Shown here: positions 1 through 64,000 of the stretch, in pieces
Position numbering within the stretch: the first letter of the stretch is position 1
Layout of the letters: each line of letters starts with the position of its first letter
From: Trogon surrucura
Lineage: Eukaryota > Chordata > Aves > Trogoniformes > Trogonidae
NCBI GenBank assembly: GCA_020746105.1
Contig: CM036629.1
Location: 2,673,501 to 2,737,500 of the forward strand
Length of the DNA: 64,000 nucleotides
Direction of reading: 5' to 3'
The notes under the pieces: generated by a model
The model's database searches: none
Seen by the model: the letters and a program-made list of their open reading frames with translations, nothing else
What the model was told of the DNA's origin: nothing
Program-made: the position numbers and the translations under genes

Positions 1-1594
1 GGCTTTGACGTCCTGGGTACCAGATATCGGCAGCGGGGAGACGCAACGCCGAGGGGGATTTTCAGCTGGGCAGGAGCTGTAACCTCCACCTGCTTCCCAA
101 ATGGACAAGGATCCTATCTCTCTCAGGCTCTTTGGGATCTCCGCTGCCCGCGGGTTCTGTGCCGGCTCCCCGCGACTGCCCGGCGGGGCGGACGGCATCT
201 TCGACTGGTGAATAACGGGCTGGGAATAGAAAGCTGAAACCAGAGACTGCCTCTTCCCATTGCATCTTTGGCGTCATGTGAGAGGCTCCTTCCCACCCAT
301 CCCACTCGGCAGCGGCCAGGGCTTGCCTCGAAATAGCTCCTGGCACTCACGGGGCAGGACCTCGACCTGCCCCGCCGCGTGCCTGGGAGCCGATGCCACC
401 ACAGCCCCACTGCAGTCCCCTTCGTTGGTGACCAAACAGGAGCAGAGCAGGCTCGGGAAACCCTTTGAGCTTGGAAAACACCCTGTGCTGCCCGCAGCGG
501 GGATGCCAAGGCACTGGGACGGGTTTGTGCCTCTGGACTCCGGGGCGGACGTGGGGTGCAGAGTCCCTACCCAGCACAAGCCCCCAAGGGCACTGTGGGG
601 ACCCAGGGGCTGCTTCCAAATTTTTACTGCTGTGCGAACTGTTACTATTTGTACCGACAAACCTTTTCTTCCTTTTTCTTCCCCCCCCCTCTCCCTCTCC
701 TCTCCACCCTTTTTTAATAGCAGCCTCTAACAGCCACACTCATTCTTCTTTGTTGACACGGCCCTTTGGCATCAGCACTTGGCATTTGCAGAGCAACTCA
801 TTCTGGAAAGGAAAAGAAAAAAAAACCTTTTTTTTTTTAAAAAAAAAGGCAACCCTGCCCTTGTGCCTTGTGGGGGACGTGTCTCCCTCCTGCCTTGCAG
901 GGCAGGGTGCCACGGGGTGAATCAGCCCTCAGCCCTGACGGGGGTGAGCTGGAAGGTGCAGGACGAGGTTAATGCCATCAGATGCCCACGCAGGGACTCG
1001 GGGCTTGGGCTGAGGGTGCTGAGTCTTTGCTTTGCTTCCACGTTCATGCACTCACGCAGGCGTGTGCACCCTCCTGTGCTCCTCCAGCCTGGCCCCTGGG
1101 CTCCCACTTGGACCGAGCCACCAGCTGCGTCCTCCGCGACGGCTTTGTCCTCTGGCTGTCGTGGGAGCCGCGATTTCTTTGCCGCAGCATCTCCGAAAGC
1201 GCTCGGCGGAGCGAAGCGGCTCCGGCTCAGCCACAGCACGTCCACAGGGCTGTGGTGGCTCTCGGCGGTCCCTTCCCCTCCCCAGGGTCACCTTCCCTCA
1301 TCCTGCCTTGGAGGGGCCGCCCCAGCAGCATCCCTCCCTCCCAAGCGTGGATCACACTTCATCCTGCCTCACTGCAGACCCTGTGCTCCTGTCCACGACT
1401 GCAGTTTCAGCACAGAGTAGCTGCCTCCCCGTCTATTCCATTTGCCCCACAACTCCCGTATACGTAACTTTTCTTGGTTTTTTTTGGTTTTTTAAATGTA
1501 TTTCCGGCTCCAAGCTGCGCAGAGGCAGATGTTCCTGCTTGCACCAGCCGTGATCTTGGCTGAGCGCATCCTTGACTCACCTGCACGGCCACGC

Positions 1595-1860
1595 GAAGAA
1601 CTGGGGGAAATAGTTCACAAGCAGGAGAAAAGAAATAATTAAGAAAAAAAATCAATTAAGGGAGTCCAGAAATTCAAAAGAAGTTTAAAGTAGCAGATAA
1701 AGGATTTATCCCAACTATTTCCATGAACCAGCCCTATCTTTTCCATCTGAAAAAAAAAACCAACACTGAGTGCAGAGATCAGTCTTTTTTTAGAAAGAAA
1801 AAAAAGAAAAAATTAAGCCTGCAGCGAAAAATACAGCTGTTGAGCACAGAGTTCAAGGTT
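1595..1860. promoter_or_regulatory. AT-rich candidate conserved non-coding element
   Basis: A drop in GC content in otherwise GC-rich DNA, with AATTAA motifs (ATAATTAAG, CAATTAAGG) and A-tracts. Homeodomain-type TAAT/ATTA motifs in AT-rich islands are typical of vertebrate developmental enhancers, but conservation cannot be seen from one sequence. The long A runs near 1749 and 1798 could equally be simple repeats. Confidence 0.25.
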
Positions 1861-2523
1861 GCTGAACTCCAGGCCAGCGCCCCAGTGTCTCGCGGCCACC
1901 ACGCTGCCAGCTTCACCCCGGGCAGGTGACACCGTGGTGCTCAGCCTGGCCGCCCTGTGCCTCAGTTTCCCCTGAGGTGACCCAGCTGGGATTATCACCC
2001 GTGCTTGCGTGTCGTGGCATTTTGATCTCCCTGTTGGATTTTGATCAGGGGTGATGGTGAGGCTGGGCAGGGGTTTTGCTCCCCTGGCAGGACGCCGGGA
2101 GCCCGCGGGCGGAGGTGGGAGCCTGGTCAGGCGTCGCGGCGAGGCAGCGGCTGTTCTCCCTCCCCGGCCACGCACGGCTGGGAATTGGCCTCCTTGGAGA
2201 AATATTCCCTTTTCAAACACCAGACCCCGTGGAGGATTATCCGGAGGGGGTGGCTGGGGGAACAGTCACGCTGTCTCGAAGGCGCTGTGTTGTTTGAAAT
2301 GCTCTTTAAGGCACTTGATGACTCACAGCAACAGCTGGAAGGAATAAGCAGTTGGTAATTTCCATATTAACCTCCCGGTCCTGGGGACGGGGAGTGTGTC
2401 AAGGTGGGGGGGGGGGGAAAATCTGCAGCACGTGCCCGCTCATGAGGGTGCAGCGGCACCTCGCCGGTGCTCTGAGGAGTTGGGTGCTGCTGGGCACCGT
2501 CCTGCAGCACCCGAGGGGCCGCA

Positions 2524-2596
2524 GGGATAGGGACGGGGATGGGGGCAAGGATAGGGATGGGGATGAGGATGGGGATGTGGACAAGGATGAGGGTGG
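2524..2596 (+). repeat. imperfect GGGATR hexamer array
   Basis: About twelve diverged copies of a 6-base unit of the form GGGATG/GGGATA/AGGATG lie in tandem. The hexamer keeps frames open, which explains the repeated Met-Gly/Asp-Arg-Asp-Gly peptides predicted in both orientations. Not coding. Confidence 0.75.
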
Positions 2597-4086
2597 CCCC
2601 AGCACTGGGCAGGCTGCCCACGTATCCACCCCAAGCCCCTGCCTGGTGCAAGCTGGAGGAGCTCGGCCCCACGAGGCTTCTCAGGGCTGTTTCTGCAACA
2701 CCTTGCACAACCGGCGCCGAGTCCTGACGCAATACGGTCACGCAGCGGCTGTCCGGCCCCTGCCTTGTAAGGGACATCTGTCCCTGGGGCTTTGCCTTTG
2801 TGCATCGCAAGCCAGCAGGGAGGTCTCAGATGGGTGCAGCGAGGATGTTTTGCCTCCTCTCTCCAACTCAAGAGAGGAGCCATCCCACACCACATCCCTG
2901 CTCCATCTGCATTGCATCCCGCTGTCCCCACGGTGCTGGGCTTGGGGGAACAGACCTGGTTGTCACCATCCCCAGCTCTCGAGTCACTTTAAAACGCCGG
3001 CTCTGGCGGGAGGGCTGTGGAAAATCCTGCGCTAGGCTCGCCCCGATCCCTGCGCGCCCCGGGGAACGCGTTTGTCGCCAGGGCATATGTTTTCAGTTCT
3101 TGCCGAGGCCCGACTTGAGAAATTTTCTCTCCCTCCCAGCTTTTCTGTTGCAAACAGCAACCGCAGGGGCCGGGGCGGCACAGGATGATAAATGAGCTGC
3201 TCTGTCCGGGCGCAGCCAAGGCCTGGGAAGCCGCTCGGAGGCAGGCTGAGTCTTGGCGGGATGTGGGGGGGAGCCGGGGGCTCAGAACGCGCATGGAGAG
3301 GCCGGAGAGCGGCACGGAGGGTTCGTGTTTGGGGGGCTGGGGGGTGCGCGTGTGTCTGGCCCTGCTGAGCTCTGGTCCTTGAATGCAGCGCCTTGTTTTC
3401 TCGCCCATCTGCAGAGCAGGCAGGGGAGCATCTGTCGGTTGTACTCGAAGGGTGGGCTGAGCCAGCGGCCACATCTCCCTGGGGAGCTCCGGGGCAGCCT
3501 GAGAGCCTGCTCCCCCAGGAAAAAAAGAAGAAAAACAGAGAGAGAAGCAGCAAAGGATGCACAGATGGGGTGAAGCATTCCCTGAACTGGTGCTGCTGCC
3601 CAGCATCAGGGACCCCATCCCGCCCGGATGGCCCCTTTCCGTCTGGGAAAAGAGGTGACACCAACAGATCATGTGCACCTTTAAAGAACATTTGAGTCAT
3701 GTCCATCCTGACACGCACAGCGCTCCCGACGCCCTCGGTGCATAGAGCAGCCGCCACATCAGGCCTATAAATAAATAAAATATAACGAGGCCCTGCTGTC
3801 TTCTGGAACCCCCTGAAAAAAGAAAGCCCCGTAGAGCCAGTTCTCCCAAGATATCATGTTCCCAGCTTTGTGTGTCACCTCCCACCCTCCCCTTGCTTCT
3901 TTATTGCCGGAGCCATCTGCGTGGAAACTGGATCTGGGTCCCCGAAGAGCCCTCCTGCCCCCTGCCCGCGCTCCAGCTGATGTCACACAAGCTGTTTTGA
4001 TCTCATGGCCACTTGCCGGGGAGTGCCGGACACTGTCACCCGCGGTCTGGGTGGGAGATGACATCAAGGGCTGGTCAACCCAGGTT

Positions 4087-4106
4087 GGGGGGGGGGGGGG
4101 GGGGGG
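4087..4106 (+). repeat. G20 homopolymer
   Basis: Twenty consecutive G residues. A second tract of 16 G lies at 4900-4915 inside the promoter island. Such tracts are prone to length error in assembly and can form quadruplex structures. Confidence 0.95.
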
Positions 4107-4359
4107 CGCAGTTGGGGTGCCCCGAGGACTGTGAGTGCACTGGGGGTGATGAGGAGCGGGGATGAGGTGGCTTCTCCATGTCAGCCAGGTGTCCTGCTGA
4201 GTGGCTTGGGTGTTCAGTCTGTGGTCCCTCTGTCATTTTGCAATTAGTGTCCTCACCAATTTGGGTTTGATCCTGCGCAGCACCCTCCTTCAGCAGGACA
4301 GGCGCAGGGCTTGGCAAGGACAGGACTGGGGACGTTGCAGTGACTTGCCATGAACTCAA

Positions 4360-4830
4360 ACTCAACAGTTCTACCAGGTGTAGGCTGCTTTCTAAAACAA
4401 CTGCTGGAAAAATATCCTTACGGCCGCTAATATATATATATATATATAAAATTTATTTTTCTTTTATTGGTACAGCCGTGCCGAGCTGGTGGGCATGCTG
4501 ACTGGGTGCTCGGGTCGGTTAATAAGTCAGGTTTAATTGTGGCTGGACCTCGGTACAGTTTGCACTTCCGCGGTGCTTATTGTCCAAGGACAGCAAAATG
4601 CTTTACAAGCATTAAATCTTATCGCAGGGCTGCAAGGCAGGTAAGGATATACCGGGATTATTGCATGCGTCACTGAAACGCGGCCAACTCCGGCTGGGAA
4701 CACATCAGCTATTTACCAGCGAGTGGCAAAGCGATGCAGCATTTTAGGACCGAGCGGGAAATAGAATCTGGTATTGAACTGGAACAGCAGCAGGACTTTT
4801 GAAATGTGAAATAAATTACCGGGGGTCGGG
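4360..4830 (+). promoter_or_regulatory. AT-rich upstream block with TA repeat and possible 5' UTR exon ending at 4640
   Basis: Contains a (TA)n run at about 4430-4448 leading into a TATAAAA-like string, then about 190 bases ending in a strong donor, GGCAG|GTAAGG, with the GT at 4641-4642. This would suit a non-coding first exon spliced to the acceptor TTCTTCCCTAG ending at 5434, just upstream of the coding exon. The AT-rich, TAAT-containing sequence also looks like a conserved regulatory element. No transcript evidence is available, so the exon call is weak; the alternative is simple initiation inside the CpG island that follows. Confidence 0.3.
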
Positions 4831-4839
4831 ACACCGAGT

Positions 4840-5552
4840 TAATGGCTGTAAAAGGGCAGGGACGCGGACGGCAAAGCGCCGTCCCGGGGCTTTTCTTGCG
4901 GGGGGGGGGGGGGGGAGAGCAGCACAAAAGGAGGGGAGGGGGCGGCGGGGGAGGCAGCAGTGATGGAGGAGGGAGCAACGCGGGCAGGGGGGGCTGCAGC
5001 GCGAATCCCCGCGTGGGGCCGCTGATAAACCCCCTCGCTGGGGAGGGGGAAGGTTGTAAATACCCCCACGGGAGGGGGGTCTCTCTGCACCCCCCCGCAG
5101 CCAGCCGCCCGAGCCGGGCTGGCGGCAGGCGGGCGGGGGTGGGGGGCGGCAGCGGCTCGTTCCTCCCCCCCGGCTCCCCCCCTGGGCGGGCAGGTCGCGG
5201 CGGGGGGAGCCGGGGAGGAGCCGGGCCGGGGGCGCCGGGGCCGGGGAGGCGGCGGGCAGCCGCCCTTCCTCCGCGCCGCCGGCGGGACCCAAACTTTCGC
5301 ACCGAACTTTTATTCCTTTTTTTTTTTTTTTAAAGAAAAAAAATTGTTTGGCTTTTTTTTTTTTTTTTTTAAATATCTTTTCGTTGTTGTTGTTGTCGGC
5401 GGGTTTTGTTTTGATTTTTTTTTTTCTTCCCTAGTTGCCTTCTCCGCGGCGGGAGGAGGCGGGCGGTAGCGGAGGTGGGGGGGGAGGGCTCCGCAAACCC
5501 GCCCCCCGAGCCTGCGTGTCCGGCGGAGCCGCGGGATGAGCCGGGGGCGGCG
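4840..5552 (+). promoter_or_regulatory. CpG-island promoter and 5' leader of the CxxC-repeat gene
   Basis: Very GC- and CpG-rich DNA with G-rich tracts directly abuts the coding exon and continues into it, as is usual for vertebrate CpG-island promoters. Three T-rich runs (about 5313-5326, 5353-5370 and 5415-5425) interrupt it. The last forms a polypyrimidine tract before CTAG at 5431-5434, a plausible splice acceptor, so the coding exon may start at 5435 as exon 2. Otherwise the leader is one continuous 5' UTR. No clear TATA box is seen inside the island. Confidence 0.6.
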
Positions 5553-5556
5553 ATGA
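5536..5556 (+). CDS. six-codon upstream ORF overlapping the main start codon
   Basis: ATG at 5536 opens a frame of six codons (MSRGRR) ending at TGA 5554-5556. That stop shares bases with the main ATG at 5553-5555, giving an ATGA overlap. The ATG has G at -3 and A at +4, so it can plausibly be recognised by scanning ribosomes. In eukaryotes such short upstream ORFs usually lower translation of the main frame and make it depend on leaky scanning or reinitiation. Whether it is in the mature leader depends on the transcription start, which is not visible. Confidence 0.5.
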   Translation: MSRGRR

Positions 5557-7508
5557 GCGCGGCGGGGCCGGGGGCGGCGGCGGCGGCGGCGGCGGGGCCG
5601 CTCCTCTCCCGCAAGCAGCGGCTGATGGCCGCCTTGGCGACCGGCGAAACGGCGGTGGCGACCGGCCCGGGGGCTCCTCAAGCCCCGGCCGTGCCTCCTC
5701 CTCCTCTTTGCTGCTTCATCTGCGGCGGCGGCATCAGCCGCGGCAAAGAGCTGAAGCTTCAAGTTCGACCCCCCCGAGACCACCGACCCTTCTTCCCGTT
5801 CCTCCAGCACCAGGAGCCGGCTCCCGGCGCCCGCGCCGTCTCGGCGGAGGGTTGCGCCTTGGTCTGCGCCGTCTGCCGCTGTTTTTTGGGCGAGCAGTGG
5901 GACTCCTTCGAGCGCAGCCGCACGCCGGTGGAGAAGCGCATGTACTGGCTCAAGCGGCCCCATCAGTGCGAGGCGGCGGCGGCGGCGGCGGCGGGGGGGG
6001 GAACTGGGCTGCGGCGGGGGGCCACGGGCTGGGACCCCGGCGCGCCGCCGCGCCCCGCCGCCGGCCAGGAGGAGGAGGAGGAGGAGGAGGAAGAAGAGGA
6101 GGAGGAGGAAGGGCCGGCAGCCGGCTCCGAGCTCTCCGAGCTCTCCGACGCCGAGCCCCTCTCGGAGCCCGAGGGGGCGGGCGGCGCGGCTCGGACCCCC
6201 CCGGTGGCGGCGGGTAAGAGGGGGGGCCCGCCGTGCTGCTCGTCGGAGGACAGCGAGATCAACATCACCAGCGAGGAGGAGGAAGAGGAGGAGGAGGAAG
6301 GCGGCGAGAGGCCCGCTTGGGCATCCTCGGGCACCGCCTGCTACATCTGCGGCAGCCCCTTGTCACCCGGCGCCCAGCACCGCGTCCACGTGCAGAAGCA
6401 GGAGAAGACCTCGCCGGCGCCTTTCTTCCCCTTCCTCTGGCTCCACAGCCCCCCGCCCGGCGCCCAGCCCCTCTCGCCCGCCGGCAGCACCCTGGTGTGT
6501 CCCTGCTGCTTCGCCTCCCTCATGCAGCAGTGGCAAAGCTTCGAGCTGGCCAACGTGCCCGTCCTGCAGAGGCTCTACGTGGTGCCCCTCAACGCCGGCG
6601 CCATGCCCGCGAAAGGGCGGCGGGGGCTGAAGGAGGATGGGATGGGCATCCCGCCGGTGCCCGAGGCTTGCTACCTCTGCGGGGAGGAGTGTGGCAAGGA
6701 GGCGAGGGCGGTGGCGGCCAAGATCACCAACGGCAACGCGAAGAGTACCATGCATTTCCCCTTCCTCAGCCTCCTGCCTTGCCCGCCTGGCGCCAAGGGG
6801 CTGAACAAGCACTGGGAGGTGAGCAGCTGCCGCAAGTGCTTCGGGGTCTTGCAGGACCTGTGGGCCATGTACAGGGCCTGTCACAACGAGGAGCTCATCA
6901 CCTCGGTGCAGAGCTTCCTGGGGAGGTACCACCAGGTCTTCTCTGCCTGTGATGCTGGTGGCCTGGCCGGCCACCCCGCCATCAAACCTGGTCCCACGTC
7001 TGTCTGCTACATCTGCGGCGCCGAGCTGGGAGCCGGCAAAGAGTTCCAGCTCAACGTCAACCCGCCGGGACGATTTGGGGAGAAGGAACCCTTTTTCCCT
7101 TTCCTGACCGTCTACCCCCCGGCCCCGCGGGCCAGGCCGGCCGACTCGACCGGGCTGGTGGCCACCTGTGTCCTCTGCTACCATGACCTTCTGGGGCAGT
7201 GGCTGCAGCACGAGGGCAGGAATTCCCACCACCCCAGCAGCGCCTGGTCCCGACAGTACAAAGTGGAGACCTTCGTCTGCTTCTTCTGCCGGCAGGAGAA
7301 GAAGCGATGCCTTGGATTAAAAGCGGTTCAAGTGGCCAGGCTCCCCATCTTCCTCTACACCCTCCGCGTGGCCAACAGCTTGCTGGTGGATGACGGGAAG
7401 CAGCTGATCATCGGCGCTTGTGCCGAGTGCGGTGCCGTGGTCCTGGCCGGCAAGAGCATGACCCCGCCGGAGCTGCTGACAGTGGCACCCCCGGCTCTCG
7501 TCCCCAAG
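5553..7508 (+). CDS. large coding exon of an unnamed protein with five CxxC/FPFL zinc-binding-like modules
   Basis: Encodes 652 residues, starting MSAAGPG and ending ...PALVPK at a phase-0 donor. Residues 1-50 are rich in Ala and Pro. Five modules follow, each a CxxC pair, then 43-50 residues, then a second CxxC pair: C54/C57 with C105/C108; C263/C266 with C316/C319; C373/C376 with C426/C429; C485/C488 with C539/C542; and a diverged fifth, C576/C579 with C623/C626. The first four open with CFICG, CYICG or CYLCG and carry FPFL at 81-84, 292-295, 402-405 and 515-518. Modules 1, 2 and 4 also share a QW or QWxSFE-like stretch after the second pair. Four cysteines per module suggest structural zinc sites (inference). 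An acidic linker joins modules 1 and 2: Glu14 at 173-186, a Ser/Glu stretch, and Glu9 at 241-249. No signal peptide or membrane segment is seen. The start was chosen as the first in-frame ATG, with G at -3; the frame extends upstream to 5475 without an ATG. A nuclear adaptor or chromatin-associated role is a guess. The C-terminal part must lie in later exons. Confidence 0.85.
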
Positions 7509-7514
7509 GTAAGG
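7509..7514 (+). other. 5' splice donor of the large coding exon
   Basis: The sequence CCCAAG|GTAAGG matches the vertebrate donor consensus well, and the exon ends between codons (phase 0). Without splicing the frame adds only 26 low-complexity residues and stops at 7587-7589, just past the last CxxC module. That favours the donor being real. Confidence 0.8.
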
Positions 7515-10500
7515 CGGTTGGCCCGGACCCCATCCCTCCCCTCCCGGCATTTTCCCAACTCTGGCGTGGAGGAGGAGGTGGAGCGGTGACATAGATGGAT
7601 GCTCTTCTTTTGGGTCTGAGGGCGAACGCTAATGGATGGGGTGCCTTTAGCAATGAACTTTTGGAGCTGCCAAGCGGCGAGGGAGCGAATAAAAAAAATC
7701 CTTCCAAGAGGTGGGGAGCGCCAAGACCTGTCCCATGGCAGAAGCGTGTGTCCTTGGCATTGGTTCCTGCTCACTCACAGCCCTGTGCAAGGGAGGTGGG
7801 GGCCAGCAGGGAAGAAATCCCAATCCCATACCCGTCGCCATCAAGAGTGATCAGAGGTGCCAGAGGGAAGGGAAGGATGCTGCCCAGCCCATCCTCCACG
7901 GCAGCATCCTTGGGAAACTGGAAGGAGCGCGTGGCCTCTGCCGCCATAGAAAACTTCCCAAGTTATCTGTTTTTCTAAGAGCTCTTTAATCAAAGGGTTT
8001 TCGCTTGGAGAAACCCCAGCCCTTCCCACAGGTGGGAGTGGGGGGGCTGATGTGCAGGGCTGGGTGCCCCCAACCTGTGCTGCTCTGGTTATCCTGCAGC
8101 CAGGGACCCCCAGGCAGCATCCAGCCCCCCGAACTGCTGCGACGAAACCCCACAGCCCTGAAGGGTGTCGTGGGTGTCATCGCCTGGGTGCTGCCAGTTT
8201 CCCCAGTTGCTCTTTTCTGCATCTCCTGATGGGGTTAAGGAGGGTGCTTCGGGAGCATCACCTAGGAAGCGGCACGGCACAGCAGAAGTCTACTAGTCAC
8301 AAGCTTGCATTTCTCGTGGGATGGGGAAATAACTGCTTTTACCCCCAAATTTCAAGCTTGCCAGCAATGTGCTGGTCTGTATCTGCAAACCAGGCCCCAG
8401 GCTGGGCTCTGTAAAATGCCAGCATCCTAAATCCCCGAGTTCGTTTTCAAAGTCTTCCAGATCCGTTCGTAGCCAGAACCCTGCGGCTCTCCGAAACGCT
8501 GGCATTTTCTTTAGAAATGTAAACCAGCCTTTCCAAGACAGCGCTCCTTTTCTCTCCGGTCGCTCTCCCTTGGCTGGTTACAAATATAATTTTCCGTTCA
8601 GCCTTGCCGGCTCCTGACTTGGGGGGAAGTCTGCTTGGAAGGCCACTGGGCAGGAGCTGCGTGCACCGGGGGTCGGTGCGTGGTGCCGGTGCAGAGTGCC
8701 AGGATGGGGTGGGAGATTGGGTTGACAGCAGTGATGGGAATCCTCCAGGAGCCATCACTTCTGGCCAGTTTTCCCCAAGCTCCGTCGGCCCGAATCGGAC
8801 ATGCCCAACTTAATTGCAGGTCATTTGTGGATGCGGATGGTTTTGTTGTCAGGCTCGCCCACCCAGGAGCTTGTTTCCAGCCGACGTGACTTGCTGTGCA
8901 CGGAGGTCTCTGAGGGGATGGAGACCCTCTGATGCGACGCCGCGTGAGTTGTGATGCCCGCGTGGCCACAGCAGCGCTGCCCGTCTGTCTGTCCATCCCG
9001 TGGGTCTGTTGGCATTTGCAAAGTGCTGGAGCCCTTGCTGGCTGGTGGCTACGGAGAGCTCAGGAGTCAGGAGAGCGTCCTGGGGGGGTGATGCTGGGGT
9101 GATGCTCGAGCAGAGCCCAGGTGGGTGTAGCTGGTGAGGAGGGGGTGACATCTGCATGTCCCCAGCTGGTGTTTCACACCTCTGTCCCCATAATACCATG
9201 AGGACACTATGACAGCAATTCTGTCCCAGCTCTGGTGCCAGCGTTGGGTGCTCAGGGGTGCTTCCCGTGGGGTTCTTTAGTGACCCTCCTGGAACCCAGC
9301 ATTTCTCAGTCCTCATCCCTGCTGGCCCCAGCCCCAAACTCCCTCTTGGGCTCCTGCCTGCAGCCCCGTCTCCAACCCGAGCAGCTCTGAAAAGCTTTTG
9401 TGTGGGGCTATGAAAGGCGGAGGGGGAGGAGGAGGAGGACGCGGAGGGTGTCCTGGGGAAGGGATGCTATTCAGTTCCTCCCTCTTGTTCCCAGGTTTGC
9501 TAATGAGCAAATTAAGGGGCTGCTACAAGGGGCAGGGTGGCAGGAAGCAAAGCAGAGCTGCCTGGGGAGGGCACAGCTGATTCAGGGACTGGTTTACTTT
9601 GCTGGGCTCTGCCGTGTCCCGGTGGTGACTCTCTGGCTGGCCAGAAAGTCCTCTTGCTTTATCCCTCCCTGTCTCCACATGCTTCCCATTGGGCTGAGAC
9701 CTCACAGATGTCGTGGTCATTTAAAACATGGCTTAATGCTTGGGTTGGGTGCTTGGCTAATTTAACTGTGCCCTTTGTTCAGGCACTTGCTGCTGAAAGT
9801 CACCACGGACCAGTCTTTTTGCCTCTGTGTGACGCCCAGGACCCTGTTCAGATGGAACCAGGCGGGAGGGAATGAGCCTGAAGTGTTAAAACCATCTCTC
9901 TGTTCCTCCTTGTAGTAGCTCTGTTACTTCATTTTTTGATTGTACGTGCTTTTTCACACACCCGGGGTTGACGTAGGGCTGGTGGTTTGCTAATGTCCTG
10001 ACTGCTCAGATGACTCAGAGTTCGAGGCACCGGTTAAATGCACCAGATGCCACCAGGGATCCCTGCATCCCCTTCTCGTAGCAGGGCAGCAGGAGCAGGA
10101 TGGGGCTCAGGTCCACCTTAGAGGTGCTAGCGAGGGAGCCCCACACCTGAGGCTCGTCAGGAGGGCGGAGGCTCTGCTATTTTGGGTGGGGTGATGCCTC
10201 TGCTGCTGGTTTGGTGTGTGGGAGCAGTGAAGCAGGTGGAGGTGTGGTGGTACTTGTGGTCCTACCTGCTGCAGGAGAGTCTCCTGGAGGTAAGCTTGCA
10301 GAAACCTTACTGTTACTGGCTTGTGTGGAGTGGGTTTGGGTTCTCCACCAAGAAAAAAGGGGCAATGCTGAGCTTTGGTAAGGGTACGCTAGCACGGCTG
10401 TCCTCTGACTTGTCACCCTTGGTCCCCTCCAAGCTGTGCAGATGTGTGCCTTGAGGATGCATCCTCTTTCTAGCCCTGCCCCTTGCAAGGGTGACCTGTG

Positions 10501-13500
10501 CAGGTCTATGCATTGCTGCAGGGCTCTTGAGTTTAGTGGGGGTGCTCCTGAGTTTGGGGGGTATGATGTGTTGTCCTCCTGATCCAGAGAAACTCTGCTG
10601 GAGGGAGGGGACCCCAGCTGGGGGACAGGCAGCTGCTGTGAGCAGAGTGTTGAGGCCGATCGCTTGGAATAAACCATAAAATGCTCAGGTTTGGCCGGTG
10701 TCCAGAGGTGACGCTGACCCGTGGCCCCCGGCCGGCTGTGCCTGCTGCAGAGGTCTCTGAAGCTGCCTCTGGAGCCCTCCTGCCCTCTCGCCAGCACTCC
10801 CGGGTCAAGGGCTGCTTGTGCTCGACCCGGCTGGTGTTTTCTGTGCTTGCTCTGATCCTTTCTCTCTGCCAGCTCTGGGGAAAGCGTCCCTTGCCTTTCT
10901 GACTCTTCCCATCTCCGCCTGCCACAGCTCTCGCTGCAGTTACGTACCTGTAGAAGTGAGCTCCGTCGGTTTGTTGTTGTTGTTTTTCCCCTGCATGCAA
11001 CTTTCTGCAAATACCTTTGGGTTTCTGGAAAGCTCTCAAATGCCACCATAACTCGAGCAAAGCTGTTCAAGGGTGCCGTGCAGCACCGTGCCGAATTCGC
11101 AGCTGGTGCCTTGAAAGTACCCAGACCTTGCTGCCCTGTCTCCAGCCCTGTCCTCAGGCCGTTTTTTGAGTGTCATCTGGTGTTTTCCCTGTCCTTTTTG
11201 GCTTTGGAAAAAGGTTTTGGACAAACATCAAATGAGTTCTTGTGTCCTCAGCTGAACACTGTCCTGCTGATGCTGAGAAGCAGGTGAAAATCCTGGATGC
11301 TGCGAAAGCAAACCCAGGTGGTGGAGGATGATGCCTGACCCTCCTCCAAACTCCTGATATTGGGGTGTATTGCAGCACGACAAAGAAGAAACCTGTGCAG
11401 GAGGGGGTCCCAAGTTGTGGCCAGGCAGGCAGGACCTCTGCCTCGTTTGCATCTTTTATTAATTTTGAAGCAAAGCGAAAACCTTCCGGCGACTGGCGGT
11501 GTTCTAGGTGGTTGCGCTTTCTCTGCCAAACTGATGGCTCTTCCGCGTGTCCCCAGCTCAGGCTTCGTGTGTGGGCTCCGGAGGGGTTGCGCAGGCTCCG
11601 GAAGGGTGGCACGGGCTGCGTCGTGCTCCTACTCATCCCTTACAATTAAGAGAAGAGACGAACTGGTCTCGCTCATCTCAATTTTCTGGCTTCCAGCTCT
11701 GGTTGGCTTTGGTTGTGTTTGTGCTCGTGACAGTTTTTTGCCATCGCTTATTCTATTAGATGCAGAGCAAAACCAGGCTGAGGTATTTTAAGCTAACTTT
11801 GTTGGGGTAAACCTGTTTTGTTTGTGGCATATGTCTATATAAAGATGTTTTTAGCAAGGCTGGCGTTGCCTTTCAGCGAAGCAGCTTCCTCCGCAGCGCT
11901 TGCTGCGCCTAACGCCGACCGGGTCTGGCATTTTTTGGGTGAGATCTCGATCCCGGCACAGAGGTGGCAATATAATCGTGATATGACTTCATCATGTCTC
12001 CGGGCACAGCCTCCCGCAGGATCATGTTCCCAGATGGCAAACAAAGAAAGAACACGAGGAAAATGTGCCGCTTGCTTTTTCCTGCCGATGAGGTCAGGGA
12101 GGGTTTGGTGTGTACCCAGCCAGGCTGGAAACCCGTGCCCTTCCATCCCTCCTCATCCTCACCCGCCGCTTAGGTTGGTTTGAAATCACCTCATGGGCTG
12201 GTGGCTCATCCCCCCCAGGATCTCTGTTTGGGGGTTCGTGTCCTTCAACCATGGTGAGGGGGCACAGCAAAAGGGGTTTTTGCTTTGGCCGGGCTGACCT
12301 TGCTGTACCAGCTGTCCAAAATACCAGGGCTCCCGTGCCGCTGCCAGCCGCCGTGTCCTCCAGACCTTGTGCTGACTCCACAGCTCACCAGCTGGCTGCT
12401 ATATATTTATTTTTTACCACCCTCTCCCCCCTCCTTTGCCTTCTCTCTGCCTTTCCCAAAAGCAGCAGCGGACGACTGGAACGCGGGCGCTGCCTCTGTT
12501 CTGCAGGCACCTGCCAAAAATTAAAAAAAGCTGGCCTGAATTGTGTGCTGACCGGGAAAACCCTGCCTGCACCCCCCCAAAATATCCCTTGCAGCTCCCT
12601 CCTGGGCAGAGGGCCTGGCTCCACACTGCTCCCCTGCAGTGAAAAATGCTTTTGCAATGGATGGAGGGTGGTGCAGCAGCCTCCCTGTCTGCGCTTCGTG
12701 CCAAACAGCGGCCAGGTCGGGAGGTGGGGTAGAGGGACTGGCAGCTCGGGCTGTTGCGGGCAGATATTTGGTCCATACACTTGGTGTTTCTGAACTGTCT
12801 GGGAGTCACGGTCACAGAGCCTGAGCCACTCTTCTTCCTAGCGAGGAAGAACCTGTTTTTGCAACTACGTTGGTGGTGGCAGGAGCTGGCTCTTTGCTGT
12901 CCTGTGCCCCTCAACGTGCCAGCTAGGTCCTGTGCCAACACTCCTGCTGTCACCCTCCTTGGGGGTTGAGCTGGGCCCGAGGAGATGTCTTCATCTCCTG
13001 AGCCGATTTTGAGGATCCGTGAGGTTTTGGAGACCTCCCGGGCACAGCTGGTTTGCCAGGAGCCTCTTTCTGTGAAGAGTGTCTGCTGGATCTGTTCCTG
13101 TGCTGTTTTGTTTGTTTGGTTTTTTGGGGGGGGCCTGTCTGCTCCGTGCCAGCACCTTTGGCACATTCTGCTCGGAGCTCCCTGGCTCCCCAGGAAGGGC
13201 TGTTGGTCAGACAGCTCCCACCGGTCCTGAGCTGCATCTGGCCAGATGTTGCCCTTCTTCCTTTGCAGCAAAAGGCCTGTGCTGCACGCTGACCTCCTGG
13301 GCTTGGAGCTGTGGCACAGAGACGTCCCTCTGGTGTGTCAGGCTGGAGGACACTGCTCTCCTTGGGGACTGCTAAGGTTTAAGGGGGGGAGCCTGCAGGG
13401 GCAAAACATCCTGGTGCGTGGGGAGAAGGGTGGGAGGTTGAGAAGGAACCACAGGAGCCGGCCGGCTGCGGCAGGCTCCCAGCCACTCTGGGCTTTCCTC

Positions 13501-15482
13501 TGCCGTGCGCAGCTGGCGATGGGAGATCTTCCAGGAGCATAATCCTCCCTGGCCCAGCGCTCTGACAGCTCCGGGTCACCCCTGCCGGCAAGGCAGCGGT
13601 GCCTCGAGCGTGCCTTGGCTCCTCGCAGAGCCGGTGCCGAGTGTCGCCGGGTGCCAACCCAACTCTCGGGGATGCGGGCGCTGTTCCTTGTTTGCACCCC
13701 CGTTTGCAAAAGGCATCGCTCCGGGCTGTCAGAGCCTGGTTCCCTTCCCAGGAAGAGGATGCTGGAGCCCCAGGGCTGCCCCGAACAGGTCGTGGTTTGC
13801 TCCCGCTGCCGGGCGAGCAGCTGCTCCGGTGCTCTCCCCGCTCGCCAGCCGCCCCGGCACACGTGGCTTTGCCGCGGCGTGGCTGGATAAACCGCCTCGT
13901 GCAGCTGGCCTGGCCTCGGCCTGACTTTACTTTTTTCCCCTCCACCTTGGATCTTCAGTAGCGGAGTGAGGAGGAAGGACTTGGCTCCCAGCGGGAGTTT
14001 TGGCTGGGCTGAGAGGAGGAGGAGGATGTTACCTGGGTGTGCTTTGCAGCCCAGCGTGAATATGACGCTGCTGCTCCCTCTTTATTTTCCCTCCCCGCTT
14101 TCTGCGTTAGTGCGAGTGCCGCCGGGGTTTAGTAGCTCTCGGGAGACTGAAGTCATCTGTTTACCCATGGAGCTGGCGTGCTCGGAGCAACAGCTGCCCC
14201 AGCTTTCCTTCTCTTAACCTGCCGGCCCGCGGCGAGGTGCCTGTGCCGAGCGTGCCGCGACCCGTGCCGGGGCAGGGCAGGCACGCTGGCGGCACGTGCG
14301 AAATGGGGCTGGGGGTGCCACAGGTGTAGGAGCTCCCTCCAGCCAGAGAACTGCCACATTTTGGTACCTATAGACAAACGCACGTGCTGGACGGGCCATT
14401 CCCAGGGACCTGCTGTAGGATTTACCTGGGCTTTATTCAAGCCCTCGCGCACAAAGTCAGGAAATCGCCCTCTGGCCATGGTGCTACCTCTTCCCACCAG
14501 CATCCAGCAGGACTGGTCATGGTGTCACCCATCTTGCTGCCCCAGGAGAGCTGGGTGCTGGTGGGGTGAGCAGTGGGATGCTGGGTCTTGGAGCTGGCTT
14601 CGAGCAAGGTGAGCTGGGGAGGATCCCAGCATCCTCCGTGAGATGTGGAGCAAGGCAGGAGGGCTTGCGTGGACCAGTTTGCACCCCGTGCTCTTCAGGG
14701 TGAATTTTAATCCTCTAGAGCTAAATGAAGGGCGAGACCGAGCTGGGATGCACGGGAGGGTCCTTAGGGGGAGGCAGGTGGTGGCGACCCCGCAGCCAGG
14801 AGCATCCTCACTTTGCCGCAGGGACAGGGCAGACGCTGCTGTGACCGAAAGGCTGGAGCTCAATGCTGGTTTCCAGCCACAATGATGTTGGGGCCAAATT
14901 TGTGAAGAGCCTGGGCTGTTCCCAGGCCTGCCTGCCCCTCTGCGACCCCCCCTCCCTCCCTATGTTCCCTCAGCACCCGCTGCTTTTTGAGGGTGTGGGC
15001 TTATGGAAGCATCTTGCCCCTTGGAGCCCCAGCTGGGACCTGTGGCACCCCCCTGCTCCACTGCAGCAGGATGCTTTCCCTCCACTGACCATCCAAAATG
15101 GTTTTGATTGTTGTCCCCGCCCCAGCTTTGCCCCCCTTGCGATGGGGGAGCGGATCAGCTGATGGCTCCGAGTGGCCACCAGCAACCACCTCGGTCCCCA
15201 GGGAACTGGCCAAGAGGATGCTGCGGTCACTGGCAGGGACCTTGGAGCCAGGAACGTTTTGGTGACAGCCAAGGCATCAGCTCAATGGTTTGCACCCGCA
15301 GCAGGGAGGACAGGCCCAGGGAGGGAGGGACAAACAGACAGACAGCTGTGCAGGGTGTCTTGGGGACTGTGTGCAGGGTAGGTGGGGGACAAGCACCAAA
15401 TTGCCACCGTCACCTTCCATCTGCCTTGCAGCCTGTTGGTGAAAGCGGGCCGACTTCAGTCAGCTGCAAAGCTTTTCATTGA
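7509..15482 (+). other. non-coding sequence, first part of the presumed long intron
   Basis: No exon with convincing splice sites and protein-like content is seen. An AATAAA at 7688-7693 lies about 100 bases after the in-intron stop at 7587-7589 and could serve intronic polyadenylation. Another AATAAA is at 10668-10673. The longest minus-strand frames (10177-11070, 12414-13271) have no recognisable domain and coexist with open frames in other registers, so they are treated as chance. GC-rich stretches around 13600-13900 resemble a small CpG island. Confidence 0.6.
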
Positions 15483-15552
15483 GCAATGATCAAGTGCTCG
15501 TGATTTCAGTTATTAACCTGGCCAGGAATAAATATATATATATATATGTGTG
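15483..15552. repeat. AT-rich segment with (TA)n run
   Basis: A TA dinucleotide run at about 15533-15547 follows an AT-rich, ATTA-containing stretch. Short simple repeat; the flanking AT-rich part could belong to a regulatory element. Confidence 0.6.
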
Positions 15553-16652
15553 TATGTCTCCCAGCCTCCCTCCTTGTCTTCGCTGCTGGAACAGCTGCAT
15601 TTTCTTCTCTCCATCTCTTTCCCCCCTCCCCTCTCCCTGCTCCCTGGAGCAAGCGGCATGAATTATCCCAAAGTGAAAACACGGCGAAGACAAGGCCCTT
15701 CAGTTTTCCCGGGAGGTAACCGTGCCAAGGTCAACCCGGCGCGGGGACGGGGCCCTGGCTGCCGCCCCGGCCCTGGGGTACGGGTGGGCACCCCGGGGCG
15801 GGGGGGCTCGGCATCCCCCGAGGAGCCAGGGGGAAGCCGCCTCTCCTGCCTGCAGACAGAGTCCAGATGCCCTGGCTGCGGCGTCTCTGGAGGAGGTGGC
15901 GGAGGGGGGGGAGATGAATTTCGCTCCTGCCGTCTTCTGTTTTCAGTCCAGAACATCTGCACAGTAACTGGGAAATCTGGGCTTTCTCCTGCTTCTCAGC
16001 CAGGTCCTGTCAGCCCTTTCCTCTTCCAAAAAGGGGTTTGGTGGTTGGTTTGTTGTTTTTATTTTATTTTTTTCCCTTGTGCAGCGTAACCTGCTCCCTG
16101 CTGTGTATCCTGTCCGGGCTGTGCCTGGATTTTACTCCATGCAGCTGCTGCAAAGCAGCTTTTGGGGGTTTTTTAGGGTGGACCCCCTCATCTCAGCCAC
16201 CCTCCGAGCAGATTGTTGGGGACATGGACTCCCTTGGGAGCAGGTTTTCCCACGGGGCTGTCCCAGGTTGGGATGGGGATGCACTGGGCTCACAGAAGCT
16301 ACTACCTCACTTATGTATTCCAGCCTTTTTTCTCCTTTCTGACCCCCATGTTCTCGTGCTCTCAGGTCTGATCCTGCATCCCCAGAGCCCGGGCATTGCT
16401 TGGGATGTGCTTGGGACCCCTTCCCTGCCCATGGCTGCCCCCTAAGAGGGAAGCATGCGGGGCTGTGCCAAGGTGGGGGCCGCCCTGGTCCCAACCCCCC
16501 CTTCCCTGGCTCCCCGTTATTTCCAACGGCTTGGCAAGCCCGGCCCTGGGCTGGCCGGGACGCTTCTGGGCTTGGCAAGGTCCTGCTCGGGTGAGGTTTC
16601 TCCCGCAGCCTTGCCTCTGGCTCGAGCTCCTGGCAGGGCAACCAGGGCACCT

Positions 16653-16708
16653 CCTCTTCCTCACTGCTGCTTCCACAGTGCCTCTTCCTCACTGCTGCTT
16701 CCACAGTG
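16653..16708 (+). repeat. 28-bp exact tandem duplication
   Basis: Two identical 28-base copies, 16653-16680 and 16681-16708, lie head to tail with no spacer. Each begins CCTCTTCCTCACTG and ends CCACAGTG. Complete identity suggests a recent slippage or duplication event. Confidence 0.95.
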
Positions 16709-17002
16709 CCGTGCTGTGGGGACCCTTGCAGCCCTTGGGGAGGGACGTCTGTGTGTTTTGTCCTCGTTGCATGGGCAACCCCTACTTTTACCAACTTGAC
16801 CTCTGTGCACCCGACCTGCTGGGGTCCGGCGAGCCCTAAACCCCCCTCCATCCTTCATTCAAACCCCCTTCTCCTTCATGCGCAACGTTTTCCTCCCTCT
16901 TTGCTTGCCTCTTTGTCCCTTTGCTTGTGTTTCCCCCCTCCCCTCCCCACCTTGCTGCCCTATTTCTGGCCACCCTGGCCCCGTGCCTGGCTCCCTCTGC
17001 TC

Positions 17003-17023
17003 GGAAGGAAGGAAGGAAGGAAG
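17003..17023 (+). repeat. (GGAA)n microsatellite
   Basis: About five GGAA units in tandem. GGAA arrays can bind ETS-family factors, but this one is short. Confidence 0.85.
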
Positions 17024-17869
17024 GGCTCTGGGGGAAGGAGGGCAAAGCCTGGGTAATGCCAGTGGAGCTTTGACCCCGGCTTGGAGAAAGGACCGACTGA
17101 TCAGAGAGCATTTGGGGCCACGGGTATCATAGGTGCCGTGTCCCCTCGTGGGTGCGGAGCTACTGGCGGGGTTGTAGGCCAGCTTTGGGGTCTTGGAGCA
17201 CCCAAAAAGACAGGGGAGGGGAGTGATGTCCCCTTTTGGTGCTTTGAGGACCTCGGGGCAAGTGACTAAGTATGCAGGAGGCACTGCCTCCCCTTGGGTT
17301 TCTTGCTCCCAGAGGAGGGGGGACCCTTTGAGATGGGGTGATTTTGGGTGGGCTCGAGGGCCAGCACGCTGCTGAGCACCTGGAGGCGACGTGCGCCTGC
17401 TGTCCCCATCCTGGGGACAGCCGTGCAGCTCAGGCTTTGCAGCTGCTATTTCTGGCCAGTTTGTGGCCTCTGTGCCACGGTCACTGGCGCCGGGTTAGGC
17501 AGGGTCCTGCTGCCCTTTTCCTTTGTGTTCCCTCAGACCCACGGGGTAGGTGGGGATGGGGTGAGGAATCCCTCCCCGGCTTAGGCAGCGATGGAGAAGC
17601 TCGAGACCTCTTGGGATCTCCCCCTCCAGCCCCGTTTTCCTCCCGTTTCAACCCAGCGTACGTCTCTGTTTGGTGGGCGGTTGTAAAAATAGCACTTGGT
17701 TTGAGTTAGGAGGGTGGCGGGGAAGGGCTGGGAGGGGGCCGGGGTGCGGGGGGGAGGTCCGGTTTCTCCCTTTCCTGGAGGAATTAGGGAGGCCACATGC
17801 TGCCAGGAGTGTTTGGCTGGTAGAGGCAAGCGGAGGCTCCGAGGAGGCGAGCAGGCGTCCGCACAGATG

Positions 17870-17965
17870 GAAATTTGATCACCCACGGCTCAACAGATTG
17901 TTTGATTTATTTTAAAATCAAGCAGATGGCTGCAACAGGAGTTTGTTTAAGTTCAGCTCCGAGCT
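17870..17965. promoter_or_regulatory. AT-rich candidate enhancer element
   Basis: An AT-rich island (TTTGATCACC, GATTGTTTGATTTATTTTAA, then CAAGCAGATGGC) between G-rich sequences. It contains a TTTGAT TCF/LEF-like string, a CAGATG E-box and forkhead-like TGTTTAA. Conservation is not testable here. Confidence 0.3.
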
Positions 17966-19403
17966 GGGCCAACGGCCAGGATACTCGGGGGTAGGCGTGC
18001 CAAAAAATGTTCAATGACTTTGGTCATCACCCACCTCTCCTCCTCCTCCTCCCCTCTCCCTCGCTCCAGCGCACACACCCTGGCTCCCCCTCTTATCGCA
18101 TCCTCGCCTTCATCTCTTGGCTCTAGCATCTCGCTTTGTCTCTCCCGAGCTCCTTGAACACTTGCCCTCCACTTTTCCTCCCCAACTCACTTGCTCAGGT
18201 TTAACTCTTCCCCGTCCATCCCCTTGCCGTGTCTCTCTTGTGTCGTGGAGGTACAGGGAGGGCCCCCCCCCTCAATGGAAGCCTTCCCTGGGCTCCGTCC
18301 TTGTCTCATTCTTCTCTGGATCTGACTTGGGGTGCGGTGTTGGGGGGAAGTGAGGGACTAGGGGTCCTGGCTGCGTGTCTAGAGGGGATGCCCTGACCCG
18401 TGTGGCCATCCCTCTGTGCTGGGAAGGGAGAGGGTCCGTCCTGGTATCCCCCCCACCCTCATCCAAATGGTTGAATGGAGATGGGATCTCACCAGCGTGT
18501 GATGCTGCCGGATGGGGTGGGGGGAGGATTTTTGAGTCCTTGGTCTTGGGGTGCGAGGGGTGATCTGGGGATGGAGGAGAGACCTTGATGCAGTATGTGG
18601 TGGCTGTGGACGTGTTTCTGGCCTCGTTGATGTATGACTGGCAGGGAAGGGGCTGAAGGAGCCGGTGGGAAGCAGCCTGGAATGTGCTAAACCTCGTAAA
18701 CAGGACTGGGGAGGACGGGCTTTACATAGCTCCCCACCACCGGGCTGGCTCTGCGCTGGGGGTCACGTCCCCTCGTCCTGCCACAGGGCACCTCGGATGC
18801 TCTCTGTTCTGGAGATCAGCACCTCTCTGCATCTCCTGAGATGCTCCAGGAGTCCTGCTCCTTGGTACCCTCGGGACTTCCCTTTTACTCCGTGCCAGCC
18901 CCGTGCACCTCCCGGCACCGCAGCGGGTTCGGTGCGTGGCCGGTGCACCCTCTCTCTGTGGGTTTTCACGCCGGGGAATTGCCCGTCGTCCCATTTTTAG
19001 GAGCAGGGCAGCTGGGTGGTGGGATGAGGCTTTTCCCTGCCACCCAAGCCCTCTCCACGGTGGGGCTGGAGGCTGTGGGTCCTGCTGGGGAGAGGGGCCG
19101 GGGCGGGAAGGGGTTAAGGCAGGCGAAGGAAAACAAGAGTGCTGCAGGGCCTGGGTGGCTGACAAGCCAAACAACTGTTTTTGACTCACTGTTGCTGCCT
19201 TGCCAAGTGCAATTGCTTCCACATTCTCATCCCCTGGCTGGAGGGGCGCGGGGAGATGTTGGCTTTTTGCGGTTGGGGAGGGGAAGGGGGATGCCGGGGG
19301 AGGGATGGGGGGGAGCAGCAGTGGGAAGGGCTGGCTCCGCGTTGCATTTTCTCAGCTCTTCCCTCTTTTATTCCCCTCCCTGTCGAGCAGCAGGAGAGGG
19401 CAG

Positions 19404-19475
19404 GGGGTGATGCTGCCAGGCAGGGGTTTGTGCTGCCAGGGGGGGTGATGCTGCCAGGGGGATGATGCTTCCAGG
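19404..19475 (+). repeat. short minisatellite, unit about 17-19 bp
   Basis: Four diverged copies of a unit containing TGATGCTGCCAGG or TTGTGCTGCCAGG lie in tandem. Not coding. Confidence 0.75.
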
Positions 19476-20048
19476 GTCACTTGTGCCAGCTCCTGGTGGA
19501 GCATCCTTTCTGCCAAGCCCCAAAAGAGGGAGAGGGAAGGGGAGGAGGCTGAAATGCACCCCCAGGGATGGGCTGCCCACCCTTCTCTTGCTTTTTGTCT
19601 GCAGGAAGAACCCCGAAATGTGGCTCCTTCTCTGCTGGGAGGTACTGAAGAGTGTTGGGGGGCAGCAGCACCCCTTTACCCTCTCTCCAGCTCCTGGAGA
19701 TGGGATGGAGCCCTGTGTGCTCTCTGTCCCTGTTGCAGCCACATACAGGGATGGAGAGTGACCCCTGTGCAACCCCCCTCGGAGACAAGGGGTCTCATGT
19801 GGGGCTGGGCCCCCCACTGTGCCTGGCTGGGGGTGGTGAATCAAGTGTGCTGGGGAGGCAAATGTGCCAGCAGGGTTTGGGGGGGATGCTAATAAAATTC
19901 TCAGGCCTCCGAGCGCTGGTGCCGTTGTGTTGCAGACAGCAAGAAGTAAGCCCTTGGAGCACAGGCTTGGTAGTTACAGCAAAGATTTGAGCCTACTCGA
20001 GGTCGCTGCTTTGTGGAGTTAATTATCTTCTGAGTCTGGGCTTTTGGT

Positions 20049-20050
<2 letters not shown>

Positions 20051-20082
<32 letters not shown>

Positions 20083-20204
20083 TTCCTTGGGATTATTTCT
20101 TGGCAAACGAGGCGTCATTTTAAAGCACTGAGCTCTGCTCTTTCTGAACTCCTGGCTGCTAAGTGGTATGTAGGAGATCCTGGTCTTAAAAAAAAAAAAA
20201 AAAA
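20051..20204. repeat. T31 and A17 homopolymers flanking a 106-base segment
   Basis: A run of 31 T (20051-20081) and a run of 17 A (20188-20204) lie in inverted orientation. Short GGTGGTTT and AACCACCAAA complements outside the runs extend the pairing. The intervening sequence matches no element I recognise. Confidence 0.8.
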
Positions 20205-23200
20205 CAAAAACCCCCCAAAACCAAACAACCACCAAAAAACCACACCCTCAAAAAAGCCCAACTCTCTTTACAGTGCAAACAGGGGATCTGGGGTAACTCA
20301 GGAAGATTTTGTGTGTGTTCTTGAGCTGTTTCTTTGGGAGAACTGGAGCAGCAACCTCTGGCGGGGGTCCTGGTGTGGCTCATCCCTCTCTGGAATCTCT
20401 GGGATGGAGCTTGGTGTTTCCCTGGGAGCACCAGCCTGGTGGCAGGGGTGAACGCGGAGATCCCCTGGGAGCAGCGTCCGGGGCAACCCTTGGTCACAAA
20501 TGCCCAACCCTTGATCCAGCCCCAAAGTTGCTCCTGTGGGATGTGACACTTCGGAGCAATCTTGCTCCCACCTCTGGTTTAATCTCAGCCTTGCGTGCTG
20601 AAACCCCAGGGTGAGGACGCGCCGGTGATCTCTGGGCGTCGCAGAGCAGGAGCTGGCAGCGACAGAGGTCGGGAGGAACCTCCTTTCCCTGTTAATACCA
20701 AGGGGAGGACTCGGCAGAGCTTTGCCCAAAATAATCCCGCGCCTGCCGAGGATGCGGGAGAGCCGTGATGGGATGCACACGCTCTCCATCATCCTTGCAC
20801 CAGGAGGGCTTGCCCGGCCAACCTCTGCCTGTACCCCACGGAGCTCATCCCGTCACCCCGGCATCGTGTCACCCCAAGCGAATCCTCCAAACGCCCCCGG
20901 TGGGGGAAGCAAAAAATAAAAAACCAACCAGGGGATGCCCACGTTCCCCCCCCTTGTCGGCTCCTAATCCGGACATGAGAAGGTAATTAGGGGCTGGGAT
21001 CCCCTTCCCGAGGCAGCAGATGGGGCGCGGCGACGCGCTGGGGGAGCGGCGGCGGAGCGGAGGGGCCGGCGCGCAGCGGCTCTGCCTCCTAATGTGTTTG
21101 CAAATCCTCACCAGCTGAGGGGATTAAAGCCGGCATCTGGCTCGCTTTATAATATTAAAACAAAAGGAGTTGTAGGCGCCATGATCGGGGGGCAGGCGAG
21201 GGAGGGGAGGGGGAAAGGGGGGGAGCCCCCACCGCTCCGCTCGCCGTACTGGGAAAGTTGGCAGGATTTCCCCCCCCCCCTCCCACCCCATAAGACTTTC
21301 CTGGGAGGTTTTCCCCAGGGAATAAAACAACCCGGTGGGGGTGTCCTCGCTTCACCGGCACCGATTTCCAAGCTCCTCAGCCCATCTTGCAGAGGGGTGC
21401 AGGAGCTGAACCCCCCACTCCCAGCTCTGCAGGATGAAGGGCAGCACTGGGAATGCGGGAGGCAATTATGAGTGGTGGGGTGTTGTTTTTTTATTTTGGT
21501 AGGGGGGAAGGGGGGGGGGTTTCTATCTGCTTTTTTCCACCCCGTTGCGCCGCTCTGGAAGCGGCAAGAATTCAGGAAGCCGGCGTGCGGCGGGTGCCAA
21601 GTCAGGCTGTACCGCAGCCAAGCCCCTGCTTGTTTTCTCGTCTTGCTGGAGCCAGTAAGTGACCTTATTAGCTTAGGGGGCAGCTGCCTTATTAACACAC
21701 ATCTGGCGGCGAGGAGGCCGCATAGTCCCTATATTGTCTCCCTGCCTGCTCCTAACCCGGCGGTACGTTGCTGGGGGGGCTTGCCCCCTGGCTTCTCTCC
21801 CTGCCCCACTCTGGTAGCAGGGCTGGTACTGCTAAACCCCCTTCCAGGGCGTAAACCCAGGGGGGCTTTATACTGGGGGAGGGGTGTGGTGTGCAGGATT
21901 AGGCAGATGGAGCTTTGGTTCTGTTGAAGATTATAATTTAAGGTTATAATCTGCGGTGGTCCCCCCGCTGCTTTCCCCACCCCAAAGCGTGGGGGGCTGT
22001 GTTGCTGGCATTCCCATGGATGCTGCCCCATCTCCCACAGCCCTTTCTTCTTTCCTGTGGGGCAGGCTCCGCTTTTTTGGGGCGCAGCGTCACCCCTTGG
22101 GGGATGAGGGATCGTTTCGAGGGGCTGGACCACCCATGCAGCATCCTCGCATCCCTGCCAGCAGCCGGGGTGGGCGCTGGGATTTCCCTCCGGCGTGCGG
22201 CAGGGCTCGGTGTCGGAGCATCCCGCGGTGAGGACAGACCCCAGCACGCTGGCTTCGGGGCTTTTCCAGCAGATTTGCCCCCTGAAAGGGGGTAGATTCC
22301 TGAGGGTGTGAGTTGGTGGGAGGCTCCCACACTGCCAGCAAGGGGAGCTGGGGGGCTTTGCCATGTGCTAAATCATCCTGAGCTGTCCCAGTGGGTGCAT
22401 ATCCCACCCACAGCCACCCGTCGTCCCAGTGTGGGACCTGGCACCAGCACCCAGCCTTGCCCAGTGCCGTCACGTGTCTTCTCCCTCATTATGGTGTGAC
22501 CTGAGAGAGAGGGGACCCCCTCCCCGGTGCTGCGCATCCCCGGGGGGACCGAGGGCGAACGGGGATGGTGGGGGGGCAGGCGAGGGGTTGCTGGGCGCCT
22601 GCCCGCGCCTCCGCCGCGCAGGGATGCCCTTTGTCCTTCTTGGCGTGTGGGGGAACTCGGCAGCTCTTGGCTTCTCCCTCCTGTTTTGGAAATTCAAAAC
22701 ATTTACAGGGCGGCCCACTCGCGCCCTGCCTGCCACGGAGCGAGGCACTTGGCTGACTCCTCTGCTTTCCTTGGCCGCTTCTCTCTTGCGTTCACGCTCG
22801 GGGAGGGAGGGGGCTTTTCTCCACCCTTTCCCTCTTTCACCACCCCCCCCCTATTTTTTTCGATTTTTTTCCTATGGTATAAGCTTGAAAAAAAAAAAAT
22901 ACCCCAGCCACCAGCCTGCAGGAAGGGCTGTCAAGGGGGACAAGGGGCAGAGCCCAGGGCGAGCTCGGTGATGCCAGCGGTGGGTGCTGACCTTGCTCTC
23001 TGCCGGGAAGGGCGGCCGCGCCGGGCAACCCTGCGTTGCACCAGCGCTAATGAGCTCTGCCTGAGCGCAAGGATTAATTAGCTGCTGGGAGAGGAGGAGA
23101 GGGTGGGTAAGGCATCCTGCTGCGGTCACTCCGGTGCCGCTGGGTGCAGCGACAGAGCCTGGCACAGCGCGATGGCTGATGCTGTGGCACTGGCGGTGCT

Positions 23201-23884
23201 TTTGCTCAGGGCCTGGGGGGGGGGGGGTTGCCAGGAAGATGCTCCAAAAGGAGCCGTAGTTCTTCTCAGGGTAAATGCTGAGACAACTGCTGCTTGCCCA
23301 GGCTTCTGCCCTCTTTTTTTTTCCTTTTTTTCCCCCCCAAAAAAAAGCTCTGTGGGAGGTTTGGTTTGTTTTTTTTTTTTTTTGCTGTGTGGTTAATCCT
23401 GTGCTTTTGCCTCGTGGGGAGTGGGAGCTTAGGATTGGACCTGGATGTGGCAGAAGCACTGAAATATGTCCTGTGGGATCCAAAATGACCCTGATGGGGA
23501 CAAGGTGGCTGCTGGCTTGGTGCTGTGCAGAAGCAGGATCCGGCCACGTGCCAGGGCTCAGCTCTTGCCCTGATTCTGCAGTGGCCGGGCCAGAATCTGA
23601 AGGGCTCAAGGATGCTCAGGAGCATTGGGCTGGGAACTGCCACCCTCTCGTCCTTGGGGGGCACCCCAGATCTGTCGGGGGGGTTTTGACATCCCATTTA
23701 GCTGTGTTTTGTTTTGTTTTTTTTTTTAGGGGAGGTTGTGGGACTGCTTTCTGCCCTATCCTTGGTACCCTTCTCCCCTCTGGCATTCAAACATGGGGGG
23801 GGGATGTGGGGGGACAGGACATGGAACATTGGAAGGGACCCCCAGAGAGACGAGCAGGGACATTGTGTCGAGGCCGGGAAGGTC

Positions 23885-24010
23885 GCGAGGACACGGAGCT
23901 TGAACTTGAATTAGATGGTAATTGCGACGTGCCTAATTACAGGGAAAGAGCAAATCACTCTGGTGCTTCATAAAGTGTCTGACACGGAATAACGAGGATA
24001 ATTAGCAATC
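23885..24010. promoter_or_regulatory. AT-rich candidate enhancer element
   Basis: Contains several TAAT/ATTA motifs (GAATTAGATGGTAATTGC, CTAATTACAGG, GATAATTAGC) within about 120 bases of GC-rich surroundings, a density typical of homeodomain-bound enhancers. No open exon. Inference only. Confidence 0.35.
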
Positions 24011-25309
24011 AGACGGGAAGCTGCTACCTCCCTGCTCGCGCGCCGCCCCCCCCCCGAAAGCCCCAGGGAGCCCCTCTCCCCCTCCTGCCTCACAGGGTTC
24101 CCCCCCAGAGCATCTGCCCTGGCGTGGGGCAAGTTGCATCACTTTTGTCCCAGCTCCAGCATTGCATATCTGCACTCCCCCCGCCCCCGCATGGGACATG
24201 AGCCCTGCAAGGGTGACGTGCAGCTGGTGGCCGTGTCACTCCCCCCCACCGAGGGGGTCTGGTGGCCGTGCCAAGTGTCCCCGCATCCAGCCGTGCTGCT
24301 GTGCGGCGCAGGCAATGCATTAATTCTGGCTGACGCTAGAGCGCACCAGAAGCATGTCGTGACACCCTCCCGGGGACACGGCACCCAACAGAGCCACCTG
24401 CCCCGGCCACTTGCCCGTGGGCTCCCCGGGGTGGCCCTGGAGGCAGCCTCTGCCACCCCGCTGGGTGCACAGGCTGCCCTCGGTGGCTGCAGGGTGTCAG
24501 GGATGTGATTGATGCTGCTTGATTTCCCCCCAGGCTTTGTCCTTTTGGAGGGGTGGAGCGATGCAGCACCCCAAAACCCACCCCTGCTCTCCCGGTCTTG
24601 CCCAGCATCGCCCGCAGGGAGGAGGCTGAGGAGCGTCCGGCTCCCAATTAGCTGATCCTTTTAATGATGCTGTAGTGGGCTTAAGGAGTGCATCCACCTT
24701 GGGGAGGCTGTGCCGTGCTGAGGGGGCTTATCCCAAACCTCCTGTCCCCCCATCCCAGAGTAGGGGGGGGTGGAGGAGCAGCCGCCGGGCAGTGTTGCCC
24801 CAGGTGGGGGCTGATCCCACAGCCTTCAGACCCCTCCCCAGTGTCCCCCACCTGCCCCCCTGTGAATTGAGACTTGTCCACTCCTGCCCCCCCGAGAAGA
24901 CTTGCTGCAGGTGACAGGCACCCGAAGGCTGAGGAATAACCCCCGTGCTGGGCACGAAGGGTCCCTCCAGCCCAAATATGCCCCTGGTCGGGGGGTGACA
25001 AGCTACTTTGCTGGCTTCACCCTTGCTCCCGCTTACCCTGGAGGTTCTGCAGCCACCTCGCTCCTGTCCCCAGCCACCACACCATCTGTCACCCCCACGG
25101 ACCCTCTTCCTAGCATCTCCCAGGAAGCCCGCAGCGGATTCCAGCATGGTTTTCAGACTGGTCCTGCCACTATGGTTGCAGAGAGGGCTGGGCATGCCGG
25201 CAGCACCGTAGGGATGGGTGTGGGTGTCCCCGGGTGCTGAGGCAGGGTGGAGGTCACGCATCCCAGCCTGTCCTCCTGTGTGCACGTCTCCTTGCCGTCT
25301 CTCCTCCTG

Positions 25310-25500
25310 TGTTTCTTCTTTTTTTTAATTTATTTTCTTTATTTTTATTTTTTTCCCCCTCTTTGAGCAGCTGTTCTCTAATAAGCTGTTAATGATGATA
25401 CAGTAAGTAGAAGCGGAGAGTCCTGCGGGAGCTGCCACGATTTGTGTAATTGGTCTCGGAGGAGACAAAAGTATCTAATATTTACATGCCGGTATTAGTC
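25310..25500. promoter_or_regulatory. AT-rich candidate enhancer element
   Basis: A T-rich stretch followed by TCTAATAAGCTGTTAATGA, GTGTAATTGG and AGTATCTAATATTTACAT motifs. The string ACA|GTAAGTA at about 25400 looks like a splice donor but has no upstream open exon, so it is read as chance. Confidence 0.35.
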
Positions 25501-27501
25501 CCCTGGGAACGCTGTCTGGGCTGGCACGGGGAAGGCAGCTCCCAACCTCAACCTGTCTGCTCCCAGCTGATGGATCCGCACATCTCTTACGGATGGAGAT
25601 TGCTTCGTGGCAGGTGGAGGTCCCTGCACCACTCTGACAGCTTGCTATGGGGGTGTCCCCACTCCCAAAAGCATCCCAGTGGCTCGGCACCCACACGGTT
25701 TGCGGGAGCAGCGGGGTTTGGCTGAGCTGCTTCCAGAGGGAGGATGAGGATGCTCCAGCACAGGAGGCAGGAGCTGGGGATCCCAGGGTGGGTTTATGAG
25801 GGCTGCAGCTGGGTTGGCGAGGCACAAACAGGCTCCTGAGCTGTCTGGGGAGTGCCTGGAGCGAGGAACGGGAGTGAGGTGCTTGCAATCCGGCCGCCCA
25901 GCACCCTCTTCCCTGTGCCAGCGGGTGGGGTGGGTTTGTCGGGAGCTGTGCCGGTGCTCCTGGACAGGCAGGTTCCAAAGCAACGCTGGCATCTTGCTCC
26001 CAGCCGGCCAGGTGAGCTGTGGGACTGGGTGGCTGCCGGTGAAACCACTGGTAGCATTCGCTGCCTGCAGCTGGTAAGGTCTTAATGGCAGGGGAAACTG
26101 AGGCACAGTGGGGCTGGGCAGCAGACTGCGCTCTCTTCTGGAAGCCCTGACCCTGCTGAGATCTTGTCCAGGGTCTCATCCTGTGGACAAGGTCCCCACC
26201 AAGGTTTTCCTGCTTCCCCTGGTACCCCTAAGTCCCCAAAGCTTTGGGGCTGTCCTCTCTTGCTGGGGAGAGGACACCAGCCAGGTTTGTCTTGGCGTCG
26301 CTGCCACCAAGAGAAGCTGTGTCAGGATGCTGAGACCATGCTCGCTCTAGTGTCCACATTCCTGCACCCCCAAACCTGCCAGTGGCCCCTGAGAGAGAGA
26401 TGCAAGTGGGAGGGAGGTGACATGGAGGCACCTGGCCACGAGTGGCAAGGCCAGGCAGGGCACAGGGCTGGGTGCCTCCTTATTCCCCCCTGGAGCAGAA
26501 GATGGGGGGGGCTGCCTTAGCACCTCGACCCAGGAGGGGGGCCACAGCACCGTGCTGTGCCCCTACAGCCCTGCAGGATCGTGCCACCCTCATTTTTTCC
26601 AAAGAGATTCCTGCTTTCCCATTGCCGTGGCAACCTCCAGCATGGCACCTCCCCAAAAGGACATCTTGCATGTGCCTTCCCCATCCTTGGGGTCGCTCTC
26701 CTGGGGTGAGGGGACAAGGGGGACTGGTGCGGGTGGCTCGGGCAGAAGAGGTGGGGCTTAGTTTTGCAGGGTGCCAGGTTTGGGCATCGCTCTTCACCCT
26801 GAGCCCGCCCACAGAATCAAAGGCTCAGTGTTTTGCAACAGCTTGAAAGGAGAGCGGGCAGGTTTGCTTTGGAGGCTGCTGGCCTCATCCTGCTGGCTGG
26901 GCACCACAGGGACCTGGCAGCTGCCGCTGGGGTTATCCGGGGGCTCCTGGGGGGGCTGTAGTGGGAAACGGGTGCCAGGTGAACGTTGCTGAGCCCTGCC
27001 AAGCTCGTGGCATGAATGGAGGCGCTCAGGTGGAGTCTCGGTGCCCTGCCTTGTCTGTCACCCCCTTGTCCAGAGTGGGATGGATGGATTTTGTGTTTGC
27101 AAAGGGTAGTTAGTGGCTTGGAGGGGGGTGTGTGTGTTTATTGCCCCCCAATGCCCCTGCTGTGTGTGTGTTTTGGGAGGGGAAGGATTCCCCCTCCTCC
27201 TCCTCCTTCCCTCCCTCCCGCCTTATGTGTTAAATCTGCTAAGCAGGGGAATCGGTGCAGTCGCCATCTGTGAGCCTGCCAATAATGGGATTAACTCTTT
27301 CCCCTGGCCGGGGCTGAGCTTGATGGCGTTTCTGGCACACCCCCCCCCCCCCTTCTCGGGGTACCCCCCCTCCTCCTCCCGCCTGCTTGGAGGGAACCAG
27401 CCCGCCGGGAGATGCCGGTGGTGATGCCCCAGGGTCGAGGAGCTCGCTGGGGACAGCCTCAGTCTGCCCCACCCTCCGTGTAGATCTGAGCTGCCGGTAT
27501 G

Positions 27502-27555
27502 GCCTCGGTGTCCACTCCTGCCTCGGTGTCCCCTCCTGCCTCAGTTTCCCCTCTT
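27502..27555 (+). repeat. 18-bp unit repeated three times
   Basis: Three tandem 18-base units of the type GCCTCGGTGTCCCCTCCT. The last copy has diverged to contain the CCTCAGTTTCCCC motif that recurs across the window. Confidence 0.75.
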
Positions 27556-27899
27556 GCCCAGCAGGGTGGCTTGGGGCAGCGCAAAGGGGCTCTGTGCTCC
27601 TGCCAGCCCGGCAGCTGCTTTTGCGGGATGGGGGGGACACACCACGCTGAGCCCCGGTCCCCGAGGCAGCGGGAAGCAGGGATGCCCGCCCCCCGCCTCC
27701 TCCCCCTCCCGGGGATGCTGGGTACCCCTGCCCGGGTTCAGAGGTAGGACCCCACGGAGGGGGGGGGGTTTGTTTGTGGGACGGGGGACTCCCTCCCCAA
27801 CCTTGCAGCTTCAGGCCCGTTGCCCGGGGGCGGGGGGGCTGCGCCCCCGCTAATCCTCTTAGGCGCTGGGCTGCGCCCCGGAGCAGCTGGCGAGGCTGG

Positions 27900-28562
27900 A
27901 TCCGGCCACTGCCCATCCTCCCCTTCCCAACAGGTGCCCCTCCGGGCCCCCTGCGCTGCCGGGGCCGTCACATCCCCCCCTACCCCCCCCCCTGCCTGGC
28001 CGCGGAGCGAAGGGCTCCCCGCAGCAGGCAGCCCCCTCCCCCCCGAGGCCGGCCCGGGAGCGCTCATTAATTATCTAATCTTCCCTTTATGTTTAATTTA
28101 CAGCCCCGCGCGGCTCTGGCCATATGCTGCTTTTGTTGTGTCTGGCTCTTTGTTGTGGCAGGCAGCGGGGGCTGGCGAGACCCCCCCCCCCCTCATTCTC
28201 CCCCCCCACAACCCGAGCCAGCCCTTTGATCCCCCCCATCCTCCCCAGCGCCACCCTCCAGCCACCCCCGCGGCACGGTGGCGAGCCCCGGGGAGGGGGT
28301 AAGTGCCTTTTATTTATTTTTTTCTTTCTCGGTTATTAATTTTTCTGACAAACCCCCCCGCCCCGTCCCCAATACACACCCTCCTCACCGTGTCGTGTCC
28401 CCCCCCCCGCCCCCTCCCTCCCCGTCGCTTGTCGCCGGCGGCTCCGGGATTTGATCGCGCGTGTGCGCGGAGCTGCCTCCTCCCGCTCCGCCGCTGCGCG
28501 GGGTCACCGCGCCCGCCCGCACCCCGGCACCGCGCCCACCGCTCACCCCCGCCCCAGGTAGG
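27900..28562 (+). promoter_or_regulatory. CpG island with AT-rich core and donor-like 3' edge
   Basis: CpG-rich sequence surrounds a small AT-rich element at 28060-28105 (CATTAATTATCTAATC, GTTTAATTTACAG). The island ends near CCCCAG|GTAGGT with GT at 28557-28558, a good donor, so this could be a non-coding alternative first exon. No start codon with an open frame into that donor stands out. It may instead be an enhancer or orphan CpG island. Confidence 0.3.
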
Positions 28563-31279
28563 TGCAGGGCAGGCATCTGCCCGTAACCCCCCCACACCCC
28601 CTCCCCACCCTGCCCTGGGGGGGTACCGCGCCCTGGGGGGGTCCTTACTTGAGGGGCGAGGATGGGAGCGGGATGGTGGAGGAGGATGTAATTCCTCCCT
28701 CCCCGGACTTGTTGCCATCCCCCCAAATTGGGAGGGGGGAGCTGGGGGTGGGTGTGAGTAAGCGGTGGCGGGGGGCTACCTCGGCTTGCCTTGGGTACCC
28801 GCGGTGGGGGGGGGGGTTGGTGTAACTCGGTGCAAACTTTGCGCGGTGCGGGGCCAGGCTTCGCTCTCATTTTTATTCTTTAAAAAGTAGTGAAATGAGC
28901 TTTCTGCACCCAGCAGGCCTGGGTGCAGCTCTCCTAGGGTGCACGGGATGGGGGCACCCCAGCTGAGGGGTTGCAGCCTGTGTGCTCATGCTTGGGAGGT
29001 TCGGATCTAGCTCTGGGGGGGGCAGCAGTGCTTGGATGGGGGGTGAAGGGGCTTGATCCACGTGGCTGCTGCCTCCAAGGCTCAATCTGGGGATGATGGG
29101 GGGCAAAGTTTCCCCTCCTCCCCGACCTCCGGGGGCTCAGCTGGGTGCGCTGAGGTTGGAGCCGCCCGTCCTTGAGTGACGCTGTGACCCCGGTGCGGGC
29201 AGGTCCTCTTGGGGGATGCCCAAATCTCTACTCCAGGGCAGCTGAGGGGGGTCTGCACCTCCTTTGCTGCTCCCTGCCAGCCCTGGTGGGAGCTGCGGGC
29301 AGGCGGTGGGGGGGTGCCAAGCCGCGGGCCTGCCTTGGCCACGGAAACCGTGTGCTGGGGCCAAGCTGGGCTTGGCATCAGTGCACAGGCTCTCCTTTGC
29401 AACCGTAAGGTCACCGCGACCGCCGAGGGGGAGGTGGCCCTGCCAGGGCGTGCTGGCTCCGGTGGTGGCTCCTGCGTGCAGGGAGCCATGAGGCGCTGGC
29501 GGGAGCTGGCCTGGGGGGGCCACCGAGCTGCTCGCCAGGTGAACAAACCCCCTTTCATGCTTGCCGGAGGCAGCTGGTTCGCCATGCGTCCTGCCTGCTG
29601 TGGGGGTCTTCTGGGGGTGCTTGAGGGACCCCTGGGCGGCTTCAAGGGGCTGCAGCAGCTGAATGATGGGGTGGGATGTGGTACTGAGGGACCATTCAGC
29701 TTCAGCGATGGCACGGTGGCAGCACCAGTTAACCCACGCACGTGTCCTGGCGGTGAGGTGACATCCCTGTTGCGGAGTTGGGGAGGGGGACACAGGGTGG
29801 GTACCACTCCACCAACGCCCCGTGTCCTTATGTGTGGGGCTGGCTGTCCCTTTTTGGGCTTATTTTCCACCCACCGGGTGTGGGGGGGGGGCAGAGGAAG
29901 GGGCCAGGGCAGCTCGCGGCAGGTGGTCACCGCTGTCTCGCCGTGGCCCGTCCCAGTACAAAGCCCCCATTCCCTCCCTCTCTCCCGGCCCCACACCAAG
30001 GGGACGCTTGCCAAGCGAGACTCCTGGGCTCCGTGCCGTGGCGGGTTCGCAACCACATTGTCGCGAGAAGCAGCTGAAAACGTGGTGCTGGACTTCCCCC
30101 ATGGCTGCCCACCCACCCCATCCTCACCCCTTGCTCCCAGCATCCCTGGGTGCCGGGGAAACTGAGGCAGCGGGGCAGGAGGCGGCTCGCCCAAGGGAGC
30201 CGGTGCCAGGGCTGGGGAGAGAAAACAGGATTTTTGGCATGGGCCGGCGTTGCCGCGCTCTCTGCCCGTGGGCGAGGGTTGATCTTTGCTGGGTGTTGCA
30301 GCATGGCTCTCCCTGCCGTGCTTTACCCCTGCTCTGCACCGGGAGGCAACCTGGGGACCGTGGCTCTGTCCCCGCAAGGTGACACCCTCTCCCCCCCCCC
30401 CTCTTAGGGCCGGTGAAAGGGGCGATTGTTCCCCCCCCCCCCGCCGCCGCCGGGGGTGGCCGGCACTGTGTGTGGCGGGGCTGGCACGGGCAGTGGGTTG
30501 GCCTTGGCCCCCTGCCCGCTGCCGTGCCCTTTTCCAGAGGCAGCTGCCTGTGGGCACGGCTTGGCAGCCGTTCCTGCATGTGGGCATGGTCGGGGCAGGA
30601 CCTGTGCTCCCCCCTCTGCCCCCCAGGCCACCGGATCGCTTCTCGTGCAGGGTTGCGACACCCGCTGCCGTGAGTTCGTAGTTCTCAGCCCAGCAGTGGA
30701 TTTTTCCAGCAGAGCCTGAAAAACGTTGGGTTCGGGGGGGACGAGCAGGGAGCCAGTTCTCCCTGCCCTACTGAAAAGTCCCTCTGGAGACGTGCCCAGC
30801 AACTTCACCCTTGCTCAAGTGATGTGTCAGCTCTGAAAGCCCCTGGTTTTCCACCCTGGAGCTGTGTGCAGGAGGGGGCTGTTCTTCCCCTCCCTTCCTG
30901 GGCACGCTGGAAATCTTGGGCGACCGGAGCGTCTCTCCTGGGGGGGTTTCTGGGCATGTAGGATAGTAAGACCCGGGGCGGTCTCCCACCCCCCCCGCCG
31001 CTACTGTGCATCCCTCCCCTCCCAGCTCGCTTGTCAGCTAACGGCGCGGCTTATTCCTATGGCTTTTTTAAGTGCTTAATGGCGCGCGGGGCTAATGATG
31101 CGGCTCCCTCTGTTCGTGCCGCCTGGATAGATGGATGGTGTCGGGGCTTGGCGCTGCCCGAACCCGCAGGGATGGGGATGGGGACAAGAAGGGGTCCATC
31201 CGGTGCCCCCCCCCCCGGAGCTGGGGGGCTCCGAGCGGGCGTCCGCCTGCCTCTCTTCCCTCCTCCGCGCGGCTGCTCG

Positions 31280-31375
31280 GAGCAGTAATGTCACCGTAAA
31301 CGATATTTATCACGAGGTGATAAAAATCTATTTCCAGCGACCTCTTGGAAATGGCCCTCGTAAAACCAGGCAGCA
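31280..31375. promoter_or_regulatory. AT-rich candidate enhancer element
   Basis: Contains AGTAATGTCACCGTAAACG, GATATTTATCACGAGGTGAT and AAAATCTATTTCC in a GC-rich context. The string TATCACGAGGTGATA is a near-perfect short inverted repeat and may be a factor-binding site. Confidence 0.3.
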
Positions 31376-34300
31376 GACGGAGGCAGGAGGCAGACAGCGG
31401 GGAGGGGGAACGGGCAGGGAAATGGCTGTAATCAGCCGCAGAGCAGGGGCCAGCTCTGCCAAGGAGCCAGCCCTGATGTCCCCAACCCTGAGAAATCAGA
31501 GGGGGCAGCGGTGAAGCTCTGAGAGCTACTCGAGCATCCCGGGGCTTGGGCATCCTGGGACGCAGCATCCAGGCTGTGAAGGGGTGCTGAAGAGTGTTGA
31601 AGCGAGCGGGCTGGGGAGCCGTCGCGTGCCGTAGCTGCGTCCCACGACGTTCCCGGAGGGACAGGCTTGGGGATGCTGGTCCCAGAGCAGCAGGTCGGGG
31701 TTGGGATGCTGTGCGAGCCGCCTTTCTCCCAGTGCTTGCAGCCTGGCCCTGCTTGGTCACCCGTTGTCTCCTGTCCTGTTGACCCCATACTCCTCCCTCC
31801 TGCAGCTCCATCGCTTTGGTGCCGATGCTGGGTGCTGATTCAGCCGTCTCCCTCCCGGCACTAATTACTCAGCCCATCGAGGCCGTAAATTCTCTGTCGG
31901 GAGCGGGTCGGCAGGCGGAAACCTCTTTGGCTCCTTTCCCCGCTGACCTGAGCGGGGACCTGTAATCTGGCGTAATTCGTCAGGGCGCTGAGTCGGCAGG
32001 CGGGTGCCTCGTCCTCCCTTCCCCACCTTTGGGGCGTTCTGGCCCCCACCAGCATCCCTCCTCCCTGCCGAGAGGTACCTGGCATCGCTGAGTGTGCGTG
32101 ACGCTCAGCGGAGCTCTGTGTATCCCCCCATCACTAGGGACAGCCTGGGTGACCTTGTGTCCTTCCTGCACCCTGTGTGATGCTGCTGGCCTGGCCGTCC
32201 CTGGTTTTTATTTCTGAGCTGGGGGATGGAGGGCAGAGGACCCTATGGGCCAGCTTTGTCGCATTGGAGAGGTGGGATTCGCTCCTAAAAATGGGGACAG
32301 GGCAGGGCCCTGGTGGAACAGGGATGCGGGAGAAGACGGCTCCCGGCTGCAGCGTCTAATCTCTTGTCCCAGCAAAGTGACTCGTAATCACTTAAAGTAA
32401 TTAACCAGGTAGGGCAATGGCTGGACCTCCCCGAATGCCTGGGTGTCCCCTCCCTGGGGGTGGCTGCCCCAGAGAGGGGCCCACAGTGGCAGCTGGAGAG
32501 GGGTCTGGCCAGGAGTTCAGCTCCCAGGGCTATGCCAGGAGGGGACAGTGGGCAGGATGGATGACATCCAGCTTGGGTACCACTCCGGTGAGCGAAACCT
32601 TCGAAATCCCCACTGAGGGACGTGGCGGACTACGTGCCACCGAGAGTCTTTGTGCCCGCCTGCCTCCTGCTGTGCCCGGGGCGCGCCGGTGACACAGCAG
32701 AGCGTGTGCCGCAGGTATTATCCTGCATTAAAGTTTTCCCCCTTTGCAGATGGTGAGCGTTTAATCTGCGGCTTAACGAAGCGCCGGACCTGGCGGTAAG
32801 TCCGTCTTTAGATGGCAGGCGGGAGCTGAGAACCGGCACGCTAAGCTGCCCGGCTGGATGAAGAAGGGGGACACGGAGACGGGAGGTGGTGGGGAGAGGG
32901 GGAGATTAATGCCGCTGTCGCAAGCCGATTGCCCGGCCAGCATGTTGCCCTCACCGTGGGACCTGCGCCGAGGGCTTTCGTCACACGTGTGATTGCCGTG
33001 ATGTGCCCCCTCCTGGAGTTGGATGTGGTCCCCCAGCAGGGTCACCTCACTTCGCACTGACGTGGCTGCTCCTCCCTGCCTCAATTTACCCCCACGGGGC
33101 TTTGCACACATGGGAATGCCCCGAAAACCTGAACCGCTGTGGGACGGGTGGGGTTTTCCGAAGTGAAAAGCCCCTTTTGGGGCAGCTGCCTCCCCCCGTG
33201 GCAGGTATTTAGGGTGACGGGGAGGGGACACAGGTGTTTGGGACGGTGGCCGCAGACTGCCCGGCAGCTCTGGAGCTGGAGGTGGGTGAGCTGGCCACTG
33301 TGATGGCTTGTGGGGTTGTGATGTCCCCGGGGTGGGGAGCACCAAAGATGGAGCAGAGCCCCGGGGCTGCACAGCACGGTGTCCCGCAGGGTCTCTGCAG
33401 GATTTGAGTGGCTGGACCGGCTCCGCAGTGAGCTACATCTCTCCCTTCCTGGCTCAGGGACCAGTAATCTTGGGGGGACACAGGCAGCGGTGGCCTGGAT
33501 CTGGGGTTGTGGCAGGGTGGCAGAGGGAGATGGGGGCTGTGTGTCTCAATGTGGAGTGACACTGTTTTGGCTGTTTACTCTGGAGTCTAATGATGGTGGC
33601 GAAGGCTCTGTGCTGCACAGCCTCGGGGAAATCCTTGCAGATCTGAGAGGGCTGGTTATTCCCTGCAGGGCCTGCCGCCTGCGTGGTTAGAATGCTCACA
33701 TCTTCCCCTGCCTCGGTTTCCCTGCCTTGAAAACAGGGTGGGGGGAACATTTCCCAGCCTGGCAGGGACTGGCAGGTGTAAGCATCACCCTGGGGTGATG
33801 GGGTAACGAGCCTGGGAGTTCTTGGTGTGGAAATGGGGTGATGCAGTCCCCAGCAGTGGGGTGGAGGTTCTGGCATCCCCTGGAACCTCGTGCATCGCCA
33901 CCAGCCATGGCTCTTCCCACAACCTGGGGAAATTGAGGCGCAGGAGGACACACAGTGTGGCCACGCCTGCTGAAGCAACGAGCAGCCACCGGTCCCCACG
34001 CCCAGAGGAGCTCGAGGAAAGCCAGGAGCGAGCAAGGAAAGCCGGGAGCGAGCTGCTACGCAGCCCCCGCCGTCCCCCCCCTCGCTTCCCCCTCCATCAC
34101 CTCCCCGTTCGCAGGCGAACAAATGTCTGTTCTTGCAAAAAAAAGAAGTGACAGGGGTCGGCGCAGCGCTTTCCACATGACCTGCCCGGGAACAGAGGAC
34201 GTCTTTGTTAATCCAGCGAGCTGTCAGTTCAGCCTCTTCACAAAAGGCATAAACCACTTATTGCTGCTCTCACCCCTGACCCCGGATCCGCCTGCGCGCC

Positions 34301-37300
34301 CTCCATTGTGCCGTTCTCGAGGAAGCTGGCAAACAATTTCGGCTCCGGCTCCCCTCCCCGCCCGGCGGCTGCGAGTGGGGCCGCTTCTCGCCCCGCCGGC
34401 GTGGGGAGCCACCGCGGGGGGGGGGGACAGCCTCTCGCCCCCCCTCCATCACCACCATCACCCCCCCACCACTCCGGCCGCATCTGCGCGCCCGCCGCCT
34501 CGCCTGGCAGCTGCTGCGAGGGGACGGGGGCTGCCACAAAGGGCCGTCGGCGAGACCACCTCCTTCCATCCCTCAGTCCATCCGTCCCTCCCTCCCGGGG
34601 CTGCCGGGAGCAGCTGGCTGGAGCCCGCGGGTTGTGGCGAGGGGGTGCCGGGTGCTGCACCCCGTGGCCCCCCAGCCGAAACCCCTTAATGAGAGGGGAC
34701 AAAAGCTCCTTAGGGCCCCTGACTGGGACGGGCTGGGACGGCAGCTTTAGCCAAAGCCGCTTACGGCCTGGCGCAAAGCTGGCGAGAACAGCCCTGCTTC
34801 CCGGGGCCAGCGTGGGATGGGGCGATGCTCGCACCCCGTCAGCCTCGGGGGGCTCAGGGGGTCACATGGGGTGACGTTGGTGCCAAGCACGTGCCGCCCG
34901 CATCGTCCCTTTGCACCCAGCACCCAGACCCTGCGGCGGGGCCGGTGCGTGCCGGAGCAATTAGATGCAGTCACTTTGGGGCTATATATAACCCAAATTG
35001 CTGCCTGCAGCTCGTTAGCTGGCTGTCAGAGCCGCAGCGGCCACGGCGGGTGAGATGGTGTCGCCTGGGGTGGGGTGGCAGGAGGGTGACACGAGGGACC
35101 CGCTGCACCCCGAGGATGGGGAGCACGAAGGGGTAGTAGGGTACGGGGCTGGGCCCTTTGGTGGAAAATGGGCCGGTGGGGGCGCACCCCGAAAGCAGCA
35201 TCGAGTGGGGCGGTGCTGCACCCGCTTCCGCTAGGCGCTTCCTCCGCCATGCCGGCGGTGCGTGGTTGCAAACCTGCTTTGCCAGCACAGTGCAAGAAAG
35301 GAGTGGGGGGAGCTGCGGTGCCTCGGGGCTCAGGGTGATGTTTTTCCCCACCCCTCCTAGTGTTCCTTGGGCTAGCGGCACAGCCTGACAACTGGGTCAG
35401 GCTGGTGGGGGGCCCACCAATGCATTGCTCCTTGGTGCTGGCGGTGTTTCCAGCAATCTCCAGTCTAGCCTCTTCCATCCTCACCAGTTACCCCCCCCCA
35501 GCCTGGGCTCACCGACGTGCCGTGGTTTTGCCAGCACACACCCTGTCCCCCACGCCGGGGAGGAGCGCAGCACCTCGGGCTGTCTGGGGGCAGCTGCGAG
35601 ATGAGTGCGAACATATTGTGTGGGCTCCTGCGGCAGGCGTCACCGTGTCGCTGCCGGAGAGTGAGCAAGGAACCACAACCCCGCCGTCACCAAACGGCTC
35701 CGGCACGGCCGCGGAGGTGCCCACGCGGGCGCCTGGGACACGCCGCGGCAACCCACGGCTTCGCTGACGTGCCGGGACCCGGAGGTGGGATGTGGGTGGG
35801 CAGTGATGCCCGTGGCGCCGGGGATGGGGTGACCCTTGGCACATGGTGTCCCCGCCAGCTCCCTTCCACCACTGTGATGCGTCCCAGTGGCCCTGTTAAT
35901 TTTTGGGGAGGGGGCCACTGGGCTGGGCACATCCCTGGCTTGGGGAGGGTTAACGGCACCGTGTGTCTCTCTCTAGAGCCTTTTGTTTCTTTCCCGTTCT
36001 TTCTCTCCCCCCTCCTCCTTTCCCCTTTTTAATGAGGGGTTAGCGCAGCCGTAATTGCAGGTTCCAACTTTTCCACCAGCAAACACGGCCGTGAAAAACT
36101 TTCAACGCGGGGATCTGGCCACCGCCCCTCCTGTGGGCATCCACCGCAGGGCTAGGGACCCACAGGGTGCTGAGCCAGGACACCCACTGCATCAGGTCTC
36201 CTGGTACAGCATGCTTTGGGGGAAAAAACCCACTGGTTTCAGGCTGCTGGGAGGAGGGTGAAGGCTTCCTGGAGGGAGAAGCAGCTGAAACCACCTGGGC
36301 TGGGGCTGTGCCCCACTGCAGCCTTTAAGCCAGCTGCTAGGGCTCCTCCTTCTGCAACCGGCTCTCGGCATCCCTCGGGGAGGTGCAGGATGTGGCCCCC
36401 TCCGTGCCGAGCATCCTCACCGCCTCGGCACTCGCTCACTCGCTTGCGGAAGCTCGCGCGCGCGGGCTGTGCCAGAAAACCCGGCGCTGGGTGCAGCTGC
36501 GCGCCGTGGCGCTCGCCGGGCTCCGTGCCCGCCGTCCCGCCAGGGTGATGCCAGCCAAGAGGCGACCGCATCCACCCCCGGTTGCCCTGGCTGCCGGCAG
36601 CCAGGGGGATTTTCCGGGGTGCTGCCGCTCGGAGTGGGTGGAGGTTGGATGTTTGGTGGTGGAGGGGGCTTTGCTGTGCCTGCGGCATCACCGTGGGCGG
36701 CATCACCGGTGCCAGCCTGAGCGGCAGGCGAGGCGCAGGGGAGGTGGAATGGGGAAGCCGCGTTTTCTGGTGTCCCGAAGGCACGGGAAATGTGCTGGAT
36801 CCCTCGCTGGGGAGCTGCCACAGTCCTTTTGCTTTCTCTCTCTGTCGTCCTTCGTGTCCCCCGGCTGCAGAGCTGCCTGCCTGGGGCATGTGGGGCACTG
36901 CGGTGCTGCCGTGCCGGTGGTGGTGGGGACCCGGGGTCTGGGGGTGCCTCTCCCTGCCCGTCCCCTCTGGCCACTGGCTGGGTTTTGATTCAGTTCGAGC
37001 TGTCTGTGTCCCTCGTACTGAGGACCTGCCGTAGGGTGATGAGGGCATATGCCACGAAGTGGGGTTTGAGGGAGTGCCATGCCGTGGGGCTGTGTGTGCC
37101 AGCCCTATTTCTCCCCTGGTTTTGTCACCTGCGGAGCTGCCCTGTCGTCCTTGCTCATCTCCCGTGACTTGCAGCCCTTGTCTGCTTGCCAGTTGTTTTG
37201 CTTGTGTTAATAACATCACATAACAATGTCATGTTGATGTCACCTCACTGCACACCTGCCCTTTGCCGTGCCCAGGCCCTGTGGCCTTGGTCCCCTCTAG

Positions 37301-37754
37301 GCCTGTGCTACGGCTGGTGTGTGCTGTGAGCTGTTGCAAGTCCTTCTGTCCATGTGCAGGCTCCCCCAGTGTGTTTCTTCAGGATCCACACATGCAACGA
37401 GCAGGCTGGCCTCAGCTCAGCACTACTCGGCAGGTGCTGCCAGCAAGTCCCTTCTCTCCATGCATCTCCCCGAACCCAGTTTCAGGATGGGAGCCATGGG
37501 CTCAGCATCACATGGGTGGGATGTGTTGGGGTTGCCAGCGCTCCCCTCGAATTTCGATGCTTGGTGGCAGAGCACCTTTCCCTCTTGGCCTCTGCGCAAG
37601 CACCTTGAGGTGCTGCTTAGCAAATTAGCGCCCAGATCAACCCACTCACCTCTAATTGGGGGTGAGTCTTTGAGGACGTGGTTGGGGGGGAAGGTTCCCC
37701 CCTCCTCTTCCTGCTCCGGGGGGGCTGCCGCGATGCTTTATCTGGGTGGACAGA

Positions 37755-37870
37755 TCCCTCCTAATTGAGCAGATATTCCGTGTTCGCAAACAGATGGCTC
37801 CTTTGCATCAATTATTCCTTATCTGTGTAACCGGGGATGATTTGCTGACAGATAGCGCGGGGCGAAGTTA
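37755..37870. promoter_or_regulatory. AT-rich candidate enhancer element
   Basis: Contains CCTAATTGAGCAGATATTCC, AACAGATGGC, CATCAATTATTCC, a GATAAG-type string (TTATCTG) and TGCTGACAGATAG (a TGACAG PBX/MEIS-type site). The mix of homeodomain, E-box and TALE-type motifs suits a developmental enhancer. No reading frame. Confidence 0.35.
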
Positions 37871-38569
37871 AAGCAAGGAGGCGGCGGGTGCTCCGGCTGC
37901 TGCCTGGGGGGTCCCGGGGGGCACAGACGGGGATGGGGGACCGATCCTGGCTGCCCCTGAGGACCCATGTTTCGCGCTTCTGCATCACAACATTCCCCCA
38001 GCTGGGAAATAGAGGGGATGGGGGTGCCACCGCTGTGGGGTGGATTGGGGTCTGGAGGAGGAATTGCTGGGGCTCTCTGGGAAGCAGGAGGGTGCCAGCT
38101 TTGGCCTGGCAACTGCTGCCGAAATCCACCTTCGCCACCGCGACCCTGGCCCGGCCAGCCTCTCCCTGACCACATCTTGCCCAATGCTGCTGTGACGTGT
38201 GATGGGGGATGATTAACACTAATTAATGATTAGTTGCTCCAGGTATCAAAGCGTGCCCCAGTCCTTTCCCGTGCCCCACAGGTAGGGGATTGCTGCCTGC
38301 TGCTGCTGGTGGCATCACCCCAGTACCCCGGGGAGATGTCCCTGCTGTCTCCAGGGATCCCGCGCTGAGATTTCAGGGATGGGGACTGGTCCCCAGGTTT
38401 GTCCCCTGCTCACTGTGAGAGTCGCCTTCTGTTAATCATTGGGAAAGACAAGAGCATCCTGCCACGGCCGGGGCAGCCGGTGGCACTCTGCCAGTTGGAG
38501 CCAGTACGTGGTGGCACTCGAGGACTCGTGGGATGTGCCGGGTGCTGGCGGTTTGTGCGTCGCTGCCAT

Positions 38570-38735
38570 ATGGATTCCATAAATTAAACCTTTCCAGGAA
38601 GCGAACGGTAAATTTTCACGTTTGCTCGCGTGTGTGGCTCATTGAGTCTAAGGGCTTCCCAGCAGAAAAATTCACCTATCGTCTATCTCGCTTCGGTTCT
38701 CCACGTTTATACGAGTAATCCCGAGAAAAAGGAGA
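38570..38735. promoter_or_regulatory. AT-rich candidate enhancer element
   Basis: An AT-richer stretch with CATAAATTAAACC and AACGGTAAATTTTCACG, bounded by GC-rich sequence. The overlapping open frames are short and without domains. Confidence 0.25.
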
Positions 38736-39574
38736 TCAAGGTAAAATCCTCGCCGTGCTGCAACCCTGACCCTAAAGTCCCCAAATCTGGAGCGGGGTGT
38801 CCCCTATGGGTATCCCCTGTGACATGAGGGGAGGTTGCCTGCATCCCACCGTGCCCGAGGTGGGCACAGCATCCCAGGGTCCCACTTGGACCCAGGGCCC
38901 TGTTGTCGGTGCGTCTGTCCCAGAGCGGCATGGCGGTGCCGGGATGCGCCTGGCGTCGCTGGCTGTCGCTTTATTAAAGATAAACAGAAGTGTCGACAGC
39001 CCAAGCTGTGTGCCTGGGCGCGCCTGACGCGGGAGGGTGACAGCTACAACAAACACGGGGACACCGAGGGTCAGGGAGGGGTGCCATCCCCAAACCGAGC
39101 GAGAAAGCAGCGGTAACACCGTCCCCATCCCTGCGGCACGTTTTCCTCGCCTACCCGGCGGGGAAGGCGATGGGGCGGAGGGGGAGGAAGGTTGTTGATC
39201 TCGAGTAAACACTGCCCGGTTGAGTAATCGGGAGCTGCCTAACCGGCCAGCTGCCGCCGGCGAGCAAGGGGACGCCGCTTTGATTCATGTCCTCTCCCCC
39301 CCCCCTCCTCCTCCTCCTCTCCAGCCTTTCTTGTCTGGCCACGCTGGGAGCCATCGGCCGGATCCAGCTGTAGCCCCGCGGCGCGGGCTGGCGTGCAGCT
39401 CCCCGCGCCGGCCACGTGCACCGGCTGCCAGGAAAACAAAAGCATCCTGTGTCTGTGCGCCCCGGTCCCCCCCTTTGTACCCCCCCAACCCATGGTGGTG
39501 CTGGCTCTGGCCCTGCCACGCTCGGGACGGGGAAGGGAAAAAGACGCTGAGTCTCTGTCGTGCTTCTATTCCAG

Positions 39575-39728
39575 GCGTCCTCGTCGTCCCTTGAGACAGC
39601 TGCCGTCAAGCCAGCCGCCGGTGAGCCCCGGCACCGGGCGGTGAGCACCGGGGAGAGCCTGGGGACGGCCCCGGACCTTGGCCAGCGGACGGCTTTGGAT
39701 GCGGAGGGTGCGGACACTGGAACCACAA
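39575..39728 (+). CDS. candidate internal coding exon (51 codons)
   Basis: Preceded by a reasonable acceptor (TGCTTCTATTCCAG) and followed by an excellent donor (CAA|GTAAGT). Read from the acceptor in phase 0 it is open for 51 codons plus one base, beginning ASSSSLETAAVKPAAG and ending ADTGTT, and it stops soon after the donor. The acceptor phase matches the phase-0 donor at 7508, so it could be the next coding exon of the CxxC-repeat gene. Two further GTGAGC donors lie inside it (39621, 39641). Against it, other frames are also open in this GC-rich DNA and no domain is recognised. Confidence 0.35.
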
Positions 39729-41619
39729 GTAAGTGATGCCAGGGGGGATGCCAGGGGGGAATGCTGTCCCTTGGACTGAAAGGCTTGTGCCCAGTGGTTT
39801 AGGTTTGGGGCTCCGAAACCCGCCGCTTCACTGGGGAGGTGACCCCGGTGGCACCTCCTCGTCCCCAGGGCCGTGAGTCAGGCCGTAGGCGCCGGGGAGA
39901 GCCGTGGCGTTGGGCCAGCCACGCTGGGGAGCTGGTGGGGGGCCCCCGAGGCTGGGTCGGGCCGCAGCTCCCGGGACTCGGCCGCCCCGTCCGTCAGGAG
40001 CGGCAGCATTTTTGGGAGAGGTATCACGCGTGCTTCCCGCCTGCCGCCACCCTGGACCGGCTTGTTTGCCAGCCCTTCCCGGCGGGCGCGCCGTGCCGTG
40101 CTGTGCTGCGCCGCGCCGGGTCGCTTTGATCTGGCAGGAACCGCCGTCGCCGGTTCCTGGCGTTGGGTTGGGAAGAGCCAGGAACCGCAAGGTGCAGCGG
40201 GCAGCGAGCCTGAGCGGGCGGCGGGGACGGCAGGTTGTTGCTGCCTGATAGGAGGGGGGGGATTTGTGACCGTGTCTCCGAGGAAGGACACTTCCCAGGG
40301 ACGCGGTGGCCCGTGTCGGCCATCAATCAGCCCCACAGGGGTTTGGCCCCAGTTTGGGACCCCGACAAGGCACTGCATGCCCCCGGGGAGGTGGTGGGGG
40401 GCAACAGGGGAAAAAGCAGGGGGCTGGGATACATTTGCAAGCTGCTCACAGCCCAGGCGGCAGCGGCGTGGAGGCAAGCTGGGAGCCATGGCCTGGAACG
40501 GGCCTGCCGGAGTCAGCTCGGGATTTATTACCCTGCCAGTGGCTGCCGGGCAAAGGTGACAGTGACTAATGGCTTGTTACACGCCTGCCACATCTCATCT
40601 GCGCACCGCGGCCGGCTGCCGGCGCTCCCAGCCCCAGTGTGCGGGCAGCCTGCGCCCGCCCTCCCTACCCCGCGGGGGACACACGGGGGAGAACCCCCCC
40701 GTGCCCCCATGGGGACCTTGGCTGGAGCGGGTGACAGCAACTGCTGCTCGTGCTGAGGATGGAAACCTGCTCCAGCAGCACCCCTGCGGTCCTCGCTGCT
40801 GGGTGACATCCCCGGGGGTACCATGATATTTTGGGTGGCACGTCCCGGGGTGTCCCGGCGTGCCTTGGAGTGACGCATAAGGACTTCCCAGCGTACAAAA
40901 CTACCTTCATGGTTGCAAAACCCTGAGCCCTGCCGGCACGGCGGCGATCCGACGCTGGGGTCGCCGGGCTGGGATGCGGAGGAGAGGAGGGCGTGCGTGC
41001 GGATGGATGCTGACAAAGCCACAAATGCGTTCACTGGGAAAATTAAAAAATTAACAGGCATTGGCTCGCTCTAGATTAGTAAAGGCGGGGAGATAAAAGC
41101 GTCTCTTTATACCTTGTGAGAATTGCTGATAAGGGCATTTGTTCCTCCGTATTCTTTAAAAAGAATGCAATAAAAATTTTAAAATAGAACGGGGAGAAAG
41201 GAGATGGGGCCAGCGGAGGGGGGTGGGGGGAGGACACACTGGAGCTGCTGGTGGGGCGGGCAGCGGGGCCCGCTGGAGGAAGAGGAGGAGGATGGAGGAG
41301 AAGCGGAGGCGAGGGTGAGCCGGGAAGGGGCGACGGTGGGCGGGTGACGTTGTGATTTTGTTTGCCCCCCCCCCCCTCCAAGTCGAGGCCTGGGGACCTC
41401 ATCGAAGCAGCCCATGAATGTCGGGGGGGTCCCTCGTGTCCGAGCGGGCGGGCAAAACCCATCACCCGCTGCTCCGGCTGAGCCCTGCCCGGCTCGTTTC
41501 ACTGGTGTTCCCAAACTCAGCCTGACAAGCTGGATGCCACCCCCCTCGGGAGGGGGGAGTTGGTGGGGACGCAGGGAGGATGCGCTTTGAGATCACCCCC
41601 CCCCCCCCAGGCTCCCTCC
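39729..41619 (+). other. non-coding sequence
   Basis: CpG-rich at 39840-40270, then ordinary GC-rich sequence and an AT-rich element at 41015-41200. Open frames on both strands are compositional. No exon is supported. Confidence 0.5.
41015..41200. promoter_or_regulatory. AT-rich candidate enhancer element
   Basis: Contains AAAATTAAAAAATTAACAGG, TAGATTAGTAAAG, ATTCTTTAAAAAG and AATAAAAATTTTAAAATAG, sharply bounded by G-rich DNA. The minus-strand frame crossing it is Lys/Asn-poor and without features. Confidence 0.35.
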
Positions 41620-41865
41620 CTGCCCTGGAAGGGGGAAAGGTGCCAAGGCTGCCGTGTGTCCCCCCTCCCCGCCCTCTCCCGCCCCCGCCGGGGCGCTGCC
41701 CTGCCCGGCCCGGCCCCCGGTGAGTCACGCTCCAGCCGTGCGGCTCCCGGGGCGGCGGGCGGGCGCCGAGGGAAGCAGGAAGCGGCGGGGAGGGGGGGGA
41801 AACCGAGAAGGAGCTGGGGGGGCCGGTTAAAGCACGGCACGGCTCGGCTCCGCTCCCCTCTGCTC
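41620..41865 (+). promoter_or_regulatory. CpG island upstream of candidate alternative first exon
   Basis: Dense CpG sequence (CGGCCCGGC, CGGGGCGGCG, CACGGCTCGGCTC) leads into an ATG with a short open frame and a consensus donor. It resembles a TATA-less promoter inside the long intron. A TGAGTCA AP-1 site lies at about 41722-41728. Confidence 0.35.
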
Positions 41866-41905
41866 ATGGAGGAGAGAAACCCCCGCTGGACGGCGCGACC
41901 CACGG
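41866..41905 (+). CDS. candidate alternative first coding exon
   Basis: The ATG is followed by 13 codons (MEERNPRWTARPT) and one base, then a donor ACGG|GTGAGT. It sits at the 3' edge of a CpG island, as expected for an internal promoter. It ends in phase 1, like 39728 and 59363. The coding stretch is too short for any family recognition, and no transcript evidence exists here; chance is a fair alternative. Confidence 0.25.
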
Positions 41906-42067
41906 GTGAGTGTTCCCCCCGCATCGGCGTTTCCCCCCTCCCCGGCTCAACGTGGTGAAGGGAGGGGTGGGATGGGACCCGCCACCAAAACACCCCCTTC
42001 CCTTCAGCGTCGTAGCCTGTGGGGCTGGGTTTTGGGGCGCCGGTGTGCGTGTGGGGGTCACGCTGGG

Positions 42068-42640
42068 GCTGGAGGTCACTAAGGGCTTGGGGGACCCTAT
42101 GTTGGGGGGCAGAGGGCATCCTAGGATCGAGGGACCCCGTGGTTTGGGGGGAAGAGGTCACCCTGGAGTTGGGGGACCCTGTGGTGTAAAGGGGTGGGAG
42201 TCTGGACTTGAGGGACGCTGGCGTTTTAGGGGATGGAGGTCACCCTGGAGTTGGGGGACAGGGGTCACCCCAGGGTTGAGAGACCCCATGGTGTGGAGTT
42301 GGGGGTCTCTGTGATGTCGGGGGTGGAGGTCAGCCTGGGGTCGGGGACCCTATCGTGTGGAGGATAGGGGTCACCCAAAAGTTGGGGGACCCCATGGTAT
42401 AGGGAGCAGAGGTCACCCTGCGTTTGAGGGACACTGTCGTTCTGGGGGATGGAGGTCACCCTGAAGTTGGGGGAGCCTGTGGCATGGGGAATGGAGGTTG
42501 CCTTTGGCTTGGAGGACCCTGTCATGTGAGGGGTGGAGGTCGCCATGAGCTTCAGGGACCCCGAGGTGTGAGGGACAGAGGTGACCTTGGCCTTGGGGTC
42601 CCCATGTTATGAGGAGTGGAGGTTACCCTGGACTTGAGGC
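42068..42640 (+). repeat. 42-bp minisatellite, about 13-14 copies
   Basis: Tandem copies of a 42-base unit: GGAGGTCACCCTGGAGTT, then GGGGGACCCTGTGGTGT, then a short G-rich end. Several adjacent copies are exactly 42 bases apart; others carry small indels. Because 42 is divisible by three, 14-residue peptide repeats appear in the frames, but these are not taken as coding. The G-rich strand could form quadruplexes. Confidence 0.9.
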
Positions 42641-43489
42641 TCCAGCTGGCGGGAGATGCTGGCTCAGGGTCCAGTGTCCGCCGAGGTGCTCGGGTCCCAC
42701 GTTGCCACAGGGACCCCTTGGGTCATTTCCCTGCAGACCAGGAGGGCAGGGGGACCATGCCGGGGGCTTGCTGGCACCGACCTTGGCACGTCCCTTTGCC
42801 TTCCTGCCCGTGCATTCCCTGGGCCGAACACTTGGGGCTGTGCCTCAGTTTACCCACACGCTGCTGAGCGGTCAGCTCTTGTCTTACCCGCGTTTCTGGA
42901 CACCCGGGGACCCACCGTGTCGCAACCAGGCGCCCCACGTGATGCTGCGGCCCCGGCGTCTCGCCCGGCTCATCGTTTACCGCCGTGTTTATCGCTCTGC
43001 TCCGTCCTGGCTCTTCCAGCCCTACCTGTGCCGCCTGCCTTGCCCTTCGCCCCGGGGCCCGGCGGGTCACCGCGGCGCGCTCCGCATTGTGCCACGTCCA
43101 AGCGTGGCCGCTTTGCGCGGTGGATTCAGCGCCAGCGCCCAGCTGTTGTCCCCAAACCCCCGCTGCCAGCCCTCGGAGCAGCAGAGCGAGCACCCAACTC
43201 TCTTCTTCCTCCTCCTCCTCTAGCACTGAACCCCTTGGACCGGAGCATCCTCGCGGTGGGTGCCCGTTAAGGGCCACGAGCGGGCTCCACCGGCGGGAGT
43301 TAATGGAGGGAAAAAAAGTCAGCGGTGGAAGCCGGAGCAGCGCGCCTGCGCGACGGCCCCGGGCGAGCATCGGGGTGAGCCCCGGTGCGGTTTGTGGGTG
43401 CGCCGGGGCGCTTCGGCTGCCTGGTTGTGTCACCCACCGGGTGTGACGGTGGTGACGGCGAAGCCAGGGGGACGCTGTGCATGTGCACT

Positions 43490-43549
43490 GGGGGGTGGTG
43501 TGAGCCCCAAAGGGTGCGTTGGAAGCCGAGGGGGCTCACACCACCCCCC
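43490..43549. repeat. inverted repeat with perfect 19-bp arms
   Basis: The left arm at 43490-43508 (GGGGGGTGGTGTGAGCCCC) is the exact reverse complement of 43531-43549, separated by a 22-base loop. It lies in a GC-rich region with several open frames and can form a stable stem-loop in RNA or single-stranded DNA. Confidence 0.95.
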
Positions 43550-44290
43550 GACTTTGTTGGGTGCATGCACGCCAGCGTGTGCGTGCATGCCCCGGTGTGC
43601 TTGCACGAGCGTGCACGCCCGGGGCCTTTTTTTTGGGGGTGATTTGGGTGCGTGCTTGTGTGTGTGTTGGCTGCAGGGCGAGGAGCATTACAGCGGAGAC
43701 AGTGGCTTTGGCGGGGGGGCCAGGCTGCTGCGGTGGAGCGGGGAGAAGGAGGGGGCGTGTTGCTGGGAGCGGAGGGGGGGTGCCACAGGACGGTTTATCG
43801 CTTCCTGACGTGCCCGGGATGAGGCTACAGGTTGGGGGGGTGGCTGGAGGGGTCAGGGGTAATATTTTTAATCTTCTCGCTCCTTCCCTTGCATGTGTCC
43901 CCCCCTTCCACTTTCAGGCACTGACCCTCACCCTGGCGTCTGGCAGCAGCCCCGTGGGAGGTCAGGATTTGGCTGGGTTCCACATCAAAGGGGGGGGGGG
44001 CACAGTGCCATGGGTCACCGCCGTGTCCGTGAGCCCCGGCACTGACGCCGGCCCTGGGTGCAAGAGTGCTGGCAGGGAGGGAAAAACATCCTTTGCCTGG
44101 GAAGACCCATCCTAGACCCCCCTCCCTTGCTCCGTGTGCTGGCGTGTCTTGGGTGCATCACCCATTCTCAAGGTGGGGGACGTCCCCAGTTGAGTGCCTG
44201 CTGGAAGGGACAAGCTTGGCACGCCATGGCCGCCCAGTTAGGGGATGCCCTTGAAATAGCCTTTGCTGTGCCTCAACCGTGGGGCCACCC

Positions 44291-44312
44291 TGTGTGTGTG
44301 TGTGTGTGTGTG
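44291..44312 (+). repeat. (TG)11 microsatellite
   Basis: Eleven uninterrupted TG dinucleotides. Confidence 0.95.
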
Positions 44313-44864
44313 CCCCCCTCTTTCACTCCTGGCACCCCAGCGCCTCGCCGGCGGTTGCACCGCGGGAGGAAGCGCGCCCCGGCACTCCCGCGCTGATAAC
44401 GGCGGCCGCCTTATCGAGGGGCCTTCTGCAAGGGCGGGCGGCCTGCCCCCCCCCACCTCCCCGGCTCTTATCTGCCTCGGCCGTTGGCCCCAGCTCGGCT
44501 TGCAGCTCCCACCTCGACCCCTCCAACCCCCCCGGCACCCAGCGTAGCACCCGCGGGGTCGACCCTTTGGGGGGGGCGACCTCTTGGCAGCCTGCCCCCA
44601 CCCCCCCCCCCCTCCTTTTTTGAAGTTTGAAATCCATTTAAGTCAAGAGGAGGGAAAGTTATTGCCTCTAAAGCCCCTTGCGTTGAGCAGTAAATCCTCT
44701 TTGCTGCGCCGCTGCCGCCTCTCAGTGCCTGCGTGACGGGGGGGGGTGACTCCTTGGAGGGGGGGGACCGGGCTGCATGTGTCCCACACCACCAGCCCTG
44801 GCACCCTGTAGCTGGGCTTAGGGTCCCTTTGAAACCCCCCAACCTTGCTGAGCTGGCAGGAGCA

Positions 44865-45059
44865 TCCCTGCTTGCTCCCTGCTTGCTCCCTGCTTGCTCC
44901 CTGCTTGCTCCCTGCTTGCTCCCTGCTTGCTCCCGGCTTGCTCCCTGCTTGCTCAGCGCTTGCTCCCTGATTACTCGGTGGTTGCTCAGTGGTTGCTCGC
45001 CACTTGCTCGCTGCTTGCCCACCGCTCGCTCGCTGTTTGCTCACCACTTCCTTGCTCAC
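44865..45059 (+). repeat. 11-bp minisatellite, about 17 copies
   Basis: A unit of TTGCTCCCTGC repeats with near identity in the left half and diverges to the right (TTGCTCAGTGG, TTGCTCGCCAC and similar). Since 11 is not a multiple of three, all frames read through the same repeat, explaining parallel Cys/Leu/Pro or Ser/Lys/Gln/Ala peptides on the two strands. The gradient of divergence suggests growth from the left end. Confidence 0.9.
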
Positions 45060-47984
45060 ACTGAGTTGGCCCAGAAAGGGGGTTCTCCTTGAGGCATCTG
45101 CGTCCCCCCCCACCCACCCCCTCGTGCCGACGCACACCCTGCGTGATTTGAGGCCGATGGAGCTTGATGCGCTGCCGGCACGCCGGCGTTTTTATTTGAT
45201 TTCCCTTCTCCAGAGCTGGCAATATTTTAAATATTAATGCCCGCCTCTAATTGCTGTGTCAGAGGAGTGGGTCGGCGCGGGAGCGGGGGCGCAGGGGCGG
45301 CAGCGCCGGCTCATTTTGTCGTTTCGGGGAGCCGTTCGCGGAGCAGAAATGTTTGTGCCCACCCGCGCGTGTGTGGATTTTCACTCCCTTGGGATTCGCT
45401 TGGCGTGGCGGCGATGGGGGACACGCACATGACGCAGGGCTGTGACTGGGGCCACCTCAGGGCCCGATCCAACCCATTTTGCAGTGAGGTTTGCGACAGG
45501 GCATCTGGGGGCCCCACGCTGGAGGTGAGAAAGCGAAGGTGTGTGTGTGCGGAGTGGGGGTTATTCGGTTATTTTATTTTTTATGTTGTTTTTTTTTTTC
45601 TCCCCCTCTTCAGGCAGAGCGGCGTCAGATGCTTGCGTGCTCGCTTCCTGTAATAAAGCGACCGCCGGCGCGCTTGTCACCTGCTCTCTGTTGTGCTGCC
45701 AAGAGGCAGAACATGCCGCTTCTTGCTGCGGGCCCTGGCGCGCTCCCCGCCGCCGCCGCCGCTCCTCCTGCCCGCCGCGGGCCCTCGCCCCGCTGCCAGC
45801 GCGGCATTAGCAGGTGTTTCGGGGAGGGTGCGACCGGTGCCTGTTGCCGCACGCCCCGTACGCGGGCGGAGGACGTTTAACTGTTCCTCGCCGCGGCCGT
45901 GGCCCCCCCCTCCAAGCTTTGGCACGCTGCTTTCCCCGCCAGGGCGATGCCGGGGCTCGCGTAAGGGTCCACGCGACGTGTGCCGTGCGAGCTGGCTGGC
46001 ACCGCGCCGTGCGACCCCCTTGGACGCTCGGGGGGCTGCCCGCCGTGCCCTGCAACCCCCCAGCACCTTCCCAGGTTTTCCAGCGCTGTTTGAGGGGGGG
46101 GGATTCTCCTTGCTTCCACCATTCCCAGTAACCCAGCATCGAGGGGCTGAGTTCACGGGGGTCCTGCTCCCGCTAAGCCCGGCCGCAGGGGTTTTGCACC
46201 GCCATAACGTCGGGGCTGCCCCCGGGGGAGCAGCCGCTGCCTCTCCCCAACCTCTCACAGGCTGGAGTGTGGGAGATGTGGGGTGCAGGGGTGAATCAGG
46301 CCTGAATTTCCCCCCGCGGAGGAGTTAAGGATGGGTTTCGCTCCTTCCCACCCGCATCCTGCCCCGGAGTCCAGCCCCAGCTCAGGCTTTGTTTCCGCCG
46401 TATAACAAGATGATGGGTTAGGGTCAAGCTGTGGGTTCATAACTTGTTGGAAGCCTTTCCCGACCGATAAAGGTGTCTGGCTTTATATCTGCTCGTATTT
46501 TATCCGCGCCGCGGCCTTTCCCCAGCGCCGGCCGGGATTTACGGCGGGGGATATTTGGACGTGTCGAGGCGAGCTGGGGAAGCCAGGGCCGACCCCCCTC
46601 CCCTTGCCTTTGCATTCAGGGCCTGTGTGCTGAAATATTTACCTTCCAGCTCCTCTGACAGTTCAAGCCGTCTCGTGAAGCAAAGGTTATTGAACTGCGA
46701 ATGTTATGACATTACATTTTTGTGTCTGCGCTTTCAAGATGCGTGATGCAGCCTGAATGATAAGTGATCTCAGGGTTAAGGGTGGGTTGGTTTTTTTTTT
46801 TTCCCTCTTTTCTTTTTTTTTTTTTTCTTCCTTTCTCCTCCTTTCCCTCCCTCCTGCTCTCCTCCCTGCCTTGACTGTTGGCTCTGCAGGGGCTTGATAA
46901 CGCTCCCTTTTATTGCCCTGCCTTTGCGTTCCTGCAACTGGTCTCCCTGCAGTTGCTGTGGGTGCTGGGGAGGGTTTTATGAGGTGGGAGAAGGACGGTT
47001 GTGGCGTAGCAGCTGGCCGCGCTGCTGCGTGCCTCAGTTTCCCCAACCCTGGGCTCATCCCTCATGCCGTGGGGTGCGCTTTGGGGGGTGGGTGATTGGA
47101 GGATGCTAATGCTGACGTGGGTACCCCAACCCTTTCTGCATCCCAGCGCAGAGGGCATCCCATCAGGGCCGAGCCGTGGGGCAGGAGGTGATGCATGGGG
47201 CCGCTCAGCACCCCGGTGCCATCTTGCAGCTCCATTAACAGGGTTTTTAGCCCCGTTAAGGGGTTTTTGGGGAGATGGTGGGGCTCCAGGCTGGGGTACT
47301 GGAGCGATGCTCCCTGGTACCCCGTCCGTCTGCGCTCTGAGCATCCCTGCTTTTGAGGCACAGCATCCTGCATGGCCAGGTGGCCCGAGGGACATCTGGG
47401 GACAGGGACAAGTGACAACAGGTCTGGCCTGTCCCATACACACTAGAGGGCAGCAACAAACTGGGCTGCGTTTGTTCCCTGGGGGTGTTGGGGGTCTAAC
47501 CCCCCAAATCTGCCCCGGCGTGGCGTGTTTGAGGCAGGGGAGCTGCTTATTTTTAAGGGGCACTTAACCAACCCCCTCTGCAAACCGAACGCAACCGAGC
47601 AGCAGGACGAGGGCCCTCAAACCGGTCCGACCCGCGGCGTCGTGGTGTTCCGGGAGCAAATCAATTAAGTCGTTCCATAAATTTTGGCCGCGTTTGCTGC
47701 CGGTGAATCACATCTGTCTTTCCCCTCTCCCCCTTTATTTTTTTTCTTTCCTTCCTCGGGCTCCCCCTCCCCGCTCCATCTCCGCTCCCTGCTAGAGTCA
47801 ACATCTCACCCCGCAGCGCCGGGAGAGATTTCTATCGGCTCGGGGCCGGCTGAGCATCCCGAGCATCCCGGGTCGGGGCGGCCGCCGGTGCTAACACAAA
47901 CCAGCTGGGCGGGTGGAGAAGGGGGAGCCACTGGGGAAGGGGAAAGAATTAAAAAAAAAAAAAAAAAAGAGGTCAGGGCCCGGG
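45060..47984 (+). other. non-coding sequence
   Basis: CpG-rich patch at 45660-46060. AT-rich islands lie at 45185-45250, 46395-46500 and 46620-46780. A T/C-rich stretch runs from about 46790 to 46870. A GAG|GTGAGA donor-like site lies near 45526 after a weak acceptor; no convincing exon results. Nothing else recognised. Confidence 0.5.
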
Positions 47985-48240
47985 AAATTAAATGTTCATA
48001 AACGTAGGCCCGAGCGCTTAAAAAGTAGGGCAGTGCCATTAAATCTCATTAAAGTTTAATACCTATCAGTGCCACTTCAGGCAGCCCTTGGACATTGCTT
48101 TAATTTGATGGGTGTTAAGGGAGAATTATCAAATAATTGTGCTGGCTGGGGACTTGCTTTTATCATGTTACATGGAAAGCTCTCCCGGCTTTGTGGCGCA
48201 CATCAAAACAGCGGCGGATAGGTATTGTTCTGGGGAGGGG
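47985..48240. promoter_or_regulatory. AT-rich candidate conserved enhancer
   Basis: About 250 bases with low CpG and many TAAT/ATTA motifs (GGAAATTAAATG, CATTAAATCTCATTAAAG, GCTTTAATTTGATGG, TCAAATAATTGTG). Flanked by an A18-type run at about 47951-47968 and GC-rich DNA. One of the clearer enhancer-like blocks. Confidence 0.45.
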
Positions 48241-48450
48241 ACGGCGGCAGGGGGGACTCCAGGGGGGGTCCCCGCCGTCCCCATCACCCTCGGCGGTGGC
48301 AGGAGGGATGAGGGACGCCGGATCAGGTTGTTACAGGGATTAGCTGCCCTAGAGATGTGGTTTTTCTGCCTAAATTTAACCTAGCTGCCCTCGGGGGGGG
48401 ATCTTCTACCCCAAGCAGCCATCCCTGGGGGTGGCATGGGGATGGCAAGC

Positions 48451-49013
48451 ATCCTGCCGTCATCCCCGTGGGTCCTGCTGGTGTCCCCGTGGGTCCTGCT
48501 GGTGTCCCTGTAGGTCCTGCCATCATCTCCATGGGTCCTGCTGGTGTCCCTGTGGGTCCTGCCGTCATCTCCATGGGTCCTGCTGGTGTCCCTGTGGTCC
48601 TGCTGGTGTTCCTGTGGGTCCTGCCGTCATCTCCATGGGTCCTGCTGGTGTCCCTGTGGGTCCTGCTGTCATCTCCATAGGTCCTGCTGGTGTCCCCGTG
48701 GGTCCTGTTGGTGTCCCCATGGGTCCTCCTGGTGGCCCTGTGGTCCTGCTGGTGTCCCTGTAGGTCCTGCCATCATCTCCATGGGTCCTGCCATCATCCC
48801 CATGGGTCCTACTGGTGTCCCTGTGGGTCCTGCCGTCATCTCCATGGGTCCTGCTGGTGTCCCCATGGGTCCTACTGGTGTCCCTGTGGTCCTGCCGGTG
48901 TCCCCATGGGTCCTGCCGGTGTCCCCATGGGTCCTGCCATCATCGCTATGGGTCCTGCTGTCGTCCCCATGGGTCCTACTGTCGTCCCCATGGGTCCTGC
49001 CGGTGTCCCCATG
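48451..49013 (+). repeat. 21-bp minisatellite with two alternating unit types, about 27 copies
   Basis: All units begin GTCCTGCY. Type A continues GGTGTCCC plus C/T and ends GTGG/ATGG; type B continues ATCATCTCCATGG. A and B units alternate in recurring groups, giving a higher-order pattern. Most copies are 21 bases, so a seven-residue collagen-like peptide (Gly-Pro-Ala-Gly-Val-Pro-Val) is read, but three 20-base copies shift the frame. That argues against coding. Confidence 0.9.
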
Positions 49014-49334
49014 ACCCAGCAAGGTCCTGCTGCTAATTAATACTAATTTTTTGAGAGGCTCTAGGGGCTGGAGGGAATTGCCAATGGGAGGTGCCGAGCG
49101 TGCCGGGGATCACCGGCTCCGTGCGGAGGCGAGCACATGGGCCCGTGCATTTTTTATAAGGGTGCACCCAGGGTTATTTTTATTTCTTTCTATTTCCTCC
49201 CCCTCCTCCTCTCGCCGTAAAAGTCCCGGTTGATAAAGAATTAGTGCCAGGTCGTTAGTCCTGGTTTTTACGAGATAAACCCGGGCGCAAGGTGCTGTCG
49301 TGTAAACGCTGGGGCCAGGGGAACGCGGAGATGG

Positions 49335-49510
49335 GGAGCGCGGAGTTGCTGCCATGAATTATTCAGCAGCGCCTGATTTCACATTATTCTCACTGATACT
49401 TTTACAACCTGTCAGTAAATAAAAAGATTCTACATTATTTATAGAAATGGACCCGAATTGGTTAGGAGAATTTACTGTTGCTATTATTAGGGGCTGCTCA
49501 GCACTGCGTT
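49335..49510. promoter_or_regulatory. AT-rich candidate conserved enhancer
   Basis: Contains CATGAATTATTCAGCAG, TTTCACATTATTCTC, GTAAATAAAAAG, CATTATTTATAG and GCTATTATTAGG within 175 bases. Lies between two minisatellites, yet is itself unique sequence with low CpG. Confidence 0.45.
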
Positions 49511-49722
49511 AATGAGAGACGGGTGATGGCAAATGCTGCGTCCTGCCGGCTTGGTGTCCTCCGTGCCCTCCCGGGCTGTCACCTCGCTCCTCAAGGGTGA
49601 CCGTGTCCCCTTGGATGTCATCACTGGTGGCTTCTTCAACTGTGGTCCATTCGTGCATCCCCAGCCGCAGGCTGGACACGGAGGGATGAGGGTCTCCCTG
49701 GCTTTGGGCTGCTTGGAGTGAG

Positions 49723-50342
49723 GATGTCTCTCTCCCAGGGATGGCTCCTTCCCTGGGACACCTCCCCACGGATGACATCTACCCAGGGATATCTCCTTGC
49801 TGGAGGTTTCTCCTTCCTGGGGATGGCATCTTCCAGGGGATGTCTCCTTCCTGAGAACATCACCTTCCCAAAGACGTCTGTTTGTTGGGGACATCTTCCT
49901 GGAAACATCTCCTTCCCGTGGACCGCATTTTTCTGGGGACATCTCCTTCCCGGGACATCTCCTTCCCAGGGATGTCTCCTTCTCAGAGATATCTCCTTCC
50001 CAAAGACCTCTGTTTCAGCGGACATCCTGTGGACTGCGTCTTCCCGGAGATGTCTCCTTCCTGAGCACATCTACTCCCCAGGGACCACGTATTCGTGGGA
50101 CATCTTCATCCCGGGGCTGTCTCCTTCCAGGGGATATCTCCTTCCCGAAGACCTGTGCTTCTTGGGGACATCTCCTTCCTGAGGACCACATCTTCCTCGG
50201 GATATCTCCTTCCCAGGGACAGCTGCTTCCTGGGGGCATCTTCCTGGGAACATCTCCTTTCCAGGGACCACGTCTTCCCAGGGACGTCTTCCCAGGGACA
50301 TCTTCCCAAGGATATCTCCTTACTGGTGACATCTTCCCAGGT
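49723..50342 (+). repeat. 17-bp minisatellite, about 37 copies
   Basis: Core unit is approximately ACATCTCCTTCCCAGGG. Some copies are shortened to 11-14 bases or extended to 18. Divergence is high, so the array is old or maintained loosely. Frames through it give Ser/Pro/Gly/Arg-rich peptides with no domain; not coding. Confidence 0.9.
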
Positions 50343-50814
50343 GCCAGCCCTAGGACACACGTCTGTTGGGGGAGGATGCTTTCTGGACACGCTGCAGTTA
50401 GCCTTTCGACCCACTCCTAGTGAAATGACCCCCACCACGCTCTTGCCCTCCTGGCAAAAGCAGGGGGACTCCGTTTGCAGCCTGTCCCTCAGCATTTATG
50501 TGTCGCAGTCCCACCCAGGCACCCAGCAGCCCCCTCCCCGATGCCATCTGAGCTTCCCGATGTGACAGCTCCGGGGAGGTGGAAAACCCTCACGCGGGGT
50601 TGGAAAGCCCTGGAGAGGTGTTTGCAGGGCAGGGAGGGGAGGAGTGCTCGATTGCGGGTAAACCGAGGCACGGCGGTGACGTTCCAGACGGACAAACGGG
50701 TGGAAAACCCGAGAGCGTAATGGTTTTGTCTGCGGTGTCCTAAGGTGGCTGCTCCCAGCCTGCCGGTGACAGGTTTATTGGCAGGCAGGCCGGGCTGGAA
50801 GGATTGTCGGCTAT

Positions 50815-51250
50815 TTACAGTGCTGGGGCCGTGACTTTGCGAGCAGACAGTTAACATAAATTCACATGATGGATCAGTTATCACTTCATTGAACTTGTGG
50901 CGGATCCATTGAAGGCTGTGCAGTAACATACTGTTTCCTGGCTCTGCGCAGCGCTGGGATACATTAAATACACTTTATTTATAGCTTACCATTGCTGCAC
51001 TGTGGGCAGGAGAATGCAGCTTTTGCAACTATCATCTAATTTTATGATGAGCATTAAAGCAAGGCCTATAATTTGCACCTTTTTATTCATTAGACACTGG
51101 TGCAGCCATAAGTCAAGAATGCCCAGGGATTTAGATGCAGATCCAGAAGATAAACTATTGACAAGCCAGATGTATTTTTACATTAGTGTGCCTTTACAAT
51201 AGTTTATGTTGAGAGTGGAATATAAATTGCATTATTAAATACGAACCACT
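50815..51250. promoter_or_regulatory. strongest candidate conserved non-coding element
   Basis: About 430 bases of AT-rich, almost CpG-free unique sequence in GC-rich DNA. Visible motifs include GTTAACATAAATTCACATG, GATACATTAAATACACTTT, ATCATCTAATTTTATGATGA, TTCATTAGACAC and AAATTGCATTATTAAATACG. The only open frame of note (51002-51202) is short and ends without a splice site. The sharp composition change and density of homeodomain-type sites fit an ultraconserved-style developmental enhancer. Confidence 0.5.
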
Positions 51251-51529
51251 CTTGTAACCGCTGCTTCTGCGCAGGCAGGGTGGGATTCGGAGCCGCAGAG
51301 CAAGGAGGCTTTGCCTAATGGCTCGGGGTTGGGTGGGTGGGTGGGGAATCTGACTTTTTGGCTTTATTTTAGCCCTGGATATGCTGACACGGTGGCGCGG
51401 GGGTTCTGTCCCAGGGCTGTCCCTGAGAGGAGGCGGTGGCCCCGCGGGATGTCGCCCTACGGAGCAAAGCCATCGTAGACACGTGCCCCCGCCGGAGACC
51501 TCGGCTCGGCCGCTCCACCCGGCCAGCAG

Positions 51530-51870
51530 CGAGTTAAATCCTTTTGTTTCCGAGGCAATACAGTTTATATTATGAGCATGAATAAAAGATGGTTGTGCTA
51601 GGGGTAGCTGTCAGGATCTTTGCCGCCTATAAAGGCTTCTACTGTAGCTTGACAGTAAAAGACTGTGTTTGGGGACTGATGTGGTTTCTCAAAGGAGCTA
51701 AATAAATAAGGGACGCTTATTTTTACACCAGTAAAGGCTGCTGGAAATTTAAAGCCCTGTTTATCTCGCTGAAATCGCGGTGTTTATTGTTACCTCATGT
51801 AGGGGGAATTTGCATGTTCGCTAATAATTAACTGAACCCAGCGCTTCTCCCTGCTGTACGTGCAGCGGCC
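51530..51870. promoter_or_regulatory. candidate conserved enhancer with octamer and TGACAG sites
   Basis: AT-rich block with an ATTTGCAT POU octamer at 51808-51815, CTTGACAGTAAAAG and GCTGTCAGG (TGACAG PBX/MEIS-type in both orientations), CTAAATAAATAAGGG and GCTAATAATTAACTG. No open exon. Confidence 0.45.
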
Positions 51871-52069
51871 CCGGCCGTTATCTGGTGCGGGGGGAGGAAA
51901 CGCCTGCAAATCAAATGCAAATATTGACCATGCCTGGGCCGGGCGCTCTGCGGTGGCCGGGTGCTCCCCGGTACCCTGTCCCACAGCTGCTTCGGGGGGG
52001 CGAGAGGGCAGGATGGAGGGGCTGGGTGCTTGTGTGCAGCGCAAGAGGGCCAATGGGAGCCGTCCTCTT

Positions 52070-52597
52070 TGTCACCCTGTCCCCGTTGCCACCCTGTGCC
52101 CATTGCAACCCTGCCGAAACCCATCTCCTTTGCCACCCCATCCGTGTTGCCAACCTGTCCTTATTTCCACCCGGTTGTCACCCCATCCCTATGGCCACCC
52201 GGTCCCCATGGCCATCCTGTCCCCATGTTCACCATGTCCCCATGTTCACCATATCCCCATGGCCACCCCATCCCCATGGTATCCCCAACCTCATGGCCAC
52301 CCTGTCCCCATGGTCAGCCTGTTCTTATTTCCGCCCTGATTCCATGACCACCTCCTGTCCCCATTGCCACCTCCTGTCCCCATTGCCACCCTGTCCCCAT
52401 TTCCACCCTGTTGCCACCTCATCCTTGTTTCTACCCCATCCCCATCACTACCACATTCCAGTTGCCATCTCATCCCCGTCGTCACCGTATCCGTATATCC
52501 ACCCTGTCCCCATGGCCACCCCATCCTCATTTCCACCCTGTCCCCATGGCCAGCCCATCCTTATTTCCACCCCGTCCCCGTTGCCACCCCGTTGTGC
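52070..52597 (+). repeat. 17-bp minisatellite, about 31 copies
   Basis: Unit near CCACCCTGTCCCCATGG with variants (ATCC, TTATT, GTTG at the end). Pyrimidine-rich on the plus strand. Adjacent copies keep a 17-base period over several units. Distinct in sequence from the 17-bp array at 49723-50342. Confidence 0.9.
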
Positions 52598-53789
52598 CGG
52601 GTGCTAACAGGCGTCCCATCCCGGTTGCAGGTCCCTGCGCCACCAGATGCTGCCGCTCCGTGTCACACCATCATGTCTCTAGTGGAGTGTAACGGGGGAG
52701 AGCAGTCGGTGCCTTTGTTTCTCCTGCTCTCCGCACAGCTGTCACTTCCAGTGATCAGTAGAAAAATCATCACCCCACCGGATCATACATATGGAACGGT
52801 GTCTGTGCGGAATATTTATTGCAACATGTGTCGCGGACACGCTGGTCACAAGCCCCCGGCTTGGCTCACGTTGCGCTGGCCCTAGAAAGATGCTCTGGTG
52901 CCCCGGGCTCTGCCTGCCATGTGTCCTCGTGGCGGTGTCACTGTGGTGGTGTCACCTCGGTGGTGTCCCTGTCGAGGCCGGGGGACTCGAGGCTAATTGC
53001 GTTTGGTGGCCTCGGGCTGCGCGGCATCCTCTGCCTCATGGGAGAGCGGGAAAGCCCTCCCTCTCCCATCCTGTCCCCAACCTTGTGCCCAAAGGATGTC
53101 CCCTGAGACGTCCCCTGAGATGTGGAGGGTGTGCAGAGCCCCAGCTGGTGAAGCTGAAGGCCCCTTCCTTGGGGACCAGAACCCCAGGGGCTGCCCCTTG
53201 CTGGGGTCACCTCTGGGGTGGCCTTTGCGGTCCCCAAGGGCGGGAGGCGAAGGCGCTTGGGAGTTTGGCCCCGTCGGTGTCTCTGGGAGCTCTCTCCTGT
53301 CTCCGAAGCTGTCAGCTCGGCACCTTTTCATGCGTGATGGGTAAACAGCACGGCGCGCCCGCCGGGAAAGGCTGTTGGATCCACGCTGGTGCTAAAGCGA
53401 CGTCTGGCAGGGACGGGGAACGTGCCGTCGTCTGCGCGAGGCACAGCGGACGTGACGCCCCAATGGGGGGCTCCTTGCGGCTTTCCCCGTGGAAAAGAGA
53501 GGCTGAGCCACCCTGGTGCTGAGCACTGGGCAAAACCGCGCTGGATAGGATCCATGGTATTCCACACAGGCATGGGTGAGGGCACAGCAGCCCCAGTAAG
53601 GACCATCACCAAAAACCAGTCCTCATGTCCTCATCCCATCCGCCGGTAGCTGGCGGGGATGCGGAGCCCCCCGTGCCCCCTCAACAGATGCCGGCGGGCG
53701 GTGGGGGGTCACCGGGTCCCCTCAGCACATGGCAGGGGGAAGGTGTTGCCGGCGCCTTTTGGCACCCGCCGCCACACGAGCGCGCTCCT

Positions 53790-53945
53790 CTGACAGCTTT
53801 ATCAAGCCTCCAGACTTCCCAATTCCATTGTTCCTGACATCTGTTTCGGTAAGTGATTAATTGCAATTAGTGAACGGTTTGAAAGCCCGTGGAAGAATAT
53901 TCAGCAGAAAACTCGTCAAGATTAATGAGTGGTGGCAGTTGTCAG
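53790..53945. promoter_or_regulatory. candidate conserved enhancer
   Basis: Contains GCTTTATCAAGCC, CCCAATTCCATTGTTCC (SOX-type ATTGTT), GTGATTAATTGCAATTAGTG and AAGATTAATGAG. A TTCG|GTAAGT string within it resembles a donor but sits inside the AT-rich element, with no upstream frame of note. Confidence 0.4.
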
Positions 53946-54059
53946 AAGGGCTGCTGCCTCGCCGGGATGCGGCGGCGGGGAGGTGCGGGAGGCTGGGCGA
54001 GCCGGGTGCCCCCCTCCCTGCGTGTCATTGTGTCCCCCCCCCCCACCCTCCTGGAGAAC

Positions 54060-54185
54060 AACACGGGCTGATTTTTCATCCGAATGCATGAATTATCCGC
54101 TAATGCGCTATTAATAAAGCGCCGCGGAGTTTCACCGAGATTAGGTCCTAAATCATGCAGAATGAATTTTAATCAGTCCGAAAGA
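54060..54185. promoter_or_regulatory. candidate conserved enhancer
   Basis: Contains GAATGCATGAATTATCCG, CTAATGCGCTATTAATAAAG and GAATGAATTTTAATCAG. AT-rich and sharply bounded by a C10 tract on the left and GC-rich sequence on the right. Confidence 0.4.
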
Positions 54186-55398
54186 CACCGGTGCTAGCCA
54201 CTCCCGGGGACCTGTGGGAATCCAGGCTGGATCTGGCTGGGATCTGCTGCCAGGGAGGCAACAGCCCGAGCACCTTTGCCCCTGCACCGCGTGCACGTGT
54301 TGGCAGGGCCAGGCTACCTTTGTGCCGCGCTTTGCAGGGCATGAGCTCCACAGGCTTGATGTTGGGCACAGCAGATTTTCCAAATCCTACCTCCTGTGCC
54401 GGCAGCTGCGGTGCTGGGGTGCCAGGAGGAACCAGGGATCCTCTGCCCCGTACCCGAATTCTTAGCAGAGCCCCGTTTTTGGTGGGTGGGGTGTCAGTCC
54501 TGCAGTGAGTTTCCCAGGTCTCTGCAGTGCACCCAGCTCGGTGTGAGGGTCCACCCTGAGCTTCTGGGGGACTCGAGGTGATGCTGAGCCCAGGGTGGGG
54601 GGTTGAGACACCCACAGCCCCGGGGGCGGGGTGGGGAGGGAGGGTGTGACATCTGCTCCTGCAAATTGTTCTCCACGCTGAGGTCAGGGTGGTTTGACAG
54701 CCCCGAGTCCTGCGAGCAGATGGTTCCGGCACTGGGCTCTGCCGTCCCGCACCCATGAAATTCCCCATTAACAGGCTGTGACCCGAGGGTGCTGTGAGGG
54801 GGTGGGGGAAGAAGAAGCATCCTTTACCCTCCTTGCTTTGCCATGAGCATGTGTCCCTGCAGAGCAGCAGGGACAGGTCCCCCCCACCATACGCAGTCTC
54901 GCTAATCTGGGGGGTCTGCAGAGCAGACGGGCATCATCACTTGGATGCTGGTGGTAGAGGGAGTCCCCCATCCTCACGCCCGTCCCCGTCGCCGCCTGCC
55001 AGCCTGTCCCCGTCGCTTTGATTTATTGCTCTTTTGGTGGAGGGCAGAGGGGTGGCAGGGGTCAGCAGGGGCTGGCAGGAGTCGGGAGGTCCCGCCGTCG
55101 GCCGCTCTTTGTTGGTGTCCGGCACAATGACCCCGGCGCAGGCTGTTTGCTCGGCGTGGCGGGTAATTACTGTACCGGGGGGGAGAGGATGGAGGGGGTC
55201 AGGGCCTCGCCGAGGCCGCCGTGACCCGTCACTGGCGAAACCCCCGCGTGGCAGCGGCTTGTCCTTCCCCTGGCACCATCTGCTCGGAGGCGGCCGCTGC
55301 GAGCGGCGGGGCTGTGGCTCCGGCACTCAGACGGACGGACAGATGGTGGTGGGTTTGAAGAGGTAGAGTGTGTACTCTGTTCTGGAGAGCTTCGATTG

Positions 55399-55425
55399 AA
55401 AAAAAAAAAAAAAAAAAAAAAAAAA
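55399..55425 (+). repeat. A27 homopolymer
   Basis: A run of 27 A, followed by GAGAG and more A. It could be the tail of an unrecognised retroposed sequence, but no source or target-site duplication was identified. Confidence 0.9.
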
Positions 55426-56662
55426 GAGAGAAAAAAAGACGAGGAGAGGGAGGGGACGTCCTCCTGTCCCCCCTCCCTGCGCCTCCCACCGTGCTGCACT
55501 TTGTAGTGGGGAGCTGGGGATTGTCACCATGCCAGGGACCAGGACTGAGGATGCTGGCGCTTGTGACATGCTGGCGTTGAAATGCCAGGCAACTCAGGTG
55601 GCTCCTGGGAGGTCACCGCCTACCCCGAGCAACCTCAGGGGGACGTGGGGGTCCCTGCATCGCGGTGCCAAGGACGCCCTTATCCCCCGTCGCATCTCTC
55701 CTGGGGTCCGGCGCGCTGCCTGCCGGCGCGGCACGTACCTCCTTGCAAACGGTGCCAGCTGCGCTGGGGCTGACGCAAGCGGCGTTCCTGGGCAAGCCCG
55801 GCCGCTTCCCAACCGGCTGGGGCGGCCAGACCGGGATAGCGGGACGACGAGGGGGGGGCAAAGGGTGAGGCGCGGGCGTGAGGTCCCTGCAGCGGTGCTG
55901 CGGACGCCGGGCGCAGGCAGGGCGACGCGGAGCTCGGCGGCTCCCTGGGGCTCTTCCCGACCCGCCGGACCCGCTCGGGGAGCGGTGGCGTGGGTTGTCG
56001 GTTTTGGCTCCCGGTATAAAGAAGGTGGGGCTGGTCACCCCCGCCGCCCCACAGACGCCTTTTGCAGCGGCTTCTGCCCTCGGCGTCCCGGCATCGCCTC
56101 TCGACACCCGTGCAACGGTGCCTTCCCGACGCCCGCGGCCAGGGCATCGTGCCTGGCTCCGTCTCGGGCGTCGTGCCGGCGGCAAAGGGCTTCGCCAGGA
56201 GCAGGTGGGACTCTGGGGGATGCATGGATGCGACCGTCCCGTTTTGGGGGCTCGCCAAGGATGGATTCCCAGGGGTCTGTGGCAGCCTGAGCACCCTCGC
56301 CCGCCCCTGCTCGCGGCCGTTGCAATCCTGGCCTTTTTAATTACTGCCTGCGCCAGGCCTGGCCCCGCGTTACACTTCATTACGCGATTGCGATCGGGGC
56401 CGCTCCTCCCTCCCGTCCGACTCGGGCTGGATAATTAGGTGTGTTTTCTCCCGCGTGCAGACAGACACTTAATGCAGCTTTAATCACCTGCTCCGGCGGC
56501 ACCCACCCACCGCCCCGCACCGCTGCGCCGCTGCCCAGAAACCGCCCGGCTGCCGTAATTACAGGCTGCGGATACCCTCTGCTAACGCCCTCCGCAAACA
56601 ACCCCGGTGTTCGACGCTCCCCGTGCAGACGCCCGGCGCTCACAACCCCATGAGGATGCCTG

Positions 56663-56733
56663 GGTGCAAAAACCCGGTGCAAAAAAAAACCAAAACGCCT
56701 GGTGAACGTACGCGGTGCAAAAACCCGGTGCAA
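56663..56733 (+). repeat. 20-bp direct repeat pair
   Basis: GGTGCAAAAACCCGGTGCAA occurs at 56663-56682 and again at 56714-56733. Each copy itself contains GGTGCAA twice. A local duplication. Confidence 0.9.
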
Positions 56734-57880
56734 CCGCCAGCCGGGCTGGGCCGTGGCCTGTGAGGGGTCCCGGTGGGCGCTGGCAGGCGGTGCTGCCCGG
56801 CTCGCCGGCCCCGGCGTCTCCTCGCAGGTGTAAGCACAGACTCTGCGGCGCTCGAGCTTCTGTGCGGCGGGCGCGTGCCAGCACACTGCTGTGCCTTGCG
56901 AAGGTAGCAGCCATCTGCACTGTGATAAAAAGCCCTGAGGATGATAAATAGACAAGTAGCACTTTTATTGGATTGCCGTTTCGAAGCGAGCCACTTTGGG
57001 TTTGGCACGGCGCTAACGACAGACTCGCCGCACGCTGCGACCAGCCGCCCCGGCCGGGGGGAAAGGGGCTGCCCCGCGGCAAAGCCAGCGCCCGACCGGG
57101 CTCCTCGGCTGCATCCCGGAGCGCTCCCGCCTTCCTCTTTCCCCTTTCTTCTTTAGGGTAACGTCTCTGGATGTTACCGAAGCGATTCGGGGTAGTTTGC
57201 GAGGGCATCGCTGGCGGCGGCGTGCTGGGAGGGGACACACACGCAAAGCCAGCTGGCGCGGCACGGGGCCGGCGCGCACGGCGGTGCCCCAGCTGCCGCG
57301 CTTGGCCTCGCCTTCACCTGCGCCGAGCAGCTTGTTTGTCAATAATGGAGCAGGGAAAATTGCAGCCGAAATGCCTCTCGGCTCTGCTTTGTGTCGCCTT
57401 AACGCGCCCACCCCGGAGGTGCCGGCGCAGAGGCGGAACAAAGGCCGCGGGGAGGGGAGGATGGGGTGTGTGATGGGGCTTGGGAGGCTCTGAGGGGGGC
57501 TTTGGTACCCCCTGCCCCTGGGCAAGCCCCCTGGTGCTGGGGTGAGGGGACAGAACTGGGCTCTGAACCCCGTGGTTGGCGCCGTCGCGCTTCCATGGCT
57601 TGGTTGTGCCGGTGCCGGGGACGTCAGCCCAGTGGGATCGACGCCAGAGGGACGTGGCATTTTGGGAACGGCTTTGGGTTGGTTTAGCGCTGCCCAAAAC
57701 TCACGGCCACTGCCAGCGGGGTTTAGCCGATGGAGGTTTTTTCGGCTGGGCAGAGAACTGAGGTGAACATCCCCTCCTCGCTGTTCCGGGACACCGCACC
57801 GGGAACGCCGCTGCGGCCTCAAGGCCGGGTTTTCCAGCAATTTCCCACGTGAGTCGTGGCTGTGCTCCCCATCCCACCTC

Positions 57881-57960
57881 GGCTCTGCCAGGGGGGTTGG
57901 ACTAGATGATCTTTCAACACCCCTTCCAACCCTTAGCGTTCTGTGATTTTGTGACTCTGT
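57881..57960 (+). mobile_element. CR1 LINE 3'-end fragment
   Basis: The order GGGGGTTGGACTAGATGATC, then CCCTTCCAACCC, then TTCTGTGATTTTGTGACTCTG matches the conserved 3' terminus of avian CR1 non-LTR retrotransposons, including their octamer-type ATTCTGTG tail. Only the last 80 bases are present, as is typical for 5'-truncated CR1 copies. It supports a bird origin for the window. No reverse-transcriptase coding part is seen. Confidence 0.9.
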
Positions 57961-59059
57961 CCCGCCAGAGCCCCGGCACTGCTGCCTTTCGGGGTGGCAG
58001 GTTGAGAATGTCACTTCAAGGGTGCTGCAGGACGGGCTGGGGACACTGGTTCAGGAGTGCTGCGAGACAGGACAGGTTGGGGACACCCTCTTAAGGAGCA
58101 GTCCCCATGGCAGGGGGTGACAAAGGGAGGCTGGGTCAGACTCGGGGTGCTGCGAGGGGCTGTCCCCACACCCCGCCAGCCCCCCAACCTGTGGGGCAGG
58201 GTTCGCGCACAGCTGCCTGCCCGGGCGTGCATCCCAGGAATTTGGCAGCGCGGGGAGGGGGGCCGGCTGCCTCCCCTGCCCTCTGACCCGCCGGGATGAT
58301 ACAAGCCCTCCTCTGTTTCTCCTCAGCCCGCCGGCGGGGTCAGGGGGACGCCTGGCGCTGGCTCCCTCGCCGCGATAAAACAGCTCGTCTGTCACGACAG
58401 AATAGATCCGTCAGGCTGCAGGCACGGCCCGCGCCGGGGGGGGGGGCACAGACACGTGTGTGGGTGCTGGGATGCCCCTGCGACCCTGCTCTGGCCACGC
58501 TGTGGCTCTCCGGGGTGCACGCAGGCGTCGTGAGTTGTGCAGGGCCTCAGCAGGGGGGTGACCAGGGCTGGGGACAGGGCTGGGGACAGCACCCAGGTGT
58601 CCCCGCTGATACCCCATGCCCGAGCCAACCCCTGCTCTGCTGCTGCCAGGAGATACGGCCGCGTGTCTTGGCTCTTCGCCGTGCCCTCGCTCTTCCTCGC
58701 CGTCCAAAAATACCTTTCCCAGCTCTTGCGGGGCAGGAATCCCTCCCCTCCTGACTTCAAGGGTCTTTTTTATCCTGTTCGTGATTATTTCTACCCGTTT
58801 ACGTGGCAGCTGGATGTCCGGGGGTGCCGCTGGATGCTGCACCACCTTGTACTGACACCACAGTGCAACCCTCCAGCCCTGACACGGCGCCTATTTGAGA
58901 AATAATAATAATAAAAAAAATTTTTTAAAAAAAAAGCGTCCCCAATTAGAAGCGGCGGTGCTGCAAAACCGGCGGCGAGGCACTTGAACTGTCACTGCGC
59001 AGCCTTAATTAGCAGCGGCGGGGCAGGGGTCAGCAGCAACTCAGCAGCCTTGACAAGGC
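57961..59059 (+). other. non-coding sequence with AT tract
   Basis: GC-rich sequence with a loose repeat of TGGGGACAC-containing phrases at 58020-58100 and an AATAATAATAATAAAA tract leading into T- and A-runs at about 58900-58935. No exon recognised. Confidence 0.5.
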
Positions 59060-59320
59060 TGCTATCAAGTGCAAGGAGGGAGGAGGAGGGAAGGGAGGGA
59101 AAAGCAAAGCTCCCCGAACTCGGGACCAGCCCTGGGCGACGGCGAGGGGGAGGACGAGAGCGCCGGAGCCACGCAGGCAGAGTTAAAAGGGAATAAAATG
59201 GTCGCTATCTCCCGCCGGCGGCTTGTCACCGCACGTCCCGCCGCGGGAGCCTGCGACCCATCCCCGGCTCCGCCGGCAGCCTGAGCGCCGGGACGGGGAG
59301 GGGGCTACGGGACCCCCGCC
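59060..59320 (+). promoter_or_regulatory. CpG island upstream of candidate alternative first exon
   Basis: CpG-dense DNA (GACGGCGAGGGGGAGGACG, CCCGCCGGCGGC, CCCGCCGCGGGAGCC) ends at an ATG in good Kozak context followed by a strong donor. Contains AAAATGGTCGC near 59195 (a YY1-like GCGACCATTTT on the minus strand), which is common in TATA-less promoters. Confidence 0.35.
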
Positions 59321-59363
59321 ATGCTGGAGATGAGGAGCTGGTCATCCTTGCTGCAGAGCCTCA
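59321..59363 (+). CDS. candidate alternative first coding exon
   Basis: ATG in a CCCGCCATGC context opens MLEMRSWSSLLQSL plus one base, ending at CTCA|GTAAGT, which matches positions +1 to +6 of the donor consensus. It sits at the 3' edge of a CpG island. Phase 1 at the donor equals that of 39728 and 41905. It may be an internal-promoter isoform start of the gene at 5553 or the first exon of another gene. Short length prevents family recognition. Confidence 0.35.
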
Positions 59364-61009
59364 GTAAGTGATTTGGGGTGGGCTGTGAGGCTGAGGGGGG
59401 ATAACCTCCCCAAGCGGTCCAATCCTGCGAGGGGACATGGGTGGGTGGCACAGCCGAGGTGAGGGTCCCGCGCCCCCTCTCCGTGCCCGCGTGCCGCCTT
59501 GTCCCCTCCCCGGCGTCCCCCTCGTCGGGGTCAGTGCCGGGCCGCGGCCAGGCTTAACCTCTGCCCTTTCCCTCCCGACCTCCAAGCCCTGTTAAAAAGG
59601 GTTTAAATGCAAAGTTATTTGATAGCTAATCCTGGCCCAGGGCTGGGGGCAGCCCAGGGCTTTGGGCGCTGGGAATCGCCCCCCAAACCGGGACCCTCCG
59701 GCGTCACCGCCGGCACAAACATGGTTTCACCGGGGTGGAGGTCGGGCAAATGCTCCGATTAAAGTCCGGCGGGTGAAAAGAGCTTAAACAAATCCCAAAT
59801 CCCTCAGCTGCCAGATGAGACTGGTTCGAAATTTGCTTGAGAGCTGCCGCGGGGAGGAGGGGAGAAACACCGAACCCCCCCTGGGGAGCCGTCCCTGTGG
59901 GATGTAGGGGGGCTGCTGAGCTGGGAGCACTGGGAAAGCTGGAGGTGTGTGGGGGCTGTGAAGGTTTGGGACTGAGCAGCGTGCTTGGTCAATGTTGTGG
60001 GGGCCAGGTCAGCTTTCGGGGGGCCCTGCGTTCCTTCCTGCCTTAAACCCCTTTGCTGCTGGGCCAGGAGGGACCAGCATCAGGAAACCCCCGTGTTTCA
60101 CCATCATCTCTCCATTTTAACCCACACCCCACCTCCCAAATGCCAGTTTTGGGGTGCAAGGGGGAGACACACCTGGGTGTTCCTGCTGCTGAGCAGTCAC
60201 CCCCTCAATCCGCTTGCTTGGGAAGAAAAAATCTCGATGTTTTGTTTTCCCCTTCCAGGTGTCACACTATGGGGATGCTTGCTCCCCCCAGAGCGGGTTG
60301 CGAGCCCCCAGCTTGCCCTGTCCCCTTGCCTCCCTGACGTGGCTGTGTCACGAGTGTGGGGGTGCCACGGGGGGGTTGCTGAGCCACAGCATCGCCCCCA
60401 GGGCCAGCAGGATGGGGACCGAGCTTTCCCCTGCCGTTCCTGTTGTGATTAGGGAAACTGAGGCAGATGCAGCAGGGAGGTGTGGCAGGACCTGCGGGGT
60501 GTCAAGGGGCAGGAGGGCGGGGGGAACACGGAGGGGCAATTCTTGGTGATAGGTCTCCGTCTCGGTGCTGGGGTGTCTGGACAGGCCCCCTCAGTGACGA
60601 GTCCCCAAACGACCAGCCAGGCTGGCAGAACCCCAGCTTAGGGCTGGGCAGGGAGAAGCCAGGCTGAAGGTCCCGAGAGCCTCACAGGCTTGTTAGCCCC
60701 TTAATTGGGGGAGATGGAAGGGCTGAGGACCTGCTGCCAGCAGCCACAGGGTGCCCTGCTCTCCCGCGAGCTCCGTCGTGGCGCGTGCTCCTCCTTTGCG
60801 CCTTCTCCGTTGCCGCGCGTGCTCTCCGTCGTCGGGCACGCTTCTTCCTCACACCCACTTGTGGCCACCGAGGACAGCCCAGCCGGTGGCAGGGTGGGCT
60901 CTGCGCGGGGATGCGCCCCCCTGGTCACTGTGTCCCCAGCTCCGGCGCATCCTGGCCAGCAAGGGTTAATGCCAGGCAGTGGGGGGGGGATGCCTGCGAG
61001 CCCTCATGC
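59364..61009 (+). other. non-coding sequence
   Basis: GC-rich sequence after the candidate donor. Contains one copy of the recurring GGGAAACTGAGGCA motif (60451-60466). No exon or RNA gene recognised. Confidence 0.5.
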
Positions 61010-61290
61010 CAGTTCAGAAATGAATGTTGCCTTTAATATACCATCCTTCAATCCTTATCTCTCCTAATTTATTGGACATAACTGGTTGCGCTGATGGATT
61101 CGTGGCTTAGACCTTGGCTTCTAAATTTCAGCATTAATAATCTGCCCCTTCATTCTGCTCTCCAGATGTCTTTCATTTATCTGCTTATTCAGTAGGGGTG
61201 CAACCTTGCGTCCTCGGTGCCAGCGCTAACGTGGCCTGGTGACAATAAATTTGGACTTGTAATAACACGGCCAGATGAATGAATTGACCT
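61010..61290. promoter_or_regulatory. candidate conserved enhancer
   Basis: AT-rich block with CCTTTAATATACCATCC, CTCCTAATTTATTGGAC, CAGCATTAATAATCTGCC, a CCAGATGTC E-box and GACAATAAATTTGG. Low CpG, unique, flanked by GC-rich DNA. Confidence 0.45.
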
Positions 61291-61649
61291 CGTGGTGGCT
61301 GTCACTCCCAGCCTCCCCCCTCGTTAGGTGCCGGCGGGCCCCTAATAACGGATGCCGGTGTCAGCCCCCTCCTCCCCACCTTTTTTTTTTGTTTGTTTGG
61401 TTTTTTCCAAAGGGGAAATTTGTAGGAAGGCGTAGACGAGAGGATTGCTTAATCTTTAATCAGTTTTGGAGTACAGGGTGAGAGCAACCATCCCCATCCC
61501 TAGGGAGAACTCTGCTCCTAGTAACGAGGAGCCCTAATAACCGCCCCGTAACCACGAGCTGGGACCCCTCGGCCGGACGGGGCTGCGGTGCCGGGATGAA
61601 CCGCGGCGGCACCGTCGGGGCAGGTTGCGCACCTTGAGAGCGTGCCGAG

Positions 61650-61835
61650 GAATGTGTTTGCTTAATTAATTGGCAGCGGGAGCGCGCCGGGGGTGTAAAT
61701 CTAACGTGGGCCTTGGCAGCCTGCAGTGCCGCGCACGCAAGACTAGACTTTAAATAAGGGTGCAATTATTGTTTGAATAATTGACGAGCAACGGGCGCGC
61801 ATCGGCGCTCAGCCTAATGGGCTTTGATCGCTCGC
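61650..61835. promoter_or_regulatory. candidate conserved enhancer
   Basis: Contains GCTTAATTAATTGGCAG, GGTGCAATTATTGTTTGAAT and AATTGACGAG, then GCCTAATGGGCTTTGATCG. Mixed homeodomain, SOX (ATTGTT) and TCF-like (CTTTGAT) strings. Confidence 0.4.
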
Positions 61836-61963
61836 CAGGGCCGCCCGGCGCGCCGGCATCCCCATGGTGAAGGATGCTCGGGGTCCGGCGAAGGGTGCGG
61901 GTGGGTCGGCGCTGGAAATCGAGGTGCTGCTTGCCCCTGGGTGCTGCAAATTGGGGTGCTGCT

Positions 61964-62033
61964 CCCTCCCCGACCGACCCCGCGGCGCCGCAGAGGTGCC
62001 CCTCCGCGGCGCCGCGGGGTCGGCCGGGGAGGG
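61964..62033. repeat. 70-bp imperfect palindrome
   Basis: The sequence folds back around a centre near 61998/61999. Bases 61964-61991 pair with 62006-62033 with a single mismatch, and four further pairs form in the middle. The inner 17-bp arms (61975-61991 and 62006-62022) are perfect. Extremely GC-rich. As a result, near-identical Pro/Arg-rich peptides are predicted on both strands here. Confidence 0.95.
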
Positions 62034-62034
62034 G

Positions 62035-62225
62035 GAGGACCCCGCACGTAGCGATTGATTTAAATCATTTTAGAGAGGGCCTATGGAAAATAAAAAGCCT
62101 TTAATCACATTTGTATCCATTTCCAGCCTCGGTAAATCAATTTGGATTGAGCTGGGTGCCACGGTTACAGCTGATTAGCGCGCGGTGGATGGGGTCAAAT
62201 TAATGCTAGCTGGGTTCGCTTAATG
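62035..62225. promoter_or_regulatory. candidate conserved enhancer
   Basis: Contains GCGATTGATTTAAATCATTT (itself a short near-palindrome), CCTTTAATCACATTTG, GGTAAATCAATTTGGATTG and GTCAAATTAATGCTAGC. Starts immediately after the 70-bp palindrome. Confidence 0.45.
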
Positions 62226-62305
62226 GGGTCACTGTCACGAGCATCCCTCCCCAGGTCTGCCCGTACCCACGAGGGAAGTGCTGGGACTTGCGCCCCGCGA
62301 TGCTC

Positions 62306-62322
62306 TGTGCCTCAGTTTCCCC
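62306..62322 (+). repeat. one copy of the dispersed TGTGCCTCAGTTTCCCC motif
   Basis: A full-length copy of a short motif that recurs across the window. Other plus-strand copies: 1956-1972 (identical), 27537-27551, 33077-33092, 33709-33723, 42839-42855 and 47029-47044. Minus-strand copies: 26091-26107, 30155-30170, 33926-33940, 50655-50670, 60451-60466 and 63605-63620. The origin is unknown. Confidence 0.8.
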
Positions 62323-62599
62323 TTGTATCAGCCATAACCATTGAAGAGGAGCAGGTGAGCAGCGCTGAGGGTGACGCTCAGGCTGTCCCGATGCCACGGA
62401 GCCGCTCGTGGATGAGGGTCAGCGAGCGATGCGCTGGGATGCCGGTGAGCTTCCAGCTCGCATCCCTCACATCTCCCTCCCTGTCCCGTCTGCGCCTTGC
62501 CCGTGACGTTCACCTACACCCGTCCCCTCCACGGGGGGACATCCCCCCCTGCATCCCTTCTACCGGGCCCCGTTGCCTCCCCCCCAGCCCTGCCCCAGC

Positions 62600-62960
62600 C
62601 TGGGCTGTAATTACCGCACGCGGCGCTTTGATTGCTCCATTCCAATTAATTAAACCCGGCGGTGACCCAAATTATGATCCCTTGTCTTGTCGAGCGCCGT
62701 ATTTTTAACCTTAACTGGCTGGGCTGCGTTTAGATTTCCAATCCGGGCAGAAATGTCACCCGGGGAGAGTGACTGGCGTTGAACCCAGCCTTCCCGTGAC
62801 GAACCCCGTAATTAGAAACCCTCGTGTCCCCGAGACGGGTCTTTAAAGCTGTCAGAAGCCAAGATCCAGCCATTTGATACAAGACTATCATTAGCTGCGC
62901 CCAACCTATTAGCTGCAGGTAAATAACAGGCTGTACCGGAGCCGGGGAACAGGCGGGTTG
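62600..62960. promoter_or_regulatory. candidate conserved enhancer
   Basis: About 350 bases with GCTGTAATTACCGC, CTTTGATTGCTCC, CCAATTAATTAAACC, CAAATTATGATCCC, CCGTAATTAGAAACC, ATCATTAGCTGCG and ACCTATTAGCTGC. Repeated TAAT cores and TAGCTGC strings suggest clustered homeodomain-type sites. No open exon. Confidence 0.45.
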
Positions 62961-63096
62961 GGGAATTGGTTGGTTCTTAATTAGGAGAAGCGGAGCGAGG
63001 GATGCTTTTCCCCTCTAATTGCCTTCGTTAGCAGCCCCGGGTATGCGTCCTCTTGCTTGTATCCCCTTTCTCAGCGCGGGGATGGCCGAACGTCCC

Positions 63097-63192
63097 TGTC
63101 TTCTCGCCGCGGTGCCCGTCCCACCCGCTGTCCCGGCATCGCCGCGGCGATGCCGGGACAGCGGGTGGGACGGGCACCGCGGCGAGAAGACA
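63097..63192. repeat. perfect 96-bp palindrome with no spacer
   Basis: Bases 63097-63144 are the exact reverse complement of 63145-63192, checked base by base: 48-bp arms, no mismatch, no loop. Symmetry fails at 63096/63193. The centre is GCCGCGGC. The same peptide (ARPTRCPGIAAAMPGQRVG) is therefore read from both strands. Perfect zero-spacer palindromes of this size are unstable in cells and also arise as sequencing or assembly foldback artefacts, so reality should be confirmed. Confidence 0.97.
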
Positions 63193-64000
63193 TTTCCTGG
63201 GGATGGAGAGGGATTGATGGTCTCGGGATAAATCTGGGCTTAAAACCCGATGGTTTGCCTGGGTGGCACATTCTGTTGGTTCGAAGGGCTGGATGGAAAA
63301 TCAATCACCGGGGCTGTTTCCGTCTCCCCCCACTCCTCCCGCCCCTTCAACCAACTGCGTTTTTAATTTGCGGGGCTGCGGGGTTCGTGCGGCGAGGATC
63401 CATCTCTATTTGTGTCAAGCGCCGGCGTCTTTGTCTCGTTGACGCGGCTGCATCGTCCTTCCCAGCCTGGGTCTTGGGGTGAAGATGGGTGCTGACCAGA
63501 GTGGAGCAGGGGGGGGTCTTTATCCTTCTTGGAGGCTTTTTCCTAGCGTGGAACTGCCCTTCTTTCCAGAGGGAGGTGGTATGGGGGCACGGCATGCCTC
63601 GTGTGGGGAAACTGAGGCGCGGTGCGATGCGATCTGCTCCGCTGGCTGGATGGGGATGCCATCCTGCTCTTGCTATCCCCTCCACCCGGAGGACCAACCC
63701 CCCCGTAGCCACCGTATGAGGCTGGTGAACACCGTGGGGGGGCTGGGAGAGAGCCAGCAGCGGTGCCGACCGCCTGGCCCTCGCCGGCCTGCCCCCGCCT
63801 GATGCCTCTCCCGCAGACGCTCTCCCTGACACTGGCTGACAAGAGCCATTTCCAAGATGGATTGATTCAATTTAGCACCGATTTTTTGCCGGGGCCGGTG
63901 ACGTACGGCTCCCCAGCCGGCGCTGGGCGGCACGTGACTCCCCAGCGCCCGCCGTCATTAGAGCAGCTCAGCACCGGCTGCCGCAGCCCGGCTCGCCTAA
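63193..64000 (+). other. non-coding sequence to window end
   Basis: GC-rich sequence with one copy of the recurring GGGGAAACTGAGGC motif (63605-63620), a small AT-rich stretch near 63850 (GGATTGATTCAATTTAGC) and a CpG-rich end from about 63880. No exon recognised. Confidence 0.5.

Follow-up and report, generated by a model that had tools for sequence, protein, structure and literature searches.

A perfect spacer-free 96-bp palindrome in Trogon surrucura, probably due to templated inverted insertion

Introduction

Inverted copies of adjoining sequence have been described in apes and in yeast. In the gold-standard set of short template switches in great apes, the inverted fragment has a reported median of 12 nt and a maximum of 128 nt, and 65.0% of the events lengthen the sequence (PMC7954356); template switches are also reported to be able to make perfect stems in one step (PMC8794818). 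In yeast, the insertions that arise from foldback repair of breaks are inverted and range from 2 to about 150 bp, with the majority under 14; they are captured by end joining and, according to the genetic tests reported there, depend on DNA polymerase delta and on end joining (PMC11724301). At the tip of a hairpin, 4-5 nt are described as staying unpaired even in perfect palindromes (PMC8053094).

Palindromes themselves have been counted on a large scale. The human catalogue reports 69,888 palindromes over 50 bp, 783 of them of 100-200 bp (PMC7680136), numbers which, according to PMC7999016, tolerate up to four mismatches and therefore do not stand for perfect palindromes alone. The longest palindromes of this catalogue are AT-rich, and a GC content above 80% is given for only 2% of palindromes (PMC7680136). 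A survey covering 118,019 genomes reports that in eukaryotes perfect inverted repeats predominantly lack a spacer and that those without spacer are disproportionately AT-rich (PMC13155455). The PATRRs of the human genome are near-perfect palindromes of about 200 to 595 bp with more than 90% AT (PMC7999016). For birds, no survey of short perfect palindromes appears among the titles listed on palindromes, cruciforms, hairpins and template switching, and long palindromes in chicken lymphoma are the subject of PMC2444050. Palindromic sequence can also be produced technically, foldback reads being a known artefact of long-read sequencing in which a sequence is followed at once by its own reverse complement, so that the later half of the read aligns to the same place as the earlier half but on the opposite strand (PMC12870357).

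Here, a palindrome in a 64-kb stretch of contig CM036629.1 of Trogon surrucura (the window) is compared with these systems. A preliminary description had offered three readings of it, namely a recent inverted duplication, a structure-forming site or a foldback artefact of sequencing or assembly.

Results

Structure of the palindrome

The two arms of the palindrome are exact reverse complements of each other at 48 of 48 positions with a spacer of 0 (Table 1), and its previous description as a perfect 96-bp zero-loop palindrome is thus exact in coordinates, arm length, absence of spacer and absence of mismatch. The further remark that places the start of the right arm at the centre is true as well, the centre lying between 63144 and 63145 and separating the GCCG and CGGC halves of GCCGCGGC, but it is uninformative since the same holds for any spacer-free palindrome. 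From base composition, 7e-24 spacer-free inverted repeats with arms of at least 48 bases are expected per 64-kb window, and in 50 Markov-chain shuffles of the whole window no exact arm exceeded 14 bases with a spacer of up to 20, the maximum with a spacer of 0 being 11 bases. The palindrome is therefore far beyond chance expectation. Palindromes of 10 bases number 95 in the window, the one at the centre included.

Table 1. Positions in the window of the 96-bp palindrome and of the other close inverted repeats
Feature	Positions	Strand	Description
Left arm	63097..63144	+	48 bp, 75% GC
Right arm	63145..63192	-	exact reverse complement of left arm, spacer 0
Central 10-base palindrome CGCCGCGGCG	63140..63149		possibly a pre-existing turn-back seed
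Second close palindrome	61964..62033		arms 33, 31/33 paired, 4-base spacer; RNA fold z -9.3
Inverted repeat	43490..43549		arms 19, 19/19 paired, 22-base spacer
Inverted repeat	5163..5220		arms 19, 18/19 paired, 20-base spacer, rich in C/G runs, weakest of four

As single-stranded DNA, the segment 63040-63250 is predicted to fold with the palindrome fully paired except for its four central bases, at -85.7 kcal/mol (z -12.0), a value as low being found in 0/200 shuffles. Beyond the arms, no mirror symmetry was detected: comparison of the 300-base left flank with the reverse-complemented 300-base right flank gave a score of 11, which was matched or exceeded in 165/300 plain letter shuffles. The symmetry of the palindrome thus ends abruptly on both sides. 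A switch in strand composition is seen at the centre, with a pyrimidine fraction of 0.60-0.71 near the left arm (tiles starting 62996-63092) and of 0.35-0.40 near the right arm, and it does not decide which of the two arms is the original.

Other close inverted repeats in the window

When mismatches were allowed, 4 inverted repeats scoring at least 13 with a spacer of up to 30 were present in the window, whereas 20 local shuffles averaged 0.1 and never gave more than 1 (Markov chains in 250-base blocks, used for both counts of close repeats). The second close palindrome stands 1.1 kb upstream of the 96-bp palindrome and its predicted fold is very stable. Both of its mismatches are A versus G, one of them CA versus CG, as ordinary decay would give. 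It looks like an older, decaying palindrome and may go back to an earlier event similar to that which made the 96-bp one. The perfectly paired repeat at 43490 could be another turn-back copy arising from the same kind of event.

Exact inverted pairs of at least 11 bases were then counted by distance, with tandem and simple repeats masked as judged on the left copy only, a filter by which the repeat at 5163 was removed. With spacers of 0-30, 31-100 and 101-300 there were 8, 7 and 4 of them respectively, where 20 shuffles averaged 0.9, 2.45 and 7.05 (maxima 3, 6 and 11). The excess of inverted repeats is consequently confined to short spacers, with none at 101-300. Direct pairs of at least 11 bases, counted as a control, amounted to 11, 15 and 29 at the same spacers for shuffle means of 1.9, 4.8 and 7.8; their excess lies outside the masked tandem arrays, is present at all spacers and, unlike that of the inverted pairs, does not fade with distance. 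As direct repeats are also in excess, part of the inverted excess may reflect local low complexity.

Sequence setting

The window has a GC content of 61% (0.53 to 0.67 per 2-kb tile) and a CpG observed/expected ratio of 0.56, and consists of A, C, G and T only, so no gap is written in it as N. Homopolymer runs and minisatellites occur, the latter including arrays at 48463-49013 (unit of about 21 bases), 49722-50317 (14-17 bases) and 52179-52592 (17-34 bases). By its composition and general features the window would be taken for vertebrate nuclear DNA, probably avian. A search with four 8-base motifs of a bird retroelement tail returned 1 match in the window, which proves nothing.

Nowhere in the window did a sequence match Rfam at gathering score, and an RNA gene was accordingly rejected as a candidate. 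Four frames of the window were compared with Pfam. The frame that spans the palindrome, 62985-63479, had no Pfam match and coding sequence at the palindrome was rejected on this basis. Among the frames listed, the longest has 724 codons (5415-7589, + strand); it lies 55 kb from the palindrome and was also without Pfam match; its product carries repeated motifs of C-x-x-C type (CFICG, CYICG, CYLCG), and its single weak match among PDB sequences, HMGB1 (E 0.00029), is taken to be an alignment of acidic runs.

Sequence of foreign origin was also looked for. No exact match of a 27-base piece of one arm was present in viral contigs, nor of a 29-base piece of the other arm in prokaryote genomes, and a phage or plasmid insert was rejected because 62900-63400 showed no similar DNA among phages and plasmids at E 1e-5. 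These results are as expected of animal DNA and say little about animal elements.

Discussion

Comparison with described palindromes and inverted copies

Judging from the figures reported in the two surveys, the size and the zero spacer of the palindrome are unremarkable for a vertebrate, arms of 75% GC being less common. The preliminary statement that such palindromes are rarely seen in genomes is overstated in view of the numbers given in the human catalogue (PMC7680136) and of the predominance of zero spacers reported in eukaryotes (PMC13155455). With the PATRRs (PMC7999016) the palindrome shares near-perfect symmetry, a location in apparently noncoding vertebrate DNA and the potential to extrude; however, at 96 bp and 75% GC it has neither the length of hundreds of bp nor the AT content above 90% that characterize them.

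Short-range template switches as described by the four-point model (PMC7954356, PMC8794818) are one-step copies of adjacent sequence as its reverse complement, of tens of bases and able to leave a perfect stem. The palindrome likewise holds a reverse-complement copy in cis that adjoins its source (48/48), and its 48 nt fall within the reported ranges of both the ape (PMC7954356) and the yeast (PMC11724301) events, in the upper tail of each. It differs from the ape events in its length, 48 bases as against a median of 12, in its zero spacer and in being known from one sequence alone. With the yeast foldback insertions (PMC11724301) it has in common a local inverted duplication whose far junction is unrelated, whereas the yeast events are described with a 10-bp imperfect inverted microhomology and a 41-nt spacer and the palindrome is spacer-free. 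A 10-base palindrome does lie at its centre, where a foldback seed would be sought, but within a perfect palindrome such a seed is indistinguishable from the copy.

Proposed origin

Taken together, the palindrome is probably a real templated inverted insertion, made in one step by replicative template switching or foldback break repair in noncoding vertebrate-like DNA. The 48/48 arms, the flanks that are neither mirrored nor duplicated and the overabundance in the window of inverted repeats with short spacers are all observed and support this origin; the mechanism and the direction of the event are inferred. In such an event, a 3' end would turn round during replication or repair and copy 48 nt of the adjoining sequence as reverse complement. 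Its template would be either the strand to which it belongs, with a small palindrome like the central one serving for priming, or the sister strand. The 3' end would then go back to its template or join the other end of a break, so that two joins would be required, the turn-back and the return. A single event of this kind would leave two perfect arms, zero spacer, unrelated flanks and sharp edges. Turning back on the same strand would need a small palindrome already in place, given the 4-5 nt left unpaired at hairpin tips, while a switch to the sister strand would need no pre-existing central palindrome; the evidence fits same-strand as well as sister-strand copying, and either arm as the original. 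The length of the arm, about four times the median of ape template switches, counts against an insertion.

Among the three readings offered beforehand, inverted duplication fits best, with its 48/48 arms, no spacer and unmirrored flanks. That the duplication was recent is plausible in a broad sense. The mutation rate of birds is about 2e-9 per site and year, and by simple arithmetic with this rate the 0 differences in 48 pairs would be compatible with any age below about 16 million years (95%), a bound to which the word recent applies only loosely.

Alternative explanations

An artefact of sequencing, library or assembly, in which a chimeric hairpin read or a fault of the assembly graph doubled one arm, appears unlikely, even when artefacts of any sort are included. 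Foldback reads are a known artefact (PMC12870357) and the perfection of the arms is as expected of something freshly made. In the artefact as described there, however, the read doubles back over itself on the opposite strand, whereas in the palindrome the mirror image is limited to 48 bases and gives way to ordinary flank, the flank-to-flank score being of the size found in shuffles, and an artefact would consequently need a second fault. The absence of N in the window and the decayed palindrome of like build 1.1 kb away also speak against it. The foldback read suggested in the preliminary description is therefore a poor fit.

A structure-forming site maintained by selection, or by correction of one arm from the other, is very improbable, whether as cruciform, binding site or hairpin RNA. 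The very stable predicted fold of the single strand is in its favor, as might be a position between AT-richer stretches that gives an impression of nearby regulatory elements, but neither Rfam in the window (at gathering score) nor Pfam in the frame across the palindrome provided a match, and a single event without selection accounts for one perfect pair of arms; no evidence of a selected site was obtained. Least probable of all is a small mobile or foldback (hairpin-type) element inserted at the site, for which the compact inverted repeat with sharp edges would be suited, since no target-site duplication is present at any length of 3-11 bases tried and no second copy exists within the window, where the best match to an arm elsewhere is 14 bases.

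Significance

Templated inverted insertion, a process already known, is thus the most likely origin of the palindrome. It could be imagined that the GC-rich region is a hot spot where polymerases turn back again and again and create palindromes with short spacers. The four repeats of the window (48/48, 31/33, 19/19 and 18/19 paired) would then be stages of decay, with the 96-bp palindrome as the youngest, a proposal which we regard as unlikely. If close inverted repeats proved to be in excess throughout the genome, short template switching would be indicated as a frequent process in GC-rich regions. If transcribed, the palindrome would yield a new and perfect hairpin with about 46 pairs, which might serve as raw material for a small-RNA gene. 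With source and copy both intact, it could help to measure the length limits and the decay of inverted copies in GC-rich vertebrate DNA. Otherwise it amounts to a single mutation of no known consequence, long and rich in GC but ordinary in kind.
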